Positions 1 through 62,254 of a DNA stretch of 62,254 nt are shown piece by piece. A model generated the notes under the pieces. That model saw only the letters and a program-made list of their open reading frames with translations. It was not told where the DNA came from and ran no database searches. The number at the start of each line of letters is the position of its first letter. The first letter of the stretch is position 1. The position numbers and the translations under genes are program-made. The stretch covers positions 1 through 62,254 of the forward strand of contig CANRLR010000017.1 in the NCBI GenBank assembly GCA_947631505.1, in the 5' to 3' direction. Origin of the DNA: an uncultured Lachnospiraceae bacterium (lineage in GTDB: Bacteria; Bacillota; Clostridia; Lachnospirales; Lachnospiraceae).

Positions 1-301
1 CCTCTTCCACAAACGTTACATCGTTATCTTCTGAAATTTTCTCCGCTTCCCTTTCTGTCATCTGCACCGAAGTCATGTGGTTCTCCTGTAAGAGGTCTTC
101 CCCGTTCCCATTTATCTCCCCGGATAGTTCATGTCCGTTCTCTATGGACTTCACCTGTGGTTCACTCTGGGTACAGACAATATAATCCTTTTGTTCTTCC
201 TTTGCCTGTACGCATATCATAGGTGCCGTCTGTCCCATTGCAAAATATACCATAAAGGTAAATGCGGTAAAAACCGATACTGCTCTTTTTAATAACTCCA
301 T
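1..301 (-). CDS. Secreted subtilisin-like (S8) protease, N-terminal part only
   Basis: One hundred codons are open from an ATG at 301 to the window edge, so the catalytic part lies outside. A GGAAGGAGAAGGG ribosome binding site precedes the ATG. The protein starts with Lys/Arg and a hydrophobic stretch to about residue 28 (a likely signal peptide). It continues with a segment beginning KDYIVCTQSE and ending TEREAEKISEDNDVTFVEE. That pattern (YIV near the start, EAEKI then V-x-x-VEE) matches the inhibitor I9 propeptide that precedes S8 peptidases. The family is inferred from the propeptide alone; no catalytic Asp/His/Ser is visible. A different secreted protein with an I9-like domain is possible. 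Confidence 0.6.
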   Translation of the reverse strand, partial: MELLKRAVSVFTAFTFMVYFAMGQTAPMICVQAKEEQKDYIVCTQSEPQVKSIENGHELSGEINGNGEDLLQENHMTSVQMTEREAEKISEDNDVTFVEE

Positions 302-349
302 ATTTTCCCTTCTCCTTCCAATTGTACGCTGCAACAGACTTCTGTTGCC

Positions 350-815
350 TTATTTACATTCTTTGTCCACGGAATCCGGGAATTCTGACCGGAACCATGC
401 CAGCTTCCCTGTCCGCATATCCGGAATTATTCGGTCTTTCCTTATAAAATGAAAGTCCTTCCCTTTGGCAAAATCCCCCAATGCCTGAATTAATAATTCC
501 TTTGTCGTATCCCCTTCCTCTTCATCGTCCAGCACCAGTAATACATAATTACAATATTTCCCTCCTTTCCCAGTGCCGGACAATCATTTTCATCTAATAC
601 TTCCACAAAAACATTGCTCCCCATAACGTGCATGTTCCCCTGTCAGTTCCACCTGTTTATGTACTACTTTATCCTTACACTGGATGTCAAAGCTCGGTTC
701 AGCTTTTCTGTCAAATAATCCACCATATACTCCGGTGCCAGATTCCGCTCTAAACTGCCAATCCCCTTTATTATATATACGATTGAATCATGCATAATGT
801 TGCAAAATTCAAATA
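350..815 (-). pseudogene. Decayed adenylate-forming enzyme (PaaK/CapK-like) remnant
   Basis: Three frames each carry a piece of what looks like one protein. The last piece (350 to about 545) has the look of the C-terminal subdomain of phenylacetate-CoA ligase/CapK enzymes: a TTKELLIQAL helix, then RIIPDMRTGKLAWFRSEF. The piece before it (about 540-630) reads NVFVEVLDENDCPALGKEGNIVI, with the GxIVI pattern of these enzymes, in another frame. A third piece (about 670-815), containing LAPEYMVDYLTEKLNRAL, ends at a stop. No piece has a convincing start and ribosome binding site of its own. I read it as the tail of a degraded gene. The family assignment is by pattern only, and the third piece is the least certain. 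Confidence 0.5.
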
Positions 816-832
816 AATTTTTATTTGTGTTC

Positions 833-1177
833 TTATAAATCCATGAACATCATAACGATAGCAAACAGCAGCATGAGCAGAACCACAACTGCATAGATAC
901 GAACTGCAATCTTTCTCTTGCTCACCGGGACATCCTGATTTTCATTATCCGGCTCCTCACACTGCCCGCCTATTAATACCTTTGCTTTCTCTTTGTCTTT
1001 ATCTGCAACATAAATATCATAACCTCCTAAAGACATGCCCGATATGATATTCATATAACTTCCAGAACCTGTTTCCCGTTTCTCTGCCAATATTGAATTT
1101 GCTCTAAGCAAAGAAATTAGCTGTTCTGCTTCCATTAAAGTAGCGACATTACTGATTTTTGTAAAATTATTTTCCAT
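833..1177 (-). CDS. DUF2007-type small protein with a C-terminal membrane anchor
   Basis: A 114-residue protein with an AAAGGAGA ribosome binding site 9 bases before its ATG. Residues 5-62 (ISNVATLMEAEQLISLLRANSI, then GYDIYVADKDKEKAKVLI) match the DUF2007 'putative signal transducing protein' fold, a small ferredoxin-like domain. A low-complexity acidic linker follows, then a hydrophobic helix from about residue 90 to the end, so the domain should sit in the cytoplasm tethered to the membrane. No molecular function is established for the family. Its neighbours give no clear partner. Confidence 0.7.
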   Translation of the reverse strand: MENNFTKISNVATLMEAEQLISLLRANSILAEKRETGSGSYMNIISGMSLGGYDIYVADKDKEKAKVLIGGQCEEPDNENQDVPVSKRKIAVRIYAVVVLLMLLFAIVMMFMDL

Positions 1178-1345
1178 AAGTCTTGTCTCCTTTACACTCT
1201 GCTATCATTCACATTTCTGTACAGTTCATCATAGCTGTTTGATTTCTTTGCCAGAGCATCCGACCTGTCTGAATACAGATAAACCCACCCCTGCCCTTTT
1301 CCTAATATTACCAGTCTTCCCCCTGCATTACAACCACAAATACAC

Positions 1346-1376
1346 GAACGGTCAACATTCGTACATGAACGGTCAA
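1346..1376. repeat. Direct repeat, two 10-bp copies 21 bp apart
   Basis: GAACGGTCAA occurs at 1346-1355 and again at 1367-1376, with partly shared flanks (ACACGAACGG and ACATGAACGG). The spacing is two helical turns. It lies about 170 bp upstream of the DUF2007 gene and just after the lipoprotein stop codon, so it could be a binding site for a tandem-binding regulator. This is a weak inference. Confidence 0.4.
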
Positions 1377-1383
1377 TTAATAC

Positions 1384-2328
1384 TTACTTTTCCTTTCCCA
1401 GTGCTTCTTTTTTGGAACCGAGATAAATTCCCATTTTTTCCACATGTTCTTTATAAAAGGTAAAGCAAATCTCATAGCCGTCTTCCGTGCGGTAGCGCAA
1501 ATCATAGGTATGTTCTTCTGTTGGTGTCCCTAAGATTTTCTTGCACTCCTCTTTGGAACACCAGATTCCGACACCCTTTATTTGAAAATAACTCAGGTTC
1601 TTATCCAGCTTTGCATCCCTGTCCACGCTAATTTCAATATACGAAATTTTGTCTGTTCCCTGTTGCTTCCCCATCTTAAAAGCAGACGGCTTTACCGGGG
1701 ATATTTCCTTTTTTACCTTGGCATAAGACTTGTTCAGACAGCGGGCTAATTCAATGACGGAATCCGCCGTGTCGGCATTTTCTTCATTTTTCTCTTTTAA
1801 AATATAATAGAATTTAGTCTCTGTATCGCCATCATACCATATACTTAATAAAATGCTATTTTTCTTAAAAATAATCTCCCCCTCAATATCTCCATCAAAA
1901 ATCAAATCCCCCTCTGAAAAACTGTAGCCCTCTTCATAAAATTTGTAGCAATTTTCCTCCTTTTTCGTCCCCCGAATATAATTATAAGTATAATCACTCT
2001 CGTCTATAGAAAACCATATTTCCTGCTCCGTAACACGGTGAAGATAAAATGTTACAGCAAGGGATTTATGCGTTTTCTCTTTCCCACTATATACTCCCTG
2101 CCACTTATTTGCCTCTCTCTTTACATAAATATTCCCTTTTTCCACTACCGGCTTGTACAAAACTTCCGGTGTTGACGCAGGAAGTGCTGTCCCGGTACCG
2201 GTTGGTAAGGATTCTTTTTTAGTCGAAACTTTCTGTTCTTCCTTACTACATCCAACACCAGTCAGCATAACAATAACCAATATACCTACGATTATTCGGA
2301 TTCCCTTTTCATACATTCTTTGCGACAC
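1384..2328 (-). CDS. Putative lipoprotein of unknown function
   Basis: The protein has 314 residues counted from a GTG at 2328 with AGGGG four bases upstream; an ATG four codons in (2316) is an alternative. The N-terminus has a positive stretch, a hydrophobic core and a lipobox LTGVGC, followed by a Ser/Thr/Pro-rich linker. This predicts a lipid-anchored extracellular protein. The middle resembles a beta-rich ligand-binding fold (YVKREANKWQGVYSG onward), and the C-terminal part holds many acidic/aromatic residues. I recognise no named family. It is followed by about 200 bases without a gene that hold a 21-bp-spaced direct repeat. Confidence 0.7.
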   Translation of the reverse strand: MSQRMYEKGIRIIVGILVIVMLTGVGCSKEEQKVSTKKESLPTGTGTALPASTPEVLYKPVVEKGNIYVKREANKWQGVYSGKEKTHKSLAVTFYLHRVTEQEIWFSIDESDYTYNYIRGTKKEENCYKFYEEGYSFSEGDLIFDGDIEGEIIFKKNSILLSIWYDGDTETKFYYILKEKNEENADTADSVIELARCLNKSYAKVKKEISPVKPSAFKMGKQQGTDKISYIEISVDRDAKLDKNLSYFQIKGVGIWCSKEECKKILGTPTEEHTYDLRYRTEDGYEICFTFYKEHVEKMGIYLGSKKEALGKEK

Positions 2329-2514
2329 AGCCCCTGCTCTCAGGCAAAAACTGTGTCCTGCTCCTTTCCCTAATTTACCTATTTCACAATACTATAAAAT
2401 GGATTCGTCTTCTCTATTTTTGAAGATATTGTACACCAAAAAAAAACATAAAAACAAACTTCTTTTATTTTATGCGACGTTATCCGGGATTTTCCAACAT
2501 TAACGATATGGAAA

Positions 2515-2563
2515 ATAAAAAAATGCCCCTTCCAATACCTCAAACGTATTAGAAAGGAGCATT
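2515..2563 (-). terminator. Intrinsic terminator of the aconitase-family gene
   Basis: On the minus strand an imperfect stem (arms at 2522-2538 and 2546-2563, with GU pairs and one bulge) is followed by a run of seven T at 2515-2521. It sits about 40 bases after the stop codon of the hydratase gene. Confidence 0.75.
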
Positions 2564-2603
2564 CCTTCTTATGGTTATTACCTTTATGATGGATTCATGT
2601 AAA

Positions 2604-4889
2604 CTAATTCTTCTTGTTATAATTAATCAGACAGCCTTTCAAAATGATTTCTCTCTCATCATCTGTCAGATTACCAAGGTGAAGTTCCATTTCTTTCATT
2701 CCCTTATTGACAACATAGGCTTTGATATTATCATTCTTCGTTTCAATTGCCTGCTTAATACCTTTAACAAAAATATAGTCATCTTTGTCAAATGGCAATT
2801 CCTCTCCGAACACAAATGGCAGCATACCCCAGTTGATCAGATTAGAACGATATCTCTTTGTCGCATATTCCCTTGCAATATTTGCCATACCGCCAAGTAC
2901 ACGCTGACAGCTTGCCGCCTGCTCACGGGCAGAACCGTCACCCGGCTTCACGGCAAAGATAACGCTTCCGACTTCCGTTTCTTCTGGTACAATGTCAAAC
3001 TGTGCCTGAATCGTATCATAGATTTCTTTCAACCGGGCATCTTCTGTATAAATATCCGTTCCTGCAACACGTGCCTTTTCCACTTTCTGCACTTCTTTTG
3101 CCTTTCCGACATAGGCAGGATCTTTACGGGATAATGTAAATTCTGCCAGTCCTAATGGGTTAGAACGATAGGAAGAAGTCTCCCCTGACGGAATTAATTC
3201 ATCCGTTGTCGTAACCGGATCATGAATCATGGAAACTACCTTCAAAAGTACGTTGTCTGTCAGTGCATGCATTTCCGGCCAGTCTACAATATTCGGACCA
3301 AATTTAATCTCAACACTCGGGTCTGCTTTTCCTACACCGTCAAATACACGGTTCTCATAAATGGATTTATCAAAGTAATATTTTGGTTTTGTAAATTCTA
3401 CATCAATATCTGTTGCTGCTGTCAGATACCCCTTATTCGCCGCTGTCGCTGCAATCGAACGGGCATCCATAAGTGCAACCGAAGCAATTTGTCCATTAGT
3501 AACCTTAGAGCCTTCACGGTTCGGGAAGTTTCGGGTAGAATGACGAATACTAAGACCTTTGTTACTAGGCACGTCTCCTGCACCAAAACATGGTCCGCAA
3601 AATGCCGTACGCACCGTGGCACCTGTTGCCATAAGGTCGGCAATCCGGCCATTCTTAACGAGCTCCATAAAGATTGGCTGGGATGCCGGATATACACTTA
3701 GAGAGAACTCATCCGCTCCGATTGTCTTACCACGGAGAATATCGGCAGCATCACAGAGATTCTCATATCCTCCACCGGCACATCCGGCGATCACTCCCTG
3801 CTCCACATACAATTTCCCATTTCGGATTTTATCCGTCAATTTGAAATCTATATTGTTATTATCTAAGCTTACTAATGCATTTTTCTCTACTTCACGAAGG
3901 ATATCCTCAAGGTTATTATTCAATTCTTCAATCGTATATACATTACTTGGATGGAACGGCATCGCAATCATCGGTTTCACTTTTCCAAGGTCAACCTCTA
4001 CCACACCATCATAATATGCCACCTTCGCAGGCTGTAATTCTTTATAGTCAGCAGTCCTTCCATGTATTTCATAGAATTCCTTAACCGCATCATCCGTTCT
4101 CCAAATGGAAGACAGACAGGTTGTTTCGGTTGTCATTACATCCACGCCGATTCTGAAATCAACGCTTAAATTGTCAATACCGTCACCGACAAACTCCATT
4201 ACTTTATTATTTACATAACCGTTTTTAAATACGGCACCGATTATGGCGAGGGCAATATCCTGAGGACCTACTCCCTTCTGTGGTCTTCCCGTGAGATGAA
4301 TCGCAACAACCCCCGGCATTGGGATATCATAAGTCTGCTCCAATAGCTGTTTTACAATCTCCGGTCCGCCTTCACCAACTGCCATTGTTCCCAATGCACC
4401 GTAACGGGTATGGCTGTCAGAACCAAGAACCATGGCACCACCGGCAGCAAGCATTTCCCTTGCGAACTGATGAATCACTGCCTGATGAGGAGGTACATAA
4501 ATTCCACCATATTTCTTTGCGCAGGAAAGCCCAAATACATGGTCATCCTCATTAATAGTTCCGCCTACCGCACAAAGACTGTTGTGACAATTCGTTAAAA
4601 CATAAGGAACCGGGAATTTCTCCAATCCGGACGCTCTTGCTGTCTGTAGGATACCTACAAATGTTATGTCATGAGAAGTCAATTTATCAAATTTAATTTT
4701 GAGATTCTCCATATTGCCAGATGTATTATGAGAAGATAAAATATCATAAGCCATCGTACCCTTTGCAGCATTTTCTTTCGTTGTCTTTACTCCGGTTTTA
4801 CTCTCTACGGCAGCCAATGCTCCTGCACTGTCCGGAATCAAATCCGAACCATTTACAAGATAAGCACCGCCTTCATATAATTTTACCAT
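2604..4889 (-). CDS. Aconitase-family hydratase
   Basis: A 761-residue enzyme of the aconitase superfamily, which isomerises citrate to isocitrate through a [4Fe-4S] cluster. The expected cluster ligands are visible: a Cys in [11 protein letters not shown] (near residue 370, the position of the SCTNSS motif) and the Cys pair in [12 protein letters not shown] (near 430). [12 protein letters not shown] (near 160-170) is the conserved substrate-binding segment. The C-terminal 'swivel' domain follows. The length fits the bacterial group usually annotated simply as hydratase. No citrate synthase or isocitrate dehydrogenase gene is nearby, so the substrate cannot be fixed from context. An AGGAGG site precedes the start. 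It is transcribed divergently from pyrB. Confidence 0.85.
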
Positions 4890-4941
4890 ATGCAGCCTCC
4901 TTCAATTTCTTCTAAATCTATCGTAATAATATCCAGAATCT

Positions 4942-4970
4942 AGTATACTTGCTTTTTACATAGAATGCAA
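4942..4970 (-). promoter_or_regulatory. Promoter of the aconitase-family gene
   Basis: On the minus strand TTGCAT (4965-4970) and TATACT (4942-4947) are 17 bases apart, a near-consensus housekeeping promoter about 50 bases before the start codon. Confidence 0.7.
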
Positions 4971-4977
4971 ATGAAAA

Positions 4978-4991
4978 ATGAAAATTTTCAT
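4978..4991. promoter_or_regulatory. 14-bp perfect palindrome between divergent promoters
   Basis: ATGAAAATTTTCAT lies between the -35 box of the hydratase promoter (4965-4970) and the -35 box of the pyrB promoter (4993-4998). Its position would let one regulator touch both promoters, but the sequence is A+T-rich and could be chance. Confidence 0.35.
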
Positions 4992-4992
4992 A

Positions 4993-5021
4993 TTGTAATA
5001 TGACCAAAAATGAGGTAAAAT
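4993..5021 (+). promoter_or_regulatory. Promoter of pyrBI
   Basis: TTGTAA (4993-4998) and TAAAAT (5016-5021) are separated by 17 bases. The leader to the ATG at 5078 is only about 50 bases and contains no terminator-like hairpin, so UTP-dependent attenuation as in enterobacterial pyrBI is not apparent. Confidence 0.65.
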
Positions 5022-5077
5022 CTATTCAGACACAATGAATGAAAAGATACTGAAACAAAATAATACGGAGGTAAGCC

Positions 5078-6001
5078 ATGAGACATCTAATGAATGCTCT
5101 CGATTTATCAGTGGATGAAATCCATTCTCTCATTTCACTGGCTGAAACAATTATCGAAGAGCCCACACGTTATTCGGAAGTTTGTAAAGGTAAAAAATTG
5201 GCAACTTGTTTTTATGAACCAAGCACAAGAACCCGACTCAGTTTTGAATCAGCAATGATGAATCTGGGTGGGCAGGTGCTTGGTTTTTCTTCCGCTGATT
5301 CCAGCTCCGCGGCAAAGGGAGAAAGTGTTGCCGATACAATTCGTGTAATTTCCAGCTATGCGGACATCTGTGCCATGCGTCATCCAAAAGAAGGTGCTCC
5401 TTTAGTGGCAGCCATGCATTCCGGTATCCCGGTTATTAACGCTGGCGATGGCGGTCATAACCACCCCACACAGACGTTAACGGATCTTTTGACCATTAAG
5501 AATTTAAAAGGCCGCCTTGATAATCTCACGATTGGTCTTTGTGGCGATTTGAAATTTGGACGAACCGTTCACTCTTTAATTCAGGCAATGGTTCGTTATA
5601 CAAATGTAAAATTTGTACTGATTTCACCAGAGGAGTTAAAAATCCCGGATTATCTGCGTAAGGATACATTGGATGCTAAGCGGATCGAATACAAGGAAGT
5701 AAACGTATTAGAGGAAGTTCTTCCTGAATTGGATATTCTCTATATGACACGTGTTCAAAGAGAGCGTTTTTTCAACGAAGAGGACTATATTCGTTTAAAA
5801 GACAGCTTCATTTTGGATTCCAAGAAAATGAAACTGGCTCCAAAAGATATGTTGGTCCTTCATCCACTTCCAAGAGTAAATGAAATTTCCACGGATATTG
5901 ATGATGACCCAAGAGCCGTTTATTTCAAGCAGGCTCAATATGGCGTATACATTCGTATGGCTCTTATTATGACGCTATTGGAGGTGAATGAAGCATGTTA
6001 A
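5078..6001 (+). CDS. pyrB: Aspartate carbamoyltransferase catalytic subunit
   Basis: This enzyme joins carbamoyl phosphate and L-aspartate to form N-carbamoyl-aspartate, the committed step of pyrimidine synthesis. The 307-residue length is typical. Carbamoyl-phosphate loop STRTR is at residues 49-53, HPTQ at 130-133, and the aspartate-binding HPLPR motif near 265. A GGAGG site lies seven bases before the ATG. The stop codon overlaps the start of pyrI by seven bases (ATGTTAA), so the two are translationally coupled and should form the regulated holoenzyme. Confidence 0.97.
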
Positions 6002-6423
6002 ATATTGGAGGTCTAAAAGAAGGTGTTGTAATCGACCACATTAAAGCAGGTGGTGCAATGGAAATTTATAATTATCTCGGCTTGGAAAAGCTGGACTGCT
6101 CCGTTGCTATTATTAAAAATGCCCGTAGCAATAAAATGGGTAAGAAAGACATTATCAAAATAGAAGGACCGATTACTGTAAATCTTGATATTTTGGGAGT
6201 TTTAGATGAAAATATTACAATTAATGTGATTGAAAATAATCAAATTGTAGAAAAACGGGTGTTAGCTTTACCTGAAATGGTAACAAACGTAATCAAGTGT
6301 AAAAATCCCCGTTGTATCACTTCCATTGAACAGGAACTGCCACACCGTTTCAAACTTACAGACAAAGACAAACGCATCTATCGTTGTCTGTACTGTGAAC
6401 AGAAGTTTTCACGCAGACACTGA
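5995..6423 (+). CDS. pyrI: Aspartate carbamoyltransferase regulatory subunit
   Basis: A 142-residue partner of PyrB that binds nucleotides through its N-terminal domain and docks to the catalytic trimer through a C-terminal zinc domain. The four zinc ligands are visible as C102-x4-C107 and C131-x2-C134. The N-terminal [15 protein letters not shown] segment is the conserved allosteric domain start. Coupled to pyrB by a seven-base overlap; it ends shortly before a convergent minus-strand gene. Confidence 0.96.
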
Positions 6424-6430
6424 TAAGGAT

Positions 6431-6460
6431 GAAAAACCTGATAAGGAAGCTCTTTATCAG
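6431..6460 (-). terminator. Terminator of the APH-like kinase gene
   Basis: On the minus strand CTGATAA (6454-6460) pairs with TTATCAG (6438-6444) and is followed by TTTTTC. The 5' arm includes the stop codon of the kinase gene. Nothing comparable exists on the plus strand for pyrI. Confidence 0.6.
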
Positions 6461-7503
6461 CCAAAAAGCGTAACATCGAAGGGGCAGGATACTATGCGTC
6501 TATGGATTTCTTTCATCCATTGATGCGCAGTCTCCGCATCTCCTTCCTCGATGGCATGGCAAAGGCTGTCCTCGTCAAATTGAATACTGCCGAGCCAGAA
6601 AGCAGAAATCATGGCGTACAGACATGGAAAAATCTCTTTTTGCTTGTCTGTAAAAGGTCGTTCCCGATGATACCCACGCAAAAATGCAGGAAGGATTACG
6701 CTTTCCTGCTTTCCGTCGATTTCTTTTGGGTAATCCATAAGCCTCGCTTCAAAAATCGCCTGCATGACTGCATCATAGTAGAGGACATTATCACCACATC
6801 GATTGAAATCAAATACGCCGACCTCTCCGTCAGCAGTTTGATACAAATTGCAGTCGCTGATATCTCCCTGAACAGCGTATCTCGGCTCATTTTCAAAGAC
6901 ACGAATCTTTTGAAAAAGGCGGTCATGTTCCTTCACGATATCGTTGTAAAGGGGTTCATCTACAGATAGCATGAAATCTTTTTGCTTTTGAAAGTCTTGA
7001 AAGCTGAAAAGATCGTTTGCGCTCAGAGGATCAAACAACACGCCATTCTGAACATGAAACGCACCGGCTTCTGCAATGTTGTGCATCTGTGCCAGCAACC
7101 TGCCGGTTTTTTCGGCAATTTCCTCAGTGACCACATGGATTTCTCCAGTTACAAACTCTTCTACGGTCACGATTACATCGTATCCGTTTATGCTGTACCA
7201 TCGGGCGTATTCATGATTTGCCATAAAGAGTGCGGGCGTTTTAATACCATAATCCGCCAGGAACTTGGCAAATCGACTCTGGGCGTTGACGACTTCCAGA
7301 GTGACATCCGATTCGTTTTTGAACCGAACGACAACAGATTGTCCGCTGTTAAGGTCCACCTTGATAATCAAGCGAACTTCTTTTGATGCAGGATCATTTT
7401 CCTCGTAATAATATCTTTGTAGCTCTGAAAAAGTTATGACATCCAAAAAAATACCAAAATCATTTAGTATCCGTGAAATATCTTCTTCTGTGACCGTAAA
7501 CAT
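6457..7503 (-). CDS. APH-family phosphotransferase
   Basis: A 348-residue protein with the layout of the aminoglycoside/homoserine/choline kinase family. An N-lobe runs to about residue 130 (VVVRFKNES, the likely nucleotide-binding strand), then a helical C-lobe. The catalytic loop reads VQGDISDCN, in place of the common HGDxxxxN, and is followed by GVFDFNRCG, the metal-binding Asp segment. Replacement of His by Gln is tolerated in some kinases, so activity is still likely. The substrate is unknown and nothing ties it to drug resistance. A GAGGAGGG site precedes the ATG. It is the last gene of the yqfC-to-flippase run, with a small hairpin (7526-7543) just upstream. Confidence 0.75.
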   Translation of the reverse strand: MFTVTEEDISRILNDFGIFLDVITFSELQRYYYEENDPASKEVRLIIKVDLNSGQSVVVRFKNESDVTLEVVNAQSRFAKFLADYGIKTPALFMANHEYARWYSINGYDVIVTVEEFVTGEIHVVTEEIAEKTGRLLAQMHNIAEAGAFHVQNGVLFDPLSANDLFSFQDFQKQKDFMLSVDEPLYNDIVKEHDRLFQKIRVFENEPRYAVQGDISDCNLYQTADGEVGVFDFNRCGDNVLYYDAVMQAIFEARLMDYPKEIDGKQESVILPAFLRGYHRERPFTDKQKEIFPCLYAMISAFWLGSIQFDEDSLCHAIEEGDAETAHQWMKEIHRRIVSCPFDVTLFG

Positions 7504-7600
7504 GAAAGTATCCCTCCTCGATTATGGATGTACAAATACATCCTTATCGGATCGTGCCTTTTGATATGCCCCTTTTATTTTCCAGTGTTTCCGTTCCACA

Positions 7601-9247
7601 TTACTTCATCAAATGCATTTTACAAGCAAGCAGGTACAACCTTCGCCCCATTGGCAAATCAAACAGTTCTTGTTTCGTCATGCCCTTCAATAGTAATAAC
7701 ATGACAAAATAACTTGCTATCCCAAAAGCAATCGCAATTAGTGTACAGACCGTATTAGAGGAAATTACCAAGCCTGCACCACAGTAAATCAGAACTAGCA
7801 CCACTCCCATCCAAAGAGAAGCCGCTAATGGTGCAAGAAAGGTTTTTGTTACTTCTTGGGTATATCCCGGCACAAAACGCTGAATCGCCAAATAATTAAG
7901 TCCAAAAACAATCATTGGGAACACAATATTTCCCACAATTAATGCATAAATTCCCATATCCGTAAATTTCAAAAGTAAGACCACAATCCCCACATGAATC
8001 GCAAGAGAGATAGCTGAGTGAATAACCGGATACCGCATTTTATCAATACTCTGCAATGCACCACCTGTAATATTGGATAGTGCATAAAATACAATTGCCA
8101 CGGAACCTGCTGTAAGCATATGACCACCTAAAACATAATTCGACGAAGCAAACAACATTTTTACAATTGGACCACCTAAAAAAATAAAAGCAACGGCACA
8201 AGGAATGGCAATAATCATATTTACTTTTACCCCTGCTGATACATTATAACACCACTGCTCTTGATCTCCCTCTGTATAAGCGGCAACTGCACTTGGTATC
8301 ATAGAAGATGCCATAGCGGTAGATATCGCAATCGGAACACTACAGAGCACACGATATTTGGAGCTATACACACCTACCATACTTTTTATCACGATATTGT
8401 CCATCCCGGCAGCTCCGGAAAGGGCTCCAAATATTTTGAAATCAATTAAGCCGCTAATGTTATAAACGGTCTGAGATAACACAATTGGCAATATGGTAAT
8501 GATTAACAGACCGAACAAATATTTGGAAGAATAGGTTTTGCGATTCCGGTCTTTTCTCTCCAGCCTTTCCTGTACCGGACGATAAATCCAATAGACAAAC
8601 AGTACAATTAACAGAGCAGATGCAGCACCAAGACAAGTTCCAAGTGTACCACCTGCCGCTCCCCATGCTGCCCGATGGATGGATTCCACATTCCACTTCA
8701 TGAACAAATAGCTTGCTGCCACACTGACAACCGCATTTATCACCTGTTCCACCACTTGGGAAAAAGCAGTTGGAATCATCGTTTTCTTTCCTTGGAAAAA
8801 TCCACGGAAAACTCCTAATACTGCCACAATAAATATCGTAGGTGCCAAAACCCGAAGCGGAATCTGTACTCCACCGTACTCCGGATAAATATGTTTTTCG
8901 ATCCATCCTGCACCAGCAAAAAGAAGTCCCCCAAAAAAGCCTCCGGAAATCAAGCCAAAAGCAAGTGCCACACGAAACGCATTTCCCGTGTTCCGATGTT
9001 GTTTTTTTGCCTGTAGGGCAGATATTATTTTAGACAGGGCAAGCGGAATACTATAAGAGGAAATAATCAAGATAAGATCATAAATTTCAAATGCCACCGC
9101 ATAGATTCCATTTCCCTCTTCCCCCAGAATATTGGACATCGGTATACGATATACCATTCCAATAATTCGCACGACTAAAGAAGCGATGGCAAGTATACCA
9201 CCCTGTTTGATGTAATCTGCACGTTTTTGTTCCTTGTTTGCACTCAA
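7601..9247 (-). CDS. MurJ/SpoVB-type polysaccharide or lipid II flippase
   Basis: A 548-residue polytopic protein with about 14 hydrophobic segments, of the MVF/MOP superfamily. The start (IKQGGILAIASLVVRIIGMVYRIPMSNILGEEGNG) is characteristic of the Firmicute SpoVB/YtgP group, which moves lipid-linked peptidoglycan precursors across the membrane. Whether it is the housekeeping MurJ or a sporulation paralogue cannot be decided here; the sporulation genes yqfC-yqfD upstream make either plausible. It starts 18 bases after the DUF3048 gene and is probably co-transcribed with it. Confidence 0.85.
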   Translation of the reverse strand: MSANKEQKRADYIKQGGILAIASLVVRIIGMVYRIPMSNILGEEGNGIYAVAFEIYDLILIISSYSIPLALSKIISALQAKKQHRNTGNAFRVALAFGLISGGFFGGLLFAGAGWIEKHIYPEYGGVQIPLRVLAPTIFIVAVLGVFRGFFQGKKTMIPTAFSQVVEQVINAVVSVAASYLFMKWNVESIHRAAWGAAGGTLGTCLGAASALLIVLFVYWIYRPVQERLERKDRNRKTYSSKYLFGLLIITILPIVLSQTVYNISGLIDFKIFGALSGAAGMDNIVIKSMVGVYSSKYRVLCSVPIAISTAMASSMIPSAVAAYTEGDQEQWCYNVSAGVKVNMIIAIPCAVAFIFLGGPIVKMLFASSNYVLGGHMLTAGSVAIVFYALSNITGGALQSIDKMRYPVIHSAISLAIHVGIVVLLLKFTDMGIYALIVGNIVFPMIVFGLNYLAIQRFVPGYTQEVTKTFLAPLAASLWMGVVLVLIYCGAGLVISSNTVCTLIAIAFGIASYFVMLLLLKGMTKQELFDLPMGRRLYLLACKMHLMK

Positions 9248-9265
9248 TGAAGTGTCATCCTTTCA

Positions 9266-10372
9266 TCACTTGATTTTAATTAACTTCTTCCGATTCTTTG
9301 GGTACACGGCAATATAGGTTTTTCCCGGATTGATGGAAAGTATCTGACCATCCGCAGCTTTGTACACCATAGTTTTTTCTTTTTCATTTTTTTCCCATGT
9401 AATGTTCACTTTTTTGCCGCCGGTCAGATAATATCCTTTACCGCTGTTGTTTTCCAATTTCATAGTCTGATAACCATTCCGGTCAATGTTCGATTCCTCT
9501 ACCAGCTGGACAATTACATTTTTAAATGTAAGCTGTTTTTTATAATACGTATCCATATGTTTCTTCTTATACTCATATTTTTTGTATACTTTCTTTTTCG
9601 CATCATATTTTAACTGACAGGTAGAGTAGGCAGAAAAAGGAAGTGTAATATTTTTTGCCTTTTTCCCTTTTGCCAGTTCTGTAAAGCTGTCATTAAATTG
9701 AAAATGTTCTGCCTGCTGACTCTCATCCTTTTTTAGCGGGTATTTTAATTTCTTGGCACCTTTTTTTATTTTCCTGCCATTCGTGAAAACATTGTGCGGT
9801 GCAGCAATTCTATTATCTCTTGCATAGACAATGGGACCGATTGCTGATAGACCACTTATATTCTCGGTCTTCAATTTTTTCATTTTTTTCACTGCATATT
9901 TCGTATGTCCAAAATGACAAAAAATCGCATCCCATTCTTCCGCAAACTGTACATAATAGTGTCTTGCACTACGGACAGAGCCAACTTTCTTTACATCCGA
10001 TATATCCTGATACACCGCCAGCATACGGGTAATTCCCCCTTCTGCCAAAGCTTCATATAAGATATCTGCTTTTGATGTTCCCATTTGACGGTTAAACGCA
10101 TATTCAATATTATTAATCATAACGGCATACGGTCTTTTCGCCTCCACTTCCGGCTTTACCCATTGACCGGTCATAGAACTTTTTACCATTCCCTCATGCG
10201 GATTCTTTGTCGGTGCCGGTGTTGGTGCCGGTGTTTCTGTAACAGCAGATGTCACCACTGCCTTTTCCTCTGTACTGTTGTTCCGGTACATCATAAATCC
10301 CCAAATAAACAACAGTGCTCCGACTGTTACTAAAAAAGAAATTAAAATAATCTGTTTTTGTTTTCTGCTCAT
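9266..10372 (-). CDS. DUF3048 (YerB-like) extracytoplasmic protein
   Basis: The 368-residue protein begins with a membrane anchor (residues 8-27), then a Thr/Pro-rich linker (TPAPTPAPT). The DUF3048 domain follows, recognised by RPYAVMINNIEYAFNRQMG, ADILYEALAEGGITRMLAVYQD and VGSVRSARHYYV. The family is common in Firmicutes (YerB of Bacillus); its function is not established. The C-terminal half is unusually Lys-rich. An AGGAGG site lies seven bases before the ATG, and it directly follows ybeY. Confidence 0.85.
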   Translation of the reverse strand: MSRKQKQIILISFLVTVGALLFIWGFMMYRNNSTEEKAVVTSAVTETPAPTPAPTKNPHEGMVKSSMTGQWVKPEVEAKRPYAVMINNIEYAFNRQMGTSKADILYEALAEGGITRMLAVYQDISDVKKVGSVRSARHYYVQFAEEWDAIFCHFGHTKYAVKKMKKLKTENISGLSAIGPIVYARDNRIAAPHNVFTNGRKIKKGAKKLKYPLKKDESQQAEHFQFNDSFTELAKGKKAKNITLPFSAYSTCQLKYDAKKKVYKKYEYKKKHMDTYYKKQLTFKNVIVQLVEESNIDRNGYQTMKLENNSGKGYYLTGGKKVNITWEKNEKEKTMVYKAADGQILSINPGKTYIAVYPKNRKKLIKIK

Positions 10373-10383
10373 CCTCTGGCCTC

Positions 10384-10881
10384 CTAACGATTGATTTTCA
10401 ATCCATCCATAATACTACGCTGTTTCTCTTCCATTTTCATCCGTTCCTTTTCTTCCATATGGTCATACCCTAGGAGATGAAGCATACTGTGCACTGTAAG
10501 AAAAGCAAACTCCCGCATCTCCGAATGCCCATATTCTTTCGCCTGTTCCTTTATAACATCGGCACAGAGCACAATATCTCCCAGCAAAAGTTCATCACTC
10601 TCAGGAGAAAGTGTCCTTGTCCGGCAAAACATATCCCCTCCAAAATCTGCCGGCTCATCGTATTCTGCCATCGGAAAGCTAAGAACATCCGTCGGCTTGT
10701 CCACCTGCCGAAATTCCTTATTCATCCGATGAATCTCCTCTTTGGAAACTAATAGTATACTGACTTCTGCCTCAAAAGGGCAGTTTTCCTGTTCTAATAC
10801 ATAAGGAACAATTTTTCTAATAAGTGCTTCCTCTTGAAATTCAAATTCTGTCTCACAAATTTTTTCAAATAATATTGTCAT
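10384..10881 (-). CDS. ybeY: rRNA maturation endoribonuclease YbeY
   Basis: A single-strand-specific metallo-endoribonuclease involved in 16S rRNA 3'-end maturation and ribosome quality control. The zinc motif HSMLHLLGYDH (H-x3-H-x5-H) is near residues 131-141, and the family strands VDVLSFP-like (KPTDVLSFPM) and LGDIVLCADV are present. At 165 residues it is full length. Its start overlaps the end of phoH by four bases, the conserved Firmicute gene order. Confidence 0.95.
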   Translation of the reverse strand: MTILFEKICETEFEFQEEALIRKIVPYVLEQENCPFEAEVSILLVSKEEIHRMNKEFRQVDKPTDVLSFPMAEYDEPADFGGDMFCRTRTLSPESDELLLGDIVLCADVIKEQAKEYGHSEMREFAFLTVHSMLHLLGYDHMEEKERMKMEEKQRSIMDGLKINR

Positions 10882-11912
10882 GAACGACCTGCTTTCTTTC
10901 TACTTTGAACTCCACTGCTTTTTCCTGTTCTGTTTCTTCTAGACTCTCGATATTTTTCTTTCGCCTCAAATTTTTCATAAGCATGTACAATTTTTTGTAC
11001 TAAAGGATGTCTTACAACATCTTTATTCGTCAAATAGGTAAAACCGATTTCTTCTACATTCCGTAGTACCTTAGCAGCCTGCTCAAGTCCTGATTGTGCA
11101 CTGAACGGGAGATCCTTTTGAGACAGATCACCCGTTATGACCACTTTCGAGCCAAATCCGATTCGGGTCAAAAACATTTTCATCTGAGCTGTTGTTGTGT
11201 TCTGAGCCTCATCTAATATAATAAAGGCGTTATCCAACGTCCGTCCCCTCATATAAGCAAGCGGTGCCACCTCAATCAGACCTTTTTCTGAATTCTTTAT
11301 AAAACTATCTGCTCCCATGATCTGATACAGGGCATCATACAAAGGCCGCAAATATGGATCAATCTTACTCTGTAAATCTCCTGGTAAAAAACCAAGGTTC
11401 TCACCCGCTTCAATAGCCGGACGGGTAAGAATGATTTTACTGACTTGATTACTTTTAAATGCCTGTATCGCCATCGCCATCGCCAAATAAGTTTTACCGG
11501 TTCCTGCCGGCCCGATTCCGAAAACCATCATTTTATCCTGAATCTGTTTTACGTAATTTTGCTGGCCCAATGTCTTTGGCTTAATGGGTTTCCCCTGAAT
11601 GGTATATCCAATCATTTCTTTATCAATTTCCGCCAAAGAAATTTCGGAATGTTCTTTGGAAAGGGCAAGAATATAATCTACATTCTGCTCCGTAATAGTA
11701 TTTCCCCGCTCTGACAAGGTAAGAAGTTCCCGCAAAACATTCTGTGCTTCTTTCACTGCCGGAGCACTCCCAAGTATTTTTACGTTCCCGTCCCGCCCGA
11801 TAATTTCAACGGATAATGCTCTCTCTATCTTTTTTACAAAGACATCTAATCCACCAAAAATATTTTGTTCATGCTCTACTGGTATCGTTAGAATTAATTC
11901 CTGTTGTTCCAT
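10878..11912 (-). CDS. phoH: PhoH-family P-loop ATPase
   Basis: 344 residues. An N-terminal KH-like region is followed by the PhoH ATPase domain with Walker A GPAGTGKT (near residue 137) and a Walker B-type segment IILDEAQN (near 230). The family is linked to RNA metabolism. It lies between yqfD and ybeY, and the C-terminal tail is basic. A GGAGG site is six bases before the ATG. Confidence 0.93.
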   Translation of the reverse strand: MEQQELILTIPVEHEQNIFGGLDVFVKKIERALSVEIIGRDGNVKILGSAPAVKEAQNVLRELLTLSERGNTITEQNVDYILALSKEHSEISLAEIDKEMIGYTIQGKPIKPKTLGQQNYVKQIQDKMMVFGIGPAGTGKTYLAMAMAIQAFKSNQVSKIILTRPAIEAGENLGFLPGDLQSKIDPYLRPLYDALYQIMGADSFIKNSEKGLIEVAPLAYMRGRTLDNAFIILDEAQNTTTAQMKMFLTRIGFGSKVVITGDLSQKDLPFSAQSGLEQAAKVLRNVEEIGFTYLTNKDVVRHPLVQKIVHAYEKFEAKEKYRESRRNRTGKSSGVQSRKKAGRS

Positions 11913-11926
11913 GCTTTCCTCCAGAC

Positions 11927-13171
11927 TTACTGCAAATCCTTTTTCTCCTCGCTTATACTCTCACATACTAGTTCGTCTTTTGTCACGGCTTTCGTATCCA
12001 TTTTATCACACACATAAGAAATTTTCCCATTTACAAGCCACGTCTTTGTATCCTTTTGTTTCATTACTGCCGAATGAGACATCAAAGTCATTCCTGCATC
12101 CTGTACCTCCCGCAAACGGTGCTGATACCGTTCCATACCCTCTTTTTTTAATTCTTCCCTGTTATAAGTACAATTTATTAACTGATATTCCCGGTAAATC
12201 ATTTGCGTAATCTGAAAACGGCTTTCATAGGGATGAATCGTCCGATTTGTGCATATAGAAGTAATTATATCATACTTGGCTGAATTATCCAACCGTTTCA
12301 ATGGATTTCTTATGTAAAATCTCTTGCTGCCGGTCTGTACTTCATAATACTGAATTTCCTTTCCCGTATACACTTTCTTCTGATACCGGACAGAAACTTC
12401 TTCCGTTACTTTTTCCTGTACTAATATTTCAACATTCCCTTTTGCTGCCACTGCATTTTTTTTCACAATTTCATCACCGTCACCGGTGACCGGTACTACT
12501 CCGCTTATTATAATCTGTCCCTTTTTTATCTTATCCCCTTTTTTTACAAGTGCAGTCCCCCGGTTCACTGCAATCGACTGTATGACACCATTATAGGGAC
12601 TGATCAGATGATAGGACTGTCCGTTTTTCTCATGTTCAATTGTCTTCTTTCCCTCTTTGACCGAAATTTGTAGAACACTTCCTTTTTCCTCTGCTGATAC
12701 CCAGCTGATCTGCGGATGAAGCCTTCGGATTTCTTTTTCTATAAAATCACAATCCAAACGGCTTCGTTTCATCCCTGCATAGACCGATAATCCCTCTACC
12801 GTCCGCTGCAACGTTTCCTTGGAATAACCGCTCTGTCCACGATATGTAATTTCCCACACAAAAGAAGACAAAAAAGCTAAGGAACAAAAAAACAAAACAA
12901 TCCCCGTTACAAAAGTCCAGTTTCGTTTCATCCATGTAATTTGAAACGGAAGCCCATGACGACAGCATATTTTAGGATATATATTTGTTTTCGCCGCCAT
13001 AGGTGGCAGTTTCTTATAATCTGCCGCCGAGATTTCAAATATAATATTGTCTTTTCGTTTTATATTCCAAAGACGAATACCATGATGACGGCACATATTC
13101 ATAAATCGCTCCCAAGCGCCGTTCTTTACCCTACATATTACATAACCTTTGAGCCAATGCAGATTTACCAC
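11927..13171 (-). CDS. yqfD: Sporulation protein YqfD
   Basis: A 414-residue membrane protein of the YqfD family (known in Bacillus from the mother-cell sporulation regulon). A short N-terminal cytoplasmic domain is followed by one clear transmembrane segment near residues 88-110. A long extracytoplasmic part follows, with SPYNGVIQSIAVNRGTALVKKGDKIKKGQIIISG, a biotinyl-lipoyl-like hairpin. The start is a GTG directly after the yqfC stop, with an AAGGAG sequence that abuts it, so the start is somewhat uncertain. It is surely coupled to yqfC. Confidence 0.9.
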   Translation of the reverse strand: MVNLHWLKGYVICRVKNGAWERFMNMCRHHGIRLWNIKRKDNIIFEISAADYKKLPPMAAKTNIYPKICCRHGLPFQITWMKRNWTFVTGIVLFFCSLAFLSSFVWEITYRGQSGYSKETLQRTVEGLSVYAGMKRSRLDCDFIEKEIRRLHPQISWVSAEEKGSVLQISVKEGKKTIEHEKNGQSYHLISPYNGVIQSIAVNRGTALVKKGDKIKKGQIIISGVVPVTGDGDEIVKKNAVAAKGNVEILVQEKVTEEVSVRYQKKVYTGKEIQYYEVQTGSKRFYIRNPLKRLDNSAKYDIITSICTNRTIHPYESRFQITQMIYREYQLINCTYNREELKKEGMERYQHRLREVQDAGMTLMSHSAVMKQKDTKTWLVNGKISYVCDKMDTKAVTKDELVCESISEEKKDLQ

Positions 13172-13174
13172 TCC

Positions 13175-13429
13175 TTACGTTGGGATATACTGTACTTGAT
13201 GTATAATACCCCGGATTTTACAATCCTCTTTTGTAAAACGGTCAATCTCTAATTTTGAGCCTTCAATAAGTAATTTAACATGCTTGCCCTGTAGCTTGAT
13301 CTTGGTATCCGAATATTCAATAATTGATTTGTAGTTCTCTACCAGTGCACTCCGATTGCCATATACATTAACAATAGTAGCTCCCTCTGTTACATCCGGC
13401 GGAATATCTAGTTTTTCCGATAAATTCAT
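13175..13429 (-). CDS. yqfC: Sporulation protein YqfC (YabP/YqfC family)
   Basis: 84 residues from the ATG at 13429, which has GGGAG eight bases upstream; a GTG seven codons earlier opens the frame but lacks a site. The protein shows the YabP/YqfC pattern: LDIPPDVTEGATIVNVYGNRSALVENYKSI, then a basic GKHVKLLIEGSKLEID. Together with yqfD, phoH and ybeY it forms the standard endospore-former cluster and supports a spore-forming host. Confidence 0.92.
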   Translation of the reverse strand: MNLSEKLDIPPDVTEGATIVNVYGNRSALVENYKSIIEYSDTKIKLQGKHVKLLIEGSKLEIDRFTKEDCKIRGIIHQVQYIPT

Positions 13430-13502
13430 TTTAACAGCTCCCGGAAACACTTTCTATTCATTATATGTTACTGCTTTCATATGGTTCTTTCTCATTGTAC
13501 AA

Positions 13503-13552
13503 AAATTGAAAAGAACCTGCTTTCATAATATATGAAAACAAGTTCTTTTCTA
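13503..13552 (-). terminator. Terminator of rpsU
   Basis: On the minus strand GAAAAGAACTTGTTTTCAT pairs with a second arm of matching length across a five-base loop (13507-13549, two GU pairs), followed by TTTTTG. It begins about 10 bases after the rpsU stop and separates it from yqfC. Confidence 0.75.
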
Positions 13553-13559
13553 TGTGCTA

Positions 13560-13736
13560 TTATTTGTATTTTCTTTTACGAGCTGCTTCAGACTTCTTCT
13601 TACGTCTTACGCTTGGTTTTTCATAATGCTCTCTCTTACGAATCTCCTGCTGAATACCCGCTTTTGCACAGTTTCTCTTGAAACGACGCAATGCACTATC
13701 CAATGATTCGTTTTCTTTTACTGTTACACTAGACAT
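13560..13736 (-). CDS. rpsU: Small ribosomal subunit protein bS21
   Basis: A 58-residue highly basic protein with the S21 signature: [19 protein letters not shown] near the start and [21 protein letters not shown] at the end. It binds the 30S platform near the anti-Shine-Dalgarno region. A very strong site (GGAGGGAGGTAAGG) lies upstream, and a hairpin in the leader ends immediately before that site. It has its own promoter and terminator. Confidence 0.96.
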
Positions 13737-13758
13737 TGTATCACACCTTACCTCCCTC

Positions 13759-13787
13759 CAGTTGTAAATTGTGCTTCAATACAACTG
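13759..13787 (-). promoter_or_regulatory. Leader hairpin next to the rpsU ribosome binding site
   Basis: CAGTTGTA and TACAACTG form a perfect 8-bp stem with a 13-base loop, and the 3' arm touches the GGAGGGAGG site. It could tune translation start, for example by autoregulation; only the pairing is seen. Confidence 0.4.
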
Positions 13788-13813
13788 ATTGGGTATTTTT
13801 TGCACTATCATTA

Positions 13814-13841
13814 ATTATACCATATTTTTTCCATTCGTCAA
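13814..13841 (-). promoter_or_regulatory. Promoter of rpsU
   Basis: TTGACG (13836-13841) and TATAAT (13814-13819) are 16 bases apart on the minus strand, giving a leader of about 70 bases. Confidence 0.7.
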
Positions 13842-13874
13842 CCACTTTCTTGATTTTCTTTCGCCTGAGCACCA

Positions 13875-14174
13875 TTACAGCAGTAACATCAATAAAGCAC
13901 TAAGTACCGCTCCCAATGCTACAATTACCAGACCCTTATCCAAAAATGCAAGAACCAGTGCTGCCCCTGTCCCAATAACCGAAGCCGGCATACTTCCGGT
14001 AGCATAAAAAATGGATGGAAAGGTCAATGCCGCTAATACGGCATAGGGAACATAATATAAAAAGGATTGTATCCATTCCGATTCGATTTTTTTCTGAAAA
14101 ATGGTAATCGGAAGTACGCGAATGAAATATGTTATGCCTGCCATTATGGCAACACTAATAAATATATTACTCAT
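13875..14174 (-). CDS. azlD: Branched-chain amino acid exporter, small subunit AzlD
   Basis: A 99-residue protein with three to four hydrophobic segments and the typical start ITYFIRVLPITIF. AzlD pairs with AzlC to export branched-chain amino acids or analogues. It overlaps the end of azlC by eight bases. Confidence 0.85.
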   Translation of the reverse strand: MSNIFISVAIMAGITYFIRVLPITIFQKKIESEWIQSFLYYVPYAVLAALTFPSIFYATGSMPASVIGTGAALVLAFLDKGLVIVALGAVLSALLMLLL

Positions 14175-14877
14175 TTACAGCCTCCTCACATGGTGAAACC
14201 GGATACAGAAATGCCCCTGCTCCAGCAGCAATAACGGTTGCAAGAATCACCTGAAAACCTCCCGAAATACCTGAAAATACAGGCAGGTAATAAAGGATAC
14301 ATTCGACGAGAACAGCCAGCACAATAACAAAAACAATTGCTCTGTTTTTCCTCGCCGGCGGAACTATGATAGCAATAAACATCGCATATAAGCCAAGCTC
14401 CATCGCATTTGCTAACAACTCCGGCATAATCCCCGAAGCCACTCCCCCTAACAGCGTTCCCATTGTCCATCCAAGCACCGGCATAGAAATCAGACCATAC
14501 ATATAAGGTGCTGTAATCTGTCGTTCCTCTCCTGACGCCACAGCAAATATTTCATCCGTAATTCCATATCCAAACAGTAAACAGCTCTTCCGTTTCACCG
14601 AAGCTGACAATTTTTGGGAAAGTGCTAACGACATAAGCATGTAACGAAGGTTAATAATAAAAGTTGTAAGTGCCAGTTCAATCCAGGTACCTCCCGCCAG
14701 TATCAAATTCGTTCCGGCAAACTGACCTGCTGATGTCAGATTCGTAAATGACATAATTACTGCAATCCATACCGGCATACCACCGTGTACCGCTTTTACC
14801 CCAAAAGTAAAGGATACTGACAGATATCCTAAAGCAATGGGAATTCCTCTCTTCCAGCCATACCAAAAATCATTCAT
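14167..14877 (-). CDS. azlC: Branched-chain amino acid exporter, large subunit AzlC
   Basis: 236 residues from the ATG at 14877, with the AzlC pattern GIPIALGYLSVSFTFGVKAV and NLTSAGQFAGTNLI and about six to seven membrane segments. This ATG overlaps the stop codon of the sensor kinase gene by eight bases and lacks a good site of its own, so translation is probably coupled to the kinase. A TTG seven codons upstream is an alternative. The linkage hints that kinase and exporter are expressed together. Confidence 0.85.
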   Translation of the reverse strand: MNDFWYGWKRGIPIALGYLSVSFTFGVKAVHGGMPVWIAVIMSFTNLTSAGQFAGTNLILAGGTWIELALTTFIINLRYMLMSLALSQKLSASVKRKSCLLFGYGITDEIFAVASGEERQITAPYMYGLISMPVLGWTMGTLLGGVASGIMPELLANAMELGLYAMFIAIIVPPARKNRAIVFVIVLAVLVECILYYLPVFSGISGGFQVILATVIAAGAGAFLYPVSPCEEAVNE

Positions 14878-16207
14878 TGTTCTTTTTAAAGGAAACAATC
14901 ATTTCTGTTCCCCTTCCTTCCTCACTTTTTACTTCAATTGCTGCCTTATGATATACAACAATATGCTTTACAATTGCCAGTCCAAGTCCAGTCCCCCCTG
15001 TCGCCTTGGAACGGCTTTTATCCACCCGGTAAAACCGTTCAAAAATACGCTCTACATTCTTTTCATGAATACCAATCCCCGTATCTTTGACCGATAAGTG
15101 AACCGCTTTTTTGTCTTCCCATAAATCAATCCGTACTTCTCCCTGTTCCTTATTGTATCGAATGCCATTATCAATGAGATTATAGAGCATTTCCTCAAGC
15201 ATTTTAGCACTTCCCCGAACCATATGTTTTTCCTTTTCGCAAAATTGAAGTTTCACCTTACGCTTGTCCGCATTCAGTTGAAGCATTTCCACACAGTCTG
15301 CTGTTATCTCTGTCAAATCCACCATTTGAAAATCATCTGACAAATCCATAGAATCCAATTTCGATAGCTGTAATATATCATTGATCAGGTTCAGCAGACG
15401 ATTGGCATTTTTATGAATTTCTCCGGCAAAACGAGTCACATCACGGTCTGTTGCCATCCCACTTTCAATCAATTCTGAATATCCACTGATAGAGGTAAGC
15501 GGCGTCTTGAGCTCATGAGATACATTGGCAGTAAACTCTTGTCGCAATTTGCTGCTTCTTACAATATCTTCATGCTGTTTCTTTATTGTGACCAAAAAAG
15601 GAGTCAACTCTTTATAGGCAGCAACCGGCTGGTCGCTTTCCATATTTTGTGCCAGTCTTTCAATTGGCGATACAATACTTTTTGCTAAAATTCTTGAAAA
15701 CAATATGCTGATTAAAATAAGTACAGCCACAACACCAAGGAAAAACGGAGATATCTGTATCAAAAAACTGAGATAGCTCTGACTGTCTTTCGACAGACGT
15801 AAAATATTTCCATCCTCCATCCGTATTGCATAATAAAAAGAAGCCTTTGATAATGTCGGTGAAGTACGAATAGATTTCCCTTCGCCATGGGCAATCGCAT
15901 CTCTGATCTCCGGTCTGTCCTTATGGTTTCCCATTTTATCTTCTGTCACTGTAGAATCTACCACAACAGTTCCCTGACCATCCACAACAGTTATACGGAT
16001 GTGGTTCATACTTTCTTCTGAAAGACCATTTGATTTAATTTCAGACATAATATCTTCATCATGTACAAGCACATGAGCAAAAGCCTGCAAATTTTCCATC
16101 ACTTCACTTTGAAACATATTATAGAATACTACTGTTGTCAACGAAAGCACCGCTATTATCGCAATGGCAGCTATTATGAAAAAGTTTACCTGTATTCTTT
16201 TTTTCAT
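14870..16207 (-). CDS. Sensor histidine kinase, PhoR/WalK-like, without a neighbouring regulator
   Basis: 445 residues from the ATG at 16207 (GGAGG five bases upstream). Membrane helices lie at about 8-29 and 149-171 and flank an extracytoplasmic sensor of some 120 residues. The HisKA domain has NVSHELKTPLTSISGYSELI with the phospho-acceptor His at 231. The ATPase domain shows NLIDNGIRYN, DTGIGI and GGTGLGLAIV. No response regulator gene adjoins it: the gene before is an LD-carboxypeptidase and the gene after is azlC. Its partner must be elsewhere. Confidence 0.9.
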   Translation of the reverse strand: MKKRIQVNFFIIAAIAIIAVLSLTTVVFYNMFQSEVMENLQAFAHVLVHDEDIMSEIKSNGLSEESMNHIRITVVDGQGTVVVDSTVTEDKMGNHKDRPEIRDAIAHGEGKSIRTSPTLSKASFYYAIRMEDGNILRLSKDSQSYLSFLIQISPFFLGVVAVLILISILFSRILAKSIVSPIERLAQNMESDQPVAAYKELTPFLVTIKKQHEDIVRSSKLRQEFTANVSHELKTPLTSISGYSELIESGMATDRDVTRFAGEIHKNANRLLNLINDILQLSKLDSMDLSDDFQMVDLTEITADCVEMLQLNADKRKVKLQFCEKEKHMVRGSAKMLEEMLYNLIDNGIRYNKEQGEVRIDLWEDKKAVHLSVKDTGIGIHEKNVERIFERFYRVDKSRSKATGGTGLGLAIVKHIVVYHKAAIEVKSEEGRGTEMIVSFKKNNE

Positions 16208-16238
16208 AGGGTCCTCCATTCCAAAGCAATATGGAATA

Positions 16239-17264
16239 TTATTTCATCTCCATGGTAATCTGAAATGCACCTTGATTTACTTCCACCGCTGCGTAAGAAC
16301 CACATACAAGAGGCATCATCGGGGCAAGATGTCCAATATCCAGATCCATAACAATTGGTACTCCCAAATCACCGAGAATGCCGGTTACTGCTTCGTACTG
16401 GTTCAGCCCCATGATTGGTTCATCAAAATGCAGCGGTCTTCCAATAAGAAAGCCCTTTGCATGGTTGAACCAGCCCGCCTCTTTTAAATTCCACAAACAC
16501 CGTCTCATTTCCATTACATTCAAATCACAGGATTCTAAAAACCATACAATGCCATCCCCTTCATATTTCTCTGTAAAAGATGTTACATTGTCAAAACGGG
16601 TTCCCACAAGATGAAGCAGACAATCCATGCAGCCTCCTACTAAACGTCCCTCAAACGAATACTGTTCCTTTTCCGGGAAACTGTATAATGCAAAAGGCTC
16701 TGTTACATGATATGGTTCCAAAGGATGTTCTTCATCTTTTTTTGATTCCTTTTCCCAGTGGGAATAATTATTCATTGTTAACTTTTTCCCTTTTAACAGC
16801 TCGAATGCATCGGAAACCGCTTCATGCCATGGCTCCATGCCAAAGGCTGCCGCACAAGGACCATATATGGATGCAGTATCCGCCAGAGTGGTCAGCAAAA
16901 AAGAGAAATTCGTATTATCGGAATATCCCATAAACCATTTTGGCTTTGATGCGGCTAAAGCACTGAAATCAAGATAGCTCACTACTTCGCACATCAATTC
17001 TCCGCCACCGCAGGAAATCAGGCAGTCCGAATTCCTGTTTTGATACATATCCATTAATTCCCCTGCACACAATTCCGGTCTGTTGCTTATTCCAATTCCC
17101 TGATCCGAGAAACAGTTTGTTCCCAGATTCGTCGCATACCCCATGGCATGAAATTTTTTAATCGTCTGTAAAAAGGCACTGTGATATGGTTCTGTTGCAC
17201 ATCCGAAAGCGGGTGCAACAAAGCCAATGGTATCACCGGAACGTAAAAATTTTGGAAATTTCAT
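16239..17264 (-). CDS. LD-carboxypeptidase (peptidase S66)
   Basis: 341 residues from the ATG at 17264, which has AGGAGG six bases upstream; the longer open frame starts seven codons earlier without a site. The S66 fold trims or recycles murein tetrapeptides, or hydrolyses related peptides such as microcin C analogues. The Ser-Glu-His triad is visible: Ser in MGYSDNT, Glu in WFLESCDL, His in IGHLAPMMPL. No signal peptide is present, so it acts in the cytoplasm. The S66 family also includes MccF-like immunity enzymes, and the sequence alone does not distinguish them. Confidence 0.88.
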   Translation of the reverse strand: MKFPKFLRSGDTIGFVAPAFGCATEPYHSAFLQTIKKFHAMGYATNLGTNCFSDQGIGISNRPELCAGELMDMYQNRNSDCLISCGGGELMCEVVSYLDFSALAASKPKWFMGYSDNTNFSFLLTTLADTASIYGPCAAAFGMEPWHEAVSDAFELLKGKKLTMNNYSHWEKESKKDEEHPLEPYHVTEPFALYSFPEKEQYSFEGRLVGGCMDCLLHLVGTRFDNVTSFTEKYEGDGIVWFLESCDLNVMEMRRCLWNLKEAGWFNHAKGFLIGRPLHFDEPIMGLNQYEAVTGILGDLGVPIVMDLDIGHLAPMMPLVCGSYAAVEVNQGAFQITMEMK

Positions 17265-17301
17265 AACAATCCTCCTCAATTCCAACTATTTTTTTCGCGT
17301 T

Positions 17302-20300
17302 TCAAGATAAAATATTCTCCAGAGCAGCAAACAATTTCTTTGCTTCAATTGGCTTTGCAACATGCTCATTCATTCCTACCTCAAATGCCTTTTTCTTATC
17401 TTCTGAAAAAGCATCTGCTGTCATGGCAATAATCGGAATCTCCGCAATTTTTTTGTCCTTCATGGAACGAATGGCCTTTGTCGTTTCATACCCATTCATA
17501 ACCGGCATTTGAATGTCCATTAGAACAGCACTATAATATCCCGGCTCTTTTTCTTGCAGACACGCCAAAGCAGCTTCACCGTTTTCTGCTTCTTCTACTA
17601 TAAATCCGGCCTCTCTTAAAATTTCACACGCAATCTCTCTGTTCAGATCAAGATCTTCGACAAGAAGCAGCCTGTTTCCCTGCACATTTTCTCGTACAGA
17701 TAATTTTGTATCTGGATTTTTCTCTGGATGAAGAATGTTAATCAGGCATCTTCTAAGGTCTGAAATAAATAAAGGCTTGCTACAGAAAGCATTCACTCCG
17801 GCTTCTTTTGCTTCCTCTTCAATATCTGACCAGTCATATGCTGTCAGAATAATAATTGGTGTCTCTTCTCCTACTTCTTTGCGGATTTGTCTTACAATTT
17901 CAATACCATTCATATCCGGAATAAGCCAATCTATTACATACACCTGATACTCATCCTGTCTGCTGACAGCCTGCTTTGTTCTAAGGATTGCTTCTCTTCC
18001 GCTCATCGTCCACTCTGCACGCATTCCAATTTGAATCAACATTTTAGAGACACTGTCACACGTATTAAAGTCATCATCAACTACAAGTGCATGGACACCT
18101 TCCAGCTCTTCTACTTTAACAAGCACTTCCCCTTTTTCCATTTTTTTAATCGGAATTGTTACAACAAATTCCGTGCCTTCGCCCTTCCTGCTCTTAACTT
18201 CAATCGTTCCGCCCATCATTTCAACAATATTCTTCGTAATCGGCATTCCAAGACCAGTTCCCTGAATACCGCTGACTGTGGAAGTCCGTTCACGTTCAAA
18301 GGGTTCAAACATATGTACCAGAAATTCATCACTCATACCAATTCCCGTATCTTTTATGCTAAACTCATATGTTCCATACCCCTTTTTTTTCGCAGGTTTC
18401 TGACAAATACGAACACTGATATTTCCGCCCGGGTCCGTAAACTTTATCGCATTTCCCAATAAATTTAATAAGATCTGATTTAACCGCAGCTTATCACATA
18501 TCACATTTTCATTCAATACATCTACCGTATCAATATAAAAATTTAATCTCTTGGATTTCATGTCCGCCTGCAAAATATTCCGAATTCCATGGATAATTTC
18601 GGACAGACTGCACTCCACTTCTTCTAGCTGCATTCGTCCGCTTTCAATACGGCTCATATCCAAAATATCATTTATCAGACTGAGCAGATGATTACTGGCT
18701 GACAAAATCTTTCCAAGATAATCCTTTACCTGATCCTTTTTATCAATATGAGTGGTTGCAAGTGTTGTAAATCCAATAATCGCATTCATCGGTGTACGGA
18801 TATCATGTGACATATTGGAAAGAAAAGTAGTTTTTGCCCGATTCGCAGCCTCCGCACGTTCCAATGCATCCTCAATTAACTTTTTCTGCTGCAATTCCCG
18901 CTCCACCGCATTTGTATTATCAATTGTAATCACAATGGCATATCGCTTGCCATCCAGTTCTGCCATATATGTTGTAGTAAAAAAAGACTTATATTTTTGG
19001 GTTTCATTCTGTATAATGCTTTTATAACTAAAGACTTTCTTCCCATTCACAGGAATACCCAAAAGCGTGCGAATATTAAGAGCTTGTGCCACCGTTTCAG
19101 CATCGTCTGGATGCACAAAAGATAACTGATTTTCCAAATATTTATCCCAGCCTCCCACATCCTCCACAAAAATTTCTCCATTTCGAAGCATAATCCGTTT
19201 TGCCATTCTTGTCTCAAGTTCAACCTGAACAATACCTGTATAAATGTTCGCAGCAGTAATGACATACAATTGTTCATATTGACGCATTTGCAATTCTCTT
19301 AATTTCTGTTCTGTAATATCTTTAACATTACAATAGGCAATGATATCTCCGGTTTCTTCATCCTGTGCCATAAAAATTGTATGGCGTAAATATAATTCCC
19401 TGCCAATACCCATAACTGCCCGGAATTCAATGGTACTTTCCGCATGCCCTTGCTCAAATTGCATTAACAGATACTCACGGTCTGTTTTTTTCGCAAATAA
19501 TTCCTTGTCCTCTGAAATAATCTGCTGTTGTGTCCATCTCTCCTGAAACACATCATAATCAGCAGGAGCCGACATCCCGACGATAGCAAGAATCTGGATT
19601 TGCTTTCCATCGATTGTTTCCCAGATTTCTTCCTCTATTACATTCTTGCTTAAATTGAATTCATAAACAATAATTGCATCTGCCAATACAGCATTTTTAT
19701 ACCGTTCTGATTTGGCAAGTGCCTCTCTGAGCTGTATCCTCTGTTCTTCCAGAAGCGTTTTCTGCTCTAAATCCTTAATAATCTCCGCATTAATATCACG
19801 AAACGCAATAACGCAGTAATCTTCATTTTCATTTTGCACTTTAACAGCACGGCATTGAAAATACTGAATTTTTTCATCTCTTATGACACGATAATTAAAT
19901 GTATAGGAATTATTTTTGCAGATTGTTTCTTTCAAATGTTCAACATCTATGATATGGGAAAACAGCTCCTGATCGGGTGTATACACACTCTTTTTTATGT
20001 AAATCTGCAGCAGAGAGGAATAATCTCCTTTCCTGAACATATTTCCATATTCTTTTTTAATCACATCACTAATATCATAAGACCTTATGATTCCAGTCTT
20101 TAGGTCAACAAGATATACATTATTGAAATTTGAACTTAATGCCTGATTCATACTTGTAAGTATGACCCGGTCCTCATTTAAAACCTGCTCTTTATTTCGA
20201 TTCTCTTTCTCTCTGATAATTTCATCTGTAACATCCTCAATCATACCAACTACGATGAGTGCATTTTCCTCTTCATCGGTATCAAGAACAGATAAAACAA

Positions 20301-20610
20301 CTCTAACATAAGTAACTTTATCCTTCATCCTAAAAATTGCCGTTGCCTTTTTTTCTCCCGATTCAATTTCCTGATACATATCATAAAAAATATTCTTGTC
20401 CTTATCATAGACCATTTCTTCAGCAAAACTTTTCGGCATATTCGGATAAAATCGTTTGCATATAAATTTCTCTGCCGCTATTTCTGATACAATAACCAAT
20501 TTATCTTTTGGATAATATCGGAACAAATAGATTCCTCCTGCAGACATTGCCCTCTGTGTTTCATGATCCGGTTCCTGATAACTTTTCCCCTCATAAATGA
20601 TTTCCCTCAT
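17302..20610 (-). CDS. Large cytoplasmic hybrid histidine kinase with two receiver domains
   Basis: 1102 residues from the ATG at 20610 (AAAGGA eight bases upstream); the open frame extends 14 codons further without a site. No membrane segment is seen. Several PAS-like modules occupy residues 1 to about 575, then comes HisKA with NMSHDIRTPMNAIIGF (His602). The ATPase domain has LGNAIKFTDPGG and DTGIGMSDEF. Two receivers follow, with phospho-acceptor Asp894 (VIDWLIPDMNG) and Asp1032 (LMDIQMPVMNG). There is no Hpt domain and no DNA-binding output, so signalling probably goes to a separate partner. Such long PAS hybrids are common in gut Lachnospiraceae; the signal is unknown. Confidence 0.9.
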   Translation of the reverse strand: MREIIYEGKSYQEPDHETQRAMSAGGIYLFRYYPKDKLVIVSEIAAEKFICKRFYPNMPKSFAEEMVYDKDKNIFYDMYQEIESGEKKATAIFRMKDKVTYVRVVLSVLDTDEEENALIVVGMIEDVTDEIIREKENRNKEQVLNEDRVILTSMNQALSSNFNNVYLVDLKTGIIRSYDISDVIKKEYGNMFRKGDYSSLLQIYIKKSVYTPDQELFSHIIDVEHLKETICKNNSYTFNYRVIRDEKIQYFQCRAVKVQNENEDYCVIAFRDINAEIIKDLEQKTLLEEQRIQLREALAKSERYKNAVLADAIIVYEFNLSKNVIEEEIWETIDGKQIQILAIVGMSAPADYDVFQERWTQQQIISEDKELFAKKTDREYLLMQFEQGHAESTIEFRAVMGIGRELYLRHTIFMAQDEETGDIIAYCNVKDITEQKLRELQMRQYEQLYVITAANIYTGIVQVELETRMAKRIMLRNGEIFVEDVGGWDKYLENQLSFVHPDDAETVAQALNIRTLLGIPVNGKKVFSYKSIIQNETQKYKSFFTTTYMAELDGKRYAIVITIDNTNAVERELQQKKLIEDALERAEAANRAKTTFLSNMSHDIRTPMNAIIGFTTLATTHIDKKDQVKDYLGKILSASNHLLSLINDILDMSRIESGRMQLEEVECSLSEIIHGIRNILQADMKSKRLNFYIDTVDVLNENVICDKLRLNQILLNLLGNAIKFTDPGGNISVRICQKPAKKKGYGTYEFSIKDTGIGMSDEFLVHMFEPFERERTSTVSGIQGTGLGMPITKNIVEMMGGTIEVKSRKGEGTEFVVTIPIKKMEKGEVLVKVEELEGVHALVVDDDFNTCDSVSKMLIQIGMRAEWTMSGREAILRTKQAVSRQDEYQVYVIDWLIPDMNGIEIVRQIRKEVGEETPIIILTAYDWSDIEEEAKEAGVNAFCSKPLFISDLRRCLINILHPEKNPDTKLSVRENVQGNRLLLVEDLDLNREIACEILREAGFIVEEAENGEAALACLQEKEPGYYSAVLMDIQMPVMNGYETTKAIRSMKDKKIAEIPIIAMTADAFSEDKKKAFEVGMNEHVAKPIEAKKLFAALENILS

Positions 20611-20688
20611 TCTGTCAATCCTTTCTGCGTAGCTGTATTTGTATATAGTCATTTATAATATGCGTTTTTATCCGTTACATTCATTTGT

Positions 20689-20717
20689 ATTTTATCATGC
20701 TTATCCGATTTCCTCAA
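20689..20717 (-). promoter_or_regulatory. Promoter of the hybrid kinase gene
   Basis: TTGAGG (20712-20717) and TAAAAT (20689-20694) are 17 bases apart, about 70 bases before the start. Confidence 0.5.
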
Positions 20718-20737
20718 CCAAAAGTCAAAAACAAACA

Positions 20738-21352
20738 TTATCCCCCTAGCGTCACATCCTGTTTTTGATACCAGTCCAGTGCATTTTTAAACTGCTCTTC
20801 CTTAAAATCCGGCCACAGTTCTTTTACAATATAAAAATCTGAATACACAGTCTGAATCGGAAGGAAACCGGATAACCGACACATCCCGCCCCAGCGTATT
20901 ACCATATCCACTCTGGAAATATTCTGTGATACCCAGTTGTTTTTCATATCCCATTCCCAGCCGTAATTCACCAATAAATTTACCTTCATTTCTTTTGACG
21001 AATCCTTCTCTTCTTTCCTTTGTTCGGCATATGGCAGTAATTCTTTTGGAAAACATTCCGATTTTGTATTGCCTAACACATATAACGACACGTTTTCCTG
21101 TTCTATCATTTTTGCAGCTGCCACACAGGCTTTTGAAAATGATTTCACCTGTTCTTTGGGCCGCTTGCAATTATCTACTGTGAATCCATAATAGGTCAGT
21201 TCCTGAATACCATATTGTTTTGCTGCCCGCAAAAGGTCTAACCCCGGCTCCAGACCGAAAGCATATCCTTCTTCCTTCTTCATGCCATTTTTCTTCGCCC
21301 ACCTTCTGTTTCCGTCAGGAATCACCCCAATATGTCTGGGAATACGATACAT
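20738..21352 (-). CDS. Short cis-prenyltransferase (undecaprenyl diphosphate synthase family)
   Basis: A 204-residue member of the UppS family, which extends allylic diphosphates with isopentenyl diphosphate in cis. The substrate loop reads HIGVIPDGNRRWAKKNG, retaining the catalytic Asp but with Arg for the usual Gly after Asn. The later part reads VDMVIRWGGMCRLSGFLPIQTVYSDFY followed by ELWPDF, aligning with the usual [23 protein letters not shown] and LWPDF. Typical enzymes have about 240-250 residues, so this one is shorter and divergent. It is unlikely to be the only UppS; it may make another chain length. An AAAGGAGAAGG site precedes the ATG. Confidence 0.85.
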   Translation of the reverse strand: MYRIPRHIGVIPDGNRRWAKKNGMKKEEGYAFGLEPGLDLLRAAKQYGIQELTYYGFTVDNCKRPKEQVKSFSKACVAAAKMIEQENVSLYVLGNTKSECFPKELLPYAEQRKEEKDSSKEMKVNLLVNYGWEWDMKNNWVSQNISRVDMVIRWGGMCRLSGFLPIQTVYSDFYIVKELWPDFKEEQFKNALDWYQKQDVTLGG

Positions 21353-21484
21353 TGTTCACCTTCTCCTTTGCCCTGTTGTATAGAAAAATCCGATTTATTC
21401 CTGTTTATTATTGGCAAATGACGAATTGTTATGCAAAATGATTGCCGGATAATATCCCCTACCCTTCTGATAATATTCTGTTAT

Positions 21485-22015
21485 TTACAATATACATTCC
21501 AACTGACAATCATAAGGCTCTTCATTGACATGTTTTTGACAGTATACCTCTGCCTCAGCACATCCCATTTTTTTATAAAATGCCTGACTCTCAACAGCCG
21601 AATGAGCAGATATATATAACTTATGAGCCCCCTTCTTTTTCGCCCATTCTTTTGCCGCAATAAAAAGTGTTGCCCCAATTCCTTTTCCTCGCTTATCCTC
21701 AGACACATAAATACTGGATAGATCAAGGTATTTTTGTTCCCCTCCAAATAAATCTGGTTCAACGGAAATAAACCCTTTGAGATTCCCATTGTAAAAAGCA
21801 CCTTGCACAAAACCACCGGTAATAATTGTATTCTTTAAACAGGAAATTAGTATTTGATAGTCTGTTTCCGTCCAGTCATCAATGAAAGGATCCTCTTTGA
21901 TGAGCCATTCATTATCTTCTTTTCTCCAACATTTTGTAACTTCCTGATGCCGAATAAACTCATTAAATAATTCCCTGTCTAGTTCATTTACATATAAATT
22001 TCTATATTGGATCAC
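21485..22015 (-). CDS. GNAT-family N-acetyltransferase
   Basis: 176 residues starting at GTG. The acetyl-CoA loop is RGKGIGATLF (Q/RxxGxG/A pattern), followed by AAKEWAKKKGAHKLYISAHSAVESQAFYKKMGC, the standard GNAT C-terminus. The acceptor is unknown. A promoter TTGAGC (22067-22072)/TAAAAT (22044-22049) with 17-base spacing lies just upstream, so it is probably a single-gene unit. Confidence 0.85.
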   Translation of the reverse strand: MIQYRNLYVNELDRELFNEFIRHQEVTKCWRKEDNEWLIKEDPFIDDWTETDYQILISCLKNTIITGGFVQGAFYNGNLKGFISVEPDLFGGEQKYLDLSSIYVSEDKRGKGIGATLFIAAKEWAKKKGAHKLYISAHSAVESQAFYKKMGCAEAEVYCQKHVNEEPYDCQLECIL

Positions 22016-22043
22016 TGTTGTAGTTCCCCCATCTCCATTTTAT

Positions 22044-22072
22044 ATTTTATCATGTCACTTCAGTCTGCTCAA
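22044..22072 (-). promoter_or_regulatory. Promoter of the GNAT gene
   Basis: TTGAGC and TAAAAT boxes at 17-base spacing on the minus strand. Confidence 0.5.
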
Positions 22073-22117
22073 TTTTCATTTCCTCAATATATTTTGATAT
22101 CCCCCTGTTTTTCGTAT

Positions 22118-22597
22118 TTACTTATGGTAAGGCTCATGATTCTGAATACGACAGCTTCGATACAATTGTTCCAATAAAATTACCCGCATGAGCTGATGAG
22201 GAAATGTCATTTTAGAAAAACAAAGGGATTCATTGGCCCGACACAACAATCTGTCATGCAGCCCCAAAGAACCTCCAATTACAAAAACAATATGACTATT
22301 CCCCTGTACCATTAATTTACTAAGATGCTCCGAAAAAGTAATCGAATCCTCTTCTTTGCCCTTCAAATCCAAAGCGATCACATACATATTATCCCGGATT
22401 TTCGCCAGCAGCCGTTTCGCTTCTACTTCTTTAATTTGAAGTTCTTCTGCATCAGAAGCCCCATCCGGAGTTTTTTCATCGGGCACTTCTATAATTTCTA
22501 CCTTTCCATATCGCGATAATCGTTTCCGATACTCAGCAATGGCATCCGTATAGTATTTTTCTTTTATTTTTCCTACACATAATATCGTATACTGCAT
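22118..22597 (-). CDS. rlmH: 23S rRNA pseudouridine(1915) N3-methyltransferase RlmH
   Basis: A 159-residue SPOUT methyltransferase that methylates pseudouridine 1915 in helix 69 of 23S rRNA on assembled ribosomes, using S-adenosylmethionine. Characteristic segments are CVGKIKEKYYTDAIAEYRKRLSRY at the start, FVIGGSLGLHD (SAM knot) and SKMTFPHQLMRVILLEQLYR, then NHEPYHK at the end. It is full length, with a GGGAGGAG site seven bases before the ATG. Confidence 0.97.
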   Translation of the reverse strand: MQYTILCVGKIKEKYYTDAIAEYRKRLSRYGKVEIIEVPDEKTPDGASDAEELQIKEVEAKRLLAKIRDNMYVIALDLKGKEEDSITFSEHLSKLMVQGNSHIVFVIGGSLGLHDRLLCRANESLCFSKMTFPHQLMRVILLEQLYRSCRIQNHEPYHK

Positions 22598-22618
22598 CTT
22601 GTCTCCTCCCTGTATTAC

Positions 22619-22648
22619 AGTATACTCTAAATCTTACAGAATTGACAA
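22619..22648 (-). promoter_or_regulatory. Promoter of rlmH
   Basis: TTGTCA (22643-22648) and TATACT (22619-22624) with an 18-base spacer, about 20 bases from the start codon, so the leader is very short. Confidence 0.7.
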
Positions 22649-22781
22649 GCCTTTTTCTAGTTCACATTTTGTTAACAATTATGCCTTATTTTTGCCTATA
22701 GATTTTTATAATCTAATATACGGAAAGTATAAACTTTCTACTCCCACCCTATTATACGCTTTGATACCTTTGGGTATCAGG

Positions 22782-22810
22782 AAAAACACCTCTTTCCCAG
22801 AGGTGTTTTT
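22782..22810 (-). terminator. Bidirectional terminator after mazF
   Basis: AAAAACACCTCT and AGAGGTGTTTTT form a perfect 12-bp stem with a 5-base loop; both strands end in a T run. It follows the mazF stop by about 20 bases. Confidence 0.9.
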
Positions 22811-22828
22811 CTTTGCTTTCAAATACTT

Positions 22829-23176
22829 TTATGTATTTAAAGCCAAACTAATCTTCAATGCCGTATCAATTTGCCGCTGTATCCCCTCGTCCAAATGACA
22901 TACCTTTTCTCTCAGTCTGGACTTATCAATGGTTCGAACCTGTTCTAAAAGCACAACAGAATCTTTTACAATACCGAAACGTTCTGCTTCTAAAGGAATA
23001 TGGGTAGGCAGTTTTGCCTTATTCATTCTAGATGTAATTGCTGCTACAATAACCGTTGGACTATATCGGTTCCCCATATCATTCTGTATAATAAGAACCG
23101 GCCGCACACCTCCCTGTTCAGAGCCGACAACCGGTCTTAAATCCGCATAATAAATATCGCCTCGTCTCACTACCAT
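22829..23176 (-). CDS. PemK/MazF-family endoribonuclease toxin
   Basis: 115 residues with the MazF/NdoA pattern: [34 protein letters not shown]-type IVAAITS, then [17 protein letters not shown]. The family cleaves single-stranded RNA at short motifs and is normally held by an antitoxin. Here no antitoxin gene is visible: the 130 bases up to alr hold no open frame with a ribosome binding site. The alr-mazF order is the same as alr-ndoA in Bacillus, minus the antitoxin. Confidence 0.9.
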
Positions 23177-23306
23177 AAGAGTAATCTCCTTTCGATACTC
23201 TAATTATTACCAATATACGAAACAATATTCGATTTGTTTATTCTTTTTATTCCCCATTCCGAAGCACAAGCGTAGGAAAAATATGCTATCGAGCATATTT
23301 TTCACA

Positions 23307-24440
23307 CTATTCCTCCGGAAACGAGTACAGCCTTGGCACACGTTTGGTTATGCCACAAACATATTCGTAGTTAAACGAATGAGATAGACCTGCAATTTCT
23401 TCTACCGTAATACGGTTCTCTCCATCGCGTCCGAATATTGTTACAATATCTCCCTCTTTTACTCCTTGAATCTCTGTGACATCTACCATGAACTGGTCCA
23501 TACAGACTCTTCCCACGATCGGAGCATAATTTCCCCGAATCAGAACTCTTCCTTTATTCGATACATCCCTTTTTAAACCATCTGCATATCCGACCGGAAC
23601 CGTAGCAATTTTACATCTTCTATCGGCAACATAAGTACCGCCATAACTAATCGGCGTGCCAGCATCCACTTCTTTCACATAAGAAATCACTGCTTTCCAC
23701 TCCATGGCTGGCTGCAGTTCCATGGCATTCTTTTCCACCTCTTCGGAAGGATACAATCCATAGGTCGTAATACCCGAACGAACCATGTCCAAATGGGCTT
23801 CTGGAAACCGCATAATGGATGCACTATTCGAAATATGCCGTATCGGAATCGTAACTCCCGCATGTTCCAATAAATTCAGAAAATGGATGTACTTATCAAA
23901 TGGTTCTTTCGCTGGCTCAAGACTCCATTCATCTGCCCTCGCAAAATGACTGAATATTCCTTCCATTACAAGATGTGATAAGGAAGAGATCCTGACCACC
24001 TTTTCAACACTGGCTCTGGTCGGTACGAATCCCAATCGTCCCATACCAGTATCTAGCTTTATATGAATTTTCGCCTTTTTATCCAAACGCCTTGCCACTT
24101 CATTTATCTCTTCCGCCATTTCCACCGTATAAACAGTTTGAGAAATATCTTGAGATACTAATTCCTCATACCAGCTTTTTGGTGTATATCCTAAAATCAG
24201 AATCATCTGTCCGAATCCATGTTCCCGCAATTCTAATGCTTCCTCAATCACCGCAACACCATAAGCATCTACCAAATCCCGCAAAGCATCTGCCACCGGC
24301 AATGCACCATGACCATATGCATCCGCCTTTACAATTGCCATGATTTTCGTTCCCGCTTTTACTTTCTTTCTAGCCTCTTTTATATTATGCCGTATCGCTT
24401 CCAAGTCAACGCGGACATATGTTCTGTCAAATTCTTTCAC
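23307..24440 (-). CDS. alr: Alanine racemase
   Basis: A PLP enzyme interconverting L- and D-alanine for peptidoglycan. The PLP lysine lies in MAIVKADAYGHGA (near residue 39), and the catalytic Tyr of the second subunit is in GTPISYGGTYV. CMDQFMVDVT is also conserved. The 377-residue length is typical. Its start overlaps the end of nnr by four bases, so the genes are coupled. Confidence 0.97.
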   Translation of the reverse strand: MKEFDRTYVRVDLEAIRHNIKEARKKVKAGTKIMAIVKADAYGHGALPVADALRDLVDAYGVAVIEEALELREHGFGQMILILGYTPKSWYEELVSQDISQTVYTVEMAEEINEVARRLDKKAKIHIKLDTGMGRLGFVPTRASVEKVVRISSLSHLVMEGIFSHFARADEWSLEPAKEPFDKYIHFLNLLEHAGVTIPIRHISNSASIMRFPEAHLDMVRSGITTYGLYPSEEVEKNAMELQPAMEWKAVISYVKEVDAGTPISYGGTYVADRRCKIATVPVGYADGLKRDVSNKGRVLIRGNYAPIVGRVCMDQFMVDVTEIQGVKEGDIVTIFGRDGENRITVEEIAGLSHSFNYEYVCGITKRVPRLYSFPEE

Positions 24441-25915
24441 TGTACGCCTCCATGCTCACCTAACACTACCGGTAATCCCTCAATTAAATCCGATGCCATC
24501 AATCCATAGGTACTCTTTTGTTTCACCATGGCATCTCCGCTCAATCCATGAAGATAAACTCCTAATTTAGCTGCTTCAAAAGGTTTCATGCCCTGTCCCA
24601 AAAGACCACCGATTATCCCCGCCAGCACATCACCGGAGCCTCCGGTCGCCATTCCATTATTGCCGGAAACATTCACATAACATGCTTTTCCATCCGACAC
24701 AACCGTTCTTGCATCTTTTCCCGCTACAACACAATGCCAGTCGATTGCTGCCTGCTTGGTACGATCTAAAATATTTTCTTTCAATTCCGCTACCGAAACC
24801 CCTGTCAGATAACTCAGTTCTTTCATATGCGGAGTCAAAACAAAATTAGCTGATAACGTATCGGTAACTTTACGGCAGAGACGAATCGCATCTCCATCCA
24901 CTACCGTGGGAGCGGTTGAATTTTCAATTACATACCGCACCATTTTTTCGGACTCCTCCGAAACACCAAGACCAGGTCCGATAACAACCACATCTGCCCA
25001 TTCTAAAGCAGCCTCCAGTTCTTCTCTTCCACCGATTAAGATCTCCGGCAATGAAGATAATAACGGATTTCGATTGTTCGGTGCAGATAATACTTTTACA
25101 AGTCCTGCCCCCATTGTATATGCCGCCTTTGCTGTTAAAAAAGCAGCACCGCACATTGTTTCACAACCGGCCACTACAAGAACTCTTCCAAACGTTCCCT
25201 TATGGGAATTGCCCGGTCTGACCGGCAGCTGACCGGATAAATCAGATAATTCATAATGATATACGGAAGAATTTACAGAATCTACACTACATTTTGGAAA
25301 ACCGATATCAGCCACCAAAACCTCTCCCGCATAGTCACAGCCCGGATATAACACAAGACCGGCTTTGTTTATGCCGAACGTAATGGTACAATCTGCTTTG
25401 ACCGCAGTTCCCAATATCGCCCCGGTACCTGCGTCTACTCCAGACGGAATATCTAAGGCATAAACCACTGCTTCACTTGAATTGATATCATTTACAATCT
25501 TTTCATAAACATCCGTCAACGGCCGGGATAAACCAATGCCGAAAACTCCGTCTAAAATTATATCAAATTCTCCTTCTGCTATGGAAGCAGGAGAAATTAC
25601 CGGAACACCGCAGTTCGCTGCAATCTCTAACTGTCTTTTCATATCCTCTGTCATTTTCTCTGGTTCTCCCACAACTGTAATTGCAGTAAGATACCCCATT
25701 TCGGACAGAATACGTGCAATGGCGGCACCATCACCGCCATTGTTCCCCACTCCACATACGGAAAGAATTCTTTTCTCTTTCTTTTCCCTTTCAATAATAA
25801 CAGCAGCTACCGACATAGCTGCTCGTTCCATCAAAACAAGGCCGGATATTCCGACCGTTTGAATTGCATGAGAATCAATGGCCTTTGCCTCTTTCCCATT
25901 ATACAAATATCGCAT
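24437..25915 (-). CDS. nnr: Bifunctional NAD(P)HX epimerase/dehydratase
   Basis: A metabolite-repair enzyme: the N-terminal YjeF domain epimerises damaged NAD(P)HX, and the C-terminal ribokinase-like domain dehydrates it back to NAD(P)H using ADP or ATP. It has 492 residues from the ATG at 25915 (GGAGG five bases before); eight extra codons upstream lack a site. YjeF-N shows GVGNNGGDGAAIAR and DGVFGIGL; the C-terminal domain shows HKGTFGRVLVVAG, LTPHMKE and the anion-hole GSGDVLAGIIGG. Confidence 0.96.
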   Translation of the reverse strand: MRYLYNGKEAKAIDSHAIQTVGISGLVLMERAAMSVAAVIIEREKKEKRILSVCGVGNNGGDGAAIARILSEMGYLTAITVVGEPEKMTEDMKRQLEIAANCGVPVISPASIAEGEFDIILDGVFGIGLSRPLTDVYEKIVNDINSSEAVVYALDIPSGVDAGTGAILGTAVKADCTITFGINKAGLVLYPGCDYAGEVLVADIGFPKCSVDSVNSSVYHYELSDLSGQLPVRPGNSHKGTFGRVLVVAGCETMCGAAFLTAKAAYTMGAGLVKVLSAPNNRNPLLSSLPEILIGGREELEAALEWADVVVIGPGLGVSEESEKMVRYVIENSTAPTVVDGDAIRLCRKVTDTLSANFVLTPHMKELSYLTGVSVAELKENILDRTKQAAIDWHCVVAGKDARTVVSDGKACYVNVSGNNGMATGGSGDVLAGIIGGLLGQGMKPFEAAKLGVYLHGLSGDAMVKQKSTYGLMASDLIEGLPVVLGEHGGVQ

Positions 25916-25947
25916 TGTTACCTCCATTCTGGATAACAAAGGCAGAG

Positions 25948-26553
25948 CTATCCAATCTTTCCCTTATCAAACAAATTCATCACATCATGTCCCAGCAAAG
26001 TATGCATAAGAGAATACGCACTATCCAAACTTTCCTCTAAATCTGCTTTATTGTCCATTTTTTCATTAAGCTCTTCTTTCAATATCCGAATCTCTTCATT
26101 TAAAGCTTTCAGTTTCTGGTCACTTTCTGACAATCGCTCAAAACAGTATTTTGCTCCCACGACCAAAAGCTCCTCATTTACTTCTTTGATCTGATTTGGC
26201 AATCCCATCAATTCATTGGAATTTTCTTCAATTCTTGCTTTTGTATCAAGCAATAACCGCTGCTGGTTATCTTTCTTCCTATTCGCCCGGCTGGACACCT
26301 CATCCATACCGGCAACAATTCCATCCATTAATTTCTTCTTTACCAGCTTTAATTCTTTAATCTCATTCACTAATTTCCCCTGTCTTTTCAACAGTCCGTT
26401 CAACTCTTTTTCCAATTCCTCCACTTCAGCAGGCTTCTCTCCTTTTGGAAACAGGGAATACCATCTTGTATCTAACACAAGGATCGGTACTTGTTTCCCA
26501 TATAGAGCTTTCCTTACTTCATTTTCAAAACTTTTTTCCTGTTGCTTCTTCAT
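25948..26553 (-). CDS. Coiled-coil protein of unknown function
   Basis: 201 residues from the ATG at 26553, preceded by AGGGGG nine bases upstream. A short N-terminal part contains VPILVLDTRWYSLF. Two long heptad-rich segments follow (about residues 45-105 and 120-180, dense in Glu/Lys/Leu) with a hinge around GLPNQIKEVNEELL. No signal peptide or membrane segment is seen. It lies directly between rex and nnr in the same direction, 17 bases after rex. I do not recognise the family; the shape suggests a scaffold or adaptor. Confidence 0.7.
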   Translation of the reverse strand: MKKQQEKSFENEVRKALYGKQVPILVLDTRWYSLFPKGEKPAEVEELEKELNGLLKRQGKLVNEIKELKLVKKKLMDGIVAGMDEVSSRANRKKDNQQRLLLDTKARIEENSNELMGLPNQIKEVNEELLVVGAKYCFERLSESDQKLKALNEEIRILKEELNEKMDNKADLEESLDSAYSLMHTLLGHDVMNLFDKGKIG

Positions 26554-26569
26554 GGCATAACACCCCCTA

Positions 26570-27202
26570 TTAGTCATGAGGCAAATTCACAATATTATAG
26601 GATAAACGCATTAGGCTTTCCGCCAAATGAACATTTTCCACAACAACATCCTCTGGCAGGTTCAAATCCGTTGCCGCAAAATTCCAAAAGGCATGAACCC
26701 CCATCTTTACTAATTCTCCTGCTACCTCTGGTGCTTTACTTTTTGGGAGTGTCAGAGCAACGATGTCCACCGAGTTTTCTTGTATATAATCCTCCAGTGC
26801 TGCCATATCCCGGACAATAATGTCTCCCACCTTCTGTCCGACCTTTTTGATGTCGTTATCAAAAATGGCAGATACCAAAAAACCGCGGCGGGCAAAACCA
26901 GTATAATTCGCCAGTGCCTGCCCTAAATTTCCGGCTCCCAGTATAATCACATGATATTTTTTGTCGAGACCAAGTATCTTCCCGATCTCCCCCCTTAAAA
27001 TTTCTACATTATAACCATATCCCTGTTGGCCAAATCCACCAAAATTATTAAAATCCTGTCGAATCTGGGATGCTGTTACATTCATTTTGTGACTTAACTC
27101 CTGCGAGGAAATCCGATCAATTCCATTTTCTAATAATTCACTTAAATATCTATAATATCGTGGCAAACGCTTAATTACCGCAGAAGAAATCTTCTTTTCC
27201 AT
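26570..27202 (-). CDS. rex: Redox-sensing transcriptional repressor Rex
   Basis: Rex binds NADH/NAD+ and represses fermentation and redox genes when NADH is low. The 210-residue protein has the N-terminal winged helix (RLPRYYRYLSELLENGIDRISSQELS, IRQDFNNFGGFGQQGYGY) and the Rossmann motif LGAGNLGQALANY. A consensus promoter lies upstream, and a palindrome ATGTGA..TCACAT sits against its -35 box, which could be an autoregulatory site. Confidence 0.97.
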   Translation of the reverse strand: MEKKISSAVIKRLPRYYRYLSELLENGIDRISSQELSHKMNVTASQIRQDFNNFGGFGQQGYGYNVEILRGEIGKILGLDKKYHVIILGAGNLGQALANYTGFARRGFLVSAIFDNDIKKVGQKVGDIIVRDMAALEDYIQENSVDIVALTLPKSKAPEVAGELVKMGVHAFWNFAATDLNLPEDVVVENVHLAESLMRLSYNIVNLPHD

Positions 27203-27242
27203 GTCAAAAGACCTCCCTATACATCCTTTCTCTCTTATCCTA

Positions 27243-27271
27243 ATTATAATAGAATGTTAAATTCCTGTCAA
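27243..27271 (-). promoter_or_regulatory. Consensus promoter of rex
   Basis: TTGACA (27266-27271) and TATAAT (27243-27248), spacer exactly 17 bases; both boxes are perfect matches to the housekeeping consensus. Confidence 0.85.
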
Positions 27272-27274
27272 TCT

Positions 27275-27298
27275 ATGTGACAGCAATTTATCTCACAT
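27275..27298. promoter_or_regulatory. Palindrome abutting the rex -35 box
   Basis: On the minus strand ATGTGAGA and TGTCACAT (7 of 8 bases symmetric) flank 8 bases. The half-sites resemble the TGTGA/TCACA arms of Rex boxes, but the usual Rex box has 6-8 bases between TGTGA and TCACA and here there are 12. An operator for rex itself or for the divergent ABC-F gene is possible. Confidence 0.4.
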
Positions 27299-27386
27299 TT
27301 TTCATTCTCTGGTATTGGGGAATATAGTTGCAAATTCACCCAAAATATTATAAGATAACAACGGAGTTATACATAGGAGGTACATC

Positions 27387-29327
27387 ATGATTTTAGCTTG
27401 TAACCATATTAAAAAGGCGTTTGCCGATGAGGTTTTAATAAAAGATGCCTCATTTCATATAAATGAGCAGGAACGTATGGCTGTTGTCGGCATAAATGGT
27501 GCCGGCAAAACAACTCTTCTTCGCATTCTTGTAGGAGAGCTTTCTCCCGATGCAGGGGAAGTAATTCAGAAAAAGGATACAACCATCGGATACCTGCCAC
27601 AGCAGCAGGGATATCATTCGGACAATAGTATCTATGAAGAGCTTCTGGCAGTAAAATCCGATATTATTGAACAGGATAAAGAAATTCGCACCTTGGAGCA
27701 AAAAATGTCCCATACGGACGGAGCTGAATTGGAAAAATTATTGAATCGCTACCACCAGCTTCAAACCAGTTTTGAGTCCGGTGATGGTTACACCTACAAA
27801 AGTAAAGTTCTCGGTGTAATTAACGGTCTTGGCTTTGGCGGTGATGTCATGCACAAATGTATTAATCACCTGTCCGGTGGACAAAAAACCAGAGTTGCCC
27901 TTGGGAAACTTCTCTTATCCGAACCTGACCTGCTCATTATGGATGAGCCTACCAACCATTTAGATCTGGAATCCATCCGCTGGCTGGAAACTTATTTGAC
28001 AAATTATAAAGGAAGCGTTCTGGTCGTATCCCATGACCGTTTTTTCCTTGACCGTATTGCCGAAAAGGTAGTGGAAATCGACCACGGGAAAATTACCGTT
28101 TTCTTGGGAAATTACAGTAGCTATGCCGAAAAAAAGGAAGCATTGCGGGAGGCATTCATCCATCAGTATTACAGCCAGCAGCAGGAAATCAAACATCAGG
28201 AAGAAGTCATTGCAAAGCTCCGGCAGTTTAACCGGGAGAAATCCATAAAACGTGCAGAAAGCCGCGAAAAAATGTTGGACAAAATAGAGCGGTTAGAAAA
28301 ACCTGACGAATACAATAAAACGATGAATTTTGAATTGACGCCTGCCAGAATCAGTGGGAATGATGTTCTGCAGGTCGACAACTTTACCAAAAGTTTTGGT
28401 GAGAACCATTTATTTGAAAACATTTCTTTTGAAGTGAAACGTGGTGAAAAAATTGCCGTGATCGGACAAAATGGAACTGGTAAAACAACACTGCTCAAGA
28501 TGATTTGCGGAATGGAGCCAGTCGATCATGGAACTGCTACTACTGGTGCCAATGTAGAAATCGGATATTATGATCAGGAACATAATGTTCTTCATGAGGG
28601 CAAAACGATATTTGAAGAAATTCAGGACGATTACCCGGATTTGAATAACACCACAATCCGAAATGTTCTCGCCGCTTTCCTCTTTACCGGAGAGGATGTT
28701 TTCAAACCGATCCATCTGCTCAGCGGCGGTGAAAAGGGACGTGTATCTCTTGCAAAATTAATGCTTTCCCAAGCAAATTTTCTTTTGCTGGATGAACCTA
28801 CGAACCACTTGGATATTACTTCCAAAGAAATTTTGGAAACAGCTATAAATAACTATACCGGAACGGTACTATATGTATCCCATGACCGCTATTTCATACA
28901 CAGAACAGCAACAAGGATTCTTGACCTGACCAGCCATAAGCTTCTCTCCTATCCGGGGGATTATTCCTATTATCTGGAAAAGAAAGATACGATGGAAAAG
29001 ATTCATCTGAACCAGTCCTTCACTGCTGGTTCATCACAGTCCGGCTCCGGTAGAACGAACACGGCATCAAAACAGGATTGGAAAGCCCAAAAAGAACTGG
29101 AAGCTCAAAAAAGGAAACTGGAAAATGCCTATAAAAAAACGGAAACGGAAATTGAAAATTTGGAAAACCGCATTGCCGCTATTGATGAAGAAATGTCACT
29201 GCCGGAAAATGCTACTTCGGCCGCAAAATTAATGGAACTCTCCAAAGAACGGGATGAAAAAGAAGCCGCCCTCACTGACGCAATGGAACAATGGGAACAG
29301 CTTGCTCTTGCATTGGAAACGTTATAG
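27387..29327 (+). CDS. ABC-F family ATPase
   Basis: A 646-residue soluble protein with two ABC domains and no membrane part; ABC-F proteins act on ribosomes. The first domain has GINGAGKTTLL and LSGGQKTRVALGKLLL, the second GQNGTGKTTLL and LSGGEKGRVSLAKLML. The interdomain linker (about 245-310) is long and charged, and the C-terminal coiled coil (about 555-646) resembles Uup/YfmR-type members. A housekeeping role is more likely than antibiotic resistance, but the sequence does not prove it. A TAGGAGGTAC site precedes the ATG. Its stop overlaps a convergent gene by six bases. Confidence 0.92.
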   Translation: MILACNHIKKAFADEVLIKDASFHINEQERMAVVGINGAGKTTLLRILVGELSPDAGEVIQKKDTTIGYLPQQQGYHSDNSIYEELLAVKSDIIEQDKEIRTLEQKMSHTDGAELEKLLNRYHQLQTSFESGDGYTYKSKVLGVINGLGFGGDVMHKCINHLSGGQKTRVALGKLLLSEPDLLIMDEPTNHLDLESIRWLETYLTNYKGSVLVVSHDRFFLDRIAEKVVEIDHGKITVFLGNYSSYAEKKEALREAFIHQYYSQQQEIKHQEEVIAKLRQFNREKSIKRAESREKMLDKIERLEKPDEYNKTMNFELTPARISGNDVLQVDNFTKSFGENHLFENISFEVKRGEKIAVIGQNGTGKTTLLKMICGMEPVDHGTATTGANVEIGYYDQEHNVLHEGKTIFEEIQDDYPDLNNTTIRNVLAAFLFTGEDVFKPIHLLSGGEKGRVSLAKLMLSQANFLLLDEPTNHLDITSKEILETAINNYTGTVLYVSHDRYFIHRTATRILDLTSHKLLSYPGDYSYYLEKKDTMEKIHLNQSFTAGSSQSGSGRTNTASKQDWKAQKELEAQKRKLENAYKKTETEIENLENRIAAIDEEMSLPENATSAAKLMELSKERDEKEAALTDAMEQWEQLALALETL

Positions 29328-30083
29328 ATTTACATCTACTTCCGCACCTTTAATATCATCCATAATTAAATTCAACTCATCCATTAATTTTTCCAGTTCT
29401 GCATTGGCTTTATTTTGATCGGAATTATAGGAAACCATATTTTCTACATTTTCATATTCATCTACGGTCACTTTTGACTCGGAAGAAAAATCGGACTCCT
29501 CACAATCAGCTTTCTGGTTCTTCTCCACCATTTTCTCCAATTCCTCTTTTTTCTCTTTCTGTTCTTCCAGCTTTTCTTCCTGCTCTTCCTTCTTCTCTGC
29601 CTGCTCTTTCGCTTTTTCCACAACTTCCTGCAATTTCTCATCCACGTAATTCACGGCTTCTGAACGAAGCTGGCCGATAATGTCCTTGCTTGCCTGCTCC
29701 ATTATCTCATCTGCGGTTTTCTCTGCTTCTAACATAGGACTTCTTTTTAGCCGTTCCTGTTTCATATTAAATATGCTTTCCCGCAAACTTTTGATTGCTT
29801 TTGCATTTTCTTCAGGATTTTTCTTTAACTCCTCATATTTTTCCTGCAGTTCCCGCATATTTTCATCTATTTTCTTATCCTGTTCAAAAGTATCCCCGAC
29901 AATTTTCATTGCTTGTTTCTGTGCCTGTTGCCGCTTCAGGGTAATAGAATCCTTCGTGTTATTGAGATTCCCCGCATAAATCGTTTTTGAGTGAGGATTC
30001 CTTTGATTTTCACGCTTCCGTTCTACTGCGTTTTCATTCGTAACAAAAAGCGATTGTTCCTTATTTACTGCTTGTATTACCAT
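29322..30083 (-). CDS. Glu/Lys-rich coiled-coil protein of unknown function
   Basis: 253 residues from the ATG at 30083 (AAAGGAGG eight bases upstream). Near the N-terminus is IYAGNLNNTKDSITLKRQQAQKQAMKIV, then coiled coil from about residue 65 to 205, including an almost pure Glu/Lys stretch (about 165-195), and an acidic tail. The protein has no signal peptide or membrane helix. The N-terminal block looks conserved rather than low-complexity, so this may be a real family, but I cannot name it. It converges on the ABC-F gene with a six-base overlap. Confidence 0.65.
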   Translation of the reverse strand: MVIQAVNKEQSLFVTNENAVERKRENQRNPHSKTIYAGNLNNTKDSITLKRQQAQKQAMKIVGDTFEQDKKIDENMRELQEKYEELKKNPEENAKAIKSLRESIFNMKQERLKRSPMLEAEKTADEIMEQASKDIIGQLRSEAVNYVDEKLQEVVEKAKEQAEKKEEQEEKLEEQKEKKEELEKMVEKNQKADCEESDFSSESKVTVDEYENVENMVSYNSDQNKANAELEKLMDELNLIMDDIKGAEVDVNL

Positions 30084-30173
30084 CGACAAGACCTCCTTTT
30101 CCTTTTCAGCCCATCCATAGACTCATATAATTAAAATATCGGCACTCGAACCAGTTTTTTTAACCCTGCCCCG

Positions 30174-30902
30174 CTATTCCTTCGGCACAATTTTCCCTTG
30201 TGTCTGTACTTTATCATCCGTCGCTGTACCGATACCACTGATTGGAATTTTCTCTCCCAAATAGGTCGGCTCCGGCTTTACCAGAAGATTCATAAATTCT
30301 TTCACTCTCGCAAGCATTTCCCGTGCCTCCAGCACCCAGCTTCCCTGATATTCTGTTTCTACTGACGGAGTTCCGTAGGCCGTCAGTCCCAGCTCCTTTG
30401 CCGTATAAACAGCACGGTATTCATGATAAGGCTGCGTCACGATAGCAACACTCTTCACCTCAAATACATCACGGGCACGATACATAGATTCGTAGGTAGA
30501 AAAGCCTGCATGATCCATAAAAATATTCTCTGCCGGTACTCCCGCATCTATCGCATACTGCTTCATGGCATTGACTTCATCATATTCCTCTCTTCCGTGG
30601 TCTCCTGTCATCAGAATACGATTGGATATTCCCTTCTGATACAATTCAATTCCACGGTCAAGACGGTCCCTTAACACCAGACTTGGAGTTCCATCCTCTT
30701 GAAGCCCGGCACCCAGTATCATAATGCAATCAACTTCCGGAATCTCGCTGCTTTCATCCCCACTATAGATTTCATCCTTTACAGAGGATTTCATAAACCC
30801 GTTTATTACCAAAAGAATAACAAGACCGATGAGCCCAAGTACCACTCCTATCATTAAAATACGTTTGAACCATTTCCTTTTTCCAGACCAAAACTTTTTC
30901 AT
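30174..30902 (-). CDS. DUF218 (SanA/YdcF-type) membrane protein
   Basis: 242 residues from the ATG at 30902 (GGGAGGG eight bases before); the longer open frame overlaps the upstream gene and lacks a site. One membrane helix spans about residues 15-38, then the DUF218 fold is outside: DCIMILGAGLQEDGTPSLVLRDRLDRGIELY, ILMTGDHGREEYDEVNAMKQYA, and QPYHEYRAVYTAKELGL. Relatives (SanA, ElyC) affect envelope integrity or vancomycin sensitivity; the reaction is not known. It is 13 bases after the phosphoesterase gene. Confidence 0.88.
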   Translation of the reverse strand: MKKFWSGKRKWFKRILMIGVVLGLIGLVILLVINGFMKSSVKDEIYSGDESSEIPEVDCIMILGAGLQEDGTPSLVLRDRLDRGIELYQKGISNRILMTGDHGREEYDEVNAMKQYAIDAGVPAENIFMDHAGFSTYESMYRARDVFEVKSVAIVTQPYHEYRAVYTAKELGLTAYGTPSVETEYQGSWVLEAREMLARVKEFMNLLVKPEPTYLGEKIPISGIGTATDDKVQTQGKIVPKE

Positions 30903-30915
30903 TTGTTTTCCCTCC

Positions 30916-32028
30916 CTACTTTTTCTGAATATCAATAACCGTAAACTCGGAATGCTCCTGCGTACGGATCGGATAGCCCCATCCGGCAATTCCTGCGGAA
31001 ACAACCGCATGCATATTCCCTTCTTTTGCCAGTCCATACCACAAGTCTGAGGTATGAAAAATTCTCATAACATGACCGGATGGAAAAATCTGTCCGGCAT
31101 GAGTATGCCCTGACACAATCAAATCCACTCCTTCTGCCACATTTTCCTCATACTCTACCGGCTGATGATCTGCCACTATAATATAATCTTCCTGATTTAC
31201 TCCCTGTAAAATATCAGAAACGGACTTTCTTACAGGACTGACATCTTCCCTGCCGGCAATTGTTAATCCTTCTGCAATTTCTACAAAATTATCCTTCAGT
31301 ACGGTAATACCGCTCTCTGTTATCGCTGTCTCCAGTTCTTCCTTTGTATAAGAGGGAGCAGATGAATAATTCTGTCTGTCATGGTTGCCATACACATAAT
31401 AAATACCATAAGTTGACGGAATCCCGCCCCATACATGAAAAATTTCTTTCATCTGTTCCTTCGTTGTACTTTCATCCACAATATCTCCCCCCAGCACAAC
31501 AAGGTCTGGCTTTATTTCAGACATCCGTTCGCTCAGCTCCCGCATTTTTTCACTCTCAAAAATGGTGCCATAATGGGAATCTGTAACCAACAATACCCGT
31601 ATCTTATTATCCGGTATATTTTTTTCTGTTGTGATCACGTAATCCGTTTCTATCACATTCCGAATATTAAAATATCCATAGGTAAAAATAACTGCTGTAA
31701 TCAAAAAGGGGAGCAGACAGCTTTTATATATTATATTCCATTTTGTTTTTTCCCCTTTTCCTATCTTTTTTACGATAAGATTAACAATTTCTATTACTCC
31801 GGCCGCTGCAACTATATGTACTAAAATCACACCCGTTGTACTAAATAAATTACCGCTGAGAAGCCCCAGCCAAAGAGAAATCCCTGCAAGAACAGCCTTC
31901 CATACTTTTTTTAATTCCGGAATAAATAGGGAAAGAATTCTCTTCATTAAAATATAAAAATAACCCGCTGCCACAATCATACAGACTATTTCTGTAATTC
32001 TCATAATCACCCAAAGCATCGTATTCAT
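30916..32028 (-). CDS. Membrane-bound metallophosphoesterase (YkuE-like)
   Basis: The 370-residue protein has four hydrophobic segments in the first 140 residues, then a calcineurin-like domain. The metal ligands are visible: DSHYG, GGDIVDE, YGNHDR, and SGHTHAGQ. This matches the YkuE/YaeI group, which cleave lipid-linked pyrophosphates such as UDP-diacylglucosamine in some species; the substrate here is unknown. It is co-directional with the DUF218 gene, suggesting an envelope-related pair. The ATG has AGGAGG only three bases away, so the ATG three codons later may also be used. Confidence 0.88.
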   Translation of the reverse strand: MNTMLWVIMRITEIVCMIVAAGYFYILMKRILSLFIPELKKVWKAVLAGISLWLGLLSGNLFSTTGVILVHIVAAAGVIEIVNLIVKKIGKGEKTKWNIIYKSCLLPFLITAVIFTYGYFNIRNVIETDYVITTEKNIPDNKIRVLLVTDSHYGTIFESEKMRELSERMSEIKPDLVVLGGDIVDESTTKEQMKEIFHVWGGIPSTYGIYYVYGNHDRQNYSSAPSYTKEELETAITESGITVLKDNFVEIAEGLTIAGREDVSPVRKSVSDILQGVNQEDYIIVADHQPVEYEENVAEGVDLIVSGHTHAGQIFPSGHVMRIFHTSDLWYGLAKEGNMHAVVSAGIAGWGYPIRTQEHSEFTVIDIQKK

Positions 32029-32060
32029 CTCCCTCCTGTCATGTGACCGCTGAAAGTATA

Positions 32061-33350
32061 TTATTCCGAACAGATACGCTGGATAATATCGTTGGATTTC
32101 CGGTAAATTTCTTCGATATCCTCTTTCACAAAAAACGCCCCATCTTCATACAGGATTTCTCCATTGACCATTGTCAGCTTTACATTTTCCTTGCTTCCAC
32201 TGTATACAATATTTTTGGCGATATTATTTTCCGGCTGCATATTCGGACGGTGCATATCGATCATAATCAAATCTGCCAGTTGTCCTTCGGATAACGTTTC
32301 ACAATCCCGAAGTCCCATTGCCCTTGCACCGCCAACAGTTGCCATTTTCAATACCTCTCTGGCATCCATAGCCGATGCATCCTGTTTTGTTACTTTCTGC
32401 AAAGTTGCCGCCAGATACATCTCCCGGAACATATCCAGTGCATTGTTGCTGGCAGGTCCGTCAGTCCCCAGTGCCACATTCACTCCATGGTCCAGAAGTC
32501 CGATCAAGTCAGCTACGCCGCTTGCCAGTTTCACGTTGGAGCATGGATTTGAAACAATCGAGATTTTTTTCTCTCCACATAGTTCCATATCCTCATCATT
32601 CATCCATACCCCATGAAAACCACCGCCGCCGTATTCAAACATACCAAGAGAATCTAAAAATTTCACCGGAGACATTCCATACCGCTCATAACATTCCTCC
32701 ACTTCCTTTTTTGTCTCTGCCAAATGAAGATACATTGGCTTTCGCAGACGGTTTGCCAAAGCCGCCAGACCTTCAATGGATTCCTTTTTCGTCGTGTATT
32801 CAGCATGAAAACCTAACTGGCAGGAAACCAGATCTCCCATGGCATTTATTTCATGGAACTGTTCCTCCGTCTGCTCAATCGTTCCTCCAAAATCATTCAT
32901 TCCACCGCAGAATACCGAACGAAATCCCATTTCCTGAGATGCCCTTGCATGAAACGGATTATCTAAATACATATCAAAATTAGCAGTAATGCCACTGGTA
33001 AGATACTCTAACATAGCAAGTTTTGATAAGGGAATCTGGTCTTCTGCTGTCAGTTTTGCCTCCATGGGAAAAACCCGGCCATAAAGCCATTCCTGTAGTG
33101 GCAGATCATCTGCAAATGAGCGGAGAAATGTCATCGCAGAATGGGTGTGTGCATTTTTAAATCCCGGCATAAGAAGATTTCTCTTGCAGTCAATTTCCCT
33201 GTCCCATTCAACCTTTCTTTTGTCGGTTTGCTCTGACATCTCCTTTCCCACATAGGTAATATATCTGCCCTCTACATGAAGTTCCCCCTCTATAATTTCA
33301 GTATCCTGTTCCATTGTCATAATTCTTGCATGATAGAAACGTATGTTCAT
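32061..33350 (-). CDS. 5'-methylthioadenosine/S-adenosylhomocysteine/adenosine deaminase-type amidohydrolase
   Basis: A 429-residue amidohydrolase of the MtaD/SsnA/TrzN group. Metal ligands: NAHTHSA (near residue 65), HLAETKKE and FHGVWMNDEDM, and the Asp in LGTDGPASNNALDMF. The group deaminates adenosine-like compounds, MTA or SAH. The adjacent purine nucleoside phosphorylase fits a salvage route from adenosine-type nucleosides to inosine-type products and then base. Other substrates remain possible. Confidence 0.88.
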   Translation of the reverse strand: MNIRFYHARIMTMEQDTEIIEGELHVEGRYITYVGKEMSEQTDKRKVEWDREIDCKRNLLMPGFKNAHTHSAMTFLRSFADDLPLQEWLYGRVFPMEAKLTAEDQIPLSKLAMLEYLTSGITANFDMYLDNPFHARASQEMGFRSVFCGGMNDFGGTIEQTEEQFHEINAMGDLVSCQLGFHAEYTTKKESIEGLAALANRLRKPMYLHLAETKKEVEECYERYGMSPVKFLDSLGMFEYGGGGFHGVWMNDEDMELCGEKKISIVSNPCSNVKLASGVADLIGLLDHGVNVALGTDGPASNNALDMFREMYLAATLQKVTKQDASAMDAREVLKMATVGGARAMGLRDCETLSEGQLADLIMIDMHRPNMQPENNIAKNIVYSGSKENVKLTMVNGEILYEDGAFFVKEDIEEIYRKSNDIIQRICSE

Positions 33351-33398
33351 AATTCAATCATCCTCCCTCGTCTTTGATCCTGTCCGTAACACACAATC

Positions 33399-34220
33399 TC
33401 ACATTTTTTTAATGCTGTCACGGACTAATGTTTTGAAATGCGGAGCTACCCGGTCTGCCACATCACGAACCTCATCATGGCTGAGGGGCTTCGCACTTGT
33501 CCCTCCTGCCATATTCGTAATACAGGAAATCCCACAAACTTTCATCCCCATATGTCTGGCAGCAACTGCCTCCACTGCCGTACTCATTCCCACCGCATGT
33601 GCACCCAATTGGGCAAACATTTTTACTTCTGCGGGAGTTTCATAAGCAGGTCCTGTCGTCTGTACGTAAACACCTTCTTTTATGTCAATACCACGATCTT
33701 TTGCCGTATTATGAATCAGCTGACGCAAATCTTCATCATATACCGTGTCCATAGAAGGAAATCTCGTTCCCCATTCCTCCACATTTGCTCCCACTAACGG
33801 AGAAGGTACAAAGGTACTGATCTGGTCAGTCAGAAGCATAAAATCACCCGGTACCAATTTAGCACTGATTCCCCCGGCCGCATTGGTAAGAAATAAAATC
33901 TCTGCCCCCAATAACCTCATAACACGGATAGGAAGAACAACATCACTCATCTTATACCCCTCATAATAATGAATACGCCCCTGCATAATAACAACAGGAA
34001 CTTCCCCTATATAGCCAAAAACGAACCTTCCCTTATGCCCTGTCACAGTAGATACCGGAAATCCCTGAATCTCATCATAAGAAACGGCAGTCACTGCATG
34101 AATCTCATCTGCTAACACACCCAGTCCGCTGCCTAATATCAGGGCGGTCTTCGGAATAAAATCCGTCTTTTCCCGTATCTGTGCCACACATTGTTCTACC
34201 TTTTTTTGCACTTCATTCAT
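33399..34220 (-). CDS. Purine nucleoside phosphorylase
   Basis: 273 residues of the trimeric PNP type (PunA/DeoD-II), cleaving inosine and guanosine with phosphate. Seen: LGSGLGVLADEI (phosphate loop), VTGHKGRFVFG, QGRIHYYEGY, LTNAAGGIS, GPAYETPAEVKM and VGMSTAVEAVAARHMG. It is directly upstream of the deaminase gene in the same direction. A GGAGATATAGTT sequence precedes the ATG. Confidence 0.94.
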   Translation of the reverse strand: MNEVQKKVEQCVAQIREKTDFIPKTALILGSGLGVLADEIHAVTAVSYDEIQGFPVSTVTGHKGRFVFGYIGEVPVVIMQGRIHYYEGYKMSDVVLPIRVMRLLGAEILFLTNAAGGISAKLVPGDFMLLTDQISTFVPSPLVGANVEEWGTRFPSMDTVYDEDLRQLIHNTAKDRGIDIKEGVYVQTTGPAYETPAEVKMFAQLGAHAVGMSTAVEAVAARHMGMKVCGISCITNMAGGTSAKPLSHDEVRDVADRVAPHFKTLVRDSIKKM

Positions 34221-34247
34221 AACTATATCTCCTTTCCTCCATGTCGG

Positions 34248-35390
34248 TCAGATAAATCTCTCAAACACCCGGTTGCTCACATCAATTCCCCTTTTTGTCA
34301 GAGAAATAAAGTCCCCCTTTTTCTCTAAAAGTCCCCGGCTCTGACACCAGCTTATTTCTTGTCCGAAACATTCCTCCATATTCTCACCGAAGCATTCCTG
34401 AAATCGTTTCATAGAAACTCCTTTCATACAACGAAGTCCCAAATACATAAATTCTGCTTTTTCCTCTTCCCTCTCTAACTTTTCTATTTCTGTCACCGGA
34501 TATTCTCCCCTGTCTATCTGTCCCTGATACAAAGACATATCCCGTTCATTGGAAAAACGGGTATGGGAAAGTAAGGAAGAAGCCCCCAGACCAAGCCCTA
34601 AATATTCTTCTCTCTTCCAATATTTCAGATTATGCCTGCACTCTTTTCCTTCCTTGGCATAATTTGAAATCTCATAGCGCTCATAGCCGGCATTTTTTAA
34701 CACTTCCCTTGTTCTCTCATACATCCACCGGTCAGTATCTTCATCCACTGGCGGATTCTCGGCATATAATTCATAAAAAGGAGTTCCCTCTTCAATTATC
34801 AGACTATAGGAAGAAATATGCTCCGGTTCTAATTCGGTCACACATTTTAACGTATTTTCATAGCTCTGCTTCGACTGCTTTGGAATGGCAGACATAAGAT
34901 CAATATTGATATTGTCAAAGCCCGTTTTTCTTGCCAGATGATAACTATTCAGGAAATCCCTGTAGCTGTGGATTCTTCCTAGTATCTTTAATTCATCTTC
35001 CATGGCGGACTGCATTCCAAAACTGATCCGGTCTACTCCGGCCTGACGGTACAGGTCAAACTTTTCCCTTGTCACCGTTCCGGGATTACACTCCACGGTA
35101 AACTCCTTATGTCCATTCACAGAAAAATTGTCATAGATACCCTGAAAAACGATTTCCATTTCCTCTGCGGCAAGAACAGAGGGTGTTCCACCCCCTATGA
35201 AAATAGTGTCCACCTCATAGGCAGACACTTTGTCTCTCCATTGCTCCATTTCCCTCCTGAGTGTTCTCACATATGGTAAATAGCTTTCTTTATTTGCCGC
35301 AAAAGATAAGAAATCACAATACCTGCACTTTTGTATGCAAAATGGCACATGGATATAAAGCCCCAATGGCTTTCTTTTATTCTTCATCAT
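34248..35390 (-). CDS. hemW: Radical SAM protein HemW (coproporphyrinogen III oxidase-like)
   Basis: 380 residues. The radical SAM motif CIQKCRYC (C-x3-C-x2-C) starts near residue 18, followed by [13 protein letters not shown] and [20 protein letters not shown]. HemW is a heme chaperone; its C-terminal region here includes [19 protein letters not shown]. It overlaps the end of lepA by 14 bases, the usual lepA-hemW order in Firmicutes. Confidence 0.94.
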
Positions 35391-37194
35391 CCAGTTTCAA
35401 AACGCTCATAAACGCTTTCTGCGGAATTTCTACATTTCCGATCTGCCGCATGCGTTTCTTTCCTTCCTTCTGTTTCTCCAATAGCTTTCTCTTACGGGAA
35501 ATATCACCACCGTAGCATTTCGCAAGAACATCTTTACGAACTGCTTTCACTGTTTCCCGGGCAATCACTTTATTTCCAATGGCTGCCTGAATCGGAATCT
35601 CGAACAAATGTCTCGGAATCTCGTTTTTAAGCTTTTGACACATTTTTCTTCCCCGTTCATACGCCGAACTCTCATGTACAATAAAGGACAGGGCATCGAC
35701 TTCTTCTTTATTGATCAGAATATTCAGCTTCACGAGACTTGCCGTCTCGTACCCTTTCATCTCATAATCAAAAGAAGCATAACCACGGGAACGTGACTTC
35801 AAGGAATCGAAGAAATCATAAATAATTTCATTTAATGGCAATGTATATTTCAGCAGTGCCCTTGTCTCTTCCATATATTCCATTCCCTGATAGATACCAC
35901 GTCTTTCCTGACAGAGCTTCATAATTGCTCCCACAAATTCTGTTGTCACCATAATCTCCGCATCCACCACTGGTTCCTCCATATGTTCAATTTCGGATGA
36001 ATCCGGCAGATTAGAGGGATTTGTCACCTCCACCATTTCTCCATTTGTTTTATAGACATGATAGACAACCCCTGGTGCCGTTGTTACCAGATCAAGATTA
36101 TACTCTCTCTCTAACCGCTCTTGAATCACTTCCAAATGAAGCAGTCCGAGAAATCCACATCGAAAACCAAATCCTAAGGCAATGGAAGTTTCCGCCTCAA
36201 ATTGAAGAGAAGCATCATTTAACTGCAGCTTTTCCAGTGCATCCCTCAAATCCTGATATTTTGCACCATCGGCCGGATACAAACCGCAATATACCATCGG
36301 CATCACCTTTTTATATCCCGGCAATGCTTCTGCACAAGGATTATCCGCATCCGTTACTGTGTCACCTACCCGGGTTCCCTCTACATTTTTGAGACTGGCT
36401 GTAATATATCCGACCATTCCTGCGGTCAGTTCTTCACAAGGAAGAAATTGTCCCGCACCAAAGGTTCCAACTTCCACAACTTCTTCTTCCAGCCCCGTTG
36501 CCATCATATGAATCCTAGTACCCTTTTTCACTGTTCCCTCAAAAAGACGGCAAAAAATAATAACTCCTTTGTAGGCATCATAGACCGAGTCAAAAATCAA
36601 TGCCTTCAGCGGTGCCGTTTCGTCTCCCTCAGGAGCTGGAATTTTTGTTACGATCTGCTCTAGAACTTCTTCAATATTGGTTCCTAATTTAGCAGAAATC
36701 AATGGTGCATCCTGTGCCTCAATTCCAATAACATCCTCAATTTCATTTTTTACCCGATCCGGTTCTGCACTCGGCAAATCAATTTTATTAATCACCGGCA
36801 TAATTTCCAGATCATGGTCAATGGCAAGATAACAATTCGCCAATGTCTGAGCTTCAATTCCCTGTGCTGCATCCACAATAAGGATTGCACCTTCACAGGC
36901 AGCAAGACTTCGGGATACTTCGTAGTTAAAGTCCACATGTCCCGGTGTATCAATCAGATTAAACAAATATTCCTCACCGTCTTTTGCCTGATAAGCAATC
37001 CGTACCGCCTGAGACTTAATCGTAATCCCTCTCTCCCTTTCCAGTTCCATATTATCTAATACCTGAGCCTGCATTTCACGGCTGGTCAATAAACCGGTCT
37101 TTTCAATAATACGGTCTGCCAGAGTAGATTTTCCGTGATCAATATGGGCGATTATGCAAAAATTTCTTATATGACTTTTCCTAAATGCTGACAT
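35377..37194 (-). CDS. lepA: Elongation factor 4 (LepA)
   Basis: 605 residues from the ATG at 37194, whose start [23 protein letters not shown] matches the family; the open frame runs 97 codons further upstream into unrelated sequence and past the start of the plus-strand gene, so that extension is rejected. GTPase motifs: [30 protein letters not shown]. The C-terminal domain ends [26 protein letters not shown], typical of LepA. The factor acts on elongating ribosomes, with a role in 30S assembly or back-translocation. Confidence 0.97.
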
Positions 37195-37307
37195 TCCTTC
37201 TGTAATTTCCTTTCTATCTGTAAAAAATGATTCTGATTTCATACACAAATCTATCCTTATATTAGCATAATTCCCTGTTGATTGCCACAAAAAAAATCCA
37301 TACTGCC

Positions 37308-37336
37308 TTGTATTTTCCACATTTTTATTGTAGAAT
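37308..37336 (+). promoter_or_regulatory. Promoter of the BIG2-domain gene
   Basis: TTGTAT (37308-37313) and TAGAAT (37331-37336) with a 17-base spacer, 50 bases before the ATG. Confidence 0.55.
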
Positions 37337-37387
37337 AAATGTAAAGTTGACAAAAAAAGACATTGGTAGCATTTAGGAGGAAAGAGA

Positions 37388-38173
37388 ATGAAGAAAATAT
37401 TTTCTTTGGTTCTAGCTGCCGGAATACTTATATCATCTTGTCTGAATGGTATTCCAGCAAAAGCAGCAACCATAAAACTAAACAAAAAATCACTTACCCT
37501 TAAAGCAGGTTCATCTTACACCTTAAAGGTAAAGGGAACTAAGGCCAAAGTAAAATGGTCTTCTAAAAAGAAATCCATTGCCACTGTTTCTTCCAAAGGT
37601 AAAGTAAGAGCCAAAAAAGCAGGAAAAACAACCATTACTGCTAAAGTAAAGGGTAAAAAATATACGTGCAGAGTTAATGTAAAGGCAAAACAGACAGGTA
37701 AAGCAGGCTCAAAAACAAATCCGATTTCCGCTTACAAAAAAAATACCTTTTACTATTATGAAGAGGGGAAAAAGAAAGGTAAATTCACATTTGAGCTGAT
37801 ACAGTTTGCCTCGGGGGAGGAATCAGCAGACTTAGCGGCTAACAATTCTGCTAACTTAACACCGTCAGAAAATCAGGAATACCTTTACTTTAAGTTCAGG
37901 ATTAAATATATATCCGGCAGCCAGACAATTAAGGCAAAAGATATTTTCAATTATTATTACAATATTTATGGAAATAACTCGAAAAAACAGATAAACAATA
38001 TTGACTGGGGATTCTTCTTTGAAAATGTAGATGATCTGGGTACAACACTTCTCTCTCCCGGAAATGAAGTGACTTGTGCCAAAGCGATACTTGTAAACAA
38101 AGGATATTCTCCGATTACCTACCGGATTCAGACCGGAAAAAATTCTTATACCTGGTTCACGACAGAAAAATAG
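37388..38173 (+). CDS. Secreted protein with one BIG2 (bacterial Ig-like) domain
   Basis: 261 residues with a signal peptide ([21 protein letters not shown], cleavage probably after AKA near residue 26). A BIG2 domain follows at about 28-98 ([53 protein letters not shown]). The C-terminal region of about 150 residues is probably a beta-sandwich, with [19 protein letters not shown]. No sortase signal is present. AGGAGG precedes the ATG, and a strong terminator follows. Likely a cell-surface or extracellular binding protein. Confidence 0.85.
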
Positions 38174-38180
38174 AAACAAG

Positions 38181-38215
38181 AAAAGTAGCAGCTGTTCGAT
38201 CGCTGCTACTTTTTA
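38181..38215 (+). terminator. Terminator of the BIG2-domain gene
   Basis: AAAAGTAGCAGC and GCTGCTACTTTT form a 12-bp stem with a 9-base loop, followed by T. The stem is also usable on the minus strand. Confidence 0.9.
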
Positions 38216-38224
38216 CTTTTCTTT

Positions 38225-39112
38225 TTATGGTTCTAAACGATGGATATCTCTTGGAAACAGAGCTGCCTGACGAATGTTTTCCATACCTAAAAGTTTTGCC
38301 GTAAAGCGTTCAAGGCCAAGTCCCAGCCCGCCATGAGGCGGTATGCCATACCGATGCATCTGCAGATAACTCTCAAAAAGTTCAACATTCATCTTCCTCT
38401 TTTTCATTTTTTTCACCTGTTCTGAATAATCGTGAATCCTCTGTCCACCGGTCGTGACCTCAAGTCCCCGGAACAAAAGGTCAAAGCTTTCGGTTGCGCC
38501 GGGTTCCTGTTTGCTGTCCATAGCATAGAAAGGACGTTTTTTACTTGGATAATGGGTAACAAATACAAATTCACACCCTGTTTTTTTATACATCCATTCA
38601 CATAACAGTTTCTCTTCCTCCGGCTCAAAGTCATCAGAAACCAAAATCTCCCTTTTATATTCCTCTGCTACCAACTGCTTTGCTTCGGAAAAATGTACCG
38701 AAGGAATTTCCTGTATTACCGGCAGATCCACTTGTAATAGCTGCAACTCCTGCCTGTAATTTTGCTCGAGGTACAAAAACATGTTCTGGATCATTCTCGT
38801 TTCCATCTGCATAATTTCCTCAAAATTCCGTATAAATCCCATTTCAAAATCTACACTGGTATATTCATTCAAATGTCTGGAAGTATCGTGCTTTTCTGCG
38901 CGAAATCTCTTGAAGTTCTTTCAACGAAAAATCGGCTCTCTCACTAGTATAAATACACTGTAAGATCTCCCGTTTCGTCCGAAGTAGAACAAAAGCAAAT
39001 CCTCTCATTTTTCGGATTTTGTAAATGCTGCCATGAATCTGTATTTTTTTCCAATATACTCCAATAAATTTTCTGCCTCTACGATTACTTTATCTCTTCT
39101 TTCCTGAATCAT
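38225..39112 (-). pseudogene. aspS2: Broken archaeal-type aspartyl-tRNA synthetase gene (aspS2)
   Basis: Three pieces of one enzyme lie in three frames. First, an ATG at 39112 with AGGAAAAA upstream gives 23 codons ending EYIGKK. Second, after a one-base slip in a run of seven A, the anticodon-binding OB-fold continues as IHGSIYKIRKMRGFAFVLLR to KELQE (about 38913). Third, after an apparent internal loss of roughly 140 codons, the frame changes again to FRAEKHDTSRHLNEYTSVD. It then runs intact through FVFVTHYPSKKRPFYAMDS, FRGLEVTTGGQRIHDY and PPHGGLGLGLERF to the end at 38225. That C-terminal half is diagnostic of the archaeal-type, often non-discriminating AspRS that charges tRNA-Asp and tRNA-Asn. 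Motif 1 and part of the active site are gone, so no functional synthetase can be made. Confidence 0.88.
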
Positions 39113-39272
39113 TTTTTCCTCACTTTCCACCACACTATATTTGTAGCAAGAACACGTCAACCGTTACAATCTGTTCTATTATCCGTGAGGACATCGTCTT
39201 TATGTCCCATACAATCACAACCTTTCCCCAACATAACGGTACCAATCACTTGTATGGGAATTATCAAAATAC

Positions 39273-39314
39273 AAAAAAACCACACAAGCTGTCAAAACAT
39301 ACCTCATGTGGTTT
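39273..39314 (-). terminator. Terminator of the aspS2 leader (segments 4 and 5)
   Basis: On the minus strand AAACCACATGAG (39303-39314) pairs over 12 bp (two GU) with CTTGTGTGGTTT (39277-39288), with a 14-base loop, then seven T. It lies about 160 bases before the aspS2 start codon, and segment 4 can alternatively pair upstream. Confidence 0.85.
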
Positions 39315-39389
39315 CCTTATCTCTATTATTCCACACAGGCACAACACATCAAGCGGTCGTACCTGTGATGGTTACAGATACAACCGCTA

Positions 39390-39434
39390 TCAATCGTCGT
39401 CCCTGTTCAGTTTATGAAACGAAAAACAATTCAT
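39390..39434 (-). CDS. Leader peptide of 14 residues ending Asn-Arg-Asp-Asp-Asp
   Basis: The ORF reads MNCFSFHKLNRDDD and is preceded by AAAGGGGAAAAGCT, a fair ribosome binding site. Three consecutive Asp codons (GAC GAC GAT) lie directly before the stop, and an Asn codon two before them. Segment 1 of the attenuator begins two bases after the stop. The product itself probably has no function beyond positioning the ribosome. Confidence 0.7.
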   Translation of the reverse strand: MNCFSFHKLNRDDD

Positions 39435-39460
39435 AGCTTTTCCCCTTTTTCTTTTTGAAA

Positions 39461-39489
39461 AGTATAACACACTGTTTTTCTCATTGCAA
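39461..39489 (-). promoter_or_regulatory. Promoter of the aspS2 leader
   Basis: TTGCAA (39484-39489) and TATACT (39461-39466) with a 17-base spacer on the minus strand; it starts just after the stop codon of the upstream gene. Confidence 0.8.
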
Positions 39490-39496
39490 GAACTTT

Positions 39497-40582
39497 TCAA
39501 TTCACTTTTCTGATATTACTAATGGTACACAACTCACCGGACAAAGCAAAACAAACCGGCAAATCTGTTGAACTAGGAACAACCATATAAGTGGTTACGA
39601 TTACACCACAATTCTCCTGTTTCAATGTAATCGTATCTCCCTCGCGAACTGCTGTGACCGAACATTTCACACCCTTTTTATTTGCTGCCAGCCAGTCTTC
39701 CCACGAAGTCCAGTCATCAGAAAACTCTGCTTCAAAAGAAAAATCATCTGCATTTTCTTTCCATCCATACGCATCTGAGCGGGTAACACTATATTCCGTA
39801 TATGCCACACCATTTACACTCTTATCCAGTGCTGAGAATAAAACAACAAACGGAGTATGCCAGCCTTCTTTTGCCTGCTGATAACTAACACTATTAAAAT
39901 TAAGTGTAATTGGCTGTTCTTTGATTTCAATTCCATCGGAATGATTCGTCCACCAACCAGGACAATCCAAATTAGGAAAATCTCCCTGTGTTTGCGGCAT
40001 TACTGGCTTTTTCACGGAAACAGGTGTTATTGCCCCCTCCCCGATTGGCTCTGCATCCCACATTGGAACAAAATCTGACAAAGTACATCTCTCGCCTGTC
40101 AATGCAAAATAGACATTCTTACCTGCATCTTCTGGCAAAGTTACTGTTGCGGAAACAACAACCCCTGCATTTTCCAAGCGAATCATAACATATTTCTCAT
40201 AACGGACCGCCATAACATTACAGATTGTTCCTTCCTTATTTTTGGCAATCCATTCCTCCCAAGTATTCCATTCACTCAAATGCTGGCTCTCATATTGATA
40301 TGCTTCTGCCAACCCCTTAATTCCATACGCATCCGAACGAGTAATACAATATTCCTTATAATGGTTTGCTAATACCATGCCTCTCTGCCCATCCACTTTT
40401 CCATCATCGGATGAATACAATACTACGGATGGTGTATGCCAGTTCTTATCTGCATCTGCCATTGAGACATTTTGGTAAGTAATGGTAACAGGATAATCCG
40501 TTAGTAATATACCTTGTGTATATTGCTCACCGAATTCCCTGCAGGATACCATTTCCATCCCCATTAAATCCTTATCTTTCAT
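39497..40582 (-). CDS. Two-repeat protein of unknown family
   Basis: 361 residues from the ATG at 40582 (AGGAGG eight bases upstream). The protein consists of two related halves of about 150-170 residues. Each contains: a strand with PxT(I/L)xxxxVS; W-HTP-(S/F)VVL-(Y/F)S; Y-x-x-(Y)-x-(I/V)TRSDAYG; W-x-(T/S)WE-(E/D)W(I/L)A-x-NK-x-G; C-x-V-x-AVR; E-N-(A/C)-GV-(I/V)V; and FALSGE-type endings with CT(I/L)S. No signal peptide, no membrane helix. The repeats look like beta-sandwich, possibly carbohydrate-binding, modules in the cytoplasm, but this is a guess. It has its own promoter. Confidence 0.75.
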   Translation of the reverse strand: MKDKDLMGMEMVSCREFGEQYTQGILLTDYPVTITYQNVSMADADKNWHTPSVVLYSSDDGKVDGQRGMVLANHYKEYCITRSDAYGIKGLAEAYQYESQHLSEWNTWEEWIAKNKEGTICNVMAVRYEKYVMIRLENAGVVVSATVTLPEDAGKNVYFALTGERCTLSDFVPMWDAEPIGEGAITPVSVKKPVMPQTQGDFPNLDCPGWWTNHSDGIEIKEQPITLNFNSVSYQQAKEGWHTPFVVLFSALDKSVNGVAYTEYSVTRSDAYGWKENADDFSFEAEFSDDWTSWEDWLAANKKGVKCSVTAVREGDTITLKQENCGVIVTTYMVVPSSTDLPVCFALSGELCTISNIRKVN

Positions 40583-40615
40583 ACGCACCCCCTCCTTCAT
40601 GTAATTGTTATCTCA

Positions 40616-40644
40616 ATTATACTAGAAACAAAAGGGAATTACAA
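40616..40644 (-). promoter_or_regulatory. Promoter of the two-repeat protein gene
   Basis: TTGTAA (40639-40644) and TATAAT (40616-40621), spacer 17 bases, about 30 bases from the start codon. Confidence 0.75.
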
Positions 40645-40709
40645 GGAAGGAATGAGCCAATGATAAGGTCACGCTCTGATGTGAACGTTGGCACTTTTTT
40701 AATTTCCCA

Positions 40710-40848
40710 TATTTCACGCAGAAACAGAACACTCGAACAGCCGCTCCCGCTTAATCAATTACGTAGCACTAAGGGTGCGCCGACCACGCGCACCTCTTAG
40801 TGACGCAATTGAAATACTGTTCTCATTGTTTTGTTTCTGCGTGAAATA
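40710..40848. repeat. 139-bp long inverted repeat (hairpin element)
   Basis: This element fills most of the 41-kb gene-free gap (40583-41096). Outer arms 40710-40730 and 40828-40848 match at 20 of 21 positions. Inner matches continue: GAACAG (40735-40740) with CTGTTC (40817-40822), CAATTACGT with its partner near 40804-40810, and CACTAAGGGTGCG (40767-40779) with the arm at 40789-40802 (one-base bulge). The whole folds into one long stem with a 9-base loop. No open frame, no flanking target duplication that I can see. It may be a miniature mobile element or a structured RNA. Confidence 0.75.
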
Positions 40849-40985
40849 CTGCACAATTACAGATATGCCTGCTTTTCCATTTTTTAGGTGCCTCGGCTGC
40901 ACTTAATATTTCGATTACTTCTTTCATACGCATGGTAAAAATCATTCCATCCGTATATTGTTCTATGGTTTCTATTAATATCGCA

Positions 40986-41031
40986 GAAAATGGGAGCAGA
41001 TCAGACAAAACCACGTCCGATTTGCTCCCAT
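40986..41031 (-). terminator. Terminator of the GGGtGRT gene
   Basis: On the minus strand ATGGGAGCA and TGCTCCCAT pair, continued by ATCGGAC/GTCTGAT, with an 8-base loop and a short T run (40987-40990). It follows the gene by about 65 bases. Confidence 0.8.
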
Positions 41032-41096
41032 AATTACGTCATTTTATACCGTTTTTTTAGAACTTACCTACGGGAACTAGAACTTCCCAGCGGCAA

Positions 41097-42107
41097 TTAG
41101 AATTTCCCGTTGTCTGCTGCTTCCTGAATGGAAACGGCTACTGCTACTGTCATACCAACCATTGGGTTGTTTCCGGCACCAATGAGTCCCATCATCTCTA
41201 CGTGTGCAGGTACAGAAGAAGACCCAGCGAACTGGGCGTCACTGTGCATACGTCCCAATGTATCTGTCATACCATAGGAAGCCGGGCCGGCTGCCATGTT
41301 GTCCGGATGAAGCGTACGTCCTGTACCACCACCAGATGCTACGGAGAAATATTTCTTACCCTGCTCAATACACTCTTTCTTATATGTACCAGCTACCGGA
41401 TGCTGGAAACGTGTTGGGTTTGTAGAGTTACCGGTAATGGATACGTCTACACCCTCTTTGTGCATAATAGCAACACCTTCCTGAACATCATTCGCACCAT
41501 AGCAGTTTACTTTAGCACGAAGTCCATCTGAGTAAGATTTCCGGAATACTTCTTTTACTTCATTTTTATATGGATCATACTCAGTCTCAACAAAAGTAAA
41601 TCCGTTGATACGGGAAATAATCTGAGCAGCGTCTTTTCCAAGACCATTCAAGATAACACGAAGAGGTTTTTTACGTACTTTATTTGCTTTCTCTGCAATA
41701 CCGATTGCACCCTCAGCTGCCGCAAAAGACTCATGTCCGGCCAAGAAACAAAAACACTCTGTCTCCTCTTCCAACAACATTTTACCAAGATTACCGTGTC
41801 CAAGACCTACTTTACGGGTATCTGCTACAGAACCCGGAATACAGAATGCCTGAAGCCCTTCACCAATTGCGGCTGCTGCATCTGCAGCTCTTCTGCATCC
41901 CTTTTTAATTGCGATTGCCGCACCTACAGTATAAGCCCAGCACGCATTTTCAAAACAAATTGGCTGAATACCTTTGATCTGGTCATATACGTTCAAGCCG
42001 GCATCTTTCGTAATCTTCTCTGCCTCTTCAATAGAGGAGATTCCATACTCAGCTAAAACGCCATTGATTTTATCAATTCTTCTTTCATATGATTCAAATA
42101 ATGCCAT
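41097..42107 (-). CDS. GGGtGRT-family protein
   Basis: 336 residues containing the family motif ASGGGTGRT (near residue 264), with GLGHGNLGKML and CFLAGHESFAAAEGA. The family is widespread in anaerobic Firmicutes, and its function is not established. It is co-directional with and 17 bases after an IscU/NifU-like scaffold gene, an arrangement I recall as common. Several conserved Cys (FENACWAY, QAFCIPGS, ETECFCFLAGH, VNCYGAN) are compatible with Fe-S or metal handling, which is inference. Confidence 0.85.
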   Translation of the reverse strand: MALFESYERRIDKINGVLAEYGISSIEEAEKITKDAGLNVYDQIKGIQPICFENACWAYTVGAAIAIKKGCRRAADAAAAIGEGLQAFCIPGSVADTRKVGLGHGNLGKMLLEEETECFCFLAGHESFAAAEGAIGIAEKANKVRKKPLRVILNGLGKDAAQIISRINGFTFVETEYDPYKNEVKEVFRKSYSDGLRAKVNCYGANDVQEGVAIMHKEGVDVSITGNSTNPTRFQHPVAGTYKKECIEQGKKYFSVASGGGTGRTLHPDNMAAGPASYGMTDTLGRMHSDAQFAGSSSVPAHVEMMGLIGAGNNPMVGMTVAVAVSIQEAADNGKF

Positions 42108-42124
42108 TTTTCGTTCCTCCTCTA

Positions 42125-42829
42125 TTATTTCAATACTTCATCGGTTCTAGGATCGATGATTTTTACAGCGTCGTCAACACGTCCATACTGTCCGCAGGCT
42201 TTCTCATATGCGGTGTTCGGATCGTCACCTTTCTTGATGAAATCTGTCATCTTGCCAAGGCTTACAAATTTGTATCCGATAATCATATCTTCTTCATCCA
42301 AAGCAATCCCCGTTACATATCCCTCTGCCATTTCAAGATAACGAGGACCTTTTTTCAATGTACCATACATCGTACCGACCTGAGAACGAAGTCCTTTTCC
42401 GAGGTCTTCTAATCCCGCTCCGATTGGAAGTCCGTCTTCAGAGAATGCACTCTGAGTACGTCCATAAACAATCTGAAGGAACAGCTCTCTCATTGCTGTA
42501 TTAATCGCATCACAAACAAGGTCAGTATTCAATGCTTCCATAACGGTTCTTCCCGGAAGAATTTCAGAAGCCATCGCTGCGGAATGTGTCATACCGGAAC
42601 ATCCGATTGTCTCTACTAATGCCTCCTGAATAATTCCTTCTTTTACATTTAATGTAAGCTTGCATGCCCCCTGCTGAGGTGCACACCAGCCTACACCATG
42701 TGTCAAACCAGAAATATCTTTTACTTCTTTCGCTTTTACCCATTTTGCTTCTTCTGGAATCGGTGCACAACCGTGGTTTACACCCTGAGCAACTGGGCAC
42801 ATGTTTTCTACTTCTTGTGAATAAATCAT
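42125..42829 (-). CDS. IscU/NifU-type iron-sulfur scaffold-like protein
   Basis: 234 residues from the ATG at 42829 (AAAGGAG seven bases before). The N-terminus resembles an IscU-like domain with Cys in NMCPVAQGVNHGC, VGWCAPQQGAC and ETIGCSGMTHSAAMASEIL. The last segment corresponds to the 'GCxxxxAS' turn of IscU. The C-terminal half is specific to this group. No cysteine desulfurase gene adjoins it, unlike nifS-nifU or iscS-iscU operons. It shares a promoter and operon with the GGGtGRT gene. Confidence 0.8.
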   Translation of the reverse strand: MIYSQEVENMCPVAQGVNHGCAPIPEEAKWVKAKEVKDISGLTHGVGWCAPQQGACKLTLNVKEGIIQEALVETIGCSGMTHSAAMASEILPGRTVMEALNTDLVCDAINTAMRELFLQIVYGRTQSAFSEDGLPIGAGLEDLGKGLRSQVGTMYGTLKKGPRYLEMAEGYVTGIALDEEDMIIGYKFVSLGKMTDFIKKGDDPNTAYEKACGQYGRVDDAVKIIDPRTDEVLK

Positions 42830-42867
42830 GTCGTAACTCCTTTCTATATGCGTCAAATTCTTATAAA

Positions 42868-42896
42868 AGTTTACATTATTTTCCGGGAAATGTCAA
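42868..42896 (-). promoter_or_regulatory. Promoter of the IscU-like/GGGtGRT operon
   Basis: TTGACA (42891-42896) and TAAACT (42868-42873) with a 17-base spacer. Confidence 0.75.
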
Positions 42897-42943
42897 GAAT
42901 CACAGACCGCTTTCCAAGAACAGGGGAACAAGTTTTCTGGCCC

Positions 42944-43609
42944 CTATCTTTTCTCTGCGATTTCCCCCTGTTTTTTATAAATACTTCCTCCCGGAACATA
43001 CCCTCTCACACTAGAAAGAGGATATATATTCGTATTCGCTCCAATCACAGAGCCGGGATTTAAAATGCTGCCGCATCCCACTTCGACCTCATCTCCGACA
43101 ATAGCACCCATTTTCTTTAATCCGGTCTTTACCTTTTCCCCCTCTACATGAATCTCCACTAAGGTCTTATCGGATTTCACGTTCGAGGTAATGGAACCGG
43201 CACCCATATGGGATCTATAACCAAGAATAGAGTCCCCCACATAATTATAGTGCGGCACCTGTACCTGATCAAAAAGGATTACATTCTTTAACTCGGTAGA
43301 ATTTCCTACGACCGCATTCTTTCCTACGACAGCATTTCCACGGATAAAAGCACAATGGCGAATTTCTGCTCCCTCGTCAATAATGAGCGGTCCCGTAAGA
43401 CTGGCTGTCGGTGCAACGGCTGCCGACTTAGCAATCCAAATATCTTCTCCTCTCTTTTCAAATTTATCTTCCGGTAAGGTTTCTCCCTGTTTTAGGATAA
43501 AATCATGAATCAGCGGCAAGGCTTCGTATGGATATGTAATTCCATTCAATAGATCTGCCGCCATCGTATGGGATAAATCAAACAAATTTGCAGTTTCCAA
43601 TTGCTTCAT
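42944..43609 (-). CDS. Left-handed beta-helix (hexapeptide repeat) protein, GlmU C-terminal-like
   Basis: 221 residues. Hexapeptide repeats run from about 58 to 205 (IWIAKSAAVAPTASLTGPLIIDEGAEI, NAVVGKNAVVGNSTELKNV, MGAGSITSNVKSDK, VGCGSILNPGSVIGANTNIYP). This resembles the acetyltransferase half of GlmU, but the N-terminal nucleotidyltransferase domain is absent and is replaced by a 55-residue helical part. Similar proteins are labelled UDP-GlcNAc pyrophosphorylase-related. An acyltransferase acting on a sugar is likely; the substrate is unknown. Confidence 0.8.
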   Translation of the reverse strand: MKQLETANLFDLSHTMAADLLNGITYPYEALPLIHDFILKQGETLPEDKFEKRGEDIWIAKSAAVAPTASLTGPLIIDEGAEIRHCAFIRGNAVVGKNAVVGNSTELKNVILFDQVQVPHYNYVGDSILGYRSHMGAGSITSNVKSDKTLVEIHVEGEKVKTGLKKMGAIVGDEVEVGCGSILNPGSVIGANTNIYPLSSVRGYVPGGSIYKKQGEIAEKR

Positions 43610-43632
43610 TGATACATACCTCCAATTTGAAT

Positions 43633-44817
43633 TTATTTCTTGTTCTGTTCATCGAACATTGCTTTCATCGTTGGATTATTCCGTGTTAGTTTTTTTATCG
43701 TCAAATCCTCTGCCTTATTATTGGCAAGACGAAGATTATTCTCGGAAGAAAGCAGTGCTTCTTTTATCTTCTGTAAATGGGAAATGGATTTATCAATTTC
43801 ATCAATCGCCGTATTGAATTTTTTACTGGCAAGCTGATAGTTTTTGGCAAATCCCTCCTTAAATTTATTCATATTCTCCTCAAAGCGGGATATGTCTATA
43901 TTTTGGTTCCGCATGATCTCCACTTCCTGCCGGTATGCCAGCGAATTCATAGCGGCATTTCTGAGTATTGTGATCATCGGAATGAAGAACTGGGGACGAA
44001 TCACATACATTTTGTCGTATTTGTAAGACATGTCGACAATACCGGTATTATAAAGCTCATTATCAATTTCCAACAAAGAAACTAATACGGCATATTCACA
44101 TTTCTTCTCCCGCCGGTCCTTATCCAGCTCTTTGAGAAAATCTTCATTTTTCTTTTTTGTCGCTGTCTGATCCATTTCATTTTTCATTTCAAACATAATC
44201 GAGATAAATTCGGTTCCATCTTCCGCTTCCTCCCGGAAAATATAATCCCCCTTACTTCCTGTTCTGGCATCATTATCCTTTTCAAAATAAGCCGTGGGAA
44301 AGGCAGTAGCACGTAACTTATTAAATTCAATTTCACAGTGCTGCTCCAAGCTTTCTCCTACCATTTTAGTAGACTGCTTTGCCTTAAAATCCTTGTAGTA
44401 ATCAATTTGCTCATTAAGCAGTTTCATCTTATCTTCATAGTACTCTTTTAAATTTTGCTGCTGCTCTTTCTTTTCGTTTTCCAAATTCGCAATTTCTAAA
44501 CTGCATCGGGATAATTCTTTTTCCTTTTCCTGAACTGCCTTTGTCACCGCAAGCTCCGTATCCTTATTACTTGCCTCTAGCTTTGCCTGCAGACTGGCGA
44601 TCTTTTGTTCCATTTCTACAAGCTTTTCCGCATAACTTTTCTCTTTTTCCAACTCTGCCATTTTAACAGCTGTATTTTTTTCTTCCGCAAATTGCTGCTC
44701 TCTGCGGGAAAGCTCCTTATCAAATTCTTTATTTCTGACCTGCTGTACAATCTGGGCATATCCCGATTCATCTACTTGAAAGACCTCCCCACATTTGGGG
44801 CACTTAATTTCCTGCAT
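43633..44817 (-). CDS. DUF2130-family protein
   Basis: 394 residues from the ATG at 44817 (GGGGAGG five bases upstream). An N-terminal zinc-ribbon-like CPKCGEVF is followed by a long coiled coil (about 30-150). The DUF2130 domain follows, with [36 protein letters not shown] and [10 protein letters not shown]. The GDYIFR...EMKNE pattern resembles a PD-(D/E)xK nuclease core, though activity is not established. A second coiled coil lies near the C-terminus. Confidence 0.85.
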
Positions 44818-44850
44818 CTCTACCTCCCCTTCCATACTTTTGTATTTCTA

Positions 44851-46920
44851 TTAATTCCCTGACTGTTCCTTTTTCTTCGCTTTTTTCCTGCTCTGCTTTT
44901 TCGCCGGCTTCTTATAATGCTGCGATGCAGCCCGGTAGTAGGAATTTAACTGGCTCCGGTTATCTTCCCGTTTTGCCTGTTCTACCAGCTTTGAAACAAA
45001 TGCAGATAACTTCTTCATATACTCATCTTCACTAATATTGCCATCGGCCACTCCCGTCAGCCCTTTTTCCCAGCTTGCAGTAAGCTTTGGTGACAGCATC
45101 GCCGGCATCGAATACCGGACAATTCCACAAACCAGCTCCCCTTTCAGGGTAGGTGTGATAATCTGTGTTTTTGTATTCAAATTCAAATAGTCAATATGAA
45201 ATAATTTTTTCAAAATCTCCGCTCTGGTCGCACTGGTGCCAATACCACTTCCCTTTATCATGGCACGAAGCTCTTCATCCTCAATGAACTGTCCCGCATT
45301 TTCCATGGCAAGAATCATAGAGCCGGAATTATACCTTTTTGGCGGAGAAGTTTCTCCCTCTTTCATATTACATTCTTTCAGGGAAACCGAAGTCCCCTTT
45401 TTCATCTGACAGATTATTTCTTTCAAGCCGGCACTATTTTCTTCTGCATTTTCCCCGGCATTTTCTTCTCCGGCATCCAACTCTTTCTTTTTCGTAAAGG
45501 AAAATTGGGAAACCGGCAAAAAACCATCTTCCATCCGAACTTTTGTAGAAGTAAAAAATCTCTCCTTACCGGCCTTCACTGTTACATTTATTTTCTGAAA
45601 CACCGCTGCCGGGAAAAAAATACTCAAAAATCTTCGCACAATAACTTCGTACATTTTTTCCTGTGTCGGTGCAAGAGAGTTCAATGCCGATAGTCCCTGT
45701 CCGGTCGGTATAATTGCATAATGGTCCGTAATTTGTTTATCGTTTACATACCGGGTCTTTTCCAATCCTTTATAAGTTTGGTTTTCAGAAATATAGGATA
45801 AATAAGGTGCTGCCTGTTTATATCCCTGCAGCCCCCTTAGGTTTTTTCCGATTTCCTTTGCCACGGCACTGGATAATACACGGGCATCCGTTCTCGGGTA
45901 TGTCACCAATTTTTTTTCATACAATTCCTGCACGACCGCCAATGTTTCATCCGGACTGATTTTAAACAGCTTCGACGACAAGTTCTGGAGTTCTGCAAGA
46001 TTGAATAATAAAGGCGGATTTTTCTTCTCCTTCTTCTTTTCTACCGCTTCGATCTCCGACACCGCCGGCTGCGGATTCATAAGGGAATCAATCAGTGCCT
46101 GTGCCTTTTCTTTTTCCTTAAATCCATTTTCCTTATAAAGTGCCGGTGAAGCAAAATATTGGGATTCCTCTACCGCTTTCCATTCACCTTCAAAGCATTT
46201 CCCATTGAATTCAAAAGTGCCAAGTACACGATAAAAAGGTGTCTTGACAAAATTGCGAATTTCCCATTCCCTTGATACTACCATACCAAGAACACAAGTC
46301 ATAACACGTCCCACTGACACCGATGTCCACTTTTCTCCCTGAAAATTTTGATTCAGCCAATATCCATACTTAAGCGATAACGCACGGGAAAAATTAATCC
46401 CCATTAAATAGTCTTCTTTTGCACGCAAATAAGCGGAGCTGCTCAGATTATCATACTCCGCCATTGATTTTGCTTCCCGGATTCCCCGGAGAATCTCGTC
46501 TTCCGTTTGAGAATCAATCCACACACGCAATTTTTTCTTTGATGCAGGAACCCCTGCCATCTGGTCTACCAAACGATATATGTATTCTCCTTCCCGCCCG
46601 GAGTCGGTACAAATATAAATGGTATCTACATCATCACGGTTCAGTAGTCCGCTTACAATCTGAAATTGTTTTTTTACATTGGGTATTACCTCATACCGAA
46701 AAGTGTCCGGCAGAAATGGCAGGGTTTCCAATGTCCATTTTTTCAAAGCTTCATCATATGCTTCCGGATAACTCATTGTGACAAGATGCCCTACACACCA
46801 TGTGACAATCGTGTCTCCGGATTCCAGATACCCATCCCCCCGACGGGCATTTACCTTTAAAATTCTGGCAAACTCTTGTGCCACACTGGGTTTTTCTGCG
46901 ATAAATAGCCGCTTCGCCAT
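44851..46920 (-). CDS. topB: DNA topoisomerase III (type IA)
   Basis: 689 residues from the ATG at 46920, where the family start AKRLFIAEKPSVAQEFARIL begins; the open frame extends 36 codons upstream into the LUD gene. The TOPRIM domain has the IAEKPS loop and TDSGREGEYIYRLV. The active-site Tyr is in VTYPRTDARVLSS, and GSGIGTSATRAEILKKL is also conserved. There is no C-terminal zinc finger cluster; instead a basic tail (KKPAKKQSRKKAKKK) probably binds DNA. The enzyme decatenates and relaxes negatively supercoiled DNA via single-strand passage. Confidence 0.94.
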   Translation of the reverse strand: MAKRLFIAEKPSVAQEFARILKVNARRGDGYLESGDTIVTWCVGHLVTMSYPEAYDEALKKWTLETLPFLPDTFRYEVIPNVKKQFQIVSGLLNRDDVDTIYICTDSGREGEYIYRLVDQMAGVPASKKKLRVWIDSQTEDEILRGIREAKSMAEYDNLSSSAYLRAKEDYLMGINFSRALSLKYGYWLNQNFQGEKWTSVSVGRVMTCVLGMVVSREWEIRNFVKTPFYRVLGTFEFNGKCFEGEWKAVEESQYFASPALYKENGFKEKEKAQALIDSLMNPQPAVSEIEAVEKKKEKKNPPLLFNLAELQNLSSKLFKISPDETLAVVQELYEKKLVTYPRTDARVLSSAVAKEIGKNLRGLQGYKQAAPYLSYISENQTYKGLEKTRYVNDKQITDHYAIIPTGQGLSALNSLAPTQEKMYEVIVRRFLSIFFPAAVFQKINVTVKAGKERFFTSTKVRMEDGFLPVSQFSFTKKKELDAGEENAGENAEENSAGLKEIICQMKKGTSVSLKECNMKEGETSPPKRYNSGSMILAMENAGQFIEDEELRAMIKGSGIGTSATRAEILKKLFHIDYLNLNTKTQIITPTLKGELVCGIVRYSMPAMLSPKLTASWEKGLTGVADGNISEDEYMKKLSAFVSKLVEQAKREDNRSQLNSYYRAASQHYKKPAKKQSRKKAKKKEQSGN

Positions 46921-46937
46921 ATTAATCCCCATTCCTC

Positions 46938-47579
46938 TTAAAATCCTAACTCTTCTCCCACTAAAATAACCTTTATGCGGTTTTTCACACCACTTCGCCG
47001 CGTCACTACCACCTGACTGCAAATACAATCCTCACTGAAACAGTCTCCACATCGACCATTTTTGGCACAAGGAGTGTTCTTGTTCAAACGCATTGTATTC
47101 GGTGGAGAAGCAATATTACGAACCCGTTTCACGCCCTCCTCCACATCTGTTACCACTTTATTCATGCCAGCAATTACAAGAACATTCTCCGGCCCATAGC
47201 AAAGGAAACTGACGCGGTTGGCATAGCCATCAATATTAACCAGTTCACCGTCTAAAGTGATTGCATTCGTACTCATCAAAAAATAATCTGCATTAATCAT
47301 TTTCGCTTTTATTTCCTTTTGCTCTTCCCGTGTCGTATAAGAATTTCTGTCAATCACTTCACAATTGCTTTCGTTCAGATAATCCAATACACCGACTTCT
47401 CCCAAAGTCATAGAGCCGCCCCAGCAAACGGATTTTCCATCAGTAAGGAACTTTTCCTTCACCAGTTGAAGTGCCTCTTCCCTTGTTGCTGCATAGTAGC
47501 CCTCCATCTGGCGGATCTTTAATTTGTCAATAATCTTTCCTGCCAGTATTTCATAATGCTTTTTCTTCATTTCTAACAT
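46938..47579 (-). CDS. LUD-domain protein (lactate utilization LutC-like)
   Basis: 213 residues from the ATG at 47579 (GGAGG five bases before). The LUD domain begins near residue 10 and shows VCWGGSMTLGEVGVLDYL and ADYFLMSTNAITLDGELVNIDGYANRVSFLCYGPENVLVIAGMNKVV. A C-terminal Cys-rich segment (NTPCAKNGRCGDCFSEDCICSQ) could hold an Fe-S cluster or metal. Single-gene LUD proteins of this type are common in Clostridia and are not tied to lutABC; the substrate is unknown. Confidence 0.85.
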   Translation of the reverse strand: MLEMKKKHYEILAGKIIDKLKIRQMEGYYAATREEALQLVKEKFLTDGKSVCWGGSMTLGEVGVLDYLNESNCEVIDRNSYTTREEQKEIKAKMINADYFLMSTNAITLDGELVNIDGYANRVSFLCYGPENVLVIAGMNKVVTDVEEGVKRVRNIASPPNTMRLNKNTPCAKNGRCGDCFSEDCICSQVVVTRRSGVKNRIKVILVGEELGF

Positions 47580-47630
47580 ATTTACCTCCATTCTCAAGGG
47601 GCTTTCCCTTTTGAAATACCAATATATATC

Positions 47631-47661
47631 ATAAGTCTGGGCAAATTTTACCCAGACTTAT
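47631..47661. terminator. Hairpin after glyA, possible terminator
   Basis: ATAAGTCTGGG and CCCAGACTTAT form an 11-bp stem with a 9-base loop between the glyA stop and the LUD gene. The T-rich tail is on the plus strand side; on the minus strand, where glyA would need it, the tail is only GATATATATT. It may slow or process the transcript rather than terminate it. Confidence 0.45.
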
Positions 47662-47687
47662 ATTTTTCACATGAATAAAAATGCTTT

Positions 47688-48926
47688 TTAATATAATGGA
47701 TACTTATCCGTCAAGGACTTAACGATTTCTTTTGCCCGTTCCATATTTTCTACATGGTCATCAATAATCATAGCAATTGCTTCGGCAATCTGATCCATAT
47801 CTTCGATATTCATGCCACGGCTTGTAACAGCTGCTGTTCCCAAACGGATACCACTGGTAACAAATGGTGACTGCGGATCATTTGGAATTGTATTTTTATT
47901 CGCTGTAATATTTGCCTCATCCAGCCATGCCTCGACTTCTTTTCCGGTAAGTCCTTTATTCACAAGGTCTACTAACATTAAATGATTATCTGTTCCACCG
48001 GAAACAATATTAATACCGCGGCTCATTAAGCCCTTTGCCAAAGCCTGTGCATTATCAATGATACCCTTACCATACTCCTTAAATGATGGGGCAAGTGCCT
48101 CTTTAAAACATACCGCTTTTGCTGCGATTACATGCATCAAAGGACCGCCCTGTGTTCCCGGGAAAATTGCCTTGTTCAATTTATGCTCCACAGCAAATTC
48201 TTCGGAAGAAAGAATCATGCCGCCACGAGGTCCGCGAAGCGTTTTATGAGTTGTTGTCGTTACCACATGAGCATATGGAATTGGGCTTTCATGGTAACCA
48301 GATGCAACAAGGCCGGCAATATGAGCCATATCAACCATCAAAAAGGCTCCTACTTCATCGGCAATTTCACGAAAACGCTTGAAATCAATTTTGCGGCAAT
48401 AAGCACTTGCTCCCGCAATAATCATTTTCGGTCTACATTCTTTTGCAATACGCTCCACTTCCTCATAATCAATAAAGCCCGTATCATCCACACCATAGGG
48501 AACAATATGATAATATGTTCCGGAAATATTCGCCGGACTTCCATGAGACAAATGTCCGCCGTGGTCAAGATTCATGCCCATGACCGTTTCGCCCGGTTTT
48601 ACCAGTGCAAAAAATACTGCCATATTTGCCTGTGCACCAGAATGTGGCTGAACATTTGCATACGTACAGCCAAACAGCTTTTTCGCACGTTCTCTGGCAA
48701 GTTCCTCAACCATATCAACAAACTGACATCCGCCATAATATCTTTTGCCCGGATACCCCTCTGCATATTTATTCGTTAATGTACTTCCCATAGCAGCCAT
48801 AACGGCTTTACTAACAAAGTTCTCGGAAGCAATCAGCTCAATATGGTCATTCTGACGTCCGGTTTCCAACTCCATTGCTTTTGCCAACTCTGGGTCAGCG
48901 TTCTTTACTTCATCAAAAGAATACAT
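47688..48926 (-). CDS. glyA: Serine hydroxymethyltransferase
   Basis: A PLP enzyme that interconverts serine and glycine and loads one-carbon units on tetrahydrofolate. The PLP lysine is in [26 protein letters not shown] and [12 protein letters not shown] near the start and VDMAHIAGL are also conserved. 412 residues, full length. It follows purD by 45 bases in the same direction, supplying glycine and formyl groups used by PurD and PurN. Confidence 0.97.
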
Positions 48927-48971
48927 AATTTATCTCCTTTATCTTTTTTTATTTCATCATTCACAGAGCCA

Positions 48972-50243
48972 TTACGCCTCATCAATCGCTCTCCCTATAT
49001 CATTCCTCATATATTTATTTTCAAACTGAATGAGCTCGGTTGCTGCATAGGCATTCGCTCTCGCTTCTTTTAAGTCCCTTCCTTTTGCTGTTATACCAAG
49101 GACACGTCCGCCATTTGTTACAATGCCTTCCTCTGTTAATTTTGTTCCGGCATGGAATACATAATAGCCATCCTTGCCTTCAAAATTCTCAAATCCTGTA
49201 ATTACTTTTCCCTTTTCATAATGTTCCGGATAACCGTCCGAAGCCAGCACAACACAAACCGCTGCATTGTCTTCGAACTGCAGATCAACCTCATCCAATC
49301 TGCCGTCAATACAAGCATTCATTACATCTATAATATCGTTCTTCATACGAGGAAGAACAACCTGTGCTTCCGGATCACCAAAACGGGCATTATATTCCAG
49401 CACTTTCGGACCATCTTCTGTCAACATAAGTCCCACGAACAGGATTCCTACAAAATCACGCCCTTCTGCTTTCATGGCATCCATGGTCGGCTGATATACG
49501 TTTTCCTCACAGAATTTCTGAATCTCTTTTGTATAAAAAGGACTCGGTGAGAAGGTTCCCATGCCCCCTGTATTTAACCCTTGGTCCCCGTCCTTGGCAC
49601 GCTTGTGGTCCTGTGCACTGGTCATCGGCTTAATATGGGTTCCATCACAATAACAGAGAACCGAAACTTCTCTTCCCGTCATGAACTCTTCTATGACAAT
49701 CTCGTTTCCGGCATCACCAAACTGTTTATCCAGCATCAAGGTTCTAACACCTGCATCTGCCTCTTCCCGTGTATGACAAATTAATACTCCTTTTCCAAGA
49801 GCAAGTCCATCTGCTTTTAACACAATCGGCATCTTTGCTGTTTCCAAATAAGCAAGAGCCTCTTCGGCATCTGTAAAGTTCTTATATGCTGCGGTAGGAA
49901 TTCCATATTTTTTCATTAAATCCTTTGAAAATGCTTTGGAGCCTTCAATAATTGCCGCATTTTTTCTTGGACCGAACACACGAAGTCCCCGTTTTTCAAA
50001 CACATCAACGATACCGCCTACCAGCGGATCATCCATACCTATAATCGTTAAATCAATTGCCTTTTCTTCCGCAAAATCCGCCAGCTTATCAAACTCCATT
50101 GCCGCAATATCTACACATTCCGCAATTTGACCGATACCGGCATTTCCCGGTGCACAAAATATTTTATCTACTTTCGAACTTTTGGCAACGCTTGCCGCAA
50201 TCGCATGTTCACGGCCACCGCTTCCTACAATAAGAACTTTCAC
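48972..50243 (-). CDS. purD: Phosphoribosylamine-glycine ligase
   Basis: The GAR synthetase of purine synthesis; it couples glycine to phosphoribosylamine with ATP. 423 residues with KVLIVGSGGREHAIA at the start and the ATP-grasp core (PIVLKADGLALGKGV, EEFMTGREVSVLCYCDG, GGMGTFSPSP, EYNARFGDPEAQ). Gene order purM-purN-purD follows the pathway cluster of Firmicutes. Confidence 0.98.
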   Translation of the reverse strand: MKVLIVGSGGREHAIAASVAKSSKVDKIFCAPGNAGIGQIAECVDIAAMEFDKLADFAEEKAIDLTIIGMDDPLVGGIVDVFEKRGLRVFGPRKNAAIIEGSKAFSKDLMKKYGIPTAAYKNFTDAEEALAYLETAKMPIVLKADGLALGKGVLICHTREEADAGVRTLMLDKQFGDAGNEIVIEEFMTGREVSVLCYCDGTHIKPMTSAQDHKRAKDGDQGLNTGGMGTFSPSPFYTKEIQKFCEENVYQPTMDAMKAEGRDFVGILFVGLMLTEDGPKVLEYNARFGDPEAQVVLPRMKNDIIDVMNACIDGRLDEVDLQFEDNAAVCVVLASDGYPEHYEKGKVITGFENFEGKDGYYVFHAGTKLTEEGIVTNGGRVLGITAKGRDLKEARANAYAATELIQFENKYMRNDIGRAIDEA

Positions 50244-50269
50244 AATGAATCCTCCTTGTTTTTATCACA

Positions 50270-50893
50270 CTATTTTAAACGAACTAAATTATCCCGTATT
50301 TCGATTTTATTGTTGGCAATTAAATCAATTGCTTTCGGTAAAATAATCCACTCCGCCTGTTCCATCACTCTTTTTTGTAAGACCTCCGGGGTATCCCCCT
50401 CTAAGACCTCTACTGCTTTTTGTAAAATAATCGGCCCGCTATCGGTTCCCTCATCTACAAAATGCACGGTAGCTCCGGTCACTTTATTTCCCCGCTTCAG
50501 AACACTTTCATGCACCTTTAACCCATAATAACCGGCTCCGCAATGAGAGGGAATAAGAGATGGATGAATATTGATCATTCTTCCCTCAAATGCCTTCACA
50601 AAATTTTTCGGTAGAATCACCAAATATCCGGCAAGTACAACAAGGTCAATTTCTGCCTTCTGCAAAACCTCTGTTAATACTTCTCCAAAAGCATCTCTGG
50701 AGTCATACTCCTTTGGCACTAACACGGCCGTAGCAATATTTTTCTTTGCCGCACGCTCCAGAGCATATGCTCCCGGCTTATTGCTGACAACAAGTGAAAT
50801 CTCCGCATTGGTAATAATTCCCTTGTCCACACTATCTAAAATTGCCTGTAAATTCGTTCCGCCACCGGAAACTAATACTGCCACTTTTAGCAT
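50270..50893 (-). CDS. purN: Phosphoribosylglycinamide formyltransferase
   Basis: Folate-dependent GAR transformylase, 207 residues. The catalytic residues are visible: Asn and His in [12 protein letters not shown] and Asp in [12 protein letters not shown]. The N-terminal [14 protein letters not shown] loop binds phosphate. It overlaps the end of purM by seven bases. Confidence 0.97.
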
Positions 50894-51918
50894 AAGGTAA
50901 TTCCTTTCTCGCCAGCCTTAATTTCACCAAGAATATATGGTGTTTCTCCGGCTGATTTTATAGCATCCACTGCCTTATCTACATCCTCTTTTGCAACAGC
51001 TGTAATCATTCCTACACCCATGTTGTATGTATTGAACATAGACTTTTCTGATACATTTCCATCATTTGCCAGCATCCGAAAGATCGGAGGCACAACGAAA
51101 CTGTTTTTATCAATAACTGCATGCGTTCCCTCTTTTAACATTCTTGGAATATTCTCATAGAATCCACCACCCGTAATATGGCTGCAAGCTTTTATTTTTA
51201 CCCCTGCATCCTTTATGCTGCGAAGTGCTTTTACATATATTTTCGTTGGTGTCAAAAGAGTTTCTCCCAATGTCAAATCACTTTCCAGACATTCGTAGGT
51301 CTGATTCAATGTTGCCGGACTCATAGAAAACACACTTCGAACGAGGGAGTAACCATTACTATGGATACCGGAAGAAGCCATTCCGACAAGAACATCACCT
51401 GCTTTTAATTCCTTTCCTGTAATCATATCCTTTCGGTCGACAATTCCCACAGAAAATCCGGCAAGATCATACTCATCAACAGAATAGAATCCCGGCATTT
51501 CTGCTGTTTCACCGCCAATCAGTGCAGAATCCGCCTGACGGCATCCCTCTGCCACACCACGGACGATGCTTGCAATCTTCTCCGGTTCATTTTTTCCACA
51601 GGCAATATAATCAAGGAAAAATAACGGTTCACCGCCGGCACAGGCAATATCATTGACACACATTGCCACGCAGTCAATACCGATTGTATCATGCTTGTCC
51701 AAAACAAAAGCCAACTTTAATTTCGTTCCCACACCATCGGTACCGGAAACTAACGTCGGTTCTTCCATTCCCATAAATTTCTTCATGGAAAATGCTCCGG
51801 AAAAGCCTCCGATATCAGTCAGCACTTCCGGTCTCATGGTAGATGCAATGTGCTCCTTCATAAGATCTACTGCCTTATAACCTGCTTCAATATCTACACC
51901 TGCTTTTTTGTAATCCAT
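50887..51918 (-). CDS. purM: Phosphoribosylformylglycinamidine cyclo-ligase
   Basis: AIR synthetase, 343 residues. Family segments: [12 protein letters not shown] at the start, [37 protein letters not shown] and [15 protein letters not shown]. It is the first gene of the purM-purN-purD(-glyA) unit and has AGGAGG seven bases before its ATG. No PurR-type box or purine riboswitch is visible in the 70-base leader. Confidence 0.98.
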
Positions 51919-51963
51919 TTGTGATTACCTCCTGCTCATGCTATTTTTTGCGTCGTACGATTC

Positions 51964-51992
51964 ATTTTATCATTTTTCAATGTTATGGTCAA
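51964..51992 (-). promoter_or_regulatory. Promoter of the purMND unit
   Basis: TTGACC (51987-51992) and TAAAAT (51964-51969) with a 17-base spacer; it starts right at the end of the preceding surface-protein gene. Confidence 0.75.
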
Positions 51993-51997
51993 TGCTG

Positions 51998-54358
51998 CTA
52001 TACAATTTTAAAGTTCACTTTTTTTGTTCCAAAAAAGCCTCCCTTTCCCTTTATTGTAATCGTAGCTTTCCCTTTGGAAAAATTATTGGAATAGGTAACG
52101 GTATAATCTCTTTTCTTTTTCAGTGTAATACGGCCCACTTTTACCTTAACAGAAGGTTTTATCCTTTTTCCTGTATAGGCATATACCTTTGCTGCCACTT
52201 TTACTTTTGCTTTCTTCACTGATTTTTTCTTGATTCTAAAATTATCTGAAATACTACCGCTGTAACTGCCGGTTCCTTTGATTGTCACAACTGCTTTGCC
52301 GACTTTCTTATTATTGCGGAGTGTAACCTTATAGTCCTTATTCTTAACTAACACCCTTTCCCCTAATTTCACAGTCATTGCAGGGGTAATCTTTTTGCCC
52401 GTATAGGAGTAAGATGATTTAAGTCCGCTTACCTTTGCCGATGCCAGAGATTTTCTCTGAATCGTAAAATTCTTCACCAGCATACCGGTATAATTACCAA
52501 TTCCCCGAATCGTCATTTTTGCAGAACCGGCCTTTGCATTGGATACATAAGTTACGGCATAATCAATTCCCGGCTGTAATACAATACCGTTTAACATTAC
52601 GTTGCATTCCGGTTCAATTGCCGTTCCGTTGTAAACATAAGTTCCAATCCCAGTTACCGTGGCATGTGCTACAGAATTATCCAGTTTGCTATAACTTTGT
52701 TCCGCCAATATCAGGACATTATAATTTGTCACCAAAACTTTCTGCTTCTCTGTCAAACCATTATATGCAGTTCTAGCCACCTCCAGCTTTGTTTTGGAAT
52801 TTACCGTGACCGTTCCGATTGCCGCAATTTTTTCTATCACAAGGGAAGCGACATTATTGTTCAATTCTGCCAACTGTTTTTCCGCCATCAAAAGCGCAAC
52901 GTATTTGCTGTCTCCTACATAAGCTTTTGCTCTATTATTCAACGCCTCATAAGAATTTCTGGCATCCTGAATATAATTATCATCTGCTAAACTAAAATTA
53001 TTGCGAATTGCTTCGATTTTACTGCGAACAGCATAGGCATCCTGTGTATCCTGATAAATTGTATTGAATACCTCGATATTGAAGACCTGTGGCTTCAAGG
53101 TATCCTCTAATTTATCATAAGCGGTTTTCACTGCTTCCAACTGAATCAGTTCCGAACACCGGACAGCGTCCTCTTCCGTTTCAATCTGACGGATATTCTT
53201 CACTAATTCCATGACAAGTGTTTCCTCGTCCAATTTACTTCTATTTTCAATTAATTGATCAATGCCGTGAATATTGCGGTACTGGTAAATAAAACTCTGA
53301 TATGCCCGATATGCCACATCGTATCGCTGACAAAAGCTTTCCCAATCTTCTTCGCCCTCTAAAATGCCGATTTCATCAATCTGTGTAATCACCTTATCGC
53401 AGTCCGTTGATGTTTTTACCGTATCCATAAGCCTTGTTCTATAAGAGAGAGGAACCATGTTTTTTTCTTCCTCTGTCAGCTTACTATAATCCGAGTAAAT
53501 GCGGAGAAGTTCTGCCAGATCTCTCGTATCCGTTACATTAGATGGAAGCTCATCCAATGCTTTTTCCAGTTCAATAATCTTCTCCGTACGGTCCAGCAGC
53601 TGCTTGATTGCCGTTCCATTATAAAAATCATAAACAGAAATCTAGTAAGGCGATGTTCCTGCCTCATTGACAGCATCTGAAAGAAGCTGTACTTTTTCTT
53701 TCATTTCTGTCGTAAGTACATCAAAATCACCGATATCATGATAGGCCTCTTCTACTGCCAGATACAGAGCTGCCCTGTCATACTTTGAAAAATTCGGTAT
53801 CAGATCATTACGGATGTCTCTCAGAAGACAGGCGGCATATTTGGCATTCTGCTTTAACGTGGAAAATTTGCTGTAATAGGCTTCTACCTTCACTTTTGCG
53901 TCCTCCACTGCCTGAGCGAACACTATATAGTCTGTCTCTCTTGCATTCAGCTTGAGTTCCTGAATCAGCTCAATGGCATCTACTGCTTTATCCGCGCTGT
54001 CCATCAGCTCATGAAGCTGATTAAAGCAATTGGCTTTCTCAATATCAAAATAGGCTATGACATCTTCGGATGCCGAATCATAAGCCGCCTTTACCGCTTC
54101 ATACTTTTCTCTTGATAATGGTGCTTCCATAAGGGCATCAATCTGCCCCATTATCGTATTAGCCTGAACAATCGCCTCATCTTCCTTATTTTCATTTTCG
54201 GGAGGAATATCCTCTCCATCCGCAGGAAAAGTTCCTTCTGTGGAAGAATCCGTTTCCTCCGCTGTCACTTCTGCTTGAACCATTGGCACAGGAATTGAAC
54301 TGGCAACCATGAGGGAAGCAAGAAATAATGCGATTATTTTTTTCTTCACTCTACTCAT
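51998..54358 (-). pseudogene. Large secreted repeat protein, split by one in-frame amber codon
   Basis: Two open frames (about 239 and 548 codons) are in the same frame and are separated only by a TAG at 53642-53644; no base is missing. The sequence continues smoothly on both sides (AGTSPY, stop, ISVYDFYNG). Joined, it would give about 786 residues. Domains: a signal peptide (RVKKKIIALFLASLMVASS, cleaved near VQA), then about 400 residues of alpha-helical repeats. Three C-terminal beta repeats of about 75 residues share Y-(T/N)G-x-x-I-x-P and DYxVTYxxN, ending GxGxxxG. The start is probably the ATG at 54358; a TTG at 54403 with AAAGGA is an alternative. The second frame alone has no signal peptide and no site. 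Confidence 0.7.
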
Positions 54359-54547
54359 CCTCTCTTTATCTTTTATTTTTCTATCATTAGAATTAAAATC
54401 CAATTATTCCTTTATATTTTACCTTGTTATAAGAAAAATAGCAATAAGAAATCCTTTTCTTTCTAAGAAAAGTCTGCTACAATAGAACATGGTTATGAAA
54501 AACACCTTTTGATGACAAAATACGAAGAAACAAGGAGGATTATAAAG

Positions 54548-55525
54548 TTGACAAAGAAAAAGGGGTCTCTTCTCTCCTACCGTCCGGACATAAAAGTTGT
54601 AGACGCAACGATACGGGACGGCGGACTGGTAAATGACTTCCAGTTCAGTGAAGATTTTATTCGCGATTTATACAGAACAAATGTAGAAGCCGGCGTTGAC
54701 TACATGGAATTTGGATATAAAGCTTCCAAGGATATTTTCAATGAACGTGAATTTGGTCCATGGAAATTCTGTGATGAAGATGCTATCCGTAATATTGTGG
54801 GCGACAACGATACAGATATGAAAATTGCTGTTATGGCAGATGTAGGAAGATGCAATTTCAAACGGGATATTATTAATAGGGCAGACAGTGCCATCGACCT
54901 TGTTCGTATTGCCACCTATATCCATACCATTCCGGCTGCCATTGAAATGATTGAACACTGCCACAATCTCGGATACGAAACAACCGTTAATATTATGGCA
55001 ATCTCTACCGCAAAAGAAGCAGAAATCAGTGAAGCACTGGATTTGATTAGCAAAAGTCCGGTAAACGGTATTTACATTGTAGACAGTTACGGCTCTATGT
55101 TCATGGAACAAATTGATGAATTAGCGGACAAGTATCTCGCTATGGCAGAAGAATACGATAAATTCGTTGGTATTCATGCTCATAACAATCAGCAATTAGC
55201 ATTCGCCAACACGATTACCGCTCTGACAAGGGGTGTCAGTTATCTGGATGCAACCGTCAGCGGTATGGGACGCGGAGCGGGAAATTGTGCCAGCGAACAA
55301 TTATTAGGATTTCTGAAAAATCCAAAATATAATATTATTCCGATTTTAAAATTTTTGGAAAAACACATTGAACCATTGAAAAAATCCGGTGTAGTATGGG
55401 GCTATAATGTTCCCTACCTGCTCACCGGTCAAATGAACCAGCACCCGAGAACTGCTATCGAAGCAACAAAGGAAAGCAGGACCGACTATCTGAATTTTTT
55501 GTTGGAATTGAACGATAAAGATTGA
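54548..55525 (+). CDS. HMGL-like aldolase (4-hydroxy-2-oxovalerate aldolase-type TIM barrel)
   Basis: 325 residues from a TTG at 54548 that has AAGGAGG nine bases upstream; the ATG at 54512 further out lacks a site. The family signature is VVDATIRDGGLVNDFQF (metal Asp and catalytic Arg), with GVDYMEFGYK, VDSYGSMFMEQI, and HAHNNQQLAFAN (metal His pair), then SGMGRGAGNCASEQLL. Members include acylating-type aldolases and isopropylmalate/homocitrate-type synthases. The substrate is not predictable, and no acetaldehyde dehydrogenase gene is nearby. Confidence 0.85.
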   Translation: MTKKKGSLLSYRPDIKVVDATIRDGGLVNDFQFSEDFIRDLYRTNVEAGVDYMEFGYKASKDIFNEREFGPWKFCDEDAIRNIVGDNDTDMKIAVMADVGRCNFKRDIINRADSAIDLVRIATYIHTIPAAIEMIEHCHNLGYETTVNIMAISTAKEAEISEALDLISKSPVNGIYIVDSYGSMFMEQIDELADKYLAMAEEYDKFVGIHAHNNQQLAFANTITALTRGVSYLDATVSGMGRGAGNCASEQLLGFLKNPKYNIIPILKFLEKHIEPLKKSGVVWGYNVPYLLTGQMNQHPRTAIEATKESRTDYLNFLLELNDKD

Positions 55526-55551
55526 CAGAACCGGACTTTCCTATACAATAA

Positions 55552-55580
55552 AACAAGAACCGCCATTGGCGGTTCTTGTT
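55552..55580. terminator. Bidirectional terminator between aldolase and lipoprotein genes
   Basis: AACAAGAACCGCC and GGCGGTTCTTGTT form a 13-bp perfect stem with a 3-base loop. T-rich tails exist on both sides, serving the plus-strand aldolase and the minus-strand lipoprotein gene. Confidence 0.85.
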
Positions 55581-55601
55581 GATTTCATCGGATAAAAAGT
55601 A

Positions 55602-55970
55602 TCATTGCTGCACTTTTGCTAAAGACTCTTCCACATTCTTTTTTACACTCTGTAAATTCACAATAATTTTATCCAGCTCTGCCACAGCAAGCTTTCCATC
55701 TTCCTCCGTAGTATCTTCTACCCGCTCCTTTATTTGGGAAGACATTTCTGTTAATTTAGATTTCATATCAATAAATTCCTGCTCGGCTGTTAATTTATTT
55801 TCCTCCACTGTCTTTTCCAGATCCGCATACAGTTCTAATGCCTGATTCGTCTTATCTTTCACCATCTTTTTCGTCTCATCGGTAATACCGTTTCCGCAAC
55901 TGGTAAAAAGAACACATGTCAGTGCTGCCATAAAAAACATTGACATTCTGCACCTTCTATTTTTTTTCAT
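55602..55970 (-). CDS. Small coiled-coil lipoprotein
   Basis: 122 residues. It has a lipoprotein signal ending LFTSCGNG (lipid-anchored Cys near residue 25). The rest is almost entirely helical and heptad-rich (residues 33-120), so it should extend from the outer face of the membrane. I do not recognise the family. It lies 32 bases after cysS in the same direction. Confidence 0.75.
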   Translation of the reverse strand: MKKNRRCRMSMFFMAALTCVLFTSCGNGITDETKKMVKDKTNQALELYADLEKTVEENKLTAEQEFIDMKSKLTEMSSQIKERVEDTTEEDGKLAVAELDKIIVNLQSVKKNVEESLAKVQQ

Positions 55971-56002
55971 CTCTCACACCTGCCTTTTCTTTCTTGAACT
56001 GC

Positions 56003-57421
56003 TTATTTCATGCTCCAAAGAGTTCCCTCTCTCGTATCTTTCAAAATAATTCCCTTTGCTGCCAGTTCTTCACGGATTTCATCAGCACGGGCAAAATTCT
56101 TCTCCCTTTTTGCCGCTTTTCTCTCTTCTATCATTTTCTCCACATAAGCAGTCAGTTCCATATCGGCACATTTCTCTTCTTTCTCCCATGCACGGGTAAG
56201 CTGCAAAGAAAGCACCTCATCAAAACGGGTAACCAGTTTTCGCTTTGTCATGTCGCTGATATCTGCTTTCAACATATCATAAAGAACCGTAATGGCAGAA
56301 GAGGTATTGATATCATTTCCCATGGCCTCAGCAAATTTCTTTTCAAACTCGGATACCGCAGCTTCATCAACACTCCCCTCTTCTGTTAAATTGGCAATAC
56401 GCTTTATCAGTTTATCATAAACCGCTACTACATTATCTAATCCTTCCCATGAAAATTCCAATGGTTTCCGGTAATGGGACAACAAACAGAACAAACGGTA
56501 TACCATAGGATCATATCCTTTTTCCTCCAGTAAGGAAACGGTTAAAAATTCTCCCTTTGATTTACTCATTTTACCGTTCTTTGTATTTAGGTGATTGACA
56601 TGGAACCAGTAATTGCACCACTTATGTCCCGTATAAGATTCACTTTGGGCAATTTCATTCGTATGATGCGGAAATATATTATCTACACCGCCGCAATGTA
56701 TATCCATATATTCCCCAAGGTGCTTCATACTGATACAGGAACATTCAATATGCCATCCCGGATATCCAATGCCCCATGGACTGTCCCACTTTAACTCCTG
56801 ATTATCGAACTTCGATTTTGTGAACCAAAGAACAAAATCTGTCTTATTTCTCTTATTCGTATCTTCTTCTACATCCTCGCGGACACCTACCTGCAAATCC
56901 TCCTCGTTCTGAGCAGACAGCACATAGTATTGATCCAGTTTAGAAGTGTCAAAATATACATTATCTCCTGCCACATAGGCATATCCCTTTTCTAAAAGGA
57001 CTTCGATCATATGAATAAATTCCGGAATACAATTTGTTGCCGGCTCTACTACATCCGGCCATTTGATGCAGAGCTTTTCACAATCTGCCCGGAAGGCATC
57101 CGTATAAAACTCAGCAATGTCCATAACACTTTTATGCTCTCTCTTTGCTCCTGCCAGCATTTTATCTTCACCAGTATCACCATCACTGGATAAATGACCG
57201 ACATCTGTAATATTCATCACACGCTTCACATCATAACCCACAAAACGCAGATGCTTTTCCAACACATCTTCCATAATGTAACTGCGAAGATTTCCAATAT
57301 GAGCAAAGTGGTATACCGTAGGACCGCAAGTATACATAGATACCCTGCCTTCTTCATTCGGAACAAACTCTTCTACTTTCCTGCTTCGTGTATTATATAA
57401 CAATGTCTTTGTATCTAACAT
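56003..57421 (-). CDS. cysS: Cysteinyl-tRNA synthetase
   Basis: A class I synthetase of 472 residues. Zinc ligands start at YTCGPTVYHFAHIGN (the HIGH variant is HIGN) and continue with GWHIECSCIS and HHTNEIAQSE. The KMSKS loop is GKMSKSKGEFL. It has a GAGAGAGG site before the ATG. Its promoter overlaps the terminator of the upstream operon; there is no T-box leader. Confidence 0.97.
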   Translation of the reverse strand: MLDTKTLLYNTRSRKVEEFVPNEEGRVSMYTCGPTVYHFAHIGNLRSYIMEDVLEKHLRFVGYDVKRVMNITDVGHLSSDGDTGEDKMLAGAKREHKSVMDIAEFYTDAFRADCEKLCIKWPDVVEPATNCIPEFIHMIEVLLEKGYAYVAGDNVYFDTSKLDQYYVLSAQNEEDLQVGVREDVEEDTNKRNKTDFVLWFTKSKFDNQELKWDSPWGIGYPGWHIECSCISMKHLGEYMDIHCGGVDNIFPHHTNEIAQSESYTGHKWCNYWFHVNHLNTKNGKMSKSKGEFLTVSLLEEKGYDPMVYRLFCLLSHYRKPLEFSWEGLDNVVAVYDKLIKRIANLTEEGSVDEAAVSEFEKKFAEAMGNDINTSSAITVLYDMLKADISDMTKRKLVTRFDEVLSLQLTRAWEKEEKCADMELTAYVEKMIEERKAAKREKNFARADEIREELAAKGIILKDTREGTLWSMK

Positions 57422-57464
57422 ATCGGCTTCCTCTCTCTCTTTTACCTTCTAAAACCTAGTTTCC

Positions 57465-57493
57465 ATTATAAAAAGCACTTGACTATTTTTCAA
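57465..57493 (-). promoter_or_regulatory. Promoter of cysS embedded in a terminator
   Basis: TTGAAA (57488-57493) and TATAAT (57465-57470), 17 bases apart, coincide with the hairpin at 57471-57501, so the terminator stem forms the spacer and part of the -35 box. Confidence 0.65.
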
Positions 57494-57501
57494 GTGCTTT
57501 T
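57471..57501 (-). terminator. Terminator of the ABC/DUF4340 operon
   Basis: AAAAGCACTTGA and TCAAGTGCTTTT form a 12-bp stem with a 7-base loop, with a T-rich tail on the minus strand, about 35 bases after the DUF4340 stop. Confidence 0.85.
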
Positions 57502-57534
57502 TATATTTTTTCTTGCTACAATATCAATGATATG

Positions 57535-58992
57535 CTATTTCCCCATATTTTCCACCGACTGGAACCTTTTAATTACTTCATCCACCGCCTTTTTATCTAC
57601 TAAAAAGTAATCCATGCCATCCCGGTTTACCTGATAAAAATTCGTTCCGTCATATGGATAATACGTTACCGTAACATCTCGGTCTGTCTCATGATATACA
57701 ATCTTCAGAACCGCTTTTCTATCCTTTGGCTTAACTTTTTTATCTGCTTTTCCAGAATAACAAATCTGTCCGGCAGTAGAATATGGTGTCACAAAAGATG
57801 TGACATCACCGTCTTCAATCGTTTTCCCATTCAGAGACCAGATATAGTCCGTTGCACTCACCGTATCTTCATGCTCTTCTCCCGAATCCGCCGTTTGCTC
57901 CTTTTTTAAAGAACTCGTTACTTTAAGAGCTGTATCTCCGTAAATAACATCATATCCCTTTACCTCTGTCACTAACTTTGAATATACTTTTTGATTCATA
58001 CAAGAATAGGCATCCAATTTCGTCATCGGCTCAATCTCATCACTGGACATCTCATATACATTGGAGGAATTCTGTAAACAGACGTAATACCTATTTTCCT
58101 CCTTCTTCCCTACATAGAGCACAAAACTTTTTTTCTTCTTATTCTTCTTTCTATACTGAACTGTAATCACGGTATCCGGATTATCCAACCCGTACTTTGA
58201 CAAATTTTTTGCCCCATATTCCACCAGATCACCAAACTCTAATGTATTAAAATAACCCAAAGTCGTCGACCAGTCCTCATCACTGGCTGCCAAAGGCTTA
58301 TCGTATGGTTTTGTAATATTCCACGGAATATCAGACTCTACCCGCTCCGATTGTTTGACAAGCTCTGCCTCAAAATCACCTCCCTTTTTATGAGCTACTT
58401 TTACTGCTGTCATTTCACTTTCCGTAATTTCTGGAATTTCATCTTTTTGAATAAAAGATTTGACATCCACATCAAAAGCAGACCGCAGGCTGTCGCTCAT
58501 ACAATAAATTTTTTTCCTGCCGGATGCTACCCCATAGACGCCACCTTCAATTGGCACTTCATCCCCCAAGTCGTACTGATACGTTCTGTCATCTGTCTTG
58601 ATACAAATTGTCAAGGCAGGATTTTCAACTCCATAGTTGCTTTTTTCATGGGAATCTAACTCGATTTCTTTCGTAGCTGTCACGTTGGCAACTGCTTCTA
58701 ACAGTGCATTTACACAATCCTCATCCACAGGAAGCGAGTGATTATCCGTAAATTTCCATGACTTTTTTTCCTTTCTGAGATGATAGACTTCTTTACCTGA
58801 TTTTGACACTGCAATTTCTTTGATCTGTTCTGTATCTATTGTATCTACAGAAATACTTGTGTCTTCTTCCGATTCTGCCTGTTCTTCCTTCTGCTCTCCT
58901 TTTGGCACAACAAAGTACAAAATAGAAACAACAAGCAGAGCAGCAAGCAGGAAACCCAAAGTAAGCATATTTTTCTTTTTCCGTCTCATCAT
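57535..58992 (-). CDS. DUF4340 membrane-anchored protein
   Basis: 485 residues from the ATG at 58992 (AAGGAGG five bases before); a longer open frame overlaps the upstream gene. One membrane helix near residues 9-27 is followed by an acidic linker and three to four related extracytoplasmic segments of the DUF4340 type (YHLRKEKKSWKFTDNHSLPVDEDCV, NPALTICIKTDDRTYQYDLG). DUF4340 proteins are commonly encoded with GldF/GldG-like transporters, as here. The start overlaps the end of the GldG-like gene by four bases, so all are one operon. Confidence 0.88.
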   Translation of the reverse strand: MMRRKKKNMLTLGFLLAALLVVSILYFVVPKGEQKEEQAESEEDTSISVDTIDTEQIKEIAVSKSGKEVYHLRKEKKSWKFTDNHSLPVDEDCVNALLEAVANVTATKEIELDSHEKSNYGVENPALTICIKTDDRTYQYDLGDEVPIEGGVYGVASGRKKIYCMSDSLRSAFDVDVKSFIQKDEIPEITESEMTAVKVAHKKGGDFEAELVKQSERVESDIPWNITKPYDKPLAASDEDWSTTLGYFNTLEFGDLVEYGAKNLSKYGLDNPDTVITVQYRKKNKKKKSFVLYVGKKEENRYYVCLQNSSNVYEMSSDEIEPMTKLDAYSCMNQKVYSKLVTEVKGYDVIYGDTALKVTSSLKKEQTADSGEEHEDTVSATDYIWSLNGKTIEDGDVTSFVTPYSTAGQICYSGKADKKVKPKDRKAVLKIVYHETDRDVTVTYYPYDGTNFYQVNRDGMDYFLVDKKAVDEVIKRFQSVENMGK

Positions 58993-60422
58993 CGTTTCCT
59001 CCTTCTGAACCAGATAGTAAATCCGATTCCCAGAACAGCAAGCGGAAGAATCACAACAAGAAGGGACGTCCATACAATTTTGTCGGATGCTTCTATACTC
59101 ACCTGCTGCATATCCAGACTTCTTGCCGGAATAGCAAAACTTTTACTCTTACTATCACATAACCAGTTCATTGTATTCAAAAGGATACTGCGATTACCGA
59201 ACTGGGTAGTGGATGCAAAACTCTTGTCAGCCATCGTATAAGAACCGTATACGACAAGTTTTGCCGATTTTTCTTCCGAAGAATCATCACTGACTGTTTC
59301 GGATGCTGCCATTCCAACACTGAATGGTCCGGCAATATCACTCTCTATTCTTTCAATGGAGCTGGCTGTCATATCGGTACGGGAAAAAGCCTCCACTGAT
59401 GTTTCCAACAAAGAATCTACGGTCAAGGTACTTCTCACCGCAGCTTCTTTCGTAAGTCCCACTACATTTGCCTGATAGACCAAAGCATCTGTCGCATCAC
59501 CTGTTATATCATGCTCCTTTACTGTTGGCTGTAAGATTGTAGGATAGGCTGGGCTGTAGCACTGCTGTGTATCTACCACATAGCCATTTACCCGGTGAAT
59601 GCCATATTCTGTCATAAGTTTATTCAGATTTTTCTGCTCCTCTGCCTCTGCATTGAGGAACAGGAGAACCCGTCCGCCATTCTTCATATAGCTGCTTATT
59701 AAGGTATATTCCTCATCCGTCAAATCGTACATCGGCCCATACAAAAGAAGAGCATCACTATCTTCCGGAATTTTATCTGCAGATTTTGTTTCCAGAGCAT
59801 CGGTAGAAATATTACTTTTCTCCAGCATATTCTCAAACTCACTATCCAAATCCACTTCGCCGTGTCCCGTTGTCAGATAAATTTTCTTCGATTCACGGGA
59901 AGTCACACCCCAAATAGCTGCGGTAATCTGTCCCTCCACATCCAAGGTATTGGACGTGGCTGTATAAGTAGAATTATATCCTTGAGTAATCATTTCTGCC
60001 TGCTTGACAAACCGGGAAGCTTTCGTCTTTGTATTGACAACAATTACATCATTTCCCGTCAGCTCCTCATCGGTATAGTTTTTTGCAAAATTCGGATAAA
60101 CTACTGGATCCTTCTTTTCCAATGTCACATGACTAAGACTGTCATATTCATTCAGAACCTTTTCGATCTGTTCTACCTCATTACCGCTCTGACACATATA
60201 ATACAGTATAATGTCATCAGAAAGTCCCTTTATTAATTCCTTTGATTCTTCTGTCAATGTATAAATTTTATCACTGCTCAGATCCACCGAGAGATTCATT
60301 TTGCCCACAATTAAATTCAGAACAACTACAAGGGCAATGACAATCACCATAACCAATGTTTGAAATCCACCCATTTTAAAACTTCGGCTGGCAAAGGATT
60401 GTTTTACATTTATCTTTTTCAT
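58989..60422 (-). CDS. GldG-like extracytoplasmic ABC transporter component
   Basis: 477 residues with one membrane helix near residue 22-41 and one near the C-terminus (IVWTSLLVVILPLAVLGIGFTIWF). The extracytoplasmic domain begins NLSVDLSSDKIYTLTEESKELIKGL, the hallmark of the GldG/ABC-2 associated family, with DSDALLLYGPMYDLTDEEYTLISSYMKNGGRVLLFL. In Bacteroidetes GldFG serves gliding and protein export; in Firmicutes the role is not known. Confidence 0.88.
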   Translation of the reverse strand: MKKINVKQSFASRSFKMGGFQTLVMVIVIALVVVLNLIVGKMNLSVDLSSDKIYTLTEESKELIKGLSDDIILYYMCQSGNEVEQIEKVLNEYDSLSHVTLEKKDPVVYPNFAKNYTDEELTGNDVIVVNTKTKASRFVKQAEMITQGYNSTYTATSNTLDVEGQITAAIWGVTSRESKKIYLTTGHGEVDLDSEFENMLEKSNISTDALETKSADKIPEDSDALLLYGPMYDLTDEEYTLISSYMKNGGRVLLFLNAEAEEQKNLNKLMTEYGIHRVNGYVVDTQQCYSPAYPTILQPTVKEHDITGDATDALVYQANVVGLTKEAAVRSTLTVDSLLETSVEAFSRTDMTASSIERIESDIAGPFSVGMAASETVSDDSSEEKSAKLVVYGSYTMADKSFASTTQFGNRSILLNTMNWLCDSKSKSFAIPARSLDMQQVSIEASDKIVWTSLLVVILPLAVLGIGFTIWFRRRKR

Positions 60423-60448
60423 CCCGAAAATCTCCTTTCCATAATCAT

Positions 60449-61339
60449 CTAATTATAACGTTTCTTTTTAATTCTCTGTATCGTAAGAAAGAGAAAGAGA
60501 AAACTGACACTGATATAATAAACCAGTGCACTGACATTGAAGATTCCCAGTGTGAAATCATTATACCGCTCTACGATGGAAATATGATTCAGCACATTCA
60601 CTAGCAGACTGTCAAATTGGGAAGTAAAAAGAAAATATAGAACCGTCAGAACGGCTTCTGATATAATTCCGATCAATACTGCCAGATATCCGTTATGAAT
60701 CCAAAAATATAAACCAATGCAGAGCACAACAATCAATACTGCCAGACAGGAAAAGTGAAAAGCGTGACCCGTTGGTAAAATACTGGCTATTCCCGACATT
60801 AGATAAGTAAATATCATAATAAGCCCGGAAGACACCGCAGCAATCACCTGACTTTCTGTCAGAGAAGAAATAAACATTCCCATCGCGATATAAGCCGCTC
60901 CCAACAGAAAAAATCCAATCGTACTTCCATAGGCAATAGCATAGTCCACACTTTCTGTCCCTGTCGACACTTTATTCACTAAGTGGGACAATAACAGCGG
61001 ATATGTACTTACTACCACCATAGCGGCCCCAAAAAGAGTCAGAAGCGCCAGATATTTACCTATCATGATCTTCTCAAGAGAAACTGGTGCCGTGTATAAT
61101 AACTGGTCTGTTTTCTGCCGGTTCTCCTCCGCCACAACTCTCATAGTCAGCACCGGAACGAGAAGAAGAACAAAAAACATCTCAATCCCCTGATATACAT
61201 AGGAGAAATTCACCACACCATTCAGCAGACAGTAAATCATAAAATACAGACCCGCAAAGAACAGGAAAAAAGCAATGAATATCCAGCCTACCATAGAAGT
61301 AAAATAGGAACGTAATTCTTTCTTATAAATTGCAAGCAT
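60449..61339 (-). CDS. ABC-2 type permease (GldF-like)
   Basis: 296 residues with six or more membrane helices and the ABC-2 family start AIYKKELRSYFTSMVGWIFIAFF and LVPVLTMRVVAEENRQKTDQLLYTAPV. It is the transmembrane partner of the ATPase gene, which ends where this begins (one-base overlap). Confidence 0.9.
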   Translation of the reverse strand: MLAIYKKELRSYFTSMVGWIFIAFFLFFAGLYFMIYCLLNGVVNFSYVYQGIEMFFVLLLVPVLTMRVVAEENRQKTDQLLYTAPVSLEKIMIGKYLALLTLFGAAMVVVSTYPLLLSHLVNKVSTGTESVDYAIAYGSTIGFFLLGAAYIAMGMFISSLTESQVIAAVSSGLIMIFTYLMSGIASILPTGHAFHFSCLAVLIVVLCIGLYFWIHNGYLAVLIGIISEAVLTVLYFLFTSQFDSLLVNVLNHISIVERYNDFTLGIFNVSALVYYISVSFLFLFLTIQRIKKKRYN

Positions 61340-62193
61340 TATTGTTTCCCTCCTTTTCCTGTCAATCGAATGAATGCCTCTTCCAGAGTCGGAGTCTTAC
61401 TGTTCATCTCTAGGATAGCACAATGAACCTCTGCCAGAGCATAAAAAATATCTTCCCGGACATCTGTGTCCATGGGGCATTGAATCGTGACATCACAAAG
61501 TTCTTCCTTATTTTCATCTCCTTGAATCTGAATATTTTCTACTGCTGAAATGTTTTCGATCGCACTGCATATCTGTTCTTTATTTCCTTTTACAACAAGT
61601 GTTATTTCTCCAACCTGCTCAATATGTTTCGGAATCTCTTCCGGCCGGTCAGCAACCACCAGTTTTCCTTCATTAATAATCAAAATCTGGTTACAGACAG
61701 CACTGACCTCCTGCATAATATGAGAACTAAGTAAAATCGTATGATTTTTACTCAAGTCCCGAATCAAATCCCGGATTTCCAAAATCTGACTGGGATCGAG
61801 CCCGACCGTTGGCTCATCCAGAATAAGAATGTCCGGATCTCCAATCATAGCTCCTGCCAAGCCTACCCGCTGCTTATATCCCTTTGACAAATGTTTGATC
61901 AATCGCCCGGATACCTCCAGCACACCCGTACGCCTCATCACAGACCGCATTACTTTTTCTTTGTCTGCCCTGCGGACTTTTTTTAAATCACAGACAAAAT
62001 TCAGATATTCCCTCACTAACATATCCGGATAAAGCGGCGGCTGTTCCGGCAGATAACCGATGCACTTCTTTGCCTCCTCCGGCTCTTCCAGTATATCATG
62101 GCCATTTACTTTCACTGTACCGCTGCTGGCCGATATGTAACCGGTTATTATGTTCATTGTCGTGGATTTTCCAGCACCATTCGGGGCAAGTAT
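61339..62193 (-). CDS. ABC transporter ATP-binding subunit, 5' end missing
   Basis: 284 codons remain. Walker A is present (LAPNGAGKSTT), then the signature LSKGYKQRVGLAGAM, Walker B ILILDEPTVGLDP and switch His in LLSSHIM. The C-terminal extension of about 80 residues is like that of GldA-type ATPases. The first 30 or so residues that should precede Walker A are missing: directly upstream in frame is a TAA (62194-62196). The sequence from there to the window edge does not encode the expected N-terminus. Translation from the Met after Walker A would lack the P-loop, so as it stands the gene is broken, or the edge is a misjoin. Confidence 0.85.
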   Translation of the reverse strand: MLAPNGAGKSTTMNIITGYISASSGTVKVNGHDILEEPEEAKKCIGYLPEQPPLYPDMLVREYLNFVCDLKKVRRADKEKVMRSVMRRTGVLEVSGRLIKHLSKGYKQRVGLAGAMIGDPDILILDEPTVGLDPSQILEIRDLIRDLSKNHTILLSSHIMQEVSAVCNQILIINEGKLVVADRPEEIPKHIEQVGEITLVVKGNKEQICSAIENISAVENIQIQGDENKEELCDVTIQCPMDTDVREDIFYALAEVHCAILEMNSKTPTLEEAFIRLTGKGGKQ

Positions 62194-62254
62194 TTATAGA
62201 CAACCACCGCAACACCGCATAAAACAAGGCTTTTAAGAAACACGAAAACTAAAC

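Follow-up and report, generated by a model that had tools for sequence, protein, structure and literature searches.

An aspartate-codon leader with attenuator-like structure ahead of an auxiliary aspartyl-tRNA synthetase gene in the Lachnospiraceae, and its relatives with other codon runs

Leader peptide attenuation is a classical mechanism, and the enterobacterial his attenuator belongs to the type in which RNA segments pair as a linear chain. The synthetase genes of Firmicutes are commonly regarded as T-box regulated, the T-box being an RNA that binds tRNA directly and works without a leader ORF. Leaders of the MgtL type provide a precedent for an acidic nascent chain that acts on its own ribosome. 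Vecchione and Sello reportedly found in 2010 that an auxiliary tryptophanyl-tRNA synthetase of Streptomyces, an antibiotic-resistant enzyme, is under ribosome-mediated attenuation. Attenuators of the trp and his amino acid operons are described in the main text of PMC9413887, which also places His attenuators of the his operon in the B. cereus group, the Eubacteriales and the Erysipelotrichales. In Bacillus, hisS* and hisZ have His leader peptides, as described in the main text of PMC2965389. As for aspS itself, the available text of PMC2494555 notes a T-box on one of the three aspS genes of C. acetobutylicum, and in that of PMC2659441 a predicted 5'-UTR motif of Shewanella aspS is listed as a 'tRNA synthetase leader'.

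The locus considered here lies in a stretch of 62,254 nucleotides from an uncultured Lachnospiraceae bacterium (contig CANRLR010000017.1), the whole of which is referred to as the window. With a probability of roughly 0.88, the leader is a transcription attenuator of the ribosome-mediated kind, which responds to charged tRNA-Asp and governs an auxiliary aspartyl-tRNA synthetase (AspRS), as one of a set in which the codon run has been swapped. An earlier note on this DNA had reported a promoter with 17-base spacing, a short ORF ending in three Asp codons and six RNA segments closing in an intrinsic terminator, and all of these are present at the places given there, on the minus strand (Table 1), the ORF on a reading of the sequence. 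The stop codon TGA of the leader ORF is followed directly by TAG. At 12 of the 23 leader loci checked, no more than 10% of shuffles of the locus's own upstream sequence matched its -35/-10 score. With a folding energy of -71.2 kcal/mol the window leader is more stable than its shuffles, whose mean is -41.8 (z -7.3; 0/200 as low). Upstream of the leader is a 367-residue ORF (39497-40600, minus strand) with an apparent repeated domain and no NCBIfam match.

Table 1. Features of the leader locus in the window
Feature	Position	Strand	Remarks
-35 box TTGCAA	39484..39489	-	from the sequence
-10 box TATACT	39461..39466	-	17-base spacing from the -35 box
Ribosome-binding site AAGGGG (putative)	39442..39447	-	7 bases 5' of ATG; sequence reading
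Leader ORF MNCFSFHKLNRDDD	39390..39434	-	14 codons; ATG 39434, TGA 39392-39390
Three Asp codons GAC GAC GAT	39393..39401	-	end of leader ORF
Segment 0 (codon segment)	39395..39406	-	partner is segment 3; 0:1 unsupported
Segment 1	39374..39388	-	partner is segment 2
Segment 2	39352..39367	-	partner is segment 1 or 3
Segment 3	39331..39346	-	partner is segment 0, 2 or 4
Segment 4	39302..39313	-	with 3, antiterminator; with 5, terminator
Segment 5 and seven-T run	39273..39289	-	3' half of intrinsic terminator
Second short ORF MGHKDDVLTDNRTDCNG	39157..39210	-	hairpin arms 39207-39202 and 39194-39189
Broken aspS2	38228..39160	-	N-terminal piece within 39160-38901; C-terminal piece 38911-38228

Relatives of the leader were collected in several searches, in every one of which the window leader was counted and between which the genome samples overlap. 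A search at the DNA level covered 99 genomes, among them that of the window, and the leader core turned up in four congeners, whose peptides end NRDDD or NRDDDL. A 27-base match in one further genome (G011) was left out of the leader set. Matches in G003 and G020 to a pattern allowing two mismatches fall within genes and were put down to chance. An RNA model built from the first five leaders (R1) was searched over 397 genomes of the family and gave 23 leaders among 40 rows, 11 rows being dropped (four of them had no locus and were left unread) and six coming from loci already counted. The second model (R2), made from 23 leaders (22 with Asp codons plus the Asn leader of G124), gave 11 leaders among 41 rows in 392 genomes of the order, with 27 rows dropped (eight without a locus, one of which, in G077, was read later) and three from the same loci. 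The third (R3), which included Asp, Asn, His and Arg members, found 13 leaders in the 23 rows from 392 order genomes (six dropped, four same-locus) and 22 leaders, that of the window included, among 28 rows in 391 genomes of the class (two dropped, three same-locus and one decayed, codon-less leader, L186 at G981:C85). Dropped rows had no codon run, were mostly terminator hairpins and were sorted by eye on the sequence. A model match by itself is no evidence, since among R2 matches with E-values from 1e-5 to 1e-3 the dropped rows outnumber the leaders; the evidence used for leader status was the codon run together with the gene.

In total 58 different leaders were obtained: 30 Asp, 19 His, four Arg, four Asn and one Pro. 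R2 matched three His and three Arg leaders at E 1.2e-7 to 1.0e-4, its own members being 22 Asp leaders and one Asn leader. The earlier note had argued that the arrangement was not due to chance, and the leader with its ORF ending does recur, at 30 loci. The putative Asp-codon attenuator before AspRS is conserved across many genera. Within the 26 Asp leaders of alignment A2 the Asp codons exchange GAC and GAT only; the leader of G063, outside those 26, reads Asp-Glu-Asp.

The gene behind each leader is an independent check on the codon run, because no downstream gene sequence went into the RNA models. An AspRS sequence comes next after all 30 Asp leaders (26 of the aspS2 type and four of the aspS1 type), and all 19 His leaders stand before hisS (6), hisZ (10), hisG (1) or a hisS-like C-terminal remnant (2; E 5.6e-6 and 1.2e-6). 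argS is next behind three of the four Arg leaders; no clear argS was found behind the fourth, in G660, a 19-residue resemblance with E 0.28 being all that was seen there. The sole Pro leader, which ends CPSPS with two Pro codons, precedes proS. Three of the four Asn leaders (LNNGYNI) have AspRS next and are counted as cognate, since their AspRS presumably contributes to Asn-tRNA formation; the leader of G124 (NGNNN) sits before an MTA/SAH nucleosidase gene. A cognate gene or remnant is thus behind 56 of the 58 leaders, or 53 of 58 without the three Asn/AspRS cases. The leader of G124 (L045) is an Asn-codon version that carries compensated pairs. Where downstream genes were scanned, the NCBIfam cut-off was passed by hisS in three of three cases, by hisG, argS, proS and AspRS in one of one each and by hisZ in one of two (the other reaching 227.5 bits against 271.65); the remaining genes were named by similarity to these scanned examples. 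Judged on sequence, these loci would have what is expected of an attenuator, a short ORF with a codon run for the amino acid of the gene that it controls. It has also to be considered that the acidic run might itself destabilise or arrest the ribosome, in which case ions or the peptide, and not tRNA charging, would be the signal. Asp-Asp-Asp is indeed an acidic run close to the end of the ORF, but an effect of acidic chains does not predict His, Arg, Asn and Pro leaders before matching genes, and this explanation can be given hardly any weight.

The earlier note had proposed that consecutive segments pair, from 0:1 to 4:5. Pairs were counted on a 23-row alignment (A3), the four leaders of A2 (n=27) with long inserts (G202, G237, G420 and G183) being excluded, and scores were compared with 500 shuffles, which do not remove relatedness among the leaders. 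Helices 1:2, 2:3 and 4:5 covary as proposed, each scoring above all 500 shuffles, with 92%, 91% and 90% of cells paired and changes on both sides in six, seven and eight pairs, respectively. For 3:4 covariation is present and weak, with 80% of cells paired, two pairs with both-side changes and the score reached in 26/500 shuffles. On this alignment the conserved helices exclude one another and close with an intrinsic terminator, the antiterminator 3:4 being the weaker member.

The exception is the helix at the beginning of the proposed series. Complementarity between segments 0 and 1 can be drawn in the window sequence, and the helix was rejected: 68% of its cells are paired, 74/500 shuffles reach its score and two of its positions are paired in 0/23 and 1/23 leaders. 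Segment 0 pairs instead with segment 3, with 87% of cells paired, both-side changes in three pairs (10 cells) and a score reached in 0/500 shuffles. This support is largely that of one pair, which holds eight of the ten both-side cells and in which the wobble position of the codon preceding Arg, C or U, tracks G or A in segment 3 (10 CG, 8 UA, 3 UG and 2 other across the 23 leaders); the other two pairs have one compensated leader apiece. Slid by two columns (+2), 0:3 scores 0.106 as against 0.134 in register. Parsimony gives five, seven and six changes at the linked positions of segments 0, 2 and 3, and a tree-aware test of these positions by independent pairs had at most five such pairs, which is too few. 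The minimum-energy fold of the window leader is likewise 0:3 around 1:2, plus 4:5, and not the chain with 0:1. With segment 0 paired to segment 3 and 1:2 enclosed by them, the OFF state has a nested layout in place of a serial chain. The linear six-segment chain of the earlier note, with 0:1, 2:3 and 4:5 OFF and 1:2 and 3:4 ON, has the same regulatory sign as the nested model, but 0:1 rose above 0.5 in none of 22 folded transcripts and the compensatory changes belong to 0:3, so that the linear chain is unlikely. Of the two-state scheme first put forward, the predicted sign therefore survives under the nested layout and the serial OFF state does not.

Whether the codon segment and segment 3 match across codon types was examined as duplexes in 55 of the 58 leaders, at fixed segment offsets and with three leaders with long 1:2 loops excluded. 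Averaged over a class, codon segments bind the segment 3 of their own leaders more tightly than any other class's, although in the Asn class the advantage is just 0.3 kcal/mol. Asp segments averaged -17.1 with segment 3 from the Arg and Pro classes as against -15.7 with that of other Asp leaders, and a leader's own segment 3 was within the best 5% against other classes in 20/55 cases. Co-specificity of the codon segment and segment 3 across codon types is suggestive, not clean.

Under the nested model, segment 0, which covers the Arg-Asp-Asp codons, would in a transcript without a ribosome pair with segment 3 around 1:2, and the 4:5 terminator would form (OFF). When Asp-tRNA is ample, a ribosome translating the leader would reach the stop codon, which borders or lies inside segment 1, and would cover that segment; segment 2 would then be free, 2:3 would pair and 4:5 would again form (OFF). 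When Asp-tRNA is scarce, the ribosome would stall early in the Asp run, covering segment 0 and leaving segment 1 exposed; 1:2 would form, segment 3 would be free for segment 4 and the terminator would be blocked (ON). Segments 0 and 2, which are near-repeats, would compete for segment 3. The leader would be one of a related set, in which the pairs are Asp with aspS, His with hisS, hisZ or hisG, Arg with argS, Pro with proS and Asn with an AspRS, and whose codon types would share a common descent.

Transcripts up to segment 4 were folded under a ribosome mask, the footprint sizes being assumed. The median cost of freeing segment 4 was 5.3 kcal/mol when the first Asp codon occupied the A site; it was 4.0 and 3.0 kcal/mol for the second and the third Asp codon, 2.5 and 2.4 for a ribosome at either of two stop positions, and 3.4 without a ribosome. 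In agreement with the model, the cost at the first Asp codon exceeded that at both stops in 23/23 leaders and that without a ribosome in 19/23; the swing in the window leader is small (3.0 at the stall, 0.6 at the stop and 2.2 without a ribosome). With the mask on the first Asp codon 1:2 forms in 23/23 leaders, and masking at the stop gives 2:3 in 21/23 or 23/23. The mean of the five best pairs of 3:4 was above 0.5 in 18/22 leaders without a ribosome, 15-16/22 at the first Asp codon and 6/22 at the stop, so that this measure, a cruder one, separates the stall from the stop and not from the free transcript; part of 3:4 is compatible with 0:3. In the model, ON would result solely from a stall early in the Asp run.

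The genomes with Asp leaders generally hold a further AspRS. A second one (aspS1 or another aspS2) was among the matches listed in 25 of the 26 such genomes examined, aspS1 of ~600 residues being assigned from the pattern of matches and the length of the frame rather than from a family scan; in G106 no further AspRS was among the matches listed. A T-box motif stands before 28/30 of the other aspS2 genes and 0/23 of those linked to a leader, and the leader motif before 0/30 of the others. Leader-linked and T-box AspS2 fall into separate clades (SH-aLRT 100, by a quick method) in a tree of 53 of the 55 sequences chosen, L140 and L089 having been excluded by a motif filter; 24 of the 30 rows of the 'other' set come from the window's own genus. 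The T-box set would probably work in the formation of Asn-tRNA and the leader-linked set on tRNA-Asp. That extra aspS copies may differ in their control fits what PMC2494555, in its available text, says of the T-box in C. acetobutylicum. An intact AspS2 with an open frame of 445 is found elsewhere in the window's genome (G000:C4), with a T-box upstream (73.8 bits, family cut-off 93; E 2.9e-16) whose specifier position, read from the alignment, appears to be AAC, for Asn; the ORF next after it reads as gatC-like. At one Asn-leader locus (L164), the only one scanned with lax T-box thresholds, a T-box lies between the leader and AspRS (90.5 bits, cut-off 93; E 1.2e-20), and its specifier also reads, provisionally, as AAC.

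The T-box control of the paralogous aspS2 genes raises the alternative that the leader is itself a direct RNA sensor, T-box-like or a metabolite riboswitch, in which a tRNA or ligand would act with no ribosome and would read the codon-like bases. A weak similarity to the trpB motif RF04312, a riboswitch candidate, points the same way. That motif is described, in the available text of PMC11109978, as a hairpin whose right shoulder is possibly an antiterminator, followed by a terminator. Its weak match in the window, at 39369-39268 on the minus strand, shows a hairpin-plus-terminator layout like that of segments 2:3 and 4:5. At 32.6 bits against a cut-off of 59 the leader was rejected as a member of RF04312, which was above the cut-off in 0/150 family genomes; matches below it occurred in 5/150 (E 0.0017-0.0097), of which ~1.5 are expected from the threshold alone. 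Within the window no Rfam family, the T-box model RF00230 included, was matched at the cut-off. None was matched at the cut-off in 20 loci either (15 other leaders' among them), which is weak evidence because the same cut-off misses the T-boxes of G000:C4 and L164. More telling against a direct sensor are the lack of a T-box motif ahead of every leader-linked aspS2 searched, a codon run that varies in step with the gene, and an ORF whose start and stop are kept, and whose ending is conserved, though its initial codons drift between relatives. A direct sensor is very improbable on these grounds, and the attenuator read by a ribosome is preferred.

A second short ORF is found between the terminator and aspS2; in the window it starts MGHKDDVLTD and includes Asp codons, with a long ribosome-binding site 5' of it and a hairpin right behind the start codon. 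The pattern was found at the leader site in 15/30 Asp-leader genomes, with two matches elsewhere in the 70 genomes searched. Across 15 sequences (14 Asp loci and G983) five of the six pairs of the hairpin have both-side changes, a result reached in 0/500 shuffles. The Asn-leader loci L164, L165 and L166 (G944, G1100 and G983) carry the second element with ATT replacing ATG, followed by AspRS. Our guess is that the second element is an additional, translational layer of control.

The earlier note was right as to the kind of gene behind the window leader, an AspRS of the AspS2 type, but did not foresee that it is a pseudogene, though it asked for relatives with an intact copy; nor did it foresee the split of the AspRS paralogues into clades or the codon-swapped relatives. 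Its best model is NF003483, aspartate--tRNA(Asn) ligase (E 4.8e-85), at 286 bits against a cut-off of 353, the gene being incomplete; query residues 24-73 and 214-441 alone are recovered, in differing frames, and the closest named match is a Lachnoclostridium protein with 59% identity. In the window, then, the leader persists ahead of a broken gene. Another broken aspS2 lies behind the Asp leader of G239, and an internally deleted aspS1 behind those of G015 and G031. These deleted aspS1 genes (L016 and L018) and the hisS-like remnants of G878 and G829 (L169 and L184) remain open frames.

The odds seem about even for a wider reading, that one homologous scaffold is the ribosome-read counterpart of the T-box, with codon run and segment 3 swapped together, and that it serves mainly spare synthetases which are silent until the housekeeping enzyme fails, whether because its amino acid runs short or because a natural inhibitor acts on it. 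If true, this would explain broken spare genes behind intact leaders. A recurrent set of codon-swapped attenuators, tied to an AspRS clade of its own, would give these bacteria a second general readout of tRNA charging, and the leader set would amount to natural codon-swap experiments for attenuation theory. The leader codons could predict which tRNA an orphan synthetase charges and, if spare synthetases escape natural inhibitors, the leaders would flag candidate self-protection genes.

Attenuation as such and the His leaders of Firmicutes are known, while the Asp, Arg and Pro versions and the nested layout are apparently new: neither synthetase leader peptides for Asp, Arg or Pro in this group nor that layout turned up in searches of the open-access literature, outside which subscription papers mostly lie. 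The likeness to the enterobacterial trp and his attenuators is in the regulatory codon run, the exclusive helices, the intrinsic terminator and the stall that gives ON. The differences are that here synthetase genes are controlled, that the codon segment has segment 3 as its partner and encloses 1:2 with it, that the near-repeats 0 and 2 compete for segment 3 and that the other aspS2 of the host genomes uses a T-box. The Streptomyces tryptophanyl-tRNA synthetase is similarly said to be an extra synthetase whose leader peptide attenuator responds to the enzyme's own amino acid, but there it is Trp and an antibiotic-resistant enzyme, and here Asp and several codon types. Agreement with the published Firmicute leaders, which have His codons before hisS paralogues or his genes, covers the His members only, some of which may fall in the same group as the published ones; the main text of those papers (PMC2965389, PMC9413887) describes no Asp, Arg, Asn or Pro versions and no shared scaffold. 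The Shewanella motif of PMC2659441, likened here by its description alone, is also a predicted regulatory RNA ahead of aspS, but it belongs to another phylum and the available text describes no Asp leader peptide for it. The T-box (RF00230) too reads tRNA charging for synthetase genes and has its specificity set by one codon-like element, but in these genomes it belongs to the other AspS2 clade.
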